Assembly: GCA_963971425.1 (NCBI GenBank)
Contig: OZ020517.1
Span: forward strand, 14,386,501 to 14,450,500
Source of the DNA: Bryoerythrophyllum caledonicum
Lineage: Eukaryota; Streptophyta; Bryopsida; Pottiales; Pottiaceae
DNA length: 64,000 nucleotides
Reading direction: 5' to 3'
Of this stretch, positions 1 through 64,000 are shown piece by piece. The notes below the pieces were generated by a model that saw only the letters and a list, made by a program, of their open reading frames with translations, had not been told where the DNA came from and did not search any database. Each line of letters opens with the position of its first letter. Position 1 is the stretch's first letter. The position numbers and the translations under genes were made by a program.

Positions 1-817
1 AAATATAAGAAATAGAGATGCAAAAAAAATCCTAAACCATTGTAAAGGCAAAAGAAGATACACATACAATTTTTAGCATCCTTAAGCTTTTGAGTCACTA
101 GGGTAATAGCTAAAAAACTGAGCTTTTTTGTGCACCTTAATGACGCACCTTATTTGATGCCTTGCGCATGTCCGCTCAATGCGTTGTTAACATAGCACGC
201 TTGGAACACCAATTGCATCTTGATGTTGCTCACAAAGTTGCTGCAAGCTCATCAACCGCCCGCACCCTCGACAGCAGAGCACGCAGTCTCCAGCAATCGC
301 AACTCAAAATACGACTGCGCTGCAACTCCACAAAAAGTCCACAACCTATTGCACCTACGCGTCCTGCATCCTTGCACCCTCACGGCCAAAGAACATAAAT
401 CAATAGCTTTAAAGATCAAAACTAACCGGTCCCACCCCGGAAGACTTTGCTGAACCTCCTGCATGCCGTACCTAATTAGAATTGATGTGTTCTTACCTTC
501 TTGTGTTGCACGTAGAGCGTGCATCTTCCTCAACCTCGTCTCGATGTTGCAAGCAAGGTGAAGAAGAATGAGCAAGGAAGACGACGACCCCGCAAAAACT
601 TTGACTACAACACCGTTCTTGCAATTTAAGGACCTCCGCGTGGCAGCAAAGGGGGTGATGTTGAATTTATGAAGACGCCATTTCCTCCATATGAACGTTT
701 GGGCCATTCTAATCAAGACAAGGATGGACGGCTAGAGTTGAACAACAAATTTATAAAGAGCTCTTTGGAATACATACTTGACATACTACAGACTTTGCCA
801 AATTTGTATAGGGCGTA
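1..817. other. No recognisable gene
   Basis: Several short overlapping open frames exist on both strands, but none resembles a known family or keeps a domain pattern. The final part, just before 818, may already belong to the Gypsy-type relic that follows, because that relic has no visible start. No terminal repeat is seen here. Confidence 0.4.
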
Positions 818-1600
818 GTGTGTCATTACTCATATGCTTTTATGTCGGGGGTAGCGGAATCATGTGAGCACATACTAGTGGCAATCCGTGCACATCATTG
901 CAAGGATCCGCTTCTGCCATGGGAGACTCAGTTGGAGCCCAATTGTTGCAATCGAGAGACCGTGGATGCTCTTGATGCTCCACATCTCTCTATGGATCCT
1001 TCACTCCATCGTTGGCTTACACTATTTAGTGGCAACCACCGGATAAGGGTATTATCCTTGTGGAGCCTTTTGTTGGCTTCGGTTCAGAATTGGCAGTTGT
1101 ATTAGAGGTCGGGCTGAAGGTATAGCGGTACATCCACGTAGATAATGAATTTGAAGCCAATCGGGCTGCTCACCATTACACTCAGCATCTTTTGGTGATG
1201 TATCTAGAGCAGTTTCCCTCTTTTGCAATCCACATTTGTTTTGGCAAGTTGTGACAAGATGTGACGTTGATCAGTGAAGATGATCTACGCCGATTGGATC
1301 ACATGGACTTGGTGATTGCCGGATGGCCTTGCCAAGACCATTCAAAGGCAGGCAGTGGACGCAAATTGTATGATCCACGGTGAAGTTTCTTTGCGGATTT
1401 GCTCAGGCTTATTCAGTGGTGGATTTCTCACTTATCGACGCCAGCAGGGTACATTTTTTAGAATGTATCTCCATTGACGGGCACATGCACAAAGGTGCGT
1501 GAGGATGGTAAATACATTTATTACCTTCTTGGGCCCCCCACATTTGTAGATGCCACAACGTTGGAAGTTACAAGCAAGAACTCGCAATCTCTACTCTCCA
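818..1600 (+). pseudogene. Cytosine-C5 DNA methyltransferase domain relic (retroelement-borne)
   Basis: Translated with one frame change near 1060, the region shows the ordered motifs of C5 methyltransferases. A motif I-like FVGFG lies near 1075, followed by a motif II-like VDNE near 1137-1148. The motif IV catalytic PCQ, in the context AGWPCQDHSKAG, is at 1327-1335. Motif VI ENV is broken at 1459-1467, where the glutamate codon has become TAG (then Asn-Val). Other stops fall near 1123, 1252 and 1381. The expected product would use S-adenosylmethionine to methylate cytosine in DNA, possibly the element's own. Motifs IX and X are absent; sequence after about 1570 no longer fits the family. The upstream stretch (818-1060) is a leader of unknown role in the same element. 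The family assignment rests on motif order and spacing and is fairly secure; activity of this copy is excluded. Confidence 0.75.
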
Positions 1601-1814
1601 CCCTAACTCGCAAAGCTTCACTTGGCAAAGACGTAAAATCAAGGATGTGTGCGGCACTATACGCACACACACACACAATCCTAAGTGGATGGAAAACATC
1701 CACGGATGAATGCGGTGTGCCGCCGTATGTCCCTAAACCCGTAAATTAGTAACAAACTAATCTACGCTAAAACTACGATATGGAGAGGCCCTCGACGCCA
1801 CGTCCCGTGACAGC

Positions 1815-2636
1815 CTTGTCACCACAATTGGAGCCTTTGCCCATTATTAGGTTGGGCTATCATGGTCTTTGGATTTTGATGAGCCGCTTGTCGTTACCCC
1901 ACGTGGAGCCAAATACGTGTCGGAAATGGTGGAATATTTTTGCAAGTGGATCGAGCTTCTGACACTACCGCAAAACTCTTCAGAATTGGTGGCCATGGCA
2001 TTCCTCGACCGGGTGTTGGCTTGTTTTGGAGCCTCAACTGAGTTGTTGAGTGAACATGGGCTTGACTTCCTAGGGGCTTTCAAAGCTTTGTGTACCAAAG
2101 CTTTGATTGACCACTCTACCACTTCTCGGCATCACCCAGAAGCGGACGGTTTGGTGGAGCGTGTGGTTCAGATCGTCAAGCGTGGCCTATGGAAGTATGA
2201 ATGACGTCATGGTTGCCACCATGATTGGAATCTGATGATACAATGGATCGCCATGGAATACAAATTTAGTCAATAAACTTCACTTGCTACTATTAATCCG
2301 TATCACTTGTTGTATGAGGCGGGAGACAATTTTACTGAGTTCTATACGGGAATACTGAGGTCTGATTATAGATTTTAATGATCCAGTCATGTTGACCATG
2401 TGTCTACGTGATTGATTGGAGTTCTTTAAGCAGGCCATGCCAATTGCTTTGTAGAGCTTATCTATTGCTCAATACCATGACACATTGCAGTACGCTTATA
2501 TTCACAACGGCGCCTACCGACCTCAATTGCGGTGTTTCTCTACAGAGGATTACGTTTATTTGCACTGTGAGGCGCCCATGACGTTGAACATCAAGGCTGA
2601 AAGGACTATTCTTTGCGTGAGGATTGTGTTGCCTTA
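1815..2636 (+). pseudogene. Ty3/Gypsy integrase core and C-terminal region relic
   Basis: An open frame at 1869-2204 (111 codons) gives an rve-type integrase core. The first catalytic aspartate lies in LDFDEP near 1872. The block around 2040-2060 has LLSEHG where an aspartate is expected, so the second acidic residue is Glu instead of Asp. The final HPEADGLVERVV near 2125-2165 holds the catalytic glutamate. Beyond the stop at 2204 the family pattern continues in broken frames: a WIAM block near 2245, a SIAQYHDTL-like block near 2460 and a YRPQLR block near 2515. These match the region after the core in Gypsy polyproteins. The integrase zinc finger is missing. The role would have been insertion of element cDNA into the genome. 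Confidence 0.85.
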
Positions 2637-2641
2637 GGCAA

Positions 2642-3458
2642 ATAACCCCTAAAGGACCAAGACATTTTCCCTCAAAATCACTCCAAAACTGCCATTTTTC
2701 AGTGCATTCAACACAAAATGATACAAAATGTTTTTTTCTAAAACTTTAACCGTAGGATCTTGTACTATAGTTGTATAGGAGTGTGTGGTGAAAATTTTGG
2801 TAAGTTGGACTGCACGGATCGAAAGATATCGGCCTTTGAAGTGAGACATAATCTCTTTTTGAGGTCATACTAAACACCTTCAACAAACTTCGACCACCTT
2901 CTATGGCAACTTTTTGCACTACGGGCCGTGATTTTATTATGTAAACTTGAAAAGGATCATGTTAGGCACATGTGCACCAAATTTTAGAAGTAGAAGAGGA
3001 GTAGAAGGTGTCCTAAAAAATCCTTGCAATGCAACTATGTGTTGGAATCAACAACACACTTTATATTTTGCATATATCATATCCTTCTCAAATTTTTGTA
3101 ATTCACAAATCCGTACGGTAGATGCTAAGATCTCAATTTCCTTTCCAAGAGGACATTTTCTTTCTTTTTGAATGGACAAAAACTCGAATTTCTATTGAGT
3201 TTAGAAGTTATTAAAGTTTAGTGACAGTATTTGTGATATGTCACACTAAACTGCTGCACTATTTGTATATGTAAGTGAAAATATATTGTAACTTTTGAAC
3301 CGTAAGTCGGAATTCTACGAAATTTGTGTCTATGGAGAGCTAATCAAAAGTTGTCCATTCAATGAAAATCTCAGAAAATAATGCCTAGAATTGAGAACGT
3401 GGTACCTTACCCAAACTCAAAATGTCCCTCGAGGGGACTTTGGTCCTTTAGGGGTTAA
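2642..3458. mobile_element. TTAA-type MITE-like element with 17-bp terminal inverted repeats
   Basis: The ends are perfect inverted repeats of 17 bp: AACCCCTAAAGGACCAA at 2644-2660 and its reverse complement at 3440-3456. The right side is flanked by TTAA (3455-3458), and the left side has ATAA at the matching place. CCC...GGG ends next to TTAA are the pattern of piggyBac-type elements. No transposase is encoded. The interior (about 780 bp) holds AT-rich sequence with short self-similar stretches around an AACCGTA motif. It sits at the decayed 3' edge of the Gypsy relic. Confidence 0.65.
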
Positions 3459-4535
3459 GGATGGGGCTCTTAGTTACTTCTCCATGCCCTTATTGATTCT
3501 GCAAGGAACAACTTCTTCGACTGGATGCGTACAGTTGTTGCAACGACATCACTATGGAGTTTAGACTTGTTAATATTGTTTGGTTTTAGCTGGTTAGAGG
3601 GGCTCTTTATCAGCTAAGGGGGCACTTGAGGGTGTACCTAACATAGTTGTTTGTTGCTATGTTTTTTGTTTATTTGATGTTGGTTGTGAATTTGGATTTG
3701 TTGTGTTTAGCGATCTTCGTTTACACAATAGATGCCTTAAGAAACCACCAACAGGTGTTGAAGAGAAGAATGTGTTTCTCAGCGCGTTCCATAGGTTTTA
3801 GTCACTTATTGAAAGATGGTATGAGATGAGTATAAAAAATATCAAATAACGGTAATATATATATCATAGTTAGTCATTGTTTGGTATATTTGTTGGTCAT
3901 CCTACCAACTTTCCACTACACTGATTATAATATTTAGTGTATTTGCATTGTATGATTATAAATGCTATAAATTTTTACTCTTGATGGATATTTTTACCAA
4001 CTGTGTTAACAATAATTGTCCTCATTGAATAGTACGGCAGAGATAGTTGTGCTCTCAGTGTAAATCTTTATTGAAAGTGAAAAATTACAACACTTTAAAA
4101 TTAGTGCACATTTACACTTAACATCATAATTAGTGTAGTGCATGTGGCTCCCACACCCCTACAGGATTGCTTAAGGGTATTATAGTTTCATTTGAGACAT
4201 GTCCTCTCATTTCCCCTTGGAGCACCCATCAACCATCTATTTAGAAGAGTATGATAAAGTCTAGTAGGAAGTATTCACGTGGAGATCAACTCTAATGAAA
4301 GACATGATCTAGAATTTTTATACATATCTCAAAAATAACTTGGCGATTCACCTAGACAATGAAAAGAGTCTATCTAAATTTGCATAACAAAGCTCATTCG
4401 ACTACAAAGCGACCCGAGCGAGCACTGCTACAACGAGTAGCAAGTGAGGTCACGTCACTACGCGGCGTGACACTCTTGTCTACAACAAGGCCATCCACCA
4501 ACCAGACACATGAAATGTACTTATATCGAGATATT
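3459..4535. other. No recognisable gene
   Basis: AT-rich sequence with short frames only. A purine-rich AAGGGGGCACTTGAGGGTG stretch near 3618 could be the 3' end or a polypurine tract of the Gypsy relic, but no LTR pair can be shown. Confidence 0.35.
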
Positions 4536-4632
4536 GGGAAATCTGGTGGCATTTCACAAACTTTGGTGGAGAAGCACGTCTCTAACATCTACGGGGCCTT
4601 AGACAAGTTTGTGAAATGCCGCCAAAGTTTCC
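4536..4632. repeat. Long imperfect hairpin (28-bp arms, 41-nt loop)
   Basis: The arms at 4536-4563 and 4605-4632 are inverted repeats of 28 bp with about three mismatches; the 16-bp core GGCATTTCACAAACTT / AAGTTTGTGAAATGCC is perfect. The size fits a plant small-RNA precursor stem or a remnant of a small foldback element. No mature small RNA can be assigned from sequence alone. Confidence 0.6.
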
Positions 4633-5163
4633 GACATGTGGATTTATACCGTGGTTTATAAGTTGTTGTATACTTTCGAAACATACTTGTGTTTAGAATT
4701 GCAATAATTATAATTTGAAAGGTAGGGAAGTACATGCGATATTGTATGTATTCAGTGTCCGTTGAGCCAATCACAAGCGGCCAAGCCACATGTGGTTTGG
4801 TTTTCCCTGCCTCGCCGGTCCTGGCGGGGTCGTTTGGGTTTTTCTGTTTCCTTCCCCCTTCTTTGCAGTAAAGGTCCTCCTTGCTTGTGTCAAAAAAACC
4901 AAAAAAAAAACTATGATTATAATATGCAAAAATTAAATCAATGAGAAGAGATTGCAGAGAAAGAAAAGGTAACTTCTATAAATAGATATAAAGTTGTTTA
5001 GTTAGAAGACAGATATTTCAAGCACTTTCCACTATTTTTAATGGGTACATCAACCACCTGTATCATGGCCTTTTAAAGTCACGGGTGCCGATGAGAACAG
5101 TGACGCTCTGGGGATACTGTATGCATTTTTATTTTTATTTTTTTGGCACAAGAAAAGCAAACT
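4633..5163. other. No recognisable gene; A-rich tract
   Basis: A stretch near 4780-4920 ends in an A-rich tail (AAAAAAACC then A10) and resembles the 3' end of a retroposed sequence, but no internal polymerase III boxes are seen. T-rich tract near 5125-5145. Confidence 0.3.
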
Positions 5164-7269
5164 TTACATGCAAAGAAGAATACTGAATGCATATTTCATC
5201 ACCAAGGAATGAACGTACCCACTGAACTGGAATATCCGAACAGTTGGAATATGCAGAACGAAGCACGCTGCCGGTGGATCAATGATATTTACGTCGTCAA
5301 CCAGTTTCCCTGGAAGCGACAATTCATCAAGGACAAGAAAAGGAATGCTAATATAACTACCATCGTCATAAAAAGCACCAGAGCAGGTGGCACAGGCCTC
5401 GATTTGGGGGCCGAAGGCGCTATTCTTGATCGTCTCCAAGTTTTCCAAGAGATTGGGATCCTTTTTATAACGACAAAGAACTGGGAGCTGCAAAGAACGA
5501 GGAGCCAAGTTGACGATGTGCACAGCACTGCGCCTCGGTTGACTTCCCGCTGTACAGTACCTGAAAGGCCACGGTATCATCCTCGCAGAATTCCTGCGAT
5601 TCTCACACCTTCCTTGCATCTCAGTCGACACTCTCTAGATCAGAAACTGCAGATAATCCGGTGTTTCTAGTCGCACACACGTAAAGAAATCCCAATCCAG
5701 GCCTCCAGGTGATGACGAAGTGAAATGCTGTTCCGAGGGCGATAGCATTCCCATGATTGAGAGAGAGAGACTCTGGGGTTCAGGGTCGTTAGGATCTGTG
5801 GCGATCTGCAGCAGTATATTCGGGCTTCTTTCTTTGGCAGAAGATTAGGCTCAAGCTGCTTCTTCCTCCCGTCGACTGGGAACCGGGCGATGATGAAAGT
5901 TGCGGTGGACGTGCCAGTCAAATATTCTATTCCAGTTGCGCTCAAAGATTCCTCGTGAAATATCTCACCTGTGACTCGCTCCGGTCTTTGTAGATGCCAA
6001 GCTCCTCAGTTGCGGTTCATAAAAGAGAGCTGAGAAAATTCAGGAGACTTGGAGCGCTTCACCGCTAAGTCCTAAACTTATGGCAGCGATGTGCACGTTG
6101 GATGATGTGCGTGGTGTTGGTCTAAAAGACAGATATCACATGTGGAAGATATCGTCTACTATCCTCGAGTCATCTGCCCTAGTAGATATTTCATTCAACG
6201 TGGAGTTTCTAGCGCTTCATGCGTGGATACATCTCATGTGAGCAGAAAATGTTGTGCTCACCAGCTGGCTATCACTCTGTCGATTGTGCGTATGTTTGTG
6301 TGTGCTGAATTTTTTCTGGTCCGATCTAACTGAATTCGTCAGGAGAAGAATGAAGGAACTTAAACCGAATGCTTTGTTGAGCTGCAAAATATCTTCAAGG
6401 CATGGAAACTCATACATAACCTTGCATCGTACCATCTTCGAAGGGTTTCAAACAGGGCTCAACTATTTATTCACTTTCCACGAAATCTTTTCCAGTTTAA
6501 ATCTTAACCGGCTGGACACTTGATTGCCTAACTCCACATTCGGTGACGTTGATGGAAGACGAAGGCTGAATAGAATTTGAGCAACAGGACCTAACATGCG
6601 CAAGAATAGTGCAAAAATTACCATCAAAACATTATATTGTGCAGTGTTCTTGCGCATAATAAGCCCTGTTTCGGTACCCGTGATCAGAGAACTAATGGTC
6701 ATAATCGCATGTTGATAACCAATCACATGCTTATTAGCAAGAGGGCGGCATGCTTTGTTCAAGTGGAGTAAGTACATCGTAACTATTTGATTTGTAGACC
6801 AATAAAAAACCTTACTACCTACTTTCATGACAATTTGCGAAACAGAAGTGGGTTGATCTTGAGCACTATTAAGTTCTTTTGCCTCTTAACATGCCACAGT
6901 GGCCAATTTTGGCTGCATTGAGTTTATAAAGTTAAGACTCGATGCACACTGAATGCAGCTCTCATTGTCGTTTGAAGGCTCAGGCTCTCTGATCCATGGA
7001 TTCCTGCAAAGGAGAAACATCAAGCAGTACTCATCAAACCAATTAAAGGTACACATGCACAGGGCAACGTCGACATTGGCCATGTACTTGTCAATATCTG
7101 ATTTATTCAAAGCTAGTCGCTTCTGTTTGTAAGACTTCTCGCTGTAATTCAACTTCACATATGTTCTCCTACTCAGCATGACATAGTACTCTTCAGACAA
7201 CTCCTTCCACATGCTCTTCGAGAATGTTATTTTACCGATTTCTTCCATTTCCATTATTATTCCACGCAC
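5164..7269 (-). other. Unrecognised minus-strand coding potential
   Basis: Minus-strand frames at 5164-5631 (155 codons), 6463-6828 (121 codons) and 6886-7269 (127 codons) have a composition more gene-like than the surrounding DNA. Plausible splice sites exist: an acceptor TTTCTCCTTTGCAG reading into frame near 7000, and a donor-like GTGAGT near 7400. The 6463-6828 frame has two hydrophobic stretches that could be membrane segments. I do not recognise any of these peptides, and no continuous spliced model could be built. It may be an unknown small gene or a decayed one. Confidence 0.2.
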
Positions 7270-7534
7270 TCCGAAGTTGTGCTCTTGTTCAGCGTCTTTT
7301 CTTTGTAGAATCTATCAAGTAAACTGTGACAAAGGAATTAAAAGGTAACAAGCAATATATAATCACCCAATAACGACGATACTCTCTCTTTGACTCACCA
7401 TTCTCGTCCTTAAATTCTTAAATGGCAGCTTCCTGAAGGTCTTCTTCTACTGACGTCTTTTCTTTGAAGAAAACAACTAATTTGCTTTTGCATCCCCTCA
7501 TGCTTTGAGAGCCAGATTTGCTTTTGCATCTGGA

Positions 7535-7754
7535 TTAACCCTTCAAGGACGAGCAAACCCAGACTCGACGGCCATAGCTATTTTCAGAGAGTAGTAGCAA
7601 GTGCCTCACAGTAGGGTTGTCCAAATCAACCCTGCAATCCTCGTGTGTCCTCATTTCGTAGTTTGGTTTTGGCTGGCTGAATTGAATTGTGGCCGTTTAC
7701 AATTCAGCCGTATCCTTGGCTGGCCATGGCGGCCCATAGTTCTTAAAGGGTTAA
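7535..7754. mobile_element. TTAA-flanked MITE (220 bp)
   Basis: The sequence is bounded by TTAA at 7535-7538 and 7751-7754, with CCCTTCAAGGACGAGCAAAC inside the left end and CTTAAAGGG at the right end. The left end is nearly the same as that of the element at 9223. The interior differs from the 9223/29824 pair, so it is a separate subfamily. No coding capacity. The inverted match at the ends is only about nine bases, so the boundaries are less certain than for the other copies. Confidence 0.5.
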
Positions 7755-8239
7755 TTGAATAGCAATGGGGCTCGTTCAAACCAAAACGTTTGGTGCTCTC
7801 TATCCGAGTGTTATCAATTGAAAATTGCTTAGTCAAGATACCCAGTTTTGTGTCTCCGGACACAGTCCTGTGCTATTGCAATTTTTGTTCGTTCTTTGTT
7901 AAATTTCATCACAAATTACAATCAAAGGAAGATATTACAGTGACTAGCAAAAGTTCTTGGCACCCATCATAAAAGTGAAAATTGAACAATATCTTATACA
8001 CTAATGACAATTAATTGGTGAGATTTAACATGGATAACACATTTGCCGTGAGGAATAAATCATTATAATCTCATAAAAACAAAATTACATCAAAATGAGA
8101 AATCAAAAGAAGTGTGCAATGCTCATGGCCAAGAACTATTATTGATTTTATGTAAAGTTAATATGAAAATACGAAGTTAACTTAAGGAAACTACATGTAA
8201 TAAAACTGAAAGCTTGTAAATAGTAGATGACTGATCATC
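7755..8239. other. No recognisable gene
   Basis: AT-rich sequence between a MITE and the transposase relic. No terminal inverted repeat of the transposase element could be identified here. Confidence 0.3.
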
Positions 8240-8905
8240 CACAAGTCTATTGATGTGTATACCACCCTTACCTTCAAAAGATCAACTACCATTTCAGGCG
8301 TTGTAAGGATGAGTTTATGTACAAATTCTACTTCAATACCATACCAAATAATTTGGAGTTTCTCCCACAGGTCATCTTTACTTGTTGAGGATGCATCAAA
8401 TAATCTTAAGCATCTATCTACTTCATTTCATAAATGCTCGATAGGATTTAGATTTGCAGATTGTGGTGGCTACTTCATTATAAAAAAACTAGTGCCACCC
8501 TAACCATTGTTGCACAAAACTTGATGTATGCTTCAAGTCATTATCAAATTGGAAGATCACTTTTGCTTCATCAATATCCTATATTATAAAATCATTCAAT
8601 AACCGAGAATCCAAAATATCAAGAGAGACTTGCCAATTCATGACATGCTTCCAATCATCTAATCCACAATCTTTTCCTTTGAGCTTTTGCCCATCACACT
8701 CTAAGCGCTCTTGAGTCTTGACACCTAAAACCTTGGTGTATAGACCTTGAATCAGCTTGCAACTAAGAATTTACAACAGTTGCATTTTCTAATTTTGGCC
8801 CATCAAAAAACCTTACTGAAAGTCTCTCATCACGTATGCTTAGAAGATGTGGCCGTCCTGATTGAAGACGATCATGCACATGTCCATCTTGTTTGGATCA
8901 TGCTA
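8240..8905 (-). pseudogene. Tc1/mariner-type DDE transposase relic
   Basis: Reading the minus strand with several frame changes gives the ordered landmarks of a Tc1/mariner transposase. A GRPHLLSIRDERL linker, as found after the helix-turn-helix, lies near 8830-8865. A block VIFQFDNDLKHTSSFVQQWLG near 8495-8560 carries the second catalytic aspartate. PPQSANLNPIEHL follows near 8435-8470, where the family usually has PDLNPIE, so the last catalytic aspartate has become Asn. A conserved tail (SSTSKDDLWEKLQ, then EFVHKLI) lies near 8330-8400. The first helix-turn-helix is not clear. Cut-and-paste transposition at TA would be the ancestral activity; this copy is dead. Confidence 0.8.
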
Positions 8906-9222
8906 AAATGGCTCCGGCTGTGCTATGAGGCATGTAAAATTGACTTGCTATGAAAGGTTGAGAGAATTCTTGTGACTCAATGCTAGGACCTGTGAATGCT
9001 AATAAAGCTTACAGTATATGACCTCAAAGATCTCTATGCACTTTGAAAACACAAGTGAAAAGGAAAGATATTGGGATCAACAAATCAACATATTTATTTG
9101 GCCACTTGTTGATCTATTAATTTACTACAAAGGAAACGTAACACTAGTATTCCCAAGAGAAACCACTTATTCGTGCACCACATGCTAAAGAATCACCATA
9201 CCAAAATTACACCAAAGATTCA
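8906..9222. other. No recognisable gene
   Basis: AT-rich spacer between the transposase relic and the next MITE. Nothing recognised. Confidence 0.3.
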
Positions 9223-9519
9223 TTAACCCCTTAAGGACGAGCAACCATTTTTGGATTGTTTCGGCACGATAATCTCGATAGCAAACTCTACAGGCCACCT
9301 TTGTAAAAGAATGAAACTATGATAAAGAGGTGGAGGAAGATGGACATCTATTGAGACTGGCGCCACAAAAATTGGTGCAAGCATTGACAAGCTACAATGA
9401 TTTCCGTGAAGTGGTATTGCAATGAAATGTACCTTGTGTGTGTAGATGTTGTTCTGCATGATCTAAAACACTTGTAGATTCTTGCAAGCCAAAAAAGCTC
9501 ATCGGCCTTAAAGGGTTAA
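9223..9519. mobile_element. TTAA-flanked piggyBac-like MITE, copy 1 (297 bp with duplications)
   Basis: TTAA occurs at 9223-9226 and 9516-9519. The ends are imperfect inverted repeats: CCCCTTAAGGACGAGC on the left, and GCTCATCGGCCTTAAAGGG on the right. A second copy of the same family lies at 29824-30105 and shares internal stretches such as GAGGTGGAGGAAGATG and the block near the right end containing ACACTTGTAGAT. No open frame. TTAA plus CCC termini are the signature of piggyBac-type transposition, so mobilisation by an autonomous piggyBac elsewhere is inferred. Confidence 0.75.
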
Positions 9520-9587
9520 AAATTAACTTAAATTTCATGCCAATTGGCTTCATGGCCACTGGCCAAGTACTTATGTGAATAATTGTA

Positions 9588-10647
9588 CAGTGGGGCGACG
9601 CTCAAAATGGCGTTTTTGCATTCCTAGGGAAAGTAATTTCACTGTTGCCAACTTTGACACCTTCCTGAGGCCTGAAAAACTGTTAATATACCATGAAAAT
9701 ATTGGCACAAGATCACCTCTATGTTGAAAATAAGTGTGCCAAATTTCAAGGCAAGAAGATGAGTACAAAAAAAATATTCAAGAGCTACTAACATGTGTAG
9801 CTATGAAAAAAAGTTTTACAGGTGCCAAATTTGACACCCTCACAAGGATTAAAATATATTATTTTTCCCATGGAATTTTTTGGATGAGACCATCTACATG
9901 TTGACTAAATGTGTGAAAAATTTCATGTCCAAAAGATCAAAAAAAAGAAATACAAAATCTACCAACATGTATAGTTGTGAGAAATTTTTATTGCTGCCAA
10001 CTTTCACACCCTCCTAAGGATTGAATTTTTTATTTTTTCTCATGAGTTTTTGACATGGGACCATCTCTATATTGATTACGTGTGTGCTTAATTTCAAGTC
10101 CAAAAGATCCACAAAATAAAAAATTGGGAAAACCATTTCACTACCAATTTTAGCACCCTTTTGGGACTGAATTTTTTTCATTTCACCATGAACTTTTTGG
10201 CACAAGATCATCTCTATGTTGATAACATGCAAGCCAAATTTTAAGGCCAGAGCATGAGTACAAAAATTGACATTCAAAATCTACCAACGAATTTCAATAT
10301 CTTTTTTAATATCCATTTTCTGGCCTGGAAATTTGGAACACGTGTTTTAAACATAGAGGCAATCTTGTGCCAAAAAATTTCACAGTAAATTAAAAAAATT
10401 AGTCCTAGGAAAGGTGTCAAAGTTGGCAATAGTAAATTGCTCACAATTACACATGTTGGTAGATTTCAAGTATCTTTTTTAATAAAAATTACTTGGCCTT
10501 GAAATTGGCACACATGTTATCAACATAGAGATGATCTTGTGCCAATATTTTCATGGTAAAATAAAAAATTTCAGCCCTTGGGAGGCTATTGAAGTTGGCA
10601 AAAGTGAAATTTAAATATGCAACGTCATTTTGAGCGTCACCTCACTG
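9588..10647. mobile_element. Foldback element 1 with Tc1/mariner-like ends and internal tandem repeats
   Basis: The left end CAGTGGGGCGACGCTCAAAATG (from 9588) is matched by its near reverse complement at 10626-10647, and TA flanks both sides (9586-9587 and 10648-10649). This is the TA-CAGTG pattern of Tc1/mariner termini. Between the ends are about four direct copies of a unit of about 150-180 bp, each opening with TGCCAACTTTGACACC-like sequence (9647, 9823, 9995, 10142). About two copies follow in inverted orientation (10300-10620). The whole element can fold back on itself. No protein is encoded. Confidence 0.75.
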
Positions 10648-10649
10648 TA

Positions 10650-11395
10650 CACTGGGGTGACATTCAAATTCGCATTGTTACATTTTAAAATTTCACTTTT
10701 GCCAATTTTGACGCCGTCTTGAGGGCTAAACAATTGTTAGTTTACCATGAAGTATCTGGCACAAGATCATCTCTATGTTGACAACATGTGTGCCAAATTT
10801 GAAAGCCAAGAGATGAATACAAAAAAGATATTCAAAATCTACCAACATGGGGTAGCTGTGAGAAAAGTTCCATAGCTACCAACTTTGACATTCTCCCAAG
10901 GATTGAAAAACATTTATTTGCCCATGGAATTTTTAGCGTGAGACGACCTCCTTGTTGATTACATGTGTGAAAAATTCCAAGTCCAAAAAGACCACACAAT
11001 AAACAATATTCCAAATCTACCAACATGTGCAGCTGTGAGAAACAAACGGGGAAAGCATATTGCCACTTCGAACTTCAACACCCTCCCTAGGGAAAAATGT
11101 CGTTACTTCACCATGAAATTTTTGCACAATGTCACCTCTATGTTGATGACATTTCTAAAACAATTTAATCCCAAAAGATGCATACAAAAAAGATATTCAA
11201 AATCTACCCACATGTGTAACTATGAGAGATGATCATGCGCCATACAGTGATGTGATCAACAGAGAGATGATCTTGTGCCAGATACTTCATGGTAAACTAA
11301 CAATTGTTTAGCCCTCAAGAGGGTATCAAAGTTGGTAGCAGAGTGGACATTATCCCTCGAATTGCAAAACGGCCAAATTGAATATCACCCCATTG
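10650..11395. mobile_element. Foldback element 2, adjacent relative of element 1
   Basis: It begins directly after the TA that closes element 1. The left end CACTGGGGTGACATTCAAATT (from 10650) pairs with the right end AATTGAATATCACCCCATTG (to 11395), followed by TA at 11396-11397. Inside are about three direct units (near 10695, 10880, 11060) and one inverted unit (11230-11340) of the same family as in element 1. The sequence differs enough to be an older or separate copy. Sharing one TA with its neighbour suggests insertion at the end of element 1, or the reverse. Confidence 0.7.
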
Positions 11396-11397
11396 TA

Positions 11398-13036
11398 CAT
11401 ACATGATGCCCTTTACATGTTCACTATGTTCCTTCCTTGTGCCTCATAATATGTGTGTCCGGTTGAAACTATCCCACAACAATATCAACCAGGTATTACA
11501 TGGTATTCCCTCGTTGCCATTGTGTCTCTTCCTCTCTCTACTTTAGGAATGGCAAAAAACCTCATAAAACCTCATCAAACCTTATAAAACCTCATCAAAC
11601 CTCAGAAAACCAGATCGCTCACTTGTATAGAAAATATGAAGGCGTCTTGGAAGTGTGTTTTTCCCTCTATCCATGGAGTCAAAGAAAGACTCTATGACAA
11701 GTGTAAAATGGCATGTTCTTCTAGTACTCTTCAGCTTCAGGGGCACCGCATTGTTTGCATGGAATCACATGAGTATGGGCCCCTACTACTACGAATGTTT
11801 TGATCAATGCTTGAAAAGATTGAGATTTAATTTGTCATGTATACTAGGAAATGGATTTGTGTGGAAGCTTCCGACATGTGCGTCTAAAGAAATTGGTCTC
11901 CTTCGTGTCAAAGTTGGAGTACTTGCATGGCATGAGGTCACATAACAATGCCGAAGGTGTCCAATGTCCATGCTTATTCTACCCATGGTGGAGTAGGCAG
12001 AGGAGAACATCAACCTAGGGACCACTTAACATTAATTGGAGGTGATGCATTAACTCAAGGTGAGGTTATAACTTAGCAGAGGTTACATGTGAATAGATGT
12101 TATATTTAGCTAAGTTTGGAGCATTATATTAACAACTTATCATAGGTATAATTTATGGGAGGGAATAAATAAATAAAATTTTCTCTTAAATAGGGAGATC
12201 GTTGTTTCTCTCACATCAATTATGGTACACCGCAAAATATATCGCTCACAAAAATACAAAACTGATCAAAATTGTACTGTCAAGCCTCCAAATGCTAGTG
12301 ACCTCGGCAAATTGTCTAGTTGGGGCGGACCACTAGAAACCTGCAGATCTGCACCTACTTTTTGTCGTCAAACCCCAACAAGCGCACGAAGCAGCTTGGG
12401 TACGCCTTCTTGTTGGTATATCAATTCAGAGAAGATGAATACAAGTTGAGAGAGCGAGAGCTCAACACATTGGTGGCTCAAATATTGACAAGCTCGGCCT
12501 AAACAAGGTAAATGGATTGTGTGCTTCTACATCTCATACGGTACAAGTTGTCGACTCTATTGCTACAATGAAGGATGAGTATTACTCTTACCCCCCCCCC
12601 TTGAATCCTGAACTAAACTAGTCTACTTTGCACAGAGCTGAGAGAGGATCAAAGACTAAATTAAGTTGGTGGTAATGAGTTGCGCAATGTCTTTGATATG
12701 GTAACAATGGTTGCACAATTGTTGGAGATGGATTTGTTGAATTGGTTTGTGCCGTTGTGCACGAGGCAAGTTCTTCTGGTATTGGTTAGAGGTGACTTTC
12801 TTCTTGATAGGGCGTCTCTTTGTGGCTATTGGAGAAGTTCTTGGGTCAGCTTTGGAGCACGGAAATCAACTTGATGCGGAAGATGTTCCCAATGAGGGTG
12901 AAGATCGATGCCGAATTTGTATGCCAATTGGAAATGTCGTTGTCAGGTCATAGAGGATTTGTTTGTGGATTCTTTCATTCATGGAAAGAATTCAAATACC
13001 AAGTGGAGGTTTCAAAGAATGCTCAGTCTAAGAGTT
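11398..13036. other. No recognisable gene
   Basis: Short frames on both strands without family resemblance. A small tandem of CCTCATCAAAC / CTTATAAAAC units lies near 11560-11610, and a C9 run lies near 12592. Confidence 0.35.
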
Positions 13037-14416
13037 TTAGGGATTTAGAGTATCTAGATCAATAATTCCCAGGAATTGCCGATGTTGTTCAAACTTGATT
13101 CTAGAGAGAGGTTTTGTGAAGATGTCCGCGGGTTGTGAGTACATGGATATATATTGTATATGGATTTTTCTCCTCAAAAAGTACTCTAGCATAAAATGAT
13201 AATGTACTTCAATATATAACGCCGTGGCATGAACAATAGGATTCTTGGCCAATTTCAATGTGGATTGATTGTTGCAAAAAATAGAGATGGGCTATAGCTT
13301 GGATTCAGTATTGCATGTTTGGTAGGGGCCGGAGGATGTGGAGGAGAAGTCAAGTTCTTCAAGTAAACGCCAAAGCCAAATTGCCTCAGGCGCGTTGATA
13401 GACAATCCAATGTATTCCGATTTGGTGCTACTTTTGGTGACAATAGGTTGGCGTGTAGACTGCCAAGTAATTGCTGATCCAACAAGAAGGTAGCAATAGC
13501 CACTAGTGGATTGATGTGTCTCAGAACAAGCCGCCCAGTCGATGTCTGTGAAGACTTGAGCAGGTGCAGTATCCTTGTGAGAGTAAAATAAACCATAAGG
13601 TGCAATTTTTTGATGTAACGAAGAATATCATAGACTGCTTCAAGGTATATCTATTGAGGAGCAGACATAAAACAAGATACAAGTCCAACCGCAAAAGCCA
13701 AGTCTGGACGTGTCGTCATGAGAAATATTAATTTTTCGACAATTTGATAGTACTTAGTGGAATTTGTGAGGAATAATGACATATTTGTTAAGAGTTGCAT
13801 GCTTGGAGGGAGTGGAACGTGTGCATGTTTACAGTCAGTCATACCGGTCACCAATGTCATGGAGAAGCTGTAATGCCTAGTCTGCTTGATTCAAGATGTT
13901 GTTGGAAGCCTACTTGAATTCAACACCTAGGTATCTAGTAAGTAAGCCTAAATTTGTAATGTCAAACTCGTTGCAAAATTGCCTTTAAAGCCATTCGATA
14001 TCATTCTTCTTTCCTCCGGTGATAAATAAATTGTCTACATAAATGACAAGAAGAGTCTTATGTTTTCCAGTACCTTTGCAAAACATATTTTGGTTTCTTA
14101 AGCTGCGTTTAAAACCCTTGGAGAGAAGATACTTGTAAATGTGTCCATACCATGCTCGCAGACTTTGGCGGAGAACATAAAGAGCTTTTTTAAGCTTGTA
14201 CACGAGATGTTTGGTGCCAGGCGCAATACATCCATTAGGTTGTTGCATATAAATTTCTTCTTCAAGATTTCCATAAAGAAATGTCGTTTCAACGTCCAGG
14301 TGGTGGATAAATTGTCCGAGTTGAGCGGCACCGGCCGTAAGTGTGCGGATAGTGGACCACTTGACCACAGGGGCAAAAACCTCGTCAAAATTGAATATAG
14401 ATTTGTTTGTTACCAA
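13037..14416 (-). pseudogene. Ty1/Copia pol relic (reverse transcriptase and RNase H)
   Basis: Minus-strand fragments give the order of a Copia polyprotein 3' half. The reverse transcriptase lies at 13985-14416, with FAPVVKWSTIRTL, HHLDVETTFLYGNL and the active-site box as YVDN instead of YVDD. The connecting region lies at 13651-13860 (TRPDLAFAVGLVS). RNase H lies at 13037-13605 and ends in IHIQYIS, then PADIFTKPLSR. At least two frame changes separate the parts, and the active-site Asp-to-Asn change adds to the evidence that it is dead. Family coding sequence stops abruptly at 14416, so integrase, gag and LTRs are absent. Confidence 0.88.
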
Positions 14417-14424
14417 CTAAGTTT

Positions 14425-14454
14425 GTGCTTCTACCTCAACTAAGGTAGAAGCAC
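14425..14454. repeat. Perfect 12-bp hairpin
   Basis: GTGCTTCTACCT and AGGTAGAAGCAC flank the six-base loop CAACTA. It lies just outside the truncation point of the Copia relic and may mark that junction. Confidence 0.6.
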
Positions 14455-16205
14455 CCTATTCCAAATGGCCACCCAATTCCAATCAGTAGAATATGCATGG
14501 TATGGTGCATGAAAATGACAAATGCATGAAATGGTGCATGAAGTGATCCAAAATCAATAACTCAAAATCTGAAAACACCAGTCATTATTGACATTGGGTC
14601 ATGAAGTGTGCAATTTTGGGTTGCTCCACCTCAATAAAGCTCTCATTCGTGGCATTGCCTCAAAAGTTGAACAAGGCCAATCGACATTGGGTACCCTCCA
14701 TGAGTTGGTTATCCATGGCATGTCTTCTCCCTTTTACTCACTCTCACTTGTTGGCATTGGAGAAAGGAGGCAAGTAAAACTCACATACTCTACAGTTTGA
14801 TTATGGGCTCCGGTGGTTTCCGGGTTTTTAAATTCTATATCAATTCCAAATCTTTCTAATTAAATTTGAAAAAATATTTGTTGAGTTTCATTCCTAATTC
14901 CGCATCTTTCTGCGTAAATGTTTTTGACATACAATGTCATTTGAGTCCCAAATTGGCTTAAGTGATCGGAATTGGGTGCCTCTACCTTATATGCACATGT
15001 ATTCAAGTGACAATTTCTTTGAGAATCTCTAATAAATCACATCTCCTATCCATCTAATTAGAATGCAATGCACATGACCAAAGATCAACCATGTGCCCTC
15101 ATGATCAAAGTTTAGCTCACCCCCCATCCCCCGAAGAGGATCAATTTGTTTTGTCCCCAAGTGGAGACCAAGTTGGCCAAGGCCCAAAGAACTCGTGAAG
15201 TTCTTTGAGAGGTTGGTGAGGGTGCGGACCTAGATGTGGATGTCAATCTAACTACCGGTGTATACAATTCTCCAAGTCCAAAACGTATGGACCACGTTAT
15301 TGTCGAGCACAATTGACTTACTCATATTGCGGGGTAGTGGAATCCAATCACGATGTTACCAATTGGTATATCACCCAAGTACCTAAACATTGCTCTAGCG
15401 TAGCATGCTAAGCTCTTCACGCCTTTCAAACAAGCAATGCACAATGAAGATCATCCAAAAGAAGAAAGGCCATTATGTATCCCACATACACCAGAAAGTG
15501 GATGAACTATCATATTGGTAGAATCTAGCGACTTGGGTTCTATTTCTACTCGGAAGATGTTCACCATTGTGTGTTGAGCTCTTTCAAAATGTGGGTTTTT
15601 ACTTGCCCAAACAATGTCCCATAAATCTGACATGTTAAGAGGCACCAATCTCAAGCGGTCGAAGATCATTGCCCTCAAGCGCGCTGGTTTCCACCTTCCA
15701 CAAAAGCAAGAAGTGTCTTCCCACCAACACTTCCAATTAGCCAATTTTGATGGTGTTGGCCTCATTGCATATCCAGTTCCAGAGGACGCTGACAAGCATC
15801 CTACGTTTCGGTTCACCAAAATGGTGAAGTGTCGTTCCGGCAGGCCAATTGTTGCCCAACTTCATGAATGAGGGTTTGCTAGCTCCTACGGTAAAGGGAA
15901 TGATTTGGATGCGCCCAATGTTAACCTTCACCAGATTAATTGCATTGTAGATCTTGAGGTTGACTCCTTCACTACCAACGCCTTCGAGCATTGTTACGTT
16001 GAACTCAATTTTGGCTTGAATATGTCCGGACTTTGTTTCAATGCAGGCGAAGGTCAACCAATTTGGTCGGTCTTGGTTTAATTGCAAGCATTTATACTTT
16101 GTTTATGGGATTATGTGCAAACTCAACAAGCTAGAGAACTTGTTTGTCCATGCCGCAAAACTCAACTTCAAGGAAAAAGAAGAAGAACTCCGGTCTCTAA
16201 AAGAG
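14455..16205. other. No recognisable gene; weak minus-strand coding remnant
   Basis: Minus-strand frames at 15451-15819 and 15737-16087 overlap and look like a decayed coding region, but I cannot name a family. The rest shows nothing. Confidence 0.25.
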
Positions 16206-16310
16206 GCCGGCGTGAATAAAGTGTCTGTTCGTTCCACTACTAAGGCAATGCCCACTGGGCAAAGGTTTAGTAGGATGGAACTACTTCCCCCTCTCGGAGG
16301 TAGACACTAT
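16206..16310 (+). repeat. Dispersed ~105-bp repeat, copy 1
   Basis: The sequence from GGCCGGCGTGAATAAAG to TAGACACTAT recurs at 63875-63981 in the same orientation, with most positions identical. It also recurs in shorter inverted form at 30131-30203. Weak inverted ends (AGTGTCT...AGACACT) suggest a very small non-autonomous transposon. It abuts the 3' end of the LINE. Confidence 0.65.
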
Positions 16311-16385
16311 AAAACAAAACATATTTAATGCCTTACGGTAGATTATTAGTATTGTTGATGGTGGTTGTGGTGAGTATAGTGTAAG

Positions 16386-19300
16386 TTAAGAGGTATGTGG
16401 GTCGGGTAGTGGTTGGTTGTTTTCTAGTCGTCTTTTATGGAGGAGGATGGACATTGCATGTTGGATAGCAATGGTGTTAAAGTTTCTAAAAGTATTTCGA
16501 ATGGAGGACTTTGAGATTTTAAATGTTTTTTCGAGTGATTCCATAGACGGAGTGTGTGTAGTAGCTTTGGCTCCGGCTGTGATAACTATTAGTGGGTCCA
16601 CTTTCCACCCTAATGTACTTATTTCATCTAGAAGGGGCTGATATTTGTTTATCTTGTGCCCTGTTGTTTCTGGTGAGAACCTGTTGTTGCAATAAGTGAA
16701 TTCTATGAACTGAATTGTGATGTTTGGATTTGGATTTGTTGGTGGGGGGTGATTGTGTGGTACTCCACGGAGGCATAGTAAATCTGGTTTAAATCGAGCA
16801 TTGCAGTGGCATCTTTGGGTAGTACATTTACATGGTAGTAGCCATTGTAGAACGGTATTTTCTGGTGAGTTATTTTGAAAGATACCGGCATTCATTAAGG
16901 TAAGACACCTAGATTTACTGGATGATATAAGTAATTTTTTGATTTCCCATACCGCTTTGTCATGTCTTTTTACAATGAGTGCGTGTATGTGTTGTTGTTG
17001 GCATTTAAGTAATACATGTAGCCAAGTATCTGGGTCGGTGGAATTACAGATCGGGCATGTGATGGAGGGGAATCTTTCACGACCAAAGAAGAGTTGTTTC
17101 CGGGCATTTCCCATATATTGGCCAGTTCTAAATTTTATGATACATGTTTTTTGTGAGTCTGTGATAAGGGGGTTTGTCCAAAATTCATTGGAGAGTTCAT
17201 TTTCGATGTTTCTATTTCCTTTCCATTTTTCTATATTTGGAAATTTTCTAGCTAATTCCGTTAAGTTGTTGTCTAAATCGTAGCGTTTGAGGTATTTAGG
17301 TAAGAACCTTATAGGGCCTTTGTCTGGAATTTCTTCCATAGATGGCCATTCTTTTCTTTGACAATAGTGTGGAGTGGGGTGGGCGTGTTCATATGGTTCT
17401 CCTGCTTCTCTATGGGCTTTTTCTCTACCTATTTTTGCTAGTTCGTCCGCTTTTTCAATGCCTCCAATGTTCACATGTGCTCTTACTTTGTGTATTGATA
17501 TAGGTTGGATTCGTGTTCGTAGCATTTCCACCATTGATGCTAAGATAGTTTTGTCTGGGTGGCTATTGTGCATAGTAGGGTGTTGAATTTGTGTGTTTAA
17601 TAGGTAAAGCACATTTATGCAGTCTGTAAATATGTGGGCAGACTCATCTGGGTATTTATCCTTCAAGATTCGAAGTGTTTTATGTACGGCCATCATTTCG
17701 GTTCTAATGATGTTTTGTAAGCCTTGTAGTCGTTTCGCTATTTTGATGTCTTTTGGTGCATTATATATGCCAAATCCTGCTCTTTGTCTGTGCCAGTGTC
17801 CTAGACTTACTTCAGTGGGTTCTTTAAATGATCCATCTGTGTAGTTGTTGTGTTCTGGATTGAATTTTAGAGGTAAGTTTGTGTTATAGGGTGGGAGTGG
17901 TGTTAAGGTGGTTGAGGGTGTCTGATTTATGCTAGGGAGGTTAGCTTTGGACCATGTCTTGTTTCGGTTAACTTTGATGGGTGCTAGCGTTGGAGGGGCT
18001 AAATTGGCATAGACTTGTTGTATGTTTAGAGTATTGATTAGTAGTTGAAATTGTTCTATATTTGTTTGGAGGTCTATTGTATTGTTTTGGTGGTGTATGC
18101 ATAGTATTTGTAGGGTGGATTTTTCTTTCCTGGGCTTATTTAATTCTTCTGGTATGGTAGGTTCAAAGTATGTTAAGGTATCTGTAGGGAATAGGCATAT
18201 GATGTGGGAGTCTGGGTAGGGACCATTGTGAGGGTTAGAATTTTGGTACCAATTTTCATCTGGTAAGACGAGATATGTTATGTTTCTTGGGTTATTTTTT
18301 GTTGCAAGTCTAGCCCAGTGTAATGATTGTTGGGCCTCTTCTTTATTGTGTGGGTGGGCATATCCTATGCCTTCCCATTTGTAATCAAATGCTTTGCCAA
18401 ATGAGCCGAAGATTTTGTCTCTAGAGAAGGGGGAGAAATTTTTTGTTATTTTAGTGGAGCATGTGACCGGGGATGAGAAGTAAGAGTGTTGAATGTTGTG
18501 TGTTGTGGTAAAGAAGTCAAGCAGTTCTGTTGGTATGGTGTAGTGTGTTCGTTTAAGGAGGTCCGTTTTAGGTATTCTATATTTGTATCTCTGATAAAGC
18601 CAAACGACTTCAATTTCAAAAGGTTTGGTTGTTGGTTCAAAATTGTGTGGGGTATTTAGTGTTTGGTGATATTGGTTCCAGAGCCATTCGAGTCTTATGG
18701 TGGGGATAGTGATTAGGTATTTTCCATCATTTTCATAGATATGTGCTTCGTTTTGTTGAATTTGAATGGTATGTTGTTGTGTGGCAATGTCTTTTTGTGG
18801 ATTACATTCGGTGATAGATATTTTTGCTAAAGGGATTTGTGTGGGGGGGGTGACCGATCTTATATCTCTGCATTGAGCTTGTGGGTGATGTGCTTGTATG
18901 ATGTTGTGATAGTATTTATTGGTTTTCTCTTGATAATATTTTTTAAGGCATGTTATGTTGTGGGATGCGGTATTAGGGTCATGCCATGGAAATATAGTTT
19001 TGTGTACGTGCCATTGACTATAAATGTTTTCTTGGATTTTCCATTGGCAAAGGTATGACGTTTTTTCTATTTTGATGTCATTAGGGTCGTGGTATGTACG
19101 TTGTTTATGTTGTACTATAGCATACAGTGGGTATGTTGTGGGGTTTTTTAGTATATATGGAGGTGGTTTTGAATATCGTGGTTGGGGTAGGTCAGGGGGA
19201 TGGATAGGTGGAGTAGGAATATGGGGGATAGTATTGTTGTTGGGGCAAATATATCTTTCTTTAAGTGTACGGGGATTTGGGTGTTCGTTGCACGGGTGGG

Positions 19301-19625
19301 GGCATGTGTCAAGACATTCTGGGAGACAAAAGAGTTGTTTTGTTAGGTTTAGTTCACTTTTTATTAGTCTTGTGGGTTTGAAGTGATATTTGTGGAATTC
19401 ATTTTCGTTCATTAAATGTGAGCCATTTGGTAGGGTGATTTGGCTAAGTGTAGTGATGTTTGCGGTGAATAGTACTTGTAGTAATTTCATCGATGTTTGC
19501 TCCCTTAGGTGTGGAAGTGTTGGGGTTTCAATTCTCCACATGCATTCTAATGGCGCTGGTGTTGTAAGGAAGTTGTTTAAGGTACTTTTTAGATATGTAT
19601 TTTCTTCCGTTTTGAGTAGGAACAA
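16386..19625 (-). CDS. LINE ORF2 C-terminal part: PCIF1-like methyltransferase domain, RNase H, zinc-knuckle, PD-(D/E)XK-like
   Basis: A frame of 1079 codons, open upstream to 19727 and in the same frame as the reverse transcriptase. Residues about 98-130 are Cys-rich. Residues about 165-235 look like a chromodomain (YAIV, then YLCQWK, then ending in LKKYYQ). Residues about 335-555 follow the PCIF1/CAPAM adenine-methyltransferase pattern: PTELLDFF, SSPVTC, DKIFGSFGKAFDY, GYAHPHN, ITYLVLPDENW, PDSHII. The catalytic NPPF of that family is HPHN here (18345-18356), so activity of this copy is doubtful. RNase H spans about 594-735 with YTDGS, RTEMMA, FTDC and KADELA, giving all four acidic residues. 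A CPIC...H...C knuckle lies at 857-874. KPDLL (946-950), FIEFTY and HKINKY suggest a restriction-like endonuclease. The RNase H call is secure; the methyltransferase call is a family-pattern inference. Confidence 0.8.
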   Translation of the reverse strand: MFLLKTEENTYLKSTLNNFLTTPAPLECMWRIETPTLPHLREQTSMKLLQVLFTANITTLSQITLPNGSHLMNENEFHKYHFKPTRLIKSELNLTKQLFCLPECLDTCPHPCNEHPNPRTLKERYICPNNNTIPHIPTPPIHPPDLPQPRYSKPPPYILKNPTTYPLYAIVQHKQRTYHDPNDIKIEKTSYLCQWKIQENIYSQWHVHKTIFPWHDPNTASHNITCLKKYYQEKTNKYYHNIIQAHHPQAQCRDIRSVTPPTQIPLAKISITECNPQKDIATQQHTIQIQQNEAHIYENDGKYLITIPTIRLEWLWNQYHQTLNTPHNFEPTTKPFEIEVVWLYQRYKYRIPKTDLLKRTHYTIPTELLDFFTTTHNIQHSYFSSPVTCSTKITKNFSPFSRDKIFGSFGKAFDYKWEGIGYAHPHNKEEAQQSLHWARLATKNNPRNITYLVLPDENWYQNSNPHNGPYPDSHIICLFPTDTLTYFEPTIPEELNKPRKEKSTLQILCIHHQNNTIDLQTNIEQFQLLINTLNIQQVYANLAPPTLAPIKVNRNKTWSKANLPSINQTPSTTLTPLPPYNTNLPLKFNPEHNNYTDGSFKEPTEVSLGHWHRQRAGFGIYNAPKDIKIAKRLQGLQNIIRTEMMAVHKTLRILKDKYPDESAHIFTDCINVLYLLNTQIQHPTMHNSHPDKTILASMVEMLRTRIQPISIHKVRAHVNIGGIEKADELAKIGREKAHREAGEPYEHAHPTPHYCQRKEWPSMEEIPDKGPIRFLPKYLKRYDLDNNLTELARKFPNIEKWKGNRNIENELSNEFWTNPLITDSQKTCIIKFRTGQYMGNARKQLFFGRERFPSITCPICNSTDPDTWLHVLLKCQQQHIHALIVKRHDKAVWEIKKLLISSSKSRCLTLMNAGIFQNNSPENTVLQWLLPCKCTTQRCHCNARFKPDLLCLRGVPHNHPPPTNPNPNITIQFIEFTYCNNRFSPETTGHKINKYQPLLDEISTLGWKVDPLIVITAGAKATTHTPSMESLEKTFKISKSSIRNTFRNFNTIAIQHAMSILLHKRRLENNQPLPDPHTS

Positions 19626-19730
19626 TGTTCTAGTAAGTAGAGATCTATAACAGTCTGAGCTTTTAATTCTAGGTAAGTATTCTGCTCCCCCATATTTGGC
19701 TAGTATAAAGTGTAGTAATCCATTGTATAT

Positions 19731-21509
19731 TTACCCTAATCTCCCTTTGTCATTCAACGCATTCAGGAGTTGTTCTCCAATGCATCGTAGATAGTCGTTT
19801 TTTAGTGAAAATGTTTCTAGACCAAAGTGGTTGTGTGGTAATTGTGTTATTACGTTTGAGGTGCATTTTGGAAGTCCACAAATTGATTTTTGTGCTGCTA
19901 TTATTTTTTTGTCGAGCTTTTTTATAGTAGGCATTGAATATGGTATAGTATAGAAACTATATGAGATTCCTGGTCTAATAACTATATCTATCATATTAAT
20001 TTTTTGTCTCATAGTAGCCGGACAATTAATTAGTGCTTGACATTGATTGTTGAGTTTTGTAGTTGTAACATGAGTCTGGATTTTCCATTTTAGTGAAGGT
20101 ACCATTTGGGCGCCTAAGTATACATATGCTTCATTTTTGTGTAACACAAGGATTGGTTGATTACGGTAATTGATGTTTGTGGTCTGAATTTGTGTTTTGA
20201 AAGCTGTGGGGTTCATTTTTTATTTATTAAGGGATCCGGTAACTGCGCATTTGGGTACCCCAACATCCATTCCGGTCCACTTACAATATCTATCTATTTT
20301 GTTTAATTGAATTTGTAATGATTTTAGTTTACCGGAAATGGCTGCTAAATCGTCTGCGTATGCAGCAGAGTTGACAGTGGTTTTTGATGTTCTAAATGTA
20401 TATCCATTATTACCGCATTGGAGCCATCTTAATAAAGGTTCGAGAAATATTATAAAGAGATATGGGCTAAGTGTGTCTCCTTGAATTGTGCCTCTTTGTA
20501 TGGGAATAGGGTGTGTTTTACCGAAATGTTCTCCAGTGAATGTGGTGGTAGAGTATGAATAGATATTTCCAACTAGAGTAGCTGCATCTTTTGGATAGCC
20601 AAGGTCAATCATGAGAGCAAGCAATCTTGCGTGATCTATTGAACCAAATGCATTTTTGAAGTCTATATAGAGAATATATATGTCTTGTTTGGTAAGTTTG
20701 GCGTCTTCTAGTGCAGCTGTTAGTGTTTGTATTTGTCGGGAAGTACTTCTTTCGGCTCGAAAGCCTTCTTGACTGTCATGTAATATGTTATGTTTTTCTC
20801 CATATGAGGATAAGATTGAAGTTAATGTATTGGTGTAGAGTTTATAAATGGTGTTGGCTAGGGCAATGGGTCGGTGGTTTGTTAGTATGAAGGGTTCTCC
20901 TTTTTTATAGAGTAGTATGGTCAGGCTATTTTTCCATAGTTGAGGAATACGTTTTTGTCTGTAGCAGTGTTTAAAGAAAAGGTATAAGAATTTATGGAAT
21001 ATTTCTGGCATATTTTTTAGTATGAAGTTTGGAATACGATCTGGTCCGGGGGCTTTATTGCTACTTATTTTTTTCAAGCACATATCATATATTTCTTTTG
21101 TAAAGTATGTCTGAATTGGGATGTTAGGTTCACCTCTTTTTTCTAGTACAAATCCATCCAAGTCGTGCCATGGGTATTGTCTGACATTGCAGGTACAGTT
21201 TATTAAGTGTTCAGATTGATTATAGCATGTGGGTATCGTGGGTTTGTTTATTTGTGATTGTTGTACGTAGATTTCATTGGCAATTTCTTCTGGATTTGTG
21301 AGAATGTTTCCATGCTCGTCTATGATGCAATCAAGGGCATGTGTTTTGTTGTTTTTGAAGACTTTTTTATTTATCTTTTTGGGGGTTTTATCATATAATT
21401 GTCTATATTTTGTGATGCCTTTTTGATGCACTCTTTGTTGTATGTGGTTGTGATTTTGCGAGCAAGTTTGTTGGCTTGTTTTGCTATTTGAGCTATATCG
21501 GATATCCAT
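19731..21509 (-). pseudogene. LINE reverse transcriptase domain
   Basis: Two stretches in one frame (20220-21509 and 19731-20216), separated by a single TAA at 20217-20219, give a complete LINE reverse transcriptase. NKAPGPDRIPNFILK begins the fingers. QEGFRAERST, YIDFKNAFGSIDH (catalytic Asp), QRGTIQGDTLSPYLF and AAYADDLAAI (active-site YADD at 20349-20360) follow in order, and the thumb region (YVYLGAQMVPSLKW) comes after the stop. It would copy element RNA into DNA primed from a nicked target. The frame continues beyond a second stop (19728-19730) into the RNase H part, so the original product was one long polyprotein. All catalytic motifs are intact; only the stops and the upstream frame shift break it. 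Confidence 0.92.
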
Positions 21510-22590
21510 GATTCTATTAGGATATCATCCTCCGGTGGTAGGGGTATATTTGTATGTCTATGGGTTTGGATACTATTGATTATCGGGTGGTTCCGCCAAT
21601 TTGGGTTGTTTTTAACCGTGCGTATGGTTTTACGGATGAGGTGATAGGTTGATAAATGTTTTTTCCAGGGTTTAGCAAGTTTTCTTGGTAAAAAACCTCC
21701 TTGTTGTGCTGTCCTTGGGGTAAGTTGTGGTAGAGGTTTTGCTTTACATGTTTGTTCTAATGTTGCAGAAATTTCTTGTGTTAGTATGTCTAGTGTATTA
21801 CAAGCTTCTAGCCATTGAATGTCTGTGAGGTTTATATTATTGTTTAGGGTGTTAGTCATTTGTTCTATTATCGATGAGTTTTTTTCAAAGTAGATACTAT
21901 GAAATCTTTCTATGTTTTCAGATGGGATAGGGTTTAATATTCTTGTGGTATTATTATTTGTTGTTTGAGGTGTTCTACTAATTAGTGTATTGTTGGGGAT
22001 GTGTAACTGAAGTGGGTAATGGTCGGAGTTTAGGTTATTTTCCGTATTGGTTGTACATGAGTATTGTTGTCGGATGTGGGTGTTTACATAAAACCCATCT
22101 ATTAAACTTGTTTCAGTATAGTTATAGCCACCTTGTCTTGAGAAATTTGTGTTTGTGTTAATGTATGTTAATTGTAGAGTTTCTATGTAAGTTCGCCATT
22201 GGAAGTCTAATTCTTGGGGGGGTGTTAAGTTATTACCAGTTCTTCGTCCTATGAAGGCGATGTCTCTGTTGAAGTCGCCTGTTAGAATATGGGTGAAGTT
22301 TGGGTGATTTTGTATTTGATTTGTGATATTGGTTTGTATTTCGTGTATAAGTTGGATATCTTCATGGTGTGAGGGCATGTATATATGTATAAGTAGCCAT
22401 GGTTGAAGTGATTTATTTGTAATTTTTATAATTTGTAAGTAAGGTGATATGTTGGGAGGGGTAGGAATTTTTGTTATGTTACCAGGAAATGCATATGATT
22501 TGTTGATTAATGTTAATAGTCCTCCACGGGCGGGGATGTAGGGTCTTCTTTGTTGTATGCATCTTGTAAGACCAAGTGTATTGTTGAAGA
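21371..22590 (-). pseudogene. LINE APE-type (EEP) endonuclease domain
   Basis: The frame at 21371-22378, with readable coding sequence extending up to about 22560, matches the endonuclease/exonuclease/phosphatase fold used by LINEs. ARGGLLTLI lies at the N-side, GDFN at 22268-22279, a mid-domain substrate-loop block, and NSDHYPLQL with the catalytic SDH near 22015-22029. After the nuclease, a linker of about 170 residues runs into the reverse transcriptase. There the reading frame shifts at a homopolymer-rich AAAACCCCCAAAAAG stretch near 21385. The protein would nick target DNA. The N-terminal catalytic Asn and Glu blocks are less clear because the frame changes there. Confidence 0.85.
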
Positions 22591-23364
22591 TTAGTTTATA
22601 TTCTGGAAAGAGTCTTTCAATGTATTTTGTAGATTTTGTGGGTGTGAGTATTTGGGGATGTTATTTAGGCATTTAAGTGATTCTATAATTATGTTATCAG
22701 GGAGAAATGGAAATTCTTCTTTTAATGTGAGGGGGTCCACTGTTGTAGTTTGTTCGTGGATACTATTGTAGATTTTGTTGTGAATTGAATCCGTTGGATA
22801 TGTTATGTTGTGATTATTTTTTAGAAATTGGGTATATATATGTTCGATACTGACATGTCTTTCGGGAGGGTTATTTAGGGTAGAAAGTTTGTGTAGTAGG
22901 GTTTTTGTCCAATCTGGGTTGTTGTTTTGGGTATTTGTGGAGATTATGGAGTTGCATGTTTCTATAGACGGATGGATTGTTATTATAATGGCGTATATAA
23001 TATGAGTTGGTGGGAAATTTGAAAGACTTTGGATGTATTGGGATAATTGGGGATGTGTGTTGTTATATTCATTGTTGAGTACGTGGGTGGGGTTCACGAG
23101 TGGGGAGTATATTTTTGCTAAGTGTTGGTATTCTCGCTGAAATTTAATCGTACACGGAATAAAATAGGTAATTGCTCATTTTTTGTGTATTGAGGGGTGG
23201 TTTTGTAATATGTTTGGCATAGGTCCGGGGTTTAATTCAATGTCACCACTGAGTAGTAGAAGAAAAGTTATGTCTATATTTTGTTTTGACGATTTTATAT
23301 TTGTGATTTTAGTTGAAATTATTTGTGTTTGCAAGGGTATGCATTTATACGTACGATGGTTCAT
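22591..23364 (-). pseudogene. LINE ORF2 N-terminal region with 2A-type motif
   Basis: ATG at 23364 opens a 62-codon frame that carries a 2A-type motif and then meets a TGA at 23174-23176. The same frame then continues open to 22591, so the original unit was about 257 codons. The part after the motif is rich in Asn, Thr, Ile and Pro and shows no domain I can name. In the Dualen family a cysteine protease lies in the polyprotein, but I see no Cys/His pair pattern here to support one. Ribosome skipping at the motif would have released a peptide of 47 residues from the main polyprotein. Confidence 0.6.
23221..23262 (-). other. 2A-type ribosome-skipping motif
   Basis: The peptide LLLLSGDIELNPGP matches the D-(V/I)-E-x-N-P-G-P consensus exactly, with the usual Gly before the Asp and a hydrophobic Leu run upstream. 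In known 2A sequences the ribosome skips the bond between the last Gly and Pro. 2A motifs near the N-terminus of non-LTR element proteins are described in trypanosomes and several animals. Here only Met-Pro-Asn follows before a spacer to the endonuclease. Confidence 0.8.
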
Positions 23365-24034
23365 AAAATTTGTGGCAGGGCTTTGGAATGTAGAGTAAAG
23401 GAGCGAATTTTGTGATGGTAAAAATGAGAAAATAGGGAGAGAACTGGGAGGTAAAATGGAAAGTGAGGAGATGGAGAGTAAAGAGGTGCGGGGTAGGATT
23501 AATAGAGTGAGGAGTGTGTGATTTGAGAATGGATGAGTGGTGTTCCAAAGTGGAGGACTGGGAGATTGAAGAATAAAAGAATAGTGTTCCGAGAGAAAGG
23601 AGTAATGAGTGGGAGTGTAAATAGTTCTAGAAGTATTAGAGTAATAACAATGGAAAAGGTTGTGAGTCTAGTACGTAGAATTTCGAACAAGAAAAGAGTA
23701 GAAAATGAAATGCTAGTAAAGAATAGTAAATAAAGAGGTATAGGAGTAAAATGTGGACAAATAAAAAGTAGGATATTGGGAATGAAATAGAAAAGGGAGT
23801 AGATAAGAAAAGAAAGATTAAAAAGAAAAAGATTGTAGAGTATGATAGTATAAAATAAGAGAGAGAATTCAACGGTTAGTAGTTTTTTCTTTTTAAAAGT
23901 GATGTTTGTTTCTAAGGTTTTTGTAGTATTTATAAATACTATATTTATATATATATAATTTTGTATTTTTTTAGTATTTTTAAATACTTTGTTGATTTTT
24001 TGTTTTATATTCCCCGCCGTTGCATTTGTCCAAA
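23365..24034 (-). other. Pyrimidine-rich spacer between ORF1-like frame and ORF2
   Basis: About 470 bp (23400-23870) are strongly purine-rich on the plus strand, hence pyrimidine-rich on the LINE coding strand. A very AT-rich stretch with inverted TAGTATTTATAAATACTA-like elements near 23925-23995 follows. No coding family is visible. It may be the LINE 5' untranslated region. Confidence 0.4.
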
Positions 24035-25652
24035 CTAGTTTGTCTGGTCCATGGATTCTTCTGGTAAAAGCTGATCCATGATAGCCATGGAGGACTTCAT
24101 TTGATTCTGTAAAAGTCTTATCTCTGTGCGGAGTGCACTCGTGTTTTTGATTTGCTCCATTTGCACGGTATCCACATAGGTTTTGGCCTCCGAAACAATC
24201 ACTTCTTTGAGGTTATCCATCTCTTGCCGAATTTCTCCCATAGTGGCTTTTGAGCTTTTGGCAATCGCGACATCAATTAGATTATTAATGTCTTTTTTGC
24301 TATAGGTCTCTCCCGTGGTGATGTTTAGGGTTTCCACCGTGTTGACGATGGCAGTATTGATATCCGAGAACCCTAGCCTCGTTAGCTCCTCCGGGCTTGG
24401 TTTCAATTTCCCATCCATACTACGAGGGTGTGCAATGAATTCCACATGCTTGTTAAGCATTTTCTCACATTTGTTTAGATATTTCTTGTAAACCGCAGCA
24501 TTTTTACACTCCACATTGCAACTCCCCACATGTTTGTCATTCTCAAGTCTAAAATAGACGCTAACAACATTTTCTTCCCCCATAAATCTTTTGATGGCTG
24601 CTTCTAGCTCATGGGTGGACTTGGTTTTGTTCAAGTTTTTGAGCAATTAGAACCACAACATTCTTTTTGGCTTTCTCATCCTCCATCATTTTTCCCCGTT
24701 TAGCAAACACTGGCATAAACACCTCACTCTCCGCATAAATCTTTTGGTTTTTTAGTTTGCTAGCTTCATCCGGTGTTGGTGTTTTCATCCATGCAAAATC
24801 TGCTACATCCTTCTTTGTCACCGTCGTTACCTCATGCTCTATTCCTCTTTTAAACCCTTCATTGACAATTTCAAAGAGGACCTCAAACCATTTCTTGTTT
24901 TGTAGGGAGGGACTGCTAATTCTGACGGATAAGAGTCTTTGGATTGCAATGGAGTCAAAGGACTTGCACACCTTATCCCTCACGAAGAGGGTTTCATCCA
25001 ATTTTAGGATGAAGGGACAATTCCCTGTAAGGAGGCTACATCCATCTATTTCAGGAGCATTTAGGTGAATTTTTACTACACCACTCCATTGATCCGACTT
25101 GTGAAGGCACATTATGGCAATTGGTTGTGCCATTCTTTCCCCCAGTGCTATTTCCATATGGGCAAGTCTTTCTCTAACCAAGTCTAACACTTCATCTTTA
25201 GAGAGTACACACTCCCCAATCTCAAAGGAGATGGCTACTTGGTAATCAAGGGAAAAACCAAATTTATCCACTTCCACATCACATGGTAGTTGGGTTAGAT
25301 TTAGATGGTTCCCCTCTTTCCCATCAGCTCTAGAGTTGGGCCATTGTTCTTGTGTGACGTATGGGAAGGACACATTCGCATCACATGCCTCTAGCGCTTC
25401 TTTATCGCTCATTCCTTCCAACTTCATCTCACTTACACTAAGGTGTTTGACTCTAGGACCCTCACGAAGTTGTTCCAAAGCATTCAAAGCATGAAATCCA
25501 AGCCAATATGGGGGTCTCGCACGTTTGACCGAAATTACCTCAAGGGATGTGTATGCCTCTTCCTCCAAATATAATCGTTTTGAGGGTGTCACGTCCATGT
25601 CATTCGTATCAACTTTGTTGGAGCAGGAAGATGCTTCAGCTGGTGAGTACAT
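24035..25652 (-). pseudogene. ORF1-like protein, probably retroelement nucleic-acid binding
   Basis: Two overlapping minus-strand frames, 24609-25796 (395 codons, likely start ATG at 25652) and 24035-24646 (203 codons), read as one protein of about 540 residues broken by a single frame shift near 24630. The C-terminal half begins with an RRM-like beta-alpha-beta-beta-alpha-beta pattern (NVVVL, then a helix, ENVVSVYFRL, SCNVEC, a helix, VEFIAHPR). It ends in a charged, coiled-coil-like stretch (EIRQEMDNLKEVIV onward). The N-terminal half has no family I can name. An RNA-binding ORF1 upstream of a LINE ORF2 fits the order, but base composition here is balanced while ORF2 is very G-poor. It could therefore belong to another element. 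Confidence 0.45.
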
Positions 25653-25796
25653 TCTACAAAGCATAAAGAAGAGATATAAAGTGATGTTTTTAAGTATAGG
25701 AGCATTTCCATAAGATCCACTAATCCTTCCATTCCACAATTTAAGTTGTGGGCCGTGTAGGAGAGGAGAGTGGACTAGGAAAAGATTTTGTTGCAA

Positions 25797-28700
25797 TATG
25801 TTCAGGTATAAGAATGTATCAAATATGATAACTCTTTCCCTGTACTTGCTGATTGAATTTATCTTACGAAGAGAACAAGTGCTATTTTAGCAATGCTCTT
25901 TCCCAATGCTAACTAAACAAACATGTATACAAACATGGGCAAAACAAATGTTATATCCTACTACCTTATTACTATTACATATCTCACATTGCATGATGTC
26001 AACACTATCAACAATTCTCCTACACATTAAGCTTGACACATACCAAATATCATTACATAGTTTGCTACTTCTAATACATATTGCAAAGAGACACTTCGTA
26101 GATACACCATAAAATTTGATGGTGTATCTTTCCACATAGTACAATTTTATATCAAGTGCATAAAACATACAATGATGGTTTACACAAGCCTCACAAAGTA
26201 AGAACTCTCTACCATGGCAATACCAACCTTGTGGGTTTCTTGTGTGTGGTTTGGCCTCCTTTCTTGGCTTCTTGTAACGTCCTCTTGCCGGTACTTCCAG
26301 GGGGATCACTCTTCCTTCTGACGACGTGATTGTCTTCTAGAGGTTCTGTCTGCCTCTTGGCAGATTTTCTTCCTGTTGTCGCCAACATACCCTCTGCTGG
26401 TTTGATGAAAAAGAGGTCAGTTTATGGTGGGATGGTTGATTCTAGCGGCGGGGCATATGAGGTGGGGACAGTCTCGTCTCCGCGCAGGGGCACACCAGCT
26501 TCGAGTTTCTTCTCTGGTTCGGGGGACTCTTACGCACCGTTTGACAGGTCTCCAGATTCGAGTGCTCCCGGTATCTCCTTCTTTGCTGGAGCAGCACTGA
26601 GCTGCTTGTGAGGCTGGAGTCTGCCATGTTCACGGGCGTATAGCACTTCGTGGTGCGATCTTCCCGTAGGTACTCGTCCGGACAGCAGCACGCCACTTGG
26701 ATCGTAACTCCACGATTCCGCCAGGCCGAGTCCGATGCTGTGCTTTCCCTGCGGCCGCTCCGCTTGAGTCGTTGTTTGTCTTTGTTGTTCAGATGTCTCC
26801 AAGGGGTGATAACTCCTCCGAGTCGGCTGGTCCTCTAAGATTCAGAGCGGTGTCGAAGTAGGAGCATGCTAGGGTGTGGTGGTTGCAGGAAAGAAAAGTA
26901 AATTGCCAATGGTAGAGAGAGGGAAAAGTTCATCGTAACTTGTGGACACGGCCCGTGGTGCGGGGCCCGTAGAAGAGCGAGCAGGTGGTGTATATGTGCG
27001 CCGAGGAGACGCGCGGCGACGTTGAGATGGAACGGAGCCGGGGTTGTAGACGCGGCTCGACACTGGCGAAGAAAACGCCTCACGGTAGCTTCACGTACGG
27101 GAACGCCTCCAGCACCTCGAGCAGGCTGCGCTGGCTCGCCACCACCCACTACGCGTGCTCCACCTTCCCTTGCTGGACCGCTCCAAGGTTTGGAACTTCT
27201 TGTTGTGTTGCCGTTCACGTCTACGCTAGTCAGGAGCTCTGCAGTTGATGTGTCGGAGAGGCAGAAGAGAACGCGTTAAGCAGTTATGGTGCTAGCTCGA
27301 GAGGGTTTGTGGCGTCTGCAAACCTGGTATTTGTAGTAATGTGGGCCGTCTCGGGTTTCAAGTTTCAGTTGAGGATTTGGTGGCTGGCTGCGCGGCTGCT
27401 TAGGGTTTGATGTCGCAGATTGTTCTCCTGGCCGAACGATCATTCCTTGATGGTTGAGACTCAACCTTCGATTTCGCACTAAATTTGGTGGTGATGATAG
27501 TGCCGTTGCTGGAGTTGTTGCAGGGTTCGGCGTCAGTTGTTGGTCATGGCACTTGAGGTGGTTGGCGAGTTGTGCTTTGTCCTTGAGCTTGTATGTTTGC
27601 AGACTCCAGTGTTTGGTGATGTCTCTCTAGAAAGGGCTTCTGTCGACATTGGTTTTTACACGTGAAATTCTTCTGCTTGGGCGAAGTGTGCTTTCTTGTG
27701 CTATTCTCGCGTCCTTGAGATGAGGTATTGTTGTTGTTTTAGATCTGGGGCTCCTCCTCCATGATCCGTGCTTCTCTGGTTCTTTGCTGCAGACATGGAT
27801 TTGAGGTGTCGACGTAGTGTCTTCTCTTGATCTTGACAGTGTTGTGTCAAAAGGTTTCTTCTGTAGTCTTTTGTATTGTTGCGCGCGCCTGCTGGTACGT
27901 TCTCTTCTGCCTCGTGTGTCTTCACATGATCCGTGTTCCTCTGGTTCTTTGCTGCAGATAGGGATTTGAGGTATTGACGTAGGCGCACGCCTGCTGGTAC
28001 TTTCTCTCCTGCCTCGTGTGTCTTCCCTGTGGACTCTGCAGTTTGGAGAGGATTCGCAGGGTGGATCAACATCGTAAAGGTTAGTACATGATTTCGATCT
28101 GGATCTAAAGCACCGCCTCCATGCTTCGTCCTCTGATTCTTTCATGTACACGAAGGTAACGAAGGTATCGCATAACCATACAGTAGCTGATCTTGGTCTT
28201 GTTGATGGTGTCGTATTGTCGACAGGTTTCTTCTGCCGTTTCTGCATGTCTTCCACCTGGTCAGTGCATTCGATAACAGCTTCGTAGATCCGAGAGTCTA
28301 CCTTGTTTTGGTTAGGATCTAGGGGTAGTAATTCTTTACGACGCATTAGAGTGTAGCTAGCTTGGACTTCTGATCTGGTTGTTCGACCTAAGCAGTAGCT
28401 ATATTTTGTATTTTTTGTGTAGACTGACATTAGGACGTAGCAGCAGGTAGAAGCATGGAGTGTTATGGTGTGTGCTTTTAAAATGTATTGATCTAATACT
28501 ACTGTTTCAAAGCTAATAGCTATGTTATGTGTGGAAGACAAACTGTGAGTGAGATATGATAGCAATGAAAAGCAAGTGCAAAAGAAAGTGTAAGAAGTAG
28601 CCTGAGATTGAAGGTGTTTGCTGTAGTTGTTGATGTTGAACGCCGTCTCCATTTTGTAAAGGTGAATGTCAGGTTCGGGGGTAAGGAATGGACTTGTGGG

Positions 28701-29823
28701 AGATCCGCAGCCGCTCATCAATACCATTCTAGATCTGGACTCTATTCCGCTTCGAAACTGGTCTAACTGGCTTAGATCTGAATTCCAACACAAGGTCGCT
28801 CGCTTGCAGAATTCACCTATTCAAGTCTGAAAGAGATTTCCACGTTTCTCCACAGGTAATATACAGATCTAGATTGTGAGCATCACCCAACACACGTACT
28901 GCAATCCCACGACCTCCATAGACTCAGATCTGCAACAAACAAGAGCTCCCAACAAGTCTAGCCACCTCTTGTTGCTTGTGAGTGCTAGAAATGAGTCTAA
29001 GTCCTTCCTTCCCCTTCACCTGAAATTGTGGAGCTCACTCAGCCATACTCACTCAGCAATCAAGCACAAGGACAAACAATCCAACTTCAAGGAACTCATA
29101 CCCGTAGTAATTAGAGCAATTCTCTTGTAGAAGTTTGCTTGAAACTTTGTAGGAAGACAAGAACTAGGGACGTTGCTATAACACTAATAGTTATACAACA
29201 TGCCAATATTGATGAGTTTTGTCTTTGCCTTGTATCATGTTTGCATATTCCTTTTGAATCATATGTCTATAGATTCAATGTTTATGTCACTTCACAAATG
29301 TGACGTTGTGTATGTTTTACATTTCATTCGTTCCAACTTTCACCACCCCGCCTCAATTTATCATTCGACGGAGTAACCTAGAGACAAAAAGGGTTATAAT
29401 TTACATCTGCAAAAAGGGGGAATTTGTGACATTTTTCACGGTAATGGTACCCATGTTTTTCCAAATTTTATAGTTTATCTTTGAAATTCCAATGATTCAA
29501 AAATCATGTACATTCGTCATAAGGGAGAATGAGTAAAATGTTTCACAAGAATAGGTCCATATATTTTCCTATTTGAATAGTCTAAAATCAAAAGTCTAGT
29601 TTTAAAATCCAAATTTAGAAAATGTTGAAAATTTGTTTTTTTCCTAAATTTAGGTCTTTTTTTTCTGCTCACCGCAAACGCTCTCCGATCACTCACACGG
29701 TCTCGTTTCAAGAAGATTGCTTCTGTAATACTCTCTCATACAATGGTGACTGGGAATGAATTAGGTTTCCTTTCCTCTTCCGTGTAGTACCATAGGCTCT
29801 CTCCTCTAAAGTATGATCTAAGT
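25797..29823. other. No recognisable gene; partly GC-rich
   Basis: About 4 kb without a family match. A 388-codon minus-strand frame (27627-28793) is mostly made of internal DNA repeats and low-complexity Arg/Ser/Thr stretches, and is probably not a gene. The GC-rich part at 26,300-27,280 has overlapping frames on both strands. It may be the untranslated 5' region of the LINE or an LTR-like remnant; no terminal repeats were found. Confidence 0.3.
27761..28030. repeat. Imperfect direct repeats, ~165 bp and ~100 bp periods
   Basis: ATGATCCGTG...CTGGTTCTTTGCTGCAGA...GGATTTGAGGT occurs at 27761 and again at 27926. CGCCTGCTGGTAC...CTGCCTCGTGTGTCTTC occurs at 27887 and 27988. The units interleave, so the array arose by more than one duplication. 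Confidence 0.6.
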
Positions 29824-30105
29824 TTAACCTCTTAAGGCCAATCGACTACATCTTAGTTGTTTTGGCACAAGAAACATTACAGAAAGTGCTACGTACGACT
29901 TCAAAGGGAAAAATAGATCATGACTTAGAGGTGGAGGAAGATGAGCATCTGTTGCTAGCGTCAACGAGCTACTGTTTTCCGTGATATGAGTTTGTAGATT
30001 TCCATGCTAAAATGTATCCGCTGCGTAGATGTCATTCTACATAATCTAGAACACTTGTAGATCCTCACAGGCTAAAAAAGCTCATCGGCTTGATTTAAGG
30101 GTTAA
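29824..30105. mobile_element. TTAA-flanked piggyBac-like MITE, copy 2
   Basis: TTAA lies at 29824-29827 and 30102-30105. Ends CCTCTTAAGGCC and GATTTAAGGG plus the shared interior (GAGGTGGAGGAAGATG, then a block ending in GCTAAAAAAGCTCATCGGC) identify it as the same family as the element at 9223-9519. No coding capacity. Confidence 0.75.
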
Positions 30106-30130
30106 GACTCTAGATGTAGTAGTTATCTTC

Positions 30131-30203
30131 TCCTCAATTTACTAATTCCCTGTCCGGTGGGCATGTTCTTAGTAGTGGAACAAACAAACACTTTATTCAC
30201 GCC
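30131..30203 (-). repeat. Dispersed repeat, copy 2 (inverted, partial)
   Basis: In reverse complement it starts GGCGTGAATAAAGTGT and continues through TTCCACTACTAAG and ATGCCCACC, matching the repeats at 16206 and 63875, but it fades before their right end. It lies 26 bp after MITE copy 2. Confidence 0.55.
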
Positions 30204-30266
30204 AGAGTAAACGTAAGTACACAGACTCTTGATGAAGCAGCCTGAAGTTGCGCTGGTGCACACACT

Positions 30267-30430
30267 GAAGTCCCGCTCGGGGACTTGAGGGTGAAGTCTA
30301 TCTCGGGGACTTGAGGGTGAAGTCTAGCTCGGGGACTTGAGGGTGAAGTCTAGCTCGGGGACTTGAGGGTGAAGTCTAGCTCGGGGACTTGAGGGTGAAG
30401 TCCCGGTCGGGGACTTAGGGGTGAAGTCGA
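30267..30430. repeat. 26-bp minisatellite, about six units
   Basis: The unit CGGGGACTTGAGGGTGAAGT plus CTAGCT repeats with an exact 26-bp spacing (unit starts at 30278, 30304, 30330, 30356, 30382, 30408). The outer units differ by a few bases. It lies about 400 bp before the PPR start codon. Confidence 0.9.
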
Positions 30431-30838
30431 GCCTCGGGCCTCCATTGTTCTACGATGCAGTGTCAACTTCCAGCTTTTCGAGGACGAGGATGACGATGAT
30501 GGCGTCCTCCGGAGCCTTTTCTTTTGCGGCTCGCGTGTCACTTGCAACGACGCCATCGCTCCGCCGATGAACGGCTGCGGAGAGCTGCTGAATTGTCACC
30601 TTAACTCCAAAAACCTGCAGCCTCATCACCTCGCTCCAAATCCCCCTCCCTTTTTCAACTCCGCTGGCCTCCAAGTGTGCCTCCCTCGCGGATGAGCTGC
30701 TCGTTGCAGCTCCCTCTCATGCACCAGAAGATTAGGAGCGAGGAGCATTCCGGAGGAGGAGGATTCAGGAGGAGGATTCAGGAGGAGAATTGAGGAGGAG
30801 GAGGAGCATTGAGTGAGCTCGAGTATTGTTGCGTCGCT

Positions 30839-33800
30839 ATGGCATCGTCCACGCTGCTGCATCTCACTCCGGCGCCCTCCGTATGTTGTTCTTACTCTCT
30901 GCTTGTTTTCCTGCTTTTTTTGGTTCATTTTCATTTTGCACACGGGACTTGGATCTTCGGTGTTGGCGTCTCGTCTTCTGTGGATTGAATGGAATGAAAT
31001 TCGCCTGCGAGTGTTCTTGAATTCTCTACCGGAATGCTCGCTCGCTTGCTGTTGCCGATTGTTCGCTTTCATGGAGGAGTTCAGATTCAAGAGGAGTGGG
31101 AAAGTGTTTAGGAAATGTGGATTTCGGTGCCTGTGAGTTTGGGAGAGCGAGCGTCTGTGATGTGAATGGCCGAGTTGCGCCACACCTAGGGTTTACGTGT
31201 ATCGCTTTTCAATCATTCGCGGCAGCTGTGGATTTTGAATGGCGGTACTTTTTCAGCTAGAGAGCGACAGTTGAGATTTGGTTCTTTTTGTAGACTGTGA
31301 GCATTGGAGTTTTCTGGTTGTGCTGGAATCCTTCTTCGAGTGACGTTGTTGCGCGAATTTGCGCTGTGATTTGGGACGATGTTCACAATTCAGTGTTCTG
31401 CTTTTGAATTGGATGATGCTTAATGTGGGGTGCCGGTGCAGAGTTCGTCTCGGGGAAGTGCGTTGGGCAGCAGCTCAGGCGAAGTGACGGGCAGGGAGCT
31501 CGTCTCGGTCTGCTGTGGATCTCGAAGCTCGAGTAACACACGGTAAGTGATGAGAGGAAGTCAATGAGGTCGAATGCTGTGGATTTCGATCTGAAATATT
31601 GACAATTTCAGGTCTAGTTTAGGAGGAGCGGCCCAAGCGGAGTTAGTGGTTGAAACTTCTACCGAGGAGAAGCCGAAACGAAAGCCTAGGGAGAAGGATC
31701 GCAGGGGCGGAGGGGCCGGTGGACGCCAGCGTCTTAGAGCTCGTGGGAAATCTCGAGTAGAGAAAGAAACCTCCAGCACCGTAAGTCAAGAATCATTCAT
31801 TGTTTACAGGATTATCATACTTCTGTGTAGGGGTATGCTGTGTTTGAGCATTTGAAGAGGTGTTTTTCAGTCTGAGGGGCTGTTGTTTCTCCTCTTTGTG
31901 TGATCGCGGGAGTGGGAGTTGTGGATGCAGTCATACACGCTGAAGTTGGAGTGGCTCAAACAGGAGGGCATAGATCTTACGGATGAGGTAGGATACTTCG
32001 TCTCCAGTTCCGCATTTTCGTGCTTCGGGGTAGTGTCTGTTATGTGTTTATGTAGAGATTGATGTGGTGTTGGCGTGGACAGTGCATTCTTGAAGAAGAT
32101 GAGTTATGCTCACGAAGCGCCACTGGCTTATTGAAATTACAACAGACGATATGGCGCATCAACCGCTCCATTAGTCGCTGTTCGTCTCTAGCAGAAGCTT
32201 TGGAGGTTGTGAACGAGATGAAAGCTGCTGGAATTAGTGCTGCCAATGAAGGTAATCTTTTCTTGGTGTATGGGGCATTGTTCGACGTTCAACATTCTAT
32301 CATTTTACCCGGTTGTTTCCAGAAGGCATCTACAGCGTTAATATACCAGAAGTCTTTTTTTGACAAATTTGTGATTTCAAATGGATTTCAAATGGACCCG
32401 TGTATTTGTAGGACTAGTTTCTCATATTAATTACTTGTGGAATTCAGGAACCTATCTTGCTTTGATTACAGTTTGTAGACGACAGCAACAAGGAGACAGG
32501 GCTTTGAGCATATATGAGGTTAGCTGTTAAGATTATGTGCCTTTCTTTCCAATGTGGATGTTTAGAGCTTATATTGGAATACTTAGAAACTCTTAAAAAA
32601 ATCTTGACTGTGTACTATGTTCTTTATTAAATCAAACCGCTGGAGCGAGGTTAATTAGGATTTGACAATGGCTGCCTTGCTACTTAATATGCTAGCTGAT
32701 CCGTTTTTCTTACAGGCAATGAAGGAAGCGGGGGTAAAGCCGGGTGTGTTAACCTACAACACTCTTATTTCTTGCTGTCAACAAGCAAAGCGTTTGGAGG
32801 ATGCTTTTCGAATCAAGGTTAAAGATCTTTTTTTCGTCTATCTAGTGCGTCTTATCAGTACTTTAAGGATTAGACCTTAAATGAAGGAGCAATAATGGAA
32901 CTGTAGTGTCGTTTGAAAATTTTGTAGATGATATGTTTAGCGAATTTTTCCTGGATATGCCAGTCAATTTGGTATTGGCTTTAAACGGATTTCCTGATTT
33001 CTGGGTCCACTACTTTTAAGCGATAAAATACCTGAGTCGATGACTCATGATCAACCGTGAGAGAGGTTCATGTATCAAACTTGGGATGCCGTTTGTTTAC
33101 AGACGGAAATGGAGGCAGCAGGAATTAATCCTGACGTTGTGACGTACACTGCACTTATGGCCTTAGTTGTTAAAACAGCGCCTTATCGGGGTCGTTCCTC
33201 TCCTACACAGCGGTGCGCACCCTTCATCCTTGTAGAGTGTTCTGCTCCTGTACGTCTTGATAAGCTAGTTTTCCATCCAGTAACTTTGGACTATGTAATG
33301 CGACATTTTTGGAAGGGCCTTGATTTTGTTGGTTGTTGAGCAGACTAGAGAAAGCGTGTCAACTATATCAAGAGATGTTGGATCGAAATATTCGGCCAGA
33401 TTCTATTACATACAATACACTTATGTTTGCTGGTGCGCAAGCTAAAATGCCTGGGAAAGTGTTGGTAAGTATCCTTCTTTGCAAATATCCCTATCCATTA
33501 GTCCAAAATTCCTGAAAGTAGCTCGAAGGCAGTTCGGTATTTAAGGTTTGGGTTTCCTGTGGTCTTCTGATTGTATTGACGAGACAAAGTGAAGAACGAT
33601 ATCTTGAGAAATCTTTACTACTTGTTGCAGGAAATCTATCGGACTATGGTTGCAGAGGGGATTGTGCCCGACCAATTCAGTTTTAGCTTCATACTAGAAT
33701 CAGCAGGAGCTGGGGGCCGGCTAAAGGTGGCATTAGAGGTGTTCGAAGAAATGCGAGCAGCTGGAGTGGCCCCAAAAACAAGTACCTACAATTTTCTCAT

Positions 33801-36260
33801 TGAAGCATGTGCATCAGCTCCATCGCCTGATGTGAGGACATGCTCCTTATATGAAAGAAAACCTGTGACATATAAGTTCAAGCGTAAACTTGACGAGCTC
33901 CTATGCAAACACATGTTTTCCATGTTAGTATTCCAATCTTCAAAAACATTGAATGAATTGTCTGCCTTTGTTTCTGCACAGGCAGCAAAAGCATGGGCGT
34001 TATACGAGGAAATGAAGAATGTGGAGGGCATAGTTCCAAACGCACAAACTTACAATCATCTTATTACGGCCTCATGCAAGGTAAGTAGCTTGTGCACGAT
34101 CTCTCTCCACAGCACTTCCTTCATTAGTTGATGCTTCGGTCCTCCTTGTTCTTGTTACGTAGACGTCATTATTTTTCGCTTTGGGCACGTGTTCGTTAAC
34201 AGTACTTCACCCCAAGTTCATTTCTGGCAATCATTTTTGTTTGGTGGCATTTATTTCAAACCAAGACTCTTGTTTGTGTTGAGGATGCCATCGTTCATGA
34301 ACTTTTTCGTTTATCTTGGTCAAGCACTGGTGGTGGTTGAAAAGGAATTTTGTTGATTTTTTATCATGTTCCTGTATGGCTTGCAGGGAGGGGACAACGC
34401 AGGAGCTTTGAAGGCTTATGAACTGATGCAAAGCATGGGTTTCCAAAGAGCTGTGACGTCTGCTACTTTCAATAAGCTCATTCTATCTGCCAGTCGAACA
34501 GAGGGTCTGGAAAGTGCTCTTCAGGTTCGTTATTTGGTTAGGGAACAAACTTTGAAGGGACTCCGACTTAAAAAGACGTGGGACCTCTCTTGATTATTTA
34601 AAGTTCGCCACTTAAAAAGAAACCACAAGAAATCAGAATGCATCTTAGTCAAGAAGAGAGTTGAATTTAGATTGTCTGATTCTATGGTTGGGTTTTCTGC
34701 AGATGTACAGGAAAATGCTGGACTCTGGGTATAAGCCTGATGCCATAACCTACAGCACTCTGGTGACTGCTTGCAATCGGGAGGATAACCTTGAGCAAGC
34801 TCTCTTAGTGAGTCAAGAGATGGAGGAACTAGGTGTCAAACCCAATCAGGTCCGCAAAATTTTCTTCATCATAAGCTTCTGAGACTATATAATCACTACA
34901 ATATACATGTTCGCTAAGGTTGTTACTGTGAGTCTTTAGTCATGTGTTTCATGACAATGCACGCTTGCCTGTTCTCGTCGTGGAACGAGAACCCTTTTTA
35001 AGTAGATTGCTTGTCGTTGCGCTTGAAGAGGGTTTTTTTGGCGCACAAATGGCAAGGCTAATGATTCGTTTAAAATCGTGCTTTTTAGGTGGTGCAACAC
35101 TCTCTTATTGGAGCTTACGGACAGGCAGGACAATGGGAAGACGCGATTGCTACATTCAGGGCTCTACAAGAAGGAGAGGTAATTGACAGGCCATTTTATT
35201 TCCAAATTAGTTGCTTTTTGTCGAGCCAAAACATGAATATGCTGTTCTACTGTACACACTCAAAAAATTGCTTGGAAAATATTGTTGATTCTTACTTTTT
35301 TGCCCTGGGGATCGTTATGTGTTAATACTGAGGTTTGATTGATTCATTGCAGGAGCAACTGACATCAGTCTCATACAGCATCATCTTTGACGCATGTTTT
35401 GGAAAGGGAGGTTCTGAAGCAGTACTGAATCGTACAAAGTCTGGAAAGCTGGAGATTACCTCTGGTGAGTCAGATTTTTTTATGATACAAGAGATGTTCA
35501 GTGATATCTCCACATTGCTATTGGGAAAAGTTTTCAGTACCTGTCACTAACTCTTTTGACCTTAATGTAAGCGTACTCGAAACTGTTCGTATGGCAGGTA
35601 TTGAAGCTGCAATTAGTTTATATGAAGAGGCAGTGGAGGTCGGGTTTTTTACAAATTTCACCCAGGCCGATCTTGCCAGGTCAGCTCCACCATATTTACA
35701 CGCTCACTATCAGATCTAGATTTATTTACTTTCCAGATCAATCAAAGCGGGAATAAGTTTATTCTGAACTTTCTATTTGATTTGTCATGGTTGGCTCCAG
35801 ATGTGATGTGCGGACCACAAGTATCTCAGGGACTGTTGTGACACTTTTGACTTGGCTCCTGCGCATCGGAGAGGAGCCCCCCGCTTCAGATCTTCTCATA
35901 ATCACTGGCGTGAAGAAGAACCTGGTACTTGCATTTTTATTTCTGTGTTTATCTGTGATTTAATTCTTGCACATTCTTCCTTGCTTCCTTCAATACATCC
36001 GCACTTCTTCCTCTACTTCCTCCCAACCCTACCCATTCGTTGGACCACAAAATGTGCAGGGTGCAGGAAAACCGAAGAAGGTCAGGTACACGAAGAATCA
36101 CACTGTGGCTTTAAGCACACTCGATGCTGTAGGATTATCGTGCAAGCCTTTGAATACTGCCACCATGCAAGCATTGACCGTAACCGGAGCTGAACTCAAG
36201 AAGTGGCTTGAAGATACACAAGGAGAAGCTGTTGTGGATGCTGTTGCAGAGACACAATAA
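30839..36260 (+). CDS. P-class pentatricopeptide repeat protein with C-terminal SMR-like region
   Basis: Predicted to bind organellar RNA and help its processing, stability or translation. The assembled model has 18 exons and 711 codons: 30839-30880, 31442-31542, 31612-31780, 31931-31987, 32056-32251, 32448-32518, 32716-32817, 33103-33190, 33349-33464, 33631-33831, 33982-34080, 34387-34524, 34703-34849, 35089-35178, 35353-35464, 35598-35679, 35801-35924, 36060-36260. All junctions keep frame with GT/AG; the start of exon 5 could also be 32083. The N-terminus is rich in Ser and Arg with few acids, fitting a chloroplast or mitochondrial transit peptide. A basic, Gly/Arg-rich linker follows. At least seven PPR motifs run through exons 5-13, with helix-turn signatures such as GVKPGVLTYNTLIS, GINPDVVTYTALM and GYKPDAITYSTLV. 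The last exons read DVRTTSISG, then DLLIITGVKK, like an SMR domain without LDLH. The exact orthologue is uncertain. Confidence 0.85.
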
Positions 36261-36772
36261 GTTGACACACAACAGAGACGAGGACGTGAACATTCGAGTG
36301 TGCAGATCGCATCATCTCGGGGAAGTGATTTCCGAATCCATGTATTTTTTTCCCCCAGCAACGCTTCTGTATTATACAAGCTGGGCATTTGGTTGAGCAT
36401 GTGTGGGCTGTAGAACAACCGTGTCTGTAGTGCTCATGATTATTTTGCTGGGTGGCTAGATTCAACATATCATGTATATCTCCTCATATCCTGGCTTCAG
36501 TTTTCAGCAGATTTGCTTGTACGAAGGAAGCACTGTATATCAGAATACTGCCCTGCACATGTAAGTGGCAAGGACGCTGTATCCAATATGGAGTGGCTTT
36601 ATCAAAGTGATATTCACTTGGTACGTAATTCTTCAAAAACTTTCTCGTCTCCAAATATTGCACACGTTTGAAACTATGTTCAGAGTAGCTTTCTCAACAT
36701 TGGCTTTAGAGTATATTGACTTGCTTTATCCAGAATTGTTACAATGTCATCAATATGCTTGATATTGGCACA
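36261..36772. other. Convergent 3' flanks
   Basis: The spacer lies between the stop codons of the PPR gene (+) and the exonuclease gene (-). It is presumably shared 3' untranslated sequence. No clear gene. Confidence 0.4.
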
Positions 36773-38437
36773 TCATTTCATGACAAACATGAAACGGCTA
36801 AATTCATTTGTAGCCTGTTGCATCGGAGGCCAGCCACTACTAGATTCCTCGCTCTTCGACACATGATTGGAAAAGGTTTCTAAAATCTGCGTCAAAACGC
36901 AAAATCGTGAATTAGCGTCCCATACCGGTACACTTTCACTGCAAGATACATATTTCATAAGGAACCAAAGGGACTGCTGACATCCAGTTCGCACCTGATG
37001 TAAATAAAGGGATGCAAAAGCGTCTGTGGCTGCATACTGAAGCTGTGGCGATGAAAGAGGGCAGGCTTCCCAATCTCCGCAACGAATACTTGATACTTTT
37101 TCTACCTGTTTCCAATTAACCATCCAGCGGCCCAAATCAGTGGTTGATGTCTTTCACATCTGCAGAATTTACTCAATGAATAGTATACCAAAAGAGACGC
37201 CATGAATAGTACTAGTCTCTCTCCTTTCGATGAAAAGAGAGCGATATCTTATTCAAACTTCAGTGACTCCTCTAGTGAAGATTTAGGGTTTACCTTTTTA
37301 CATGTAAGCTCTTCTGCAAGAGAGGAGAGACTCCACGACTGCCATCGTCTTCCAAGCTTCTGGTTGGCCAGTTGAGCCAGATCCACCACTCCTCGCGTCT
37401 GTATTCCATAATCACTCTGCAGCTTTGACGCATCTCCACGTGACCCAACTCCTGTCTGCCAACTGATTGCCAAGTCAGGTGACCGCAACCTCTCAACCCT
37501 AAACCCTAAACCCCTGAACCCTAAATGAGGGGTTACCTTTAGGATAGAAGGGTCCTCCAAAAGCGTGGCAAGAGAAGGTGGGATTCCGGAGTGTATGATC
37601 TGCAACACATCACACCTGCTGGAGTCGAGACAGAACTGCACAACCGCCACCTTCCCTGCACCTCCACCTGACCTCACACCCACACCTCATGAGAAAAGTA
37701 CTAAAACTGTAGAGTCCAAGAATCAGGAAAGAGACAGACCTCTCTGAAACGAAGTCTTCCACTCCAAGTCGAAGCCCACTGCAACGTTCCCTGGTCGTTT
37801 AGAGGTGATCGTATTCCAAATCTCATGAGCAGCTGCGTCGACCTCTGCGAAGGTCGTGCTGTACACAATCCGGCCCTTGAATTGCAGGGACTGAGACCTC
37901 GAGCGCACATTCTCTACAAGGCATAACACACAACTGGAACTAGGTTTTAGGTTGGTCTCATACACACTAGGGTTTGATGAGCACTTCGACATCCATTACT
38001 CTCATAGAGTAGGGTTTAGGGTTCAACAGCCCAACCATCAGCAGCAGCATTACCTTGACACATGAACCGAGCCTGCGCCCATGAATCCGTCAGCTGGCTC
38101 AGATTGGTTTGCGCCACCACCGGCTTCACCTCTGGCTCGATCTTCACGGGGATCGCACCTTCCGTCGCCTTCTTCTTCTTCTGGCTCCAAGCAGGCAACG
38201 TCCTGCGCGGCCTTGTCGCAGCATCCTCACATGCTGGATTCGTCCCTTCCGCACTGCATGCCAGATTGTGGAATCACTTAAAAGCTCAAACCCTAAACCC
38301 TGAGACATGAAACTCTAGCAGATTACCCACCTGGGAGTGCGATGCGAAGTGGCCGCCGCGAGGGCTTGTTCGATGGCGTCCCATTCCTCGGCGTCCACCC
38401 ACTCCACCGGGATCGGCGATCGCTCCTCAACCGCCAT
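36773..38437 (-). CDS. WRN-like 3'-5' exonuclease (DEDDy family)
   Basis: The assembled model has seven exons (38437-38331, 38202-38054, 37913-37740, 37655-37537, 37455-37294, 37105-36995, 36886-36773) and 311 codons plus stop, close to plant Werner exonucleases of about 290 residues. Motif Exo I is VGFDLEWK in exon 3. Exo II lies in exons 4-5, in a TGVGSRGDASKLQ block followed by VVDLAQLANQKL. Exo III is LQYAATDAFASLYL in exon 6, giving the YxxxD signature. The N-terminus is acidic, then Lys-rich (SQKKKKATEG), a possible nuclear signal. The protein would trim 3' ends of DNA in repair or recombination and lacks the helicase half of human WRN, as in plants. Four of its six introns carry AAACCCT / AGGGTTT motifs. 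It is convergent with the PPR gene and lies downstream of SDP6 on the same strand. Confidence 0.85.
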
Positions 38438-38917
38438 CAGTACGCATCCTCATGGCAATCTCATTATCTAAGTTGAAACTACCCATGGAACAACGTCAAA
38501 AGGGAAGCACAGTCACTCCTCGGCAGACCGTCACTATCTTCTAATTTTCGAGAGCTTCAAGGCTGGAATCTATGATTAATGAAATGAGGATGAACATCAG
38601 ACCGTGACAATGATTCAGTATGTTGGATTCACATGGCAGACGGGGTTGAGGAGAGAAACATTCGTATTAATTGATTTGCGCAATAAGAGTCGAAACAATT
38701 TGAGAGTAAATGAAGTGTTGCAGAGCACAGCTGTGAGAGAATACGTCCTGAACACCTTTCTTTCGAGCAAGGAATAGTACTATCAGCTAAGGTATTTTTC
38801 CTGTACAAACCAGGATTGCGAAACCAGGCAACACGCCGCAATCAGGCAGCAGGCTTGGCCATGGAATTCGCAACGGTATCTATCTACAAACTGGAGATGA
38901 GATGAGATGAGATGGGA
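38438..38917. other. Spacer between exonuclease start and SDP6 stop
   Basis: About 480 bp that must hold the SDP6 3' end and the exonuclease promoter. No gene or clear signal was identified. Confidence 0.4.
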
Positions 38918-40843
38918 TCAGGCGTGCATTTGCGAGTGCTTGCCGTCATGGAACTGGGCATTCTGCGCAGACTTGAACGTCTCCAGGAACGCTCTGGCAT
39001 CCCCCATCTCCATCTTCTTCCGGTGCCTGTCCCAGCGATGCTCCGCAGCCAGGATTTCAATCACTCTGGGTAGCGCGAGCGTCGCGGCGTTCGTGTCCAG
39101 GAACGCAAGCCGGGCGCGTCGCGCAATGAAGTCCACAACCGACTCGCAGTACTCGTACCGAGCGCAGTAGGCCACCTCGGCTTCCAAGTAAGGGTAGCCG
39201 TGCGCAAGGCGCTTCCCGAGGCCCTCCTCCTGCGCAATCTGCGCAACGCGGGGCGCCAGGCCGCCGTAGGAGTCCACCAGGTGCTTGGCAGCGGCGGAGT
39301 CCATCGCGCCCGGCACGATCTTCCCGCCGTAGCTCCGCTTCATGCGCAGGTACGACTGGGAGAGCACGGTGAAGAACGCGGGGTCCCATCCATACGCGCC
39401 CATGAGGGGAAGCTCATGCGTGAGACAGCTCTGTCGCTGGTGGAGCGAGCCGGTCCTCACGGCCGCGTCCACCGCGTCCTGCGCCATGCTGCGGTACGTC
39501 GTCCACTTGCCGCCCGTGACAGTCACCAACCCATCGGGATCCACACAGACGACATGATCTCGCGAGATGGACGCTGTGTCTGTGTCCTTCACGTTGGGAT
39601 CCGTCGCCAGGGGGCGGATCCCGCTCCAGGCCGACATGACATCTGACCTGCGCACCTTCACAGTAAGGTAGTCGCTGATGGCGTCCAGGATGAACTGAAT
39701 CTCCTCCTCGTGCGGCTCCGGGCGCATGGTGAGCGCCGCGGCGGAGTCCGTGGTGCCCGCCACCGTGCGCCCCAGCCAGGGCAGCATGAACACCACGCGG
39801 CCGTCCTTCGTCTTCGGCACGATGAGCCCCATGTGGTCCGGGGAGTAGTAATCCGGGAGCACAATATGGACGCCGCTGGAGGGCGAGATGATCTTGGACT
39901 CTATCACGTCCGCGAGCGTGCGGACCTCGTCACAGAACGGCCCTGCCGCGTTCACCACGACACTGGCGTAGACGTCGAACTCTTTGTTCGTGAGGTTATT
40001 CCGGATGCGTGCTCCGATGATCTTCCCCGAGGCGGGATCCTTCTTGAGCGCCACGGCCTCGGCGTGATTCAGCACCGCCGCGCCTGCCAGCGCCGCGGTG
40101 CAAGCTATCGCGACGTTGAGGCGCGAGTCATTCATCTGACCGTCGTAGTACACGACCGTCCCCTTGAGCGTCTTCTGGAGGCTGTTCTTGAGCGCGAGCG
40201 TGGGGAATGCCTCCATACTTTCCTTCTTGGAGAAGTAGCGCGAGAGATGGAGCATGCGCGTGCCGGCCACCAGGTCGTACGCCTTGAGCCCCACCCAGTA
40301 ATACGGAAGCTCCCACCACTCGTAGCAGGGCGTCATCGTCGGCAGCGACTTGCAGAGATGCGGCGCGTTCTGGAGGATCTGCGCGCGCTCCTCTAACGCG
40401 TGGAACACGAGCCTCAGCTGCCCATAGTCCAGCTTGAAGAACGCCTTCTCCAAATACCTTACCCCGCCGTGCACCAGCTTCGTCGACCGCGACGAAGTCC
40501 CCGCCGCGAAGTCGTCGCGCTCCACCAGCCCCACGCGCAGCCCGCGCGTCACGGCGTCCAACGCCACACCGCACCCTGTCGCACCGCCTCCAACCACGAG
40601 CACGTCCAAGGGATCAGAACGCGACGCCCCGCGCAGGCTCGCCTCCTGTGCACTCCGCGAAGGGACCTTCCAATCGGCCGACACCATGCGCTCCGCCACC
40701 ACGGCGGCCGCCGCGCTCCGTGCTTGCACTGGATCGCTGCTGCTCACGTAGGACCCCGTCCACGCCGCCCCTGCCGTCGCCACGGCCGTCGTCGCCAGAG
40801 CTGCATGCAGAATCCCCTTCCGAAGCCGCGTTACCCCGGCCAT
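38918..40843 (-). CDS. SDP6: FAD-dependent glycerol-3-phosphate dehydrogenase, mitochondrial
   Basis: Oxidises glycerol 3-phosphate to dihydroxyacetone phosphate and passes electrons through FAD to ubiquinone at the mitochondrial inner membrane; in plants SDP6 is needed to use glycerol from oil breakdown. The frame is a single uninterrupted 641 codons, close to the usual 630. Residues 1-40 form an Ala-rich, Arg-containing targeting sequence with a hydrophobic stretch. DVLVVGGGATGCGVALD at about 80-96 is the FAD-binding Rossmann turn. GTSSRSTKLVHGGVRYLE, then VVNAAGPFCDEVR, SSGVHIVLPDYYSP and TVTGGKWTTYRSMAQDAVD follow as in the family, and the C-terminal domain ends FLETFKSAQNAQF. No intron is present and the gene is much richer in G and C than its spliced neighbours. 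The long frames opposite it are by-products of that composition. Confidence 0.97.
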   Translation of the reverse strand: MAGVTRLRKGILHAALATTAVATAGAAWTGSYVSSSDPVQARSAAAAVVAERMVSADWKVPSRSAQEASLRGASRSDPLDVLVVGGGATGCGVALDAVTRGLRVGLVERDDFAAGTSSRSTKLVHGGVRYLEKAFFKLDYGQLRLVFHALEERAQILQNAPHLCKSLPTMTPCYEWWELPYYWVGLKAYDLVAGTRMLHLSRYFSKKESMEAFPTLALKNSLQKTLKGTVVYYDGQMNDSRLNVAIACTAALAGAAVLNHAEAVALKKDPASGKIIGARIRNNLTNKEFDVYASVVVNAAGPFCDEVRTLADVIESKIISPSSGVHIVLPDYYSPDHMGLIVPKTKDGRVVFMLPWLGRTVAGTTDSAAALTMRPEPHEEEIQFILDAISDYLTVKVRRSDVMSAWSGIRPLATDPNVKDTDTASISRDHVVCVDPDGLVTVTGGKWTTYRSMAQDAVDAAVRTGSLHQRQSCLTHELPLMGAYGWDPAFFTVLSQSYLRMKRSYGGKIVPGAMDSAAAKHLVDSYGGLAPRVAQIAQEEGLGKRLAHGYPYLEAEVAYCARYEYCESVVDFIARRARLAFLDTNAATLALPRVIEILAAEHRWDRHRKKMEMGDARAFLETFKSAQNAQFHDGKHSQMHA

Positions 40844-41443
40844 CTCGCGCGCTTCTCCCTTCCTCTCTCCTCTTCACTTCATCACATCAAAAACCCTAAC
40901 AAACAAATCCGCACATCCAGCACATTAGACGTGATATGATCCCCCCCCCCTCATCCGTAGACCAAGAGCACTAGAAGAGGAAAAAACCAGACACGAACTC
41001 CCCCTCAGCTGCAAAACCAAACACATTCCCATCTCCCAAAACCCGAACAATCAAACACACTAGAAAACGCCAAACTCCAAACCCTAAAAAACCAAAAAGC
41101 ATTCACTCGATCAGAGAAGACCTTTCCCCGGCTACAAGGCTCCCCAATCACGCTAATCCTCAAAACACCCCGAAACCCACACACGAACCCCCCGGAAAAA
41201 CAGAACCCGATCGCGCATCCACAACAAACCCTACGAATTCCACAATCACAACCAAAGCAGAAACCCATACCGATTGAAGGGAAGACGACCTGCATCCCGA
41301 CGCTCTGTCTGGATCCGTTTCGAGATCAAACTGATGAGCTCCTGGAAACATACATGCAGATGAGTACTGCGTCGAGGTTTATGGACGAGGTGGTGGCTAT
41401 GGAAGCTACTGTCTGTCTATCTAGGTAGCGGCAGAGAGATAAG
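40844..41443. other. SDP6 upstream region
   Basis: Probable 5' untranslated region and promoter of SDP6. It contains AAACCCTAA-like telo-box motifs (near 40890 and 41080) and a C10 run near 40939. The short open frames here are not supported. Confidence 0.35.
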
Positions 41444-44284
41444 ATGAGCTCGGGGAAAGTGAACTCCTTCGATCGCCATGGCGCGTGTGCGCGTTGGGTG
41501 TGTGCGCATGCTTTGTTGGGAAGAGAGAGTGAGGAAGACGACGATGGAGAGTCGTCGGATTCCGCCGCCGCGACTGGCCTCCCTCTAAATTTGGCGACGG
41601 TTTGGGGTTTTCTAAATTTGGTGGTTGCTATTTGGATTGGGTTCTGTTTTTAGCGTTTCGTGATCCTGGATCTCTACATGTGTGATAGAATTGGTTTCTA
41701 TGCGGTTTATTTTTGGCACACACAAGTTGCTTTATAGGCAACTTGCGAGGGTCCCGTCATGTAGAAGAAGGTTTCATTGCCGGGCCGGATTCGGTTCCTC
41801 TGTTGGATCCTTCAAATCGCCACCGTCAATTAATTAAAAAATATATATATATTTTTTATTTTTTATTTTTAAAAAAAATTGTTTTGAGAAAATATATTTT
41901 CTTTAAAAAAAAATTGTTTTGTTTTTTGAAAAATTAAAAATACTCCTTCCTTTTGGATATGCACCCAAAGAAAGGGATTTGGTCAAATAAAGTAAATAAA
42001 AACCTTTTTCCTATCGTCAAAATAGGAAGAGGAATTAGAAGTTGCATATATATGAAAAAAAAAAACTCTCTTTTATTTTAGACCTATCAAAAATAAGAGA
42101 AAAGGGAAAAAAAAATATGAAAATAGAAAAAATACTCTTTCTTTATATTTTTATTTTAAATGTAGTAAGGAAAGAAAACATATAAAGTAAATATATGAAA
42201 CCTATTTTTCTTTAAACTAGGAAAGAAACAAAGACAAAGGCTTGACACATGTGCTTCTATAATTTTTAGTTGAGCCTTGTAAAAATCTAAGATACTTAGA
42301 AATTGAAAATTTAGCCCTAGAATCTGGCCCCAACACTTTACATTGACTAGGGCCAAGATGATGAATTTGAAATCCAGCCCTAGAATCCGGCCTCAATGCT
42401 TTACATTATTTTGGGCCGGATGGAAGAATTGGGGCCGGATAGAAGGCCGGATTGAAGGCAAATCCGGCCGGCCTTCCATCCAACCCCAGGCCTACTGTAA
42501 ACCGGCCCTTATTGGAAAAGTAATATCTTGAAATGATCTCCCAAATGAAAGGTGTTAGTTGAAGAATTTTCAATCCGAAGGTGTAAGTCTCGGTAAAATT
42601 GAATACATTTTTGTATCATACAAAGTAAAATATGTGCATGAATGTGCGTCATGGTACCCTAAGCTCCAACCCTTGAGAAGATATTCTAACCTTTCATGTG
42701 CATGGTTTGGATTAAGATTTCTTATGAAATTGTGATCACAAAGAATTATATGTACATTGTATGATTTGGATTTCTCGTTGCATAGTTTTTTTTTTATATG
42801 CTAAACACCTTCAACTCACCTATTTTTTTTGGGATAAGTACCTTACATCATATATATAGATAGGGATTAAGGTAGAGGTACTTGGAACAAGATTGTATTC
42901 AAATTACTAATACATACTCTCTTCCTTTGATTTAAGGCAAAGTGCACGATACATGCCTTATCTAGTTGAGCTCGAAAAAAAGGGGGTATATCCTATGGAA
43001 CTACAATTTTTTGCCTTAAAATGAAGGAAGGCAACAATTTGAGATCCATTTTTAGTTTCAAGTATTCCTATCTTATAATCCTTGACTATTTCTCATAAAA
43101 AAAAACCACTTTAAAACCACACATTCTAGTATTTAAAGAGTGGAAAAGAAAAACATAGTTATGTTCTCCATCTCCAACTATAAGATCTTAATCCATACTG
43201 CTAAAAAGCACATGCTCGTAATTCTTTTCAAAACTAGAACGACACAAATTACAAGATACAATACTCAATCATGTCCTTAACAAACTCTTTTAAGAGATGG
43301 CTTAAATTATTTTCAAGAAGTTTAATGAGAATAAAAATGATGTTCCTCCATAGCTCTTATCTTCTTGCATCTTTGTACAAAATCTAAAAAATTAGGAATA
43401 CATTTGCAATGATGGAAACATGCCTAGTATTTGACATGCAAGAAACAGTATGTTCACCCAAACAACCAAAAAAAGTGACGTTAAAAGTGAAAATAAAAAG
43501 TGACAATAAAGGGTAGAAATGATATTCATAGCGCAATTTGAATCTAAGTTTTATTGAATGATACACATCAAACAAACTTTGAAATTTGGTCAATATTGAA
43601 GGGCAAGAGAGTGCGTTGTTGATTCTCTTTTTCATTCAATTTCCACTTATAATTTGATCAAACGAGTTTGCACACACGTGCTCCACAAGTTAAACATGGA
43701 ATTAATTTTGTTTGGTAAAATTTGGACCTACTTTGGAGTTTATAATTATGTTGGTTGAAAGTCGATTGATTTTGTCGTGGATGAGTGGAGCAACAAAACT
43801 TACGACCACAAACTCTATTTTTAGTTGTTGTGAAACCACCACGTGACATTAAACCTTATTATGTAAAAAAATCTTTCATTCAGAGTAGAAATATGGCTCA
43901 TTTTCCGAGGTCACAAAACATGAATTATGTGCTTGTGAGGTAAACCCTTAACCCTTAAACGTCAATCAGAAACCATATGTACCGACACATATTTTACTCT
44001 GTAGGATACCAAAAAAAAAACGTATCGAAGTTTAGCAAGACTTACACCTTTGGATCGAAATTCTTCAACTAACATCTTCCATTTGGCAGTCATTTCAATA
44101 TGTTAACCTAATCATGTTCAAATACGACATTATACATGTAGAATATTGTGGCACCTTTTGAAGTTTCCGGGTTAAACAACATAACAAGCCACAACATACA
44201 TAACGTGGTACTTGAACATGTTAATGAGCTTTGAATTTCCTTCGCTTTGGGCTTTGAATTTCCTTTGCTGTTGCGGGAGGGAGT
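41444..44284. other. AT-rich intergenic region
   Basis: About 2.8 kb, with strongly A/T-rich low-complexity tracts near 41840-42170. A 69-codon plus-strand frame at 41444 has no family match. A repeat-rich patch is listed separately at 42300-42516. No gene recognised. Confidence 0.45.
42300..42516. repeat. GGCC-rich repeat patch
   Basis: CCCTAGAATCTGGCC...ACACTTTACATT (near 42314) is repeated as CCCTAGAATCCGGCC...TGCTTTACATT (near 42380). It is followed by several GGCCGGA units in both orientations, including the palindrome CCGGCCGG. It is probably a small non-autonomous transposon, but the ends are not clear. Confidence 0.45.
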
Positions 44285-45352
44285 TTGGGAGTCATGGTGA
44301 ATGCGCCGCGTCGCGCTCCAGGTGCGGGAAATCGCGCCACGCTTGCCATGGCAGCGTTCGCCGCACTCGCGCTCCTCCTGATCGCGTTTCGCTCGGGGCC
44401 TGTCGCGATGCGGGAGCAGGAGCAAGAGCTGGTGTTTCCTGTGTACTCCACGCTGTTGAGGCCGAGGCGGGAGGTTTGGAACGGGACGGAGCTGGTGTAC
44501 CAGGTGCCGGAGAATCCCCGCGCGGTGATGTTCCTGGCGCACGGGTGCAACTGCAAGGCGACGTTCTTCTGGGACAAGCATTTGGAGTGCGCGGAATGTT
44601 CCGGGGCGCCGGAGGAGCGGGCGTTCGTGATTCAGGCGCTGCACGCTTCGTACGCTGTGCTTGCGATCTCGAGCGAGCAGGCGTGCTGGCGTAAGGACGA
44701 CGAGCCGCGAGTGAAGCGCGTTCTGGAGAGCTGGATGGCGAGGTTGCACCTCAGGGAGCTTCCGGTGGTGGCGTTAGGGGCGTCCTCCGGAGGCTACTTC
44801 GTCTCCAGCCTGGCGCTCGTGGCGAAGTTCGATGCGCTCGTGGTGATGATCGCGGAAGGGAGCTTTCGGGCCGCTCCGAGTTTGCCGTATCCGCCGGTTC
44901 TGTTTGTGCACATGGTGAAGGACGAGGTCCGGGCGGCGCGGATTCGCGAGGTCATCCCGGTGTTGCGAGCAGCGGGAACTGAAGTGGATGAGATCCGGTG
45001 CGGGGAGATGCCAATCACCGACGACTTCTTCATGAGGCGGATCCCGTACGTTGATCTTGAGATGTCGGAGAGCTTGGTTGGAATTCTCGAGCGCCATGGC
45101 CACTTGGACTTGAGGCGGTACTTGAAGTCGGACGCGAGGTCATTGAATCTGAAACAAGATATGAGTGGGGGTTTGGGGGGCCGGGAGGTCTTGGACTCTC
45201 TGGCTTCGAAGAATGACGGCTGGGAGCATCATGTCCAGGAAGAGCTGAATGTCGCGTATGGTAATCACGAGTTCACAAGCCTGCCTACCACGAAGATCAT
45301 TGCGTGGGTGGAGTCGCATGTTCAGATGCCTCCCAACAACACCCGAAGTTAG
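44285..45352 (+). CDS. Alpha/beta-hydrolase-like protein with N-terminal membrane anchor
   Basis: A single-exon frame of 355 codons from ATG 44285, or 44294 if the second ATG is used. A basic N-terminus (APRRAPGAGNR) precedes a hydrophobic segment at about residues 20-36, typical of a signal anchor. VMFLAHGCNCKATFFWD looks like the strand and oxyanion region after strand 3. VVALGASSGGYF (about residues 158-169) is the nucleophile elbow G-x-S-x-G. A candidate histidine lies in GNHEFTSLP near residue 327. The substrate cannot be told. The Cys-rich patch after the first strand (CNCK, then CAECSG) is unusual. GC-rich and intronless like SDP6. It is convergent with the glycosyltransferase gene. 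Confidence 0.75.
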   Translation: MGVMVNAPRRAPGAGNRATLAMAAFAALALLLIAFRSGPVAMREQEQELVFPVYSTLLRPRREVWNGTELVYQVPENPRAVMFLAHGCNCKATFFWDKHLECAECSGAPEERAFVIQALHASYAVLAISSEQACWRKDDEPRVKRVLESWMARLHLRELPVVALGASSGGYFVSSLALVAKFDALVVMIAEGSFRAAPSLPYPPVLFVHMVKDEVRAARIREVIPVLRAAGTEVDEIRCGEMPITDDFFMRRIPYVDLEMSESLVGILERHGHLDLRRYLKSDARSLNLKQDMSGGLGGREVLDSLASKNDGWEHHVQEELNVAYGNHEFTSLPTTKIIAWVESHVQMPPNNTRS

Positions 45353-46049
45353 TGATTAGAATGCAGAAGCTTGTTATTCGAAGGCAGACTCTTGCATTTC
45401 TATGTTCCGGCTGGCAACAACTATCAAGACGACGACGGAATCACGGATCCAGGCGAGGACCCTGCAAGTCTTGAGGCTCGGTATGCTGCACTATCATATT
45501 CCTCGCTGAACCAATCTCAGCGCGGAGAGCAGCCATCGTTAAGTTACTTCGTGACGATGCCTTCCATAGCTTACATCCAATTCTCACCAAGTGTTCAGAG
45601 AATTTCGCTTTTGCCCGCCAGATCTCTAGGACGAAATCAACCCTCCAGAAGCCAGCCGCCGTAAGAAATTCTCTCTCTCCTTGGTCTTGCAAGTAAGCAC
45701 CTCAAAGCATATCATTGAGCTGATGTTGTGCAAGAGGATAATCTTTGTACACATTGAAGTAAAGAGTTAGGCATTCTTTCCTACCGTTCTGCTTTGGTGA
45801 TGTGTCCAATTTGATGAGCCATCCTGTGTGATGTTCCTGTGCGATTGTTTTGCTCAATCATCGCTCGAGACGTGCAGGTGATGGGACGACAACATCACAT
45901 GGACGTCAGTTCGCGGTGCTGAGGGTTTTGAAATGAACTGAAGCCACATTTGAGATTATTGATTGACGACAACGAACAATTAAAACGTGAGTATGTATGG
46001 TACACTTACTGGAAGCTGTTTAGGCGAGTCCAGGTAACTCTGCTCATTC
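45353..46049. other. Convergent 3' flanks
   Basis: This spacer between the hydrolase (+) and glycosyltransferase (-) stop codons shows no supported gene. Confidence 0.35.
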
Positions 46050-47000
46050 CTATGGCTTGGGCTCTTTACTGTTCATAAGCGATGGATACTTTGTCCTGTC
46101 TTGGTACACAAGCCCGTAGTGGTTCTTCGCCTGAGGGGTCCTCAAGTTACTCCCGAGGACCCAGATTCGGTGCACCTGCTCCCCGTACATCCTCAGCAGC
46201 TGATCAAAGTACATGTTTGTGGCGTTGGCGACGCTGGGCGACTTCATCTTGTCCATGTAAGCCAGGAGCTCCGGTGTCTTCCACTTGGTTAACCCAAACG
46301 CATGTGTGCAGGCCCCAGCGCACCGCAGCGCCTCCACAGGCGAGGCCAAGACGACCTTCGTCTTCGACTCGCACCGGTTCGGCCCACAGATTCCAAGGTA
46401 CAGAACCCCATCCGCTTTTGCAACTTCAAGCCCTTCCCTCAGGACCCGCTGTGCCAAGGCCTCTGTCAAGGAAGGGTGGAGCGCAATGTCATCCTCGAAG
46501 AAGAAGCGCCAGGAAGCAGGCGCAGCTTGTGAGTCCTCAACAAACTCCTGGAACAGGTGCGCGAACGCCATCCTGTTGGAGAGCACCTTCTTGTACCTGT
46601 CAGCGAGGTACTTCCGGTTGCCACCGTGAAACTCTTCCATGGCCTTACGTATCATATCTGACTTGTACGACAGCGGCACGTATTGGTGTGAGACCAGCCC
46701 CAGTTTGTGGAGCACCGTCTTCGAAGAGTTGTACCTGTGCTCTTTGTTGCTGACAATGTATCCATGTAGTAGCTTGGTGTCGTCGACGTTTTCCGATGTC
46801 ACTTGCCCTGATGGTCTGTGAATGTGCCCCAAGTTGGCGTTCAGCTTGGCCACGTTGGAGTGCACCACAGAGCGCGTTATGGAGACCGTGGACGCAATGA
46901 TGCCAAAGCAGACGATCAGCTGCACAAGCGCGGTCACTTTCACTGGAACGTTGAAGTTCATCGCTGCGGACCGTGGAGAGGTCTCGGATGCCGCGGCCAT
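46050..47000 (-). CDS. Type II membrane glycosyltransferase, GT25-like
   Basis: A frame of 316 codons with ATG at 47000. A short cytoplasmic tail is followed by a hydrophobic segment at about residues 18-42 (VTALVQLIVCFGIIASTVSI), then a stem: the layout of Golgi glycosyltransferases. HGYIVSNKEHRYNSS resembles the opening strand of GT25. LSNRMAFAHLFQEF and WRFFFEDDIALHPSL hold the EDD metal-binding motif of that family. YLGICGPNRC and a THAFGLTK block follow. Two possible N-glycosylation sites (NSS, NAT) are seen. Donor and acceptor are unknown. GT25 is a pattern-based assignment; another EDD-type family is possible. It looks intact and intronless. Confidence 0.65.
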   Translation of the reverse strand: MAAASETSPRSAAMNFNVPVKVTALVQLIVCFGIIASTVSITRSVVHSNVAKLNANLGHIHRPSGQVTSENVDDTKLLHGYIVSNKEHRYNSSKTVLHKLGLVSHQYVPLSYKSDMIRKAMEEFHGGNRKYLADRYKKVLSNRMAFAHLFQEFVEDSQAAPASWRFFFEDDIALHPSLTEALAQRVLREGLEVAKADGVLYLGICGPNRCESKTKVVLASPVEALRCAGACTHAFGLTKWKTPELLAYMDKMKSPSVANATNMYFDQLLRMYGEQVHRIWVLGSNLRTPQAKNHYGLVYQDRTKYPSLMNSKEPKP

Positions 47001-49534
47001 GATTCACATTGCAATCTGACGGATCCTCTGGCACACAACCAACCACAAAAGAAGGTCAGTTGCGTCTCGCAGATTACTACTACTGAAGTTCAGGGCAAGC
47101 CTATCAAATTCCAATCACTATGAATATTTGCGAAGTCACCCAAAGTTTCAATTAAAAAGAGAAGGCATCTTACTAAAACTTTGGGAGACTTTACAAATAA
47201 CTCCAACACCCCCAAAATCCATTAATTGTATGAAAAGAAGACATGATGAAACCTGCAATCAGCTCCACAACTGCACCGGTGCTCGTGCTATATGACCAGT
47301 AAGCTTAAAAAACACTACCCACCTTAGAGGGCCATATCTAGAGTCTTTTGGATTGCCCCCACTTTTCTAATCCCCGGCCTCTTCCTGGCACCGTAAGATT
47401 GACAAAGGTGTGTACTGGCCTCCGACCGAAGCTACATCGTAAGATGAACACCAGAAGATGATGTGGTATATACAGGTCAAAACCAAGCGCTAATTTAGAT
47501 CTCTCTCTTTCTTACACAGTACAATTCAGTTCCTGTGTCTAGGATTCTTTATCGACCTACAGGTGGCTGAGGAACAATTGTCAAACACGGACAGTATTCC
47601 CTTGAGCGCTGAATTACACTCAAGGATTAGATTCAAGAAGGTATGTCTCAACCGCTAAATCTGCTCTAAAAGTCAGTAGAAGAAAACAGGGTCGTCAGAG
47701 TGCGAAATCAAACACTAGAAACACTGGATGGATCTGTGAAACGCAACAAGACTTCTCAACTAACTCTTGATCACAACTCTCGTAGACAGGTTCGAAGCAA
47801 CTTGAGAGATCCACAACAGAAATTTTCATCTCCAAGGCAGTGAGTGAAGCAAACCTGGAACCAAAATCCTTGAACCCCTCTGAAATAACAACCCCACGGT
47901 TCGAGACAACCACTCCTACTGTTGATGAGTTCCTCCTCCTCGCTTCTCTCCTTGAAGTTGAGAGGGCTTGGGAGGAGACGTGGCCGGAAGAAGTTCTCTG
48001 TAGAGCAGTGACTATGAAATTCTCTTCGGAAAAAGGACACAAGGAGCAAAGTGACGTGGATGCTATACGCTTTTGCAAAGGAACTTGGGGGGACCTACTA
48101 CTACTACTACTTCCAACAGCAGGTGTGATTTCATCCGCTTCCTTTTGCAAAGAACTTGATGATGAATTCTGGGTCAATTATGGGGGCCGCGTGGTGAATA
48201 AAGTATGCAATTCTTTTTGCCCTATTTCCAACGGTATGTGTAAGCCTGACAATAAACTGTAAGACCAGCTGTTCTTTTGGTGTCAAGTTACTTGATGGGT
48301 TAAGAGGATAAAAAGTATGTTCTACATGGGACATTTCCAGGGATAAATAATCAGGCAACCAGTATTGTAGTACATTTTTATTGTATGGGCTGTTGGGAGT
48401 AGGGCACAACTTAGTTGTGAGATTGTAGCTGTGGTTTGACTGGGATGAGCGTCAAAGTGGTCTGGCGTGTTGTTGTTGGGTAAGATGTACTATTTCATGG
48501 GGGAAGTCCTGGTTTTGGGCATGTCATGGAAAGCTGTGAAACAGGATTGTGAGTTGGCAGGGCACATGCTTGAAGCTGAACACAGCTATGGAGGCAATGA
48601 TTGACTTGGTAGGTCCCTTGTGTGTAGTACTTGAGGCAAAATATTAAACCTACAGGAAGGCATTATGGGAAAAACATTACCGAAATTGTTATGTTGCACT
48701 GTTATATTTCAGTCAAAGTATGCTGACCCTGTCCACAGTAGGAAAGAAAATAACTATATGCATTTATAAGTTGTTTTGAGTGTTATCTTGTAGTACTATA
48801 CTTCAAGATCCTATGGTTGAAAATAGTAAAACGTTGTCTAAATTAGCCTTATCTTAACTTATCTTAAAGAGGCAGTTTTGGAGTAGTTTTGGTGAAACAT
48901 AGTCACATTCCTTTAGAGGTTAATGATTTCGAACAAAAAGAGGTCAAAACCCAGTCTCTTTCCCTCACTAAACAAACACACCTTTTCAAGCAAATGCTTT
49001 CTTCACTCTTTCAAAAGTGATTAAAGAGATGTTTATGCCAAAAAACATCACTTCTAAACTAGGGTATCCAGTAAGCTAAGAACATGATGAGCCTGGCTGT
49101 AATCAGAGTGGTGTGAGCGACTAACCTGAAGATGACTTGATAGTGGAGAAAGTCCGGTGACGTTTCTTCATGACCACAGCTCGCTTTGGTCAAGAGCTTT
49201 CAAACCGGTTACCTGTATCAAAACTCACGTAGTTAACGAGAGAATCAATGCGTCATCAGGCCGTTTAATGATACAGGGAAAGCCATGTCGGAGTGGTGAC
49301 ACGAATCCAGTTCACGAGTACAATGTCATTGGGATTGTCCCAAGGCCTGTTATTTCACAAATGTGCTCCTGCCAATCAGAGCTCTTCATAAGGCTATCTA
49401 TCTCTACAGTTCTTCGACTTTTCTGAACGGGTTCTTTGCTTCACATACGGGCTCTAATGTCAAAATTTGCAACCATTGCTGATTACGGCTCCAAGTTTCT
49501 GGAAGAGTGAGGCAGTAAGCTTCGACGTAATAAG
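47001..49534. other. Intergenic; no supported gene
   Basis: About 2.5 kb between the glycosyltransferase and callose synthase genes. Overlapping frames at 47840-48262 (+, 140 codons) and 47695-48177 (-, 160 codons) share the same DNA, have no family match and may both be chance. The remainder is AT-rich. Confidence 0.35.
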
Positions 49535-52500
49535 TTAGTCAACATTCCGAGTCTTCTTTCCAGCCAGCAACCTGCTGATGTGGAGACCTCTGCTGAAGGC
49601 CTCGTTGTAAAGGATCCTCGTTTGCATGGCCTGGAATCCTGGTAACCATGAGAGGATAGCGACTGGGGCCATGACAATCAACCCCATGCCAAGGTCATAT
49701 AAACGAGCGACGGCCACAATGGTGCCCCAGATTGGAGAGCTCTCCATGTACGGTCTCCTCAGAACGAGGCAGATCTGAATGATTCCCCAGCCTGTCGGTA
49801 AGAATGCCAGGAAGCTTGCGATGATGTCCACAAACTGGAAGTTGGTCACAACGAGCAGCACCACCACTGTAGCTGCGATGATGGAGATCATAAGAGCTTG
49901 AATAGCGCGGTAGAGGAGATGGTTGTTCGCGGCATACCGCTCGTTGGCATTGGAAAGTATGAGGTGGAGGAGGGCTGCAAAAAGCATGTAGCTCCACGAC
50001 GCAAGATATACGAAGATACTTGTGTTGTTCCCGACGATACCGAGATGGTACACAACCCCATACTGGAAAATAAAGAACCGCAGATCCAGTACAATCTCCA
50101 GAAGCTTCCCCCAAAGTCCAGTCGTTCTTAGATGAGCCTGCTCCTCTTCCCACCATACCTCCCAACTTTGCTCAACCTTGACGAACAATTCGCCCTTGAA
50201 CCACAGCCATTGCATGAAGTCCGAAAAATCTTCAACCGTCTTCAGCCAATCGAATCCCGAAGGATTGAAAATAAAAGGCCCCATGATCCATGTCATAGCT
50301 AAAAACCAGCTGGAAACATTCACCAGTATGTATGTGGCTGATGAGCTCCTTACACCGTATGCCACGTAGACAAGAAGCAGCAGTAGAAGTTCGATTCCTT
50401 TGACGAAATGGCTTCTTGAATATAGCCGGTAGTTCTCTGCGAATTTTTCATGCTTAACCACAAAGCCCCTTCCGGTTGCTCTATACTGCATACAACAAAG
50501 AGAGTAACTGGACTGTTAGTAATCTACACGGCCGCAGGATAAATACTAGACAGCGATGATAATGGTACTTCCACTCCCTCTCATTGCCAAACACTCGAAA
50601 CGATAAGAAGTCAATGGTATTTCTCGATCAAAATTTATATCCAGGCGTTTGATCAGTGGACCTACTTGGCATCAAGTTCACTGGTACAGGTAGCAAGTGA
50701 AATAACTTTTCTAGATCTATCCCATGCCAATCTCATTCTGAGAAGTAAGAAATGTCAAACATACCTTAGCACCACCATGAAGAAGTGTCCGCCCAAAGTA
50801 GTGACAACGCGTCCCCATGGAGAAGGTAAAAAAGATGGAAGCGAGCTGGAGCTGCATGGTTATCATATTCCATAAAGCAGTAGTAAACCCGTGCTCTAAC
50901 GCATCTTCCACAAGCATGGGAAGAGCAGTCAGCAATCCCAGTTGCACAACAAGCTGCTGATTTAAAGTCGCAGTGAGTGCAGAATTTTCAAGGGTAGGGG
51001 ATCCAGTGGTTAATGAACTTTCAATGCCGCTCAAGGCCAAGTAGGCACGGCCCCAGAGAAAACAGTAAACTGTAAGTACAATCATCATGTTGCTCACAAA
51101 GAAGCCAACCGTGCTATAGTAGAAGGAGAGCATGCGACAGAAATCCAAGTGGTGACCCAGGCGATATACATCTCGGCTAAGCATCTGTTCACCATTTCCG
51201 CTGGCCACTTTCGCCTCAAACATCGCAATTTGGTTGAGCCCAACATCCCTTCCTTTCCCAGCCTGCATCATATTCCGTGGGCGTCAATTTGATTGAATTA
51301 CAAAATAGACCCACTCTAACCATATATAGTTTAGTTGGTTTGGTATGGCTCATGAGCCTTTCCAAAAATATATACTTCAGGTGTGTGACATGCAGAAGAT
51401 GCTACGGCACACAGGTACCCCCATTGCACAGTCCTAGAACTGCATACATGAGTATCGCAAGTGAGAACCTGTAATTCTGTTCAACAGAGTACTCATTCAG
51501 AAGTTAGAGGTCATTACCTGAATGTACTCATGGTGAGTCACATTACCACCCCTTAATGTACAATTAAATCCTGCAAAGATATCCTCGCTGATATTGATAG
51601 TCCGGGATGCTTTGCTGATACCACCACGAGTTAGAAACCACAAGCGATCAAATACATCAGGATGTCCATAGTGCATCCGAACCTTCAGAGGATTGGCCAG
51701 AACACGTTGGCTAAGGGTGACAAACACCGTCTCTTGAGCGGACATAAACCAGGCCAGTGATGAAACGGAACCAGTAAAGACATGTTCTCGCACACCCAAG
51801 ATTGTGGGTTTTCGGGTACCGTGGTAGACCGTGAATTCTTGAAGCAGGTTCCTCATCTTAAAGGCTTCTTCAAAATACATCTCCTGCCCAGCCAATCCAT
51901 ACGTTAGTATTAATACGCTATATTAAAGGTGGTGAACGACATAATTCAATGTATGACTAAGACTGTATACCCTAACAAGCAAACCAAAATAAGAACTAGC
52001 AATAATAATAGTCAACAGTGGATGAAGACTTCCACACTACAGGACCAATGACCCATCAAAAATTGTCAAACCTACTAGATGGCTGTACAAAGAAACTCTA
52101 TACTGAATGCATAGTTGACCTCTGCGGATAATAAGGTCGATTATCCTCACCTGGTTCATGTCTATAGTTTGCACTGCGTCACCTCTTGTGAATATAAGGG
52201 CATGATTCTGGTTTTCTGGTTTCCCTTCACCTAGCTTCAGAGGACCAGGCAATTGAATACGGTAAATCTCTACTTCCCTCTCTAACTCTTGGTCATACTT
52301 AACAAGAACAGAATAATATTCTTTAACCTCCCTGTCATTCATTTTAACAGTCACTTCATCCGCATAGGCAATCCGCAGTCCTGGATAGGTCTTCATCATG
52401 CGCAAAATATCTGCTGCTCGAGTATCGTTGGCCGCCTTCTGAGCTCCATAAATTTGGCACGTCACGACGTAGGTGAACTTCATTTGAGCATTAGCAAGAT

Positions 52501-55500
52501 CCTGCTCTTTCTTGTGTTGCCGATTGAATTCAGCAACCTCATGCTCAGAACCAATAGAGCCCATGGAGCCCATAGAACCCATGGACCGAAAGGAACCTCT
52601 GCTGTTTGTGCTGGAGCCTCGTTCTAGAATGTCCTTGATACCAAGTAAATCCATTTCAGTTGCTGAGTCCAAAAAGGTCTGCACCTCTAGTGCCCTGCCA
52701 ACAGAAACAGATGACTGTAAGCACATAAGCGTGAATCAATTAAGGACGAGAATTTCTTATCGGACTAAGCAGGGATAAACGACGCACATACAAACCTGAT
52801 CAGCGCGAAACAACGCAACGCAAGGAGCATCTTAATGAGAAATTCAAAATTTAGAAACTGCAGAATAACTAGAAGGAAGTAAGACTTCAGACATTCGACC
52901 ATGAAAACACACCTTTGATAATACATCATTCCTCGTACAGTGCGTGCAAGCGTCTGTCCTCTATAAGAAGCCCAAAGTCGAAGTTCAATAGCATCATCCT
53001 TCTCCCATAATTGTGCCTCACTGAGATCCCCCTCTCTCCTCATCCGCTCCAGGAAGTTGAGCCAGTCCTCTGAAGATGCCAAGTTGAATTTATGAGAACA
53101 GTCTTACTAACAAATTCAAAAGCCAATTTCAACACGCATTAGGAAGTAGTCGTAGATACAATTGCTACATCGACCACTGCTTTAAAATCTAATATCGGGA
53201 ACCACACAAGCCTCTATATGCAAAATTGGCACGTCTAAGTCATCAAGTAAGCTTGATATAGGCTGCTGGGAATACAAAGATGAACTCCAATTCATGTGAT
53301 TTCCTCACAGTACCTGGGAAAATCCGTTGAAGGTAGAACAGAACGGACACACCATCCTCGTTTTCCTCTTTCAATTGCTGCTTACTATAAATGACTTCCT
53401 CGTTGTAGTATGGTGTCAAAACACTGAAAGCCACCATCCTTTCCACCTGATGTGCCATTAAAAATAGACAATATCCATCAGAGATTCCGGTTTTCTTACA
53501 CTTAATAGCTCCAAAATATCATTACGATTACAGACTCTTGCGTCATATCCGTGAAAACAAGGTATCCAAAATATTCAGGCAGAAAATTTGATTTGATTTG
53601 AATTGCTTTGATGATATAGAGTCAGTTGAATTTCACAGGTAAACACTACTCATAAACAGTCTTGGATTAGATCAAAACCTGTGGTGCTCGTGGCATGGTC
53701 ATGAACAAAGAGTTGCTGAAGAAGGAGATTCGCCGTTTGGCCTCTAGTCCCTTGGGAACATTCAGCAGCGGGTCCTTTGTGCTTAGAATTGTATGAAGCC
53801 TTTTCAAGCTCTTAAGAAAACCCTCGTCATTAAGTGTGGAGAGGTCAACAGCCTCCATGAACAGCTCAGTCTCTTTAGTATCCTTATGATAATTAGTGCG
53901 CGCCTTAATAGCCTCCAAAACACTGCTATCCCCAGGAAAGTCATAAACCAGATACTCGTACAAGCTTTGTAGGTCTTTCACGATCTGAATAGCACAAAAC
54001 CAGTTGTTTCACTTAGATTCTCCTCCGAAAACTCATAGTATGAAAGAAGATTGATAACAAATCCACCCTTAAATTGATACAGAACTGCACACCGGGGCCA
54101 CAACAATCCTTCAGACTGACTTTTAATAAAACAATGACAGTGCAATACTGGGCTTCTGAGGGTCCACTCAGACCCAATCCCAGATCTTGACCTCAGTTAG
54201 CAAACATCAATCACTTCACAAAGCAAGGAGAATCATGGTTCCCACTTACAGCTTGTAAGAACCAGAGCCGGGAAAATATCCAAGCAACACAGAACTTTCT
54301 GAAACAAAAAAAAGCATCTTACCCTCTGTAGTTTCTGGTTGGGCCGAGGGGAAAGAAGGCTACCAATGAAATCCACAACTCGAGAATGAACTTCCATCAA
54401 CTCTCGAAGCAGAAAGGTTGAGGTGAAACGCTTTCCAAAAATAGCGGCATCTATCTCCTCAAAAATGATTATGAAAATCTGGTACTCTTCAGATTCTTCC
54501 TTGAGAATTTTTCTGAGCACATGCTTCATACTGTCGTAACACTCGATCACTGCACACTTCCTATACTCACTTTTGCATACTATGTTCCATACGGATTTAT
54601 CATCTCCCCGATGGTAGCGAACACTGTATAAAACAAGTAGAATCTGCAGGGGCCACGAGGGAGTCACGTTGAGGACTGTGAACCATGAATAAAACTACTG
54701 AACCCCCAGTCTGTTTTAATCACAAAAACTTACACTAAAACACTATTATAATATTATAAACTGCAACTATTTTCACAGCTCTCGCTCTAGAAGGACAACA
54801 AGTACAAAGAAGGGTGCACATACTTGGTTTGCCAACAAGGTTGAAGGCCACTGAAAAACGCGTAGCCTCCATAGTCCCTTAGGAACCTCCATAAGCTCTA
54901 GCTCTCTGCACTCACATCAATCAATAAGATCAAATGCAGAGAACATTACAAAATATGGATCCAGGGATATTATAATAATTTTAAATACGATTGCTGGGCC
55001 TGAGTTAGAAACCTGTCGCTTATGAGGTCCTCTTCGCGAAAGGTTTGGATAATCGTATTCCAAACATGTGCAAAACGCCCACCTTCAATTTGAGCCCATT
55101 CTATCTGCCAAGAGCATCACAATAATCCCAACCTGAATGAGTAGAATATAAATTTCTAACCCAAGAAATGTTGGCACTAATCAAAATTATAAAACATAAA
55201 CGCTGATCTCGTCACAACTGAGGCAGTTCATTGTAAAAGGCACAGAGCAACAATACACATTCCCCACGGTCCACGAGTAGAAGAATCTTCGCCTATTCCA
55301 AAATTAAAACTCAGAAGTTTACGGCAGAACAGAATTATTATTCAAAATAAGAAGTTTAGAGAGCAGTCCAAGCGGAAAGGGTAGAACCTTCTCATATGCA
55401 GATATCCACCCATATCTCAAGCTAAGTCGCCTGAGGAGATCCTTGGCACCTTGCCATTCTCTAATGCAAGATAAGAGGTCAAACATTAGAAAGGCGCGTA

Positions 55501-58500
55501 ATGGAAGATATAGTAATCTAATCTAAATTTACAAAGGCTCAATAGTATTCCGAGTTAGATATCCGATACATATCAAACTGCTCAAAGATCATGGACAGCA
55601 CACTGAAGGACGAAAACATCTATATTATCACAGCATATAGCTTTCGGCGTATTCTCAGCTGTTGCAGTTCCATCATTTGATGTCAGATCTGTGAACGATA
55701 AACATTTTGCCATTCGAATATCTTAATCTACTCGGCATTTGAAGTACCTAAGTCTGTCAATTACAACCAGGGAGTCTAACCATTGGAAGACAAATTCAAG
55801 GGAAGGCTGGACACTCCATTCAAGGGGAGCTTCAGAAACCACTTCCGCAAAAAGTAAACCACTTTGCACATCGAAATCAACATAGAAAGGAAGAGTTATG
55901 CAAATTAGGGCAGTGGTCATACGTCCTTACGACAGAGTCGTCCATTGGCATTAAACTGAACTGAAAGGCGCTTGGAAAGATCTGATATCTTAATTGAAGC
56001 TGCTCCACATTCCGAATCTGAAACAGAGATAACCAAGCCGGTCAAAATAAGTTATACTCATAGCCACCTTTTTAATCAAAAAATATGATGACATTTTCTT
56101 CCCTCAGTACTTTGCCCAATTTGGTCCGAAAGAGCAGATTATCGCTATCAGTGATGGAAATCGCTACGTAGCCACGACAACACAGTAACATATCTCAGAT
56201 TCAAACACCTCATATTCACAGGAAAGAATAAGTGATACATCAGATCAGTGATTGGAAGACAAACCTCTCCAAGATGCTGAAGAAGGCCGACAAAAGCTCC
56301 GATAACAGAAGACCAGATCGAGAACCAGATTTGCGTATCCATAAAATATATCTAGTCAAAAGAACCCACTCATGCTGTTAGTGTGAACTGATCAGTTGTT
56401 TCAATGCGGTCCTCAAACTAGCTTTGTCATGACTACGGCTTTCGTACACCTGGAAGGAACGCATGGACAGACATCAACTCACCATAAGAACAGGAGCCCA
56501 CAGTGCGACTACAGCAGCTCGATTGCCTATCGAATAAGTAAGCCATGTGAGAAGCAGTAGATGCAGAGAATCAAATACAATAAACGTAGGAGCGCAAATT
56601 AAGACTGAAGTGCGACTCACAAAGACAGGGCGAATCATTACAATGGGAAGGAAAAACGCTTGAACAGCAAAACATCAGAAAACAAATGTCGATTGCAATA
56701 TTCGAATAGAGTCAAAAAAATACCCTCCGGAAAGAACTCATGCCATTCGTAAGTTACATTTCTGGTCGAAAGAACCTCCTTTGTTGGTGCAATCAAAGGC
56801 CTGATCTGTTTATGTAAATACATCATTGGGGACAAATTCTACGTAAATATCTAGTTATATAAACTTCAGAAATGGGAACGCTGAAATGCACCAGGGGTTC
56901 GCAAAACGCAGGACTACAAATTGAGCATCAGCAAAATCTTAATAATATATAAACGATGTCCTACTTTTCAGACCCACAGTACCTGGAGCCAATAGCTGAA
57001 GGCAAATTTAGATGTCAGAACACATGTCCAAAATAGAGTGTACCTGCAGATACAAAATGATCGCTGTTTGATCAGGAATGCAATTGTACACTGTACGAAC
57101 AATGTATAATCAGGATTTAGAATACAAAGTAAGAGTAGAAAGACTAAAATGATATGAATTTTGAATATGCAGATACAACACAAGCAGTACTACATACTTG
57201 AATTTAAATCAGCTAGTTAAATTCAGTAGGTACGTACTTCACGTTGTCCACAACACCTTCACGAAGGCCCCGGCCAACGTAACCACGGGTCTGCAATAAA
57301 CGAAGATCTTACAACATTAAGTATGCCGATCTCCACAAAATTGTCGACGCAGGATAATATGTCAGCACAGGGTGGTGATTCTTACCACTAAGGATAAAGT
57401 ATGACGCATTTTACCTGTTACCATTCATTTGAAGCTAGATCCAAGAATTCGTCATGTTTGCTGATATTATCGTTGCATCATTGTGAAGTACTCTAATTTA
57501 ATAATGGACGAATGGCTAACATTGGTACAAGATACATGAAAATTTTGACTTGTATCGAGCTTGGAACAGATTGAAATCTGCACAATCATACCGACGAATA
57601 CGAAATTGAAGGGACGACATTAGACTTGGATCCACATGATTTAATGGAAAGTTCGAATAATTTACCTGAAACCACCAAGTCAAGAGATGAAAGACCTTCC
57701 AACTTGAAGTTTCAACATAGTTACGTAACCAAGGCACAATGAAAAGTACAATGGCCAGGGCTTCTGGGACAAGAAAGGCGGCAACAATATACAAGAACTC
57801 ATACATCTTTCCGTATGCAATGTCGGTCCAGTACTGGTCAATATTTCGCTGCCACCACATCTTTCTGCTTGAACAGAACACACAAGCATTGCCGTAAACG
57901 TATACATTAAACGCTCCTAAAAGTTGAAATTAATAACCGATTACTTATTATGGAAGTCCCCGATGTAACCAGGAAACACTAAGCACAATCACTTCTCAGT
58001 AAAAGTTGCTAAAGACCCCAGACCAAAAGGTTATCTTAAACAGATCATGACTGACTCGATACTAACCAAACACCTCAGATGTACCTATATTTTACATACC
58101 AATTTGCACCAGATAAAGCTAAGGCGTAGTAGTTCCAAGATGAAATGAAGGGATTAGCTGCGAAAGAGAACCTGTAATAGATGATGAACAAGACAGCCCA
58201 TGTTGCAGCTACCAGAAGCTTAAGAACCATGCGTACTCCAGTGAGTATCGTATCCATTGTTACAAGGCTATACTGACTTCCCACATCGAGTAATCCTGCA
58301 AAATAAGGGGAACCAGCAAACATTTTTGACAACAAGGATATCTGCACCAGGAACAATAGTGACAATTCACAACGATCACTACTTTGATTTCTGCATGATT
58401 CACAAGAACCAGCACAGTGGCATAGAAGGTGATGTTGGATACTAAAAGATATCTCCTGACGTCTCTGCATAGAATGCTAATCCAAAAGATGGTCCATGTA

Positions 58501-61500
58501 TCATCTTTTGTCCGATATAAGGAGAAAGAAACGATAGCTTGAAGCTGAATTTGAGATTGCAGATGCAAATAAATATAAAGACGGGTCAGTCTACTAAGCT
58601 CCATGGAAATGGTATCAGGTGATAACGGTACCTTGTAAAAACCTTAGAAGAGACCAGCTGATAAATATACTCAAAAACCGTGCCAAGGGGTCTGGCTTTT
58701 GCAATTCGATCCACGGAGGCTCACCGTTATGCCACAGTATCACAATAGAAGCCTGAAAAAAAACTGGAATTAGAAAAGCTACGTCGCCAGTTCATTCAAG
58801 GATCCAAGGAAGTTACAGTATAAAAAGTTCACTGCATCTGTAACAAGGAGTCTTCCATCGATACCCGACACAACGACCTACAGATACCTCTGACAAAATG
58901 GCGGGAAGTAATTCGATATTTCAATTTAGATGCTTCCAAATCTTATAAAGTGCATCAGACTACTGCTTACGAAAACACTTTCTAAGAACTGCGGATATGT
59001 GGGATTACACAGAAGTAAAGAAGACATTACTCAACAACGAAGGTGCTTTGAGTAGATGTCTTGAATTTCACATTGACATCAAAGATTAAAAACTTAGTGT
59101 AACTAAATAGACGCACCTGCAGAATTAAAAGATAGCCTATCCACAATTTGTCGAAGCTGCGAAAGATATACCAGAATGATCGCTGCTCAACAAACCCAGT
59201 TTTCCCCACCTTCTCACGTTGTGGTTTCCTTCCACGATTCTACAAGGTCAAAAAGAATCTGTCAGATTTTTATAAGAACATACTTTCAGTTTCGATTTCA
59301 TGAGCACCCACATATGAACGTCTTCAGCATGGACTCCTAGCCAACATTTAAGGATAATGAAGAACATCAAATTCAGCAATTCCAATCAAGGACTGAACCA
59401 AACCAGGAAACCCCAAAGCTGTTAATAATAAAGTAGTAGATCGTATACTTACAAGGTACCCTCTCTCTCTCTTAGGCTCAACAAAATAGTAACAGTCTGT
59501 TTTCAAAGGCCATTGCAGCTGTTTGAAGCAACGTGAGGTCCTGCATATATGTTGATAAAAATGAGTGACCTAAACTCTACTGACAGCAATTTAGAGACTC
59601 AAAAACTTGAGAATTTCAAGGAACTGGACAACTGCCAAAAGCATCCTGATCTTCAGATAGTTTAACAAGTAATCCAGACAGCTAATCTTTGAATCAGACA
59701 ACCTGTAAAGAACGCTGAGACAATGTCAAAAACTGCAGCTATTCGATTAGGAATATACCAAAAGTACTCGTTAAGATCATCATAATTTCGCCATGAAGAG
59801 TGAGGGGCCGTCCCACCATTATTCGAATCCGCCTCCTGGAGATTCAAAAAAGATAATGCTCAATTTTCTGCAAAGTCAGCTATGTTTGCAAAACCATGCA
59901 GCCTGCAATTAACTTATTAATGTAGTTGTGAAGAAATTGAAGGTTGAAAGGTTGCAAAACAAAAGCTTCACTTCCAGCAAAACTCAGCAGCTACACGTAA
60001 GTGTTTCCTAGTCGTACCCCTGACGACTATTAATGAGCCAAAATCTAAAAATAAACCACAAGAATGGAATTATACTGAAACCTACCGCTTTCAAGATACT
60101 GTAAAGTGGCACAACGACTTGATTGAGAAAGCCATTATGGCCCGAATAAGCAGGCATTATATCGCGAGGGTCGGTATCCTCTACAAGCCGATCTAACAAT
60201 CTATTCAGTTCGCCGAGCATCTGCAGAACAATTCCTGTAGAGTCACTTCATTGCATTTGACAGCAAACGCAAGTTCTTCTGACAAGCGAATGCAAGAGCA
60301 TAGAGAAGCTTTTTGGAAAGAGAGTTATCACACAATGTAAAGAAGGTTATGAGAATTGAAAAGAAACCCACACTTGTTATTCACGTGTTTCGAGAATGAC
60401 GTTGATGTGCAAGTAAGACACACATCAAGAACTAAAACCTGCGATTCTAAAATTTCGAAATAAGAGCATGGGTCTCAGAGCAATGGACGATAAACTGAAA
60501 TGACTGGGAAATCGGCAACTACAAATAGTGCAGATAAATACGTGGTGGTAGATGAAACACAGGCATTCTGGCATGAACCGCAAGTTTGCTGCCTCTCCCC
60601 ATATCAGGAGATAGAGACATATATAGATCAACTCCCGCCGTTCGTCAAATTGTTCCGGATTAGCCTCTAGCAACCTTCGAACATCACCAACCTAGAGTTA
60701 GAAGTCCTTTACAATCATAAAGCTTGTGGAGACACTCAAGTGCTCCATAGGTCTACAACAGAATTTTACTACTTGGGAAGTAAATGACTAGGTGTAGGAG
60801 AGATCTTAACAGCGGATTGCTTACTCTCTTTAGTTCGGGATTGATTATAGCCACTTCAACAGGGAATCCTCAAAACTTGTTACATTGCCTCAAAATTAAC
60901 TAATTTACAAGGGAACTAGAATACGATAGATTACAATACATCAATCTGTTTCGAGGCCTTACTTCAAGTTATTTCTGCGACCAATAAATCTGCACCAGAA
61001 AACATAATTATTCGTCACCTTTTTCCGAGTCTTTCTAACAACAGTCGCTTCCAGCTGCAGCAAACAAGGAACACATCATTAAAAATTTATGTTGCTGGTC
61101 TGTGAAGTACAACGTATTCGCCATCGCAAGCGAAATTTTCACAAACGCCCTTAAGCACCAGAAAGCACAACTATTATCATCAGCTAATAACGCTACACGA
61201 GTCTGCAAACGTAGTCCTCTTACAATTTCTCGACGTTACATTCTGAACATAATTCGTCAACCTCTGTTTGGCGGAGTTTCCTTTTAATTATCAGACACAC
61301 ACATGAATCCCATTTATCAAAGAGCTGAAATTGAATCCCATTTTGATCTCAAGCATTTTGGTGGACATTCAAAATCTGGACCTAGGAATTGCGCTAATAA
61401 AAAACCGCATATAGATGGCATCAAGAGACGGCTCATACTGTCTCAAAAGTAGGCCCTGCATGGTACAACTGCATCATTCCATTTGCAAGCAGCAGGACAA

Positions 61501-62474
61501 GATGTTCTCGCTGATTCCTCACATTGGCTGCCTGTACACGTGACAAAACCATTGTGAATGAAGTGTTAGATGAATAATTTAGTAAGAAAAAGAAAGACAG
61601 TCTAACGGTGCCAAAAAATACAGTCGACCACAGAATTATGTTTCGAGAATAGAATGCACGGCGCTTGTTACATACGAACCTCAAGCTTTGAAAGGAAGCG
61701 AGAGTTTTGAAACCAGCATAGAAACAGTAAGACTTCTCAAAAATGAGAGTTAGTGTTGCACACCTGGAAACCAAAGAAACCACCTAGCCAGTCCAGCATA
61801 TCCATATCAGGTGTCCATTCTACATCTGGAGGCATTGGTAGATCATCGATCACCTTCAGAGCAGAAATGGCTGCTTTCACCTGAACAATTCTCGACCAAA
61901 AAGCAACCAAGTTCGCTCAGTCTCTACTGACATACAGCAGTAAAGTAATCCGTTTGTGTATATCTGATCATGGAATCATGACATTTCATACACAAGGATT
62001 CACCGCCACAAAAAACTTCACGTCACCGCGAGATGTCACCTCTTCTCGAAAGGATTCTTTTGGTTAGATACTCACACCAGTTTGCGCTAAAGATTTCTAT
62101 ATTTACGGTGGAAAACTTTTTCAAAACATTACTGCTGCATATTATTTCACACCAATCATCATAATAAATATTTTTCACACCTTTCTGACGATTACGATTC
62201 TACAAGCCTTTACAAAACCTCTCAACACAATGTGTTATTCATAGTACTTGAACGATTCAGGGTCGAATCGTGCTCATGGCAATCAAGATAACCTACTCAG
62301 TTCAATTCTTCGGATTCCGTTGCTTAAGAGAGCAGCTTTCTAGAGAGAAAGCAAAGCTCCACGCACCTCAGGAAACGACATGCCAGCATGGTAGACTGAT
62401 GAATCGTCCACAGGCAGAATGTTGTACACGCCTTCTTCTGCTCGGCCTACTACTTGGTCTACTTCCTGGTCCAT
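49535..62474 (-). CDS. Callose synthase (1,3-beta-glucan synthase, GT48), GSL1/GSL5 type
   Basis: Makes 1,3-beta-glucan from UDP-glucose at the plasma membrane. The model has 29 exons and 1784 residues, against about 1780 for Arabidopsis GSL5. Exons from 5': 62474-62367, 61880-61764, 61531-61439, 61054-60963, 60674-60542, 60220-60086, 59835-59759, 59540-59453, 59239-59117, 58752-58632, 58295-58172, 57864-57666, 57290-57238, 57043-56983, 56805-56724, 56526-56483, 56351-56265, 56017-55923, 55460-55388, 55104-55013, 54905-54824, 54643-54323, 53984-53679, 53446-53314, 53069-52913, 52694-52151, 51883-51518, 51262-50765, 50485-49535. All junctions keep frame. It starts MDQEVDQVVGRAEEGVYNILP, without the long N-terminal domain of other callose synthases. 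GKTGFVEQRSFWYI, RRISFFSNSLFMTMPRAPQ, LTPYYNEEVIYS, RGGISKASRTINISEDIF and GKGRDVGLNQ are the conserved catalytic-loop blocks. Membrane clusters lie on both sides. A Met-Gly-Ser repeat sits in the variable loop (exon 26). Confidence 0.95.
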
Positions 62475-63874
62475 CGCGATACTCCAAAAAGCCTACCACG
62501 CTCAGAGAAGAGCCTTCAGAGCGTAAATGAGAATCCGGCCTCTACTCCACCACCACAAGCTGCAAATCGCCAATACGCAACCAGTCCTCTCGCCAAGCTT
62601 GCCATAGCACACACTTCCGCATTGTTGCCTGCAATTCAGGAAAACAGACACGAGTACTCCAGTAACCGCGCCACTAGCACCCCGGCAGAAACTCTGTCCC
62701 CCCTACGCTCCTTCACTCCATCCCTACATTGATTGAGAACCAGACAACCTGCGAACACGCACCAGTACATAACCTAAATCGTCACAACACCGCAACTATC
62801 AGTTACTCTCAAAGCAATCAAAACCGCCAAATGCTACAAAATCCTCCTGCGCTCCTCAAAAACCGACAAACCGCAACTCCACGCGGCGATCATCGCCACC
62901 GAACAATCAGAAACAAAGAGCACCGAACAATCCAAAACACAATTCCACACTCACGAGAAACACAGTCTCGACAACAAAACCTCGTCACCGACCGATCACG
63001 GCATTCTAACCTCCTGAATCCTCCGAAACAGCCAATGCTCCTCCCTCTCCGTCAGATCACAAGCTCCAGTCCAAAGCAAATCGCCGAATCACAACCACAC
63101 TCCGACTAGCGAACACACACTCGGCCGAAGAGCGCCATTCAGATCCTGACTATGGCGAGCAACGATCGACAAAGTCCCTGGAAACAAGCCCTCTCGTTTG
63201 AATCAATCCACGCGGTCCCTAGATCTCCGAGGGACGAATCACCCCAGGGTGTACATCCTGGCCCTCAAATCCAGCGAGATTCAAATTCTCCTTCGCCCGA
63301 CTCCGAAGGACGTCGACACAAAATTTGGAGTCAGGGAATATCAGGAAAAAATGGAAGAAAAGGCACACTACATCAGAGGCCGCACTAAATAAGATGTCGG
63401 GTTATGTAGATGTAGGTGGGGGATATCTAGGATTTGAGGTATATCGACACAGATATCGAGCGTCTTCATGTGGCCTCTGCAGACTAACGACCTTTCGAGT
63501 ACCTTAGGTTACAGAATCTAGGAGTGGCCTACATCTCACGGGTGGATAGGTTCTGGAAGATTAGCTTTATGGGACCGACTGAACATCGCTGGCCTGACAG
63601 CAGCCGTCATTTTTTTCAGTTGGACCTGGTCCCAGGCGCATGTGGGGCCCGTGATTCATCTGCCACCGGCAGCGGGCAGCGGGCAGCGGTTTCAGATTAT
63701 TTAGGAATTGTCGCATCTTTAACCCTTATACGTCACTGGTGGCCACAGTATTCTACATGTATGGTGTTGTATGTTTGAGCATGATAAGGTTTAGGTATTG
63801 AAATGAAGAAGGAGAAGAACTACAGTCACCGAAAATAGGCTGGAGTGGAGACGAACGTTGGTCCCCGGGTAAGG
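62475..63874. other. Upstream region of the callose synthase gene
   Basis: Probably its promoter and 5' untranslated region. Plus-strand frames here are chance. A short GGCAGCG triplication lies near 63668-63690, and a single TTAACCCTTATACGTCA end-like motif at 63719 resembles the MITE ends. Confidence 0.35.
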
Positions 63875-63981
63875 GAGCCGGCGTGAATAAAGTGTCTGTT
63901 CATTCCACCCCTAAGACCATGTCCACCAGGCAAGGGATTAGTAGAATGGAACTACTTCCTCCTCTTGAGGGTAGACACTAT
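63875..63981 (+). repeat. Dispersed ~105-bp repeat, copy 3
   Basis: The same unit as at 16206-16310, from GAGCCGGCGTGAATAAAG to TAGACACTAT, in the same orientation and with most bases identical. It is cut off from further context by the window end. Confidence 0.65.
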
Positions 63982-64000
63982 GTACCAAGTAACCAAACAC

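Follow-up and report, generated by a model that had tools for sequence, protein, structure and literature searches.

The window analysed here, a stretch of 64,000 nucleotides from Bryoerythrophyllum caledonicum, contains a LINE in which a region of the polyprotein resembles the methyltransferase PCIF1/CAPAM, and the locus raises the question of whether the element N6-methylates its own RNA or cDNA, as a sequence-only reading had suggested, or has kept a methyltransferase fold for another role.

Regarding the carrier, this is an APE-type LINE with endonuclease (EN) and reverse transcriptase (RT) in one polyprotein, which has the order 2A-like peptide, EN, RT, Cys-rich stretch, chromodomain-like fold, PCIF1-like domain, RNase H and C-terminal CPIC...H...C (Table 1); both Cys stretches were recognised by eye alone. 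In the window, EN (Exo_endo_phos_2, 32.9 bits against a cut-off of 27.4) and RT, whose PDB matches included R2 and LINE-1 ORF2p, are present but lie in broken frames. In-frame stops and changes of frame interrupt the copy upstream of position 19730; from there on it is open across both the PCIF1-like domain and RNase H. Pfam places RVT_1 upstream and RNase_H downstream of the PCIF1-like domain, and EN, RT, RNase H and this domain were all detected in the window and, in a single frame, in the host copy L022, in agreement with the position and the type of element that the sequence-only reading had assigned. All the peptides which that reading had quoted, giving no strand, were found on the minus strand: positions 17961-18623 correspond to residues 370-590 of a minus-strand stop-to-stop frame of 1114 residues (16386-19730), and the plus strand has many stops there in the same phase.

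Table 1. Features of the LINE copy in the window (positions are those of the whole stretch).
Feature	Position	Strand	Basis
LINE coding region	16386..23667	minus	2A frame to last stop, ORF table; the upper limit is a stop-to-stop boundary, not a mapped start
2A-like (StopGo) peptide GDIELNPGP	23221..23247	minus	Sequence reading; lies early in the coding region
APE-type endonuclease (Exo_endo_phos_2)	22013..22396	minus	Pfam E 6.3e-8, residues 89-216 of frame 21371-22660
Reverse transcriptase (RVT_1) with YADD	20238..20906	minus	Pfam E 8.6e-29
Chromodomain-like fold, degenerate in this lineage	18915..19133	minus	Predicted secondary structure, three strands and helix
PCIF1/CAPAM methyltransferase-domain homologue (likely pseudo-methyltransferase)	18033..18779	minus	Frame residues 318-566
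SSPVTC, matching PCIF1 SPLNC	18459..18476	minus	HMMER alignment; conservation
DKIFGS, matching PCIF1 D..FGS	18402..18419	minus	HMMER alignment; conservation
HPHN, at the catalytic NPPF position	18345..18356	minus	HMMER alignment; census; synonymous codon changes
RNase H	17427..17846	minus	Pfam E 4e-10, residues 629-768 of frame 16386-19730

The peptide GDIELNPGP fits the pattern D-x-E-x-N-P-G-P of 2A/StopGo sequences and is a putative skipping peptide; 2A-like sequences have been associated with non-LTR elements (PMC4981915). The direct repeats reported for 14-27 kb of the window, considered as a sign of LTRs, were all 28 nt or shorter, and no match was obtained in the window for tRNA or for Rfam (gathering score). 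Beyond the LINE stop, the minus strand of 16200-16320 has an RNA folding energy of -39.1 kcal/mol (z -2.98 against shuffles) and is possibly a 3' tail structure. Two open frames lie upstream of the LINE on the minus strand, 24035-24646 (best Pfam match 0.01) and 24609-25886 (no Pfam match); these could be ORF1 or belong to another element and were left out of the LINE assignment. A fragment of a Copia-like reverse transcriptase was recognised by eye at 13985-14416 (minus strand). The window also has exons of a 1,3-beta-glucan synthase, which we take to be a callose synthase, of a FAD-dependent glycerophosphate-oxidase-like protein and of PPR repeats, and these plant-type neighbours fit a green plant, the kind of host that had been predicted from the letters alone.

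Regarding the origin of the domain, a search of the frame 16386-19730 against Pfam-A matched PCIF1_WW (PF12237) at residues 359-488 with E 1.6e-7 and 31.5 bits (cut-off 31.1), and the 221-residue piece alone scored 30.7 bits (E 2.9e-7), slightly below this cut-off. Despite its name, PF12237 represents a CAPAM-like methyltransferase and not a WW domain (PMC7641849), and no WW domain was detected in a Pfam scan of the whole 2,349-residue L022 frame, which gave five families at E <= 0.01. PF12237 was matched at E <= 0.01 by 75 of the 78 aligned members, including the window (best 1.7e-14), and a 15-sequence profile of the domain had two matches in the PDB at E <= 1, both of them PCIF1 (zebrafish, 5.1e-7; human, 7.2e-4), with SPLNC paired to SSPvtC, FGS-G to FGS-G and human ANPPF to family Ahppn in the HMMER alignment. 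It is the domain-only profile, without flanks, that resolves the PCIF1 homology; phmmer of the single window domain gave no PDB match at E <= 1, the profile of A2 with flanks reached PCIF1 only at 0.18 and 1.3, and the profile of A6 gave RNase H and RT chains in the best 60 of 81 matches, with PCIF1 absent among these.

The predicted structure shows a Rossmann-type PCIF1 fold, with structural alignments spanning human residues 417-668; a first model with one good run in five (73.2; the others 39.1-42.3) was superseded by a deeper model with a pLDDT of 87.9. The sequence-only reading was thus right about both the PCIF1 homology and the methyltransferase fold. The helical domain of PCIF1, which binds the cap (PMC10544176), falls outside these alignments and could still be present elsewhere; if it is truly missing, cap binding would be less likely. 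The motifs SSP-TC, D--FGS-G, H-W-AR and D-H are conserved over deep divergence. In L022 a single open frame spans RT, RNase H and the domain; in the relative P0198, RVT_1 and the domain are likewise found in one frame. In a collection of viral contigs and in one of genome contigs, 22 and 31 stretches, respectively, fit the pattern, and none was a relative. One relative, P0019, is labelled at NCBI as coming from an archaeal metagenome-assembled genome (Candidatus Nitrosocosmicus), probably because the bin contains contaminating eukaryotic sequence.

The catalytic Asn and Phe of PCIF1 are replaced in the sequences read. The protein search gave a set of 212 sequences (211 relatives and the window), 191 of which match the domain HMM, 142 covering the motif and 49 not. 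NPPF was found in none of the 142, in a search restricted to sequences with short words in common with the query, which distant NPPF members could escape; the first motif residue was His in 113, Tyr in 15, Phe in 12, Pro in one and Arg in one, never Asn, Asp or Ser, and the position of the Phe in NPPF held Tyr in five sequences and Phe or Trp in none. The loop varies by lineage (AHPHN, AHPPS, AFPTD, AYPTD), with AHPHN in 58 sequences, and HPPY was detected in two distant relatives (P0192, P0205), which are among the five with Tyr and formally fit [DNSH]PP[YFW], the m6A-enzyme motif according to a review (PMC7927073). In known enzymes, changes at this motif abolish activity: PCIF1 is inactivated when NPPF (residues N553 and F556) becomes APPA or SPPG (PMC10544176), and N184A, PP/AA and F187G render METTL16 inactive (PMC7927073).

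Out of 5,075 first-look candidates in the host genome, 150 matches to the domain were scored, each with an identity of 60% or more, and 96 loci were read (95 distinct places including the window; 55 of the 150 scored matches were left unread). The first residue is His at 95 of these 96 loci and Tyr in one copy that bears a stop; AHPHN is present at 82, among them 61 of the 67 loci without a stop in the domain, and neither [DNSH]PP[YFW] nor NPPF was fitted by any. HPHN is kept in all 16 host copies with long frames. Across the 95 places the HPHN residues are held while their codons change synonymously: H459 is encoded by CAC at 69 and CAT at 25, with one Tyr, P460 by four Pro codons, with one Leu, and N462 by AAT at 42 and AAC at 48, with five others. 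The changed motif had been thought peculiar to a single copy, with intact members of the family expected to be methyltransferases; instead, no sister copy with NPPF or DPPY is present among those read, and HPHN is the conserved form, also in the long-frame copies. Since HPHN is conserved and an NPP-type motif is lacking in the sequences read, N6 methylation by the element of its own RNA or cDNA through the known mechanism is unlikely, which falls short of disproof.

Regarding the state of the host copies, 15 of the 16 chosen for long frames have at least 2,450 codons in the fetched stretch (1,857 in L030), and in 14 of the 16 NPGP is followed by 2,347-2,352 codons in the long frame. In L022 (839-7885), one unedited frame has RVT_1 (E 1.1e-28), RNase_H (6.4e-12) and PCIF1_WW (1.6e-8), as well as Exo_endo_phos_2 (6.1e-6, 26.5 bits) and Exo_endo_phos (0.0012), both below their cut-offs. 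The median pairwise identity of the 16 copies is 89.4%, and four copies on the large contigs C7, C11, C14 and C15 are 99.84-99.89% identical across about 6,970 bases. All 16 keep the RNase H residues D-E-D-D, two RT aspartates and the two endonuclease residues that were checked, and the LINE has apparently been active recently. As the copies were retrieved via the domain, LINE copies lacking it, if any, would be invisible, and its presence in those retrieved proves nothing by itself; the motif kept in them is what counts as evidence. In L022, a long microsatellite that reads as poly-Thr in translation also lies a short way upstream of the 2A peptide.

The PCIF1-like domain is under purifying selection. 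Its dN/dS was 0.137, compared with 0.050 for RNase H, 0.057 for RT, 0.082 for the C-terminus, 0.123 for EN, 0.149 for the part from 2A to EN, 0.181 for the chromodomain-like fold and 0.303 for the linker (Nei-Gojobori; 71-98 of 120 pairs per domain, with dS 0.02-1.5, which share ancestry and are not independent). In 20 hand-picked proteins, mean identity was 51.0% for the PCIF1-like core, 55.9% for RNase H and 31.9% for the linker. The core was more conserved than the linker in each of the 190 pairs, and more conserved than RNase H in 23 of them.

Just upstream of the PCIF1-like domain, the model with pLDDT 87.9 predicts three strands and a long helix (E8-20, E26-38, E41-48, H58-87), and the sequence at this fold resembles a chromodomain. 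The relative P0163 has a Pfam Chromo match of E 4.3e-9, N-terminally cut, upstream of its PCIF1-like domain, P0125 has a weak one (0.023), and PF00385 was found at E <= 1 in three of 13 members; no Pfam family matched the window at 18915-19133. A profile of the region, which leans mostly on P0163, reached chromodomains at 0.0042 with this sequence and only weakly without it (best 0.34, with six of seven matches being chromodomains). No chromodomain chain was among the matches listed from fold searches, which took in more than this neighbour. Given the weak profile without P0163, the missing Pfam match and the missing fold-search chromodomain, we use the label chromodomain-like.

The computations establish the domain's relation to PCIF1/CAPAM and its predicted fold, its place in the polyprotein of this plant LINE, the replaced motif, purifying selection and the nearly identical long-frame copies. 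They suggest, with fair probability, that selection has kept the domain as a non-catalytic module, and it is quite likely that the domain is a conserved pseudo-methyltransferase. Adenosine N6 methylation appears to have been lost and a non-catalytic module retained, and the domain probably binds something rather than methylates. The leading, though tentative, candidate ligand is RNA, possibly the 5' terminus of the mRNA of the element itself, which would resemble the substrate of PCIF1, or else the RNA-DNA product that passes from RT to RNase H, and the adjacent chromodomain-like fold may contact chromatin or the same complex.

A fold kept while its catalytic residues were replaced, with a dN/dS above those of RT and RNase H, could also be a structural spacer that merely positions RNase H relative to RT and has no ligand of its own. 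We consider this unlikely, as SSP-TC, D--FGS-G, H-W-AR and D-H are conserved beyond the needs of a spacer, which is an argument and not a test.

The possibility that the domain is still an enzyme is retained because HPHN is conserved in the host copies, and it is less probable again: HPHN (AHPP-, AFPT- or AYPT- elsewhere) would be an altered active site that methylates RNA, cap or cDNA of the element or, in a variant weighed jointly with this, performs another SAM- or metal-dependent chemistry. H459 and N462 are held against synonymous change, two distant relatives have HPPY, and the published motif allows His at the first position (PMC7927073), so that His there may be compatible with catalysis; the strong conservation of HPHN in host copies could thus mark a new active site. 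It seems doubtful that the LINE has in this way an RNA- or cDNA-modifying enzyme of its own beside the chromodomain-like fold, and equally doubtful that, while target-primed reverse transcription proceeds, it both writes marks and reads them, since the loop varies by lineage, the Phe position lacks Phe and Trp, and changes of N553 and F556 inactivate PCIF1 (PMC10544176). The RNase H residues hold better than the loop, though unevenly (database proteins, regex matches: first Asp 101 of 119, Glu 76 of 105, FTD Asp 86 of 125, last Asp 61 of 67).

A functionless passenger in decay would account for the lost motif and for a dN/dS above that of RT and RNase H, but this is very improbable and was rejected, because the dN/dS of the domain is near that of EN and far below that of the linker, and because its core is more conserved than the linker in every pair. 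A chance Pfam match, or a retrocopy of host PCIF1 adjoining the LINE, might be suspected from a window score a mere 0.4 bits over the cut-off and from the empty single-sequence PDB search, and was rejected as hardly credible, given that family profile and fold each point to PCIF1 and that the domain is in one open frame with RT and RNase H (L022) or with RVT_1 (P0198).

Compared with known systems, the LINE domain has the homology and fold of PCIF1/CAPAM (PF12237; PDB 6irv, 6irw, 6irx, 6iry, 6irz, 6is0; human 417-668), and both have SP--C and D--FGS-G as well as A-x-P in the catalytic loop, whereas the LINE domain has His (or Tyr, Phe) in place of the Asn of NPPF and Asn or other residues in place of the Phe, and belongs to a polyprotein for which the whole L022 frame has no WW domain listed. 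Giant-virus PCIF1-like proteins (Pithovirus, Hokovirus, Tetraselmis virus) have the same fold, with Foldseek E down to 1.5e-8 in BFVD. In DCD-CAPAM-like fusions of a haptophyte and choanoflagellates, a reader-type domain replaces the N-terminal cap-binding helical domain (PMC7641849); these carry DCD, whereas the LINE carries a chromodomain-like fold at a like place, and in a retrotransposon. Captured methyltransferase folds are likewise found in other retroelements, with DAM in DIRS and DCM/DNMT in Ty3/Gypsy and DIRS (PMC6338049, PMC5890265), but these are other methyltransferase families in other retroelement classes, while here the carrier is a LINE and the catalytic motif is replaced. Chromoviruses and Chronos also have a chromodomain in a retroelement polyprotein (PMC5348765); they are LTR elements, whereas here the fold lies between RT and RNase H of an APE-type LINE. 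No description of a PCIF1-like domain in a LINE was found in the open-access literature among the matches listed, and the available part of one paper treats PCIF1 without mention of transposons (PMC8868631).

If the domain is a captured, non-catalytic module, the LINE would clearly exemplify how a retroelement recruits the fold of an RNA-modification enzyme into its own machinery, namely a cap-methyltransferase fold captured by a LINE, its catalytic motif lost and selection ongoing. With near-identical, long-frame copies in the host, it can be asked which functions a LINE requires in the region separating RT from RNase H; recognition of its own RNA and the roles open to a PCIF1 fold without methylation also become addressable. 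If the chromodomain-like neighbour binds histones, the target-site choice of a plant LINE would become testable.
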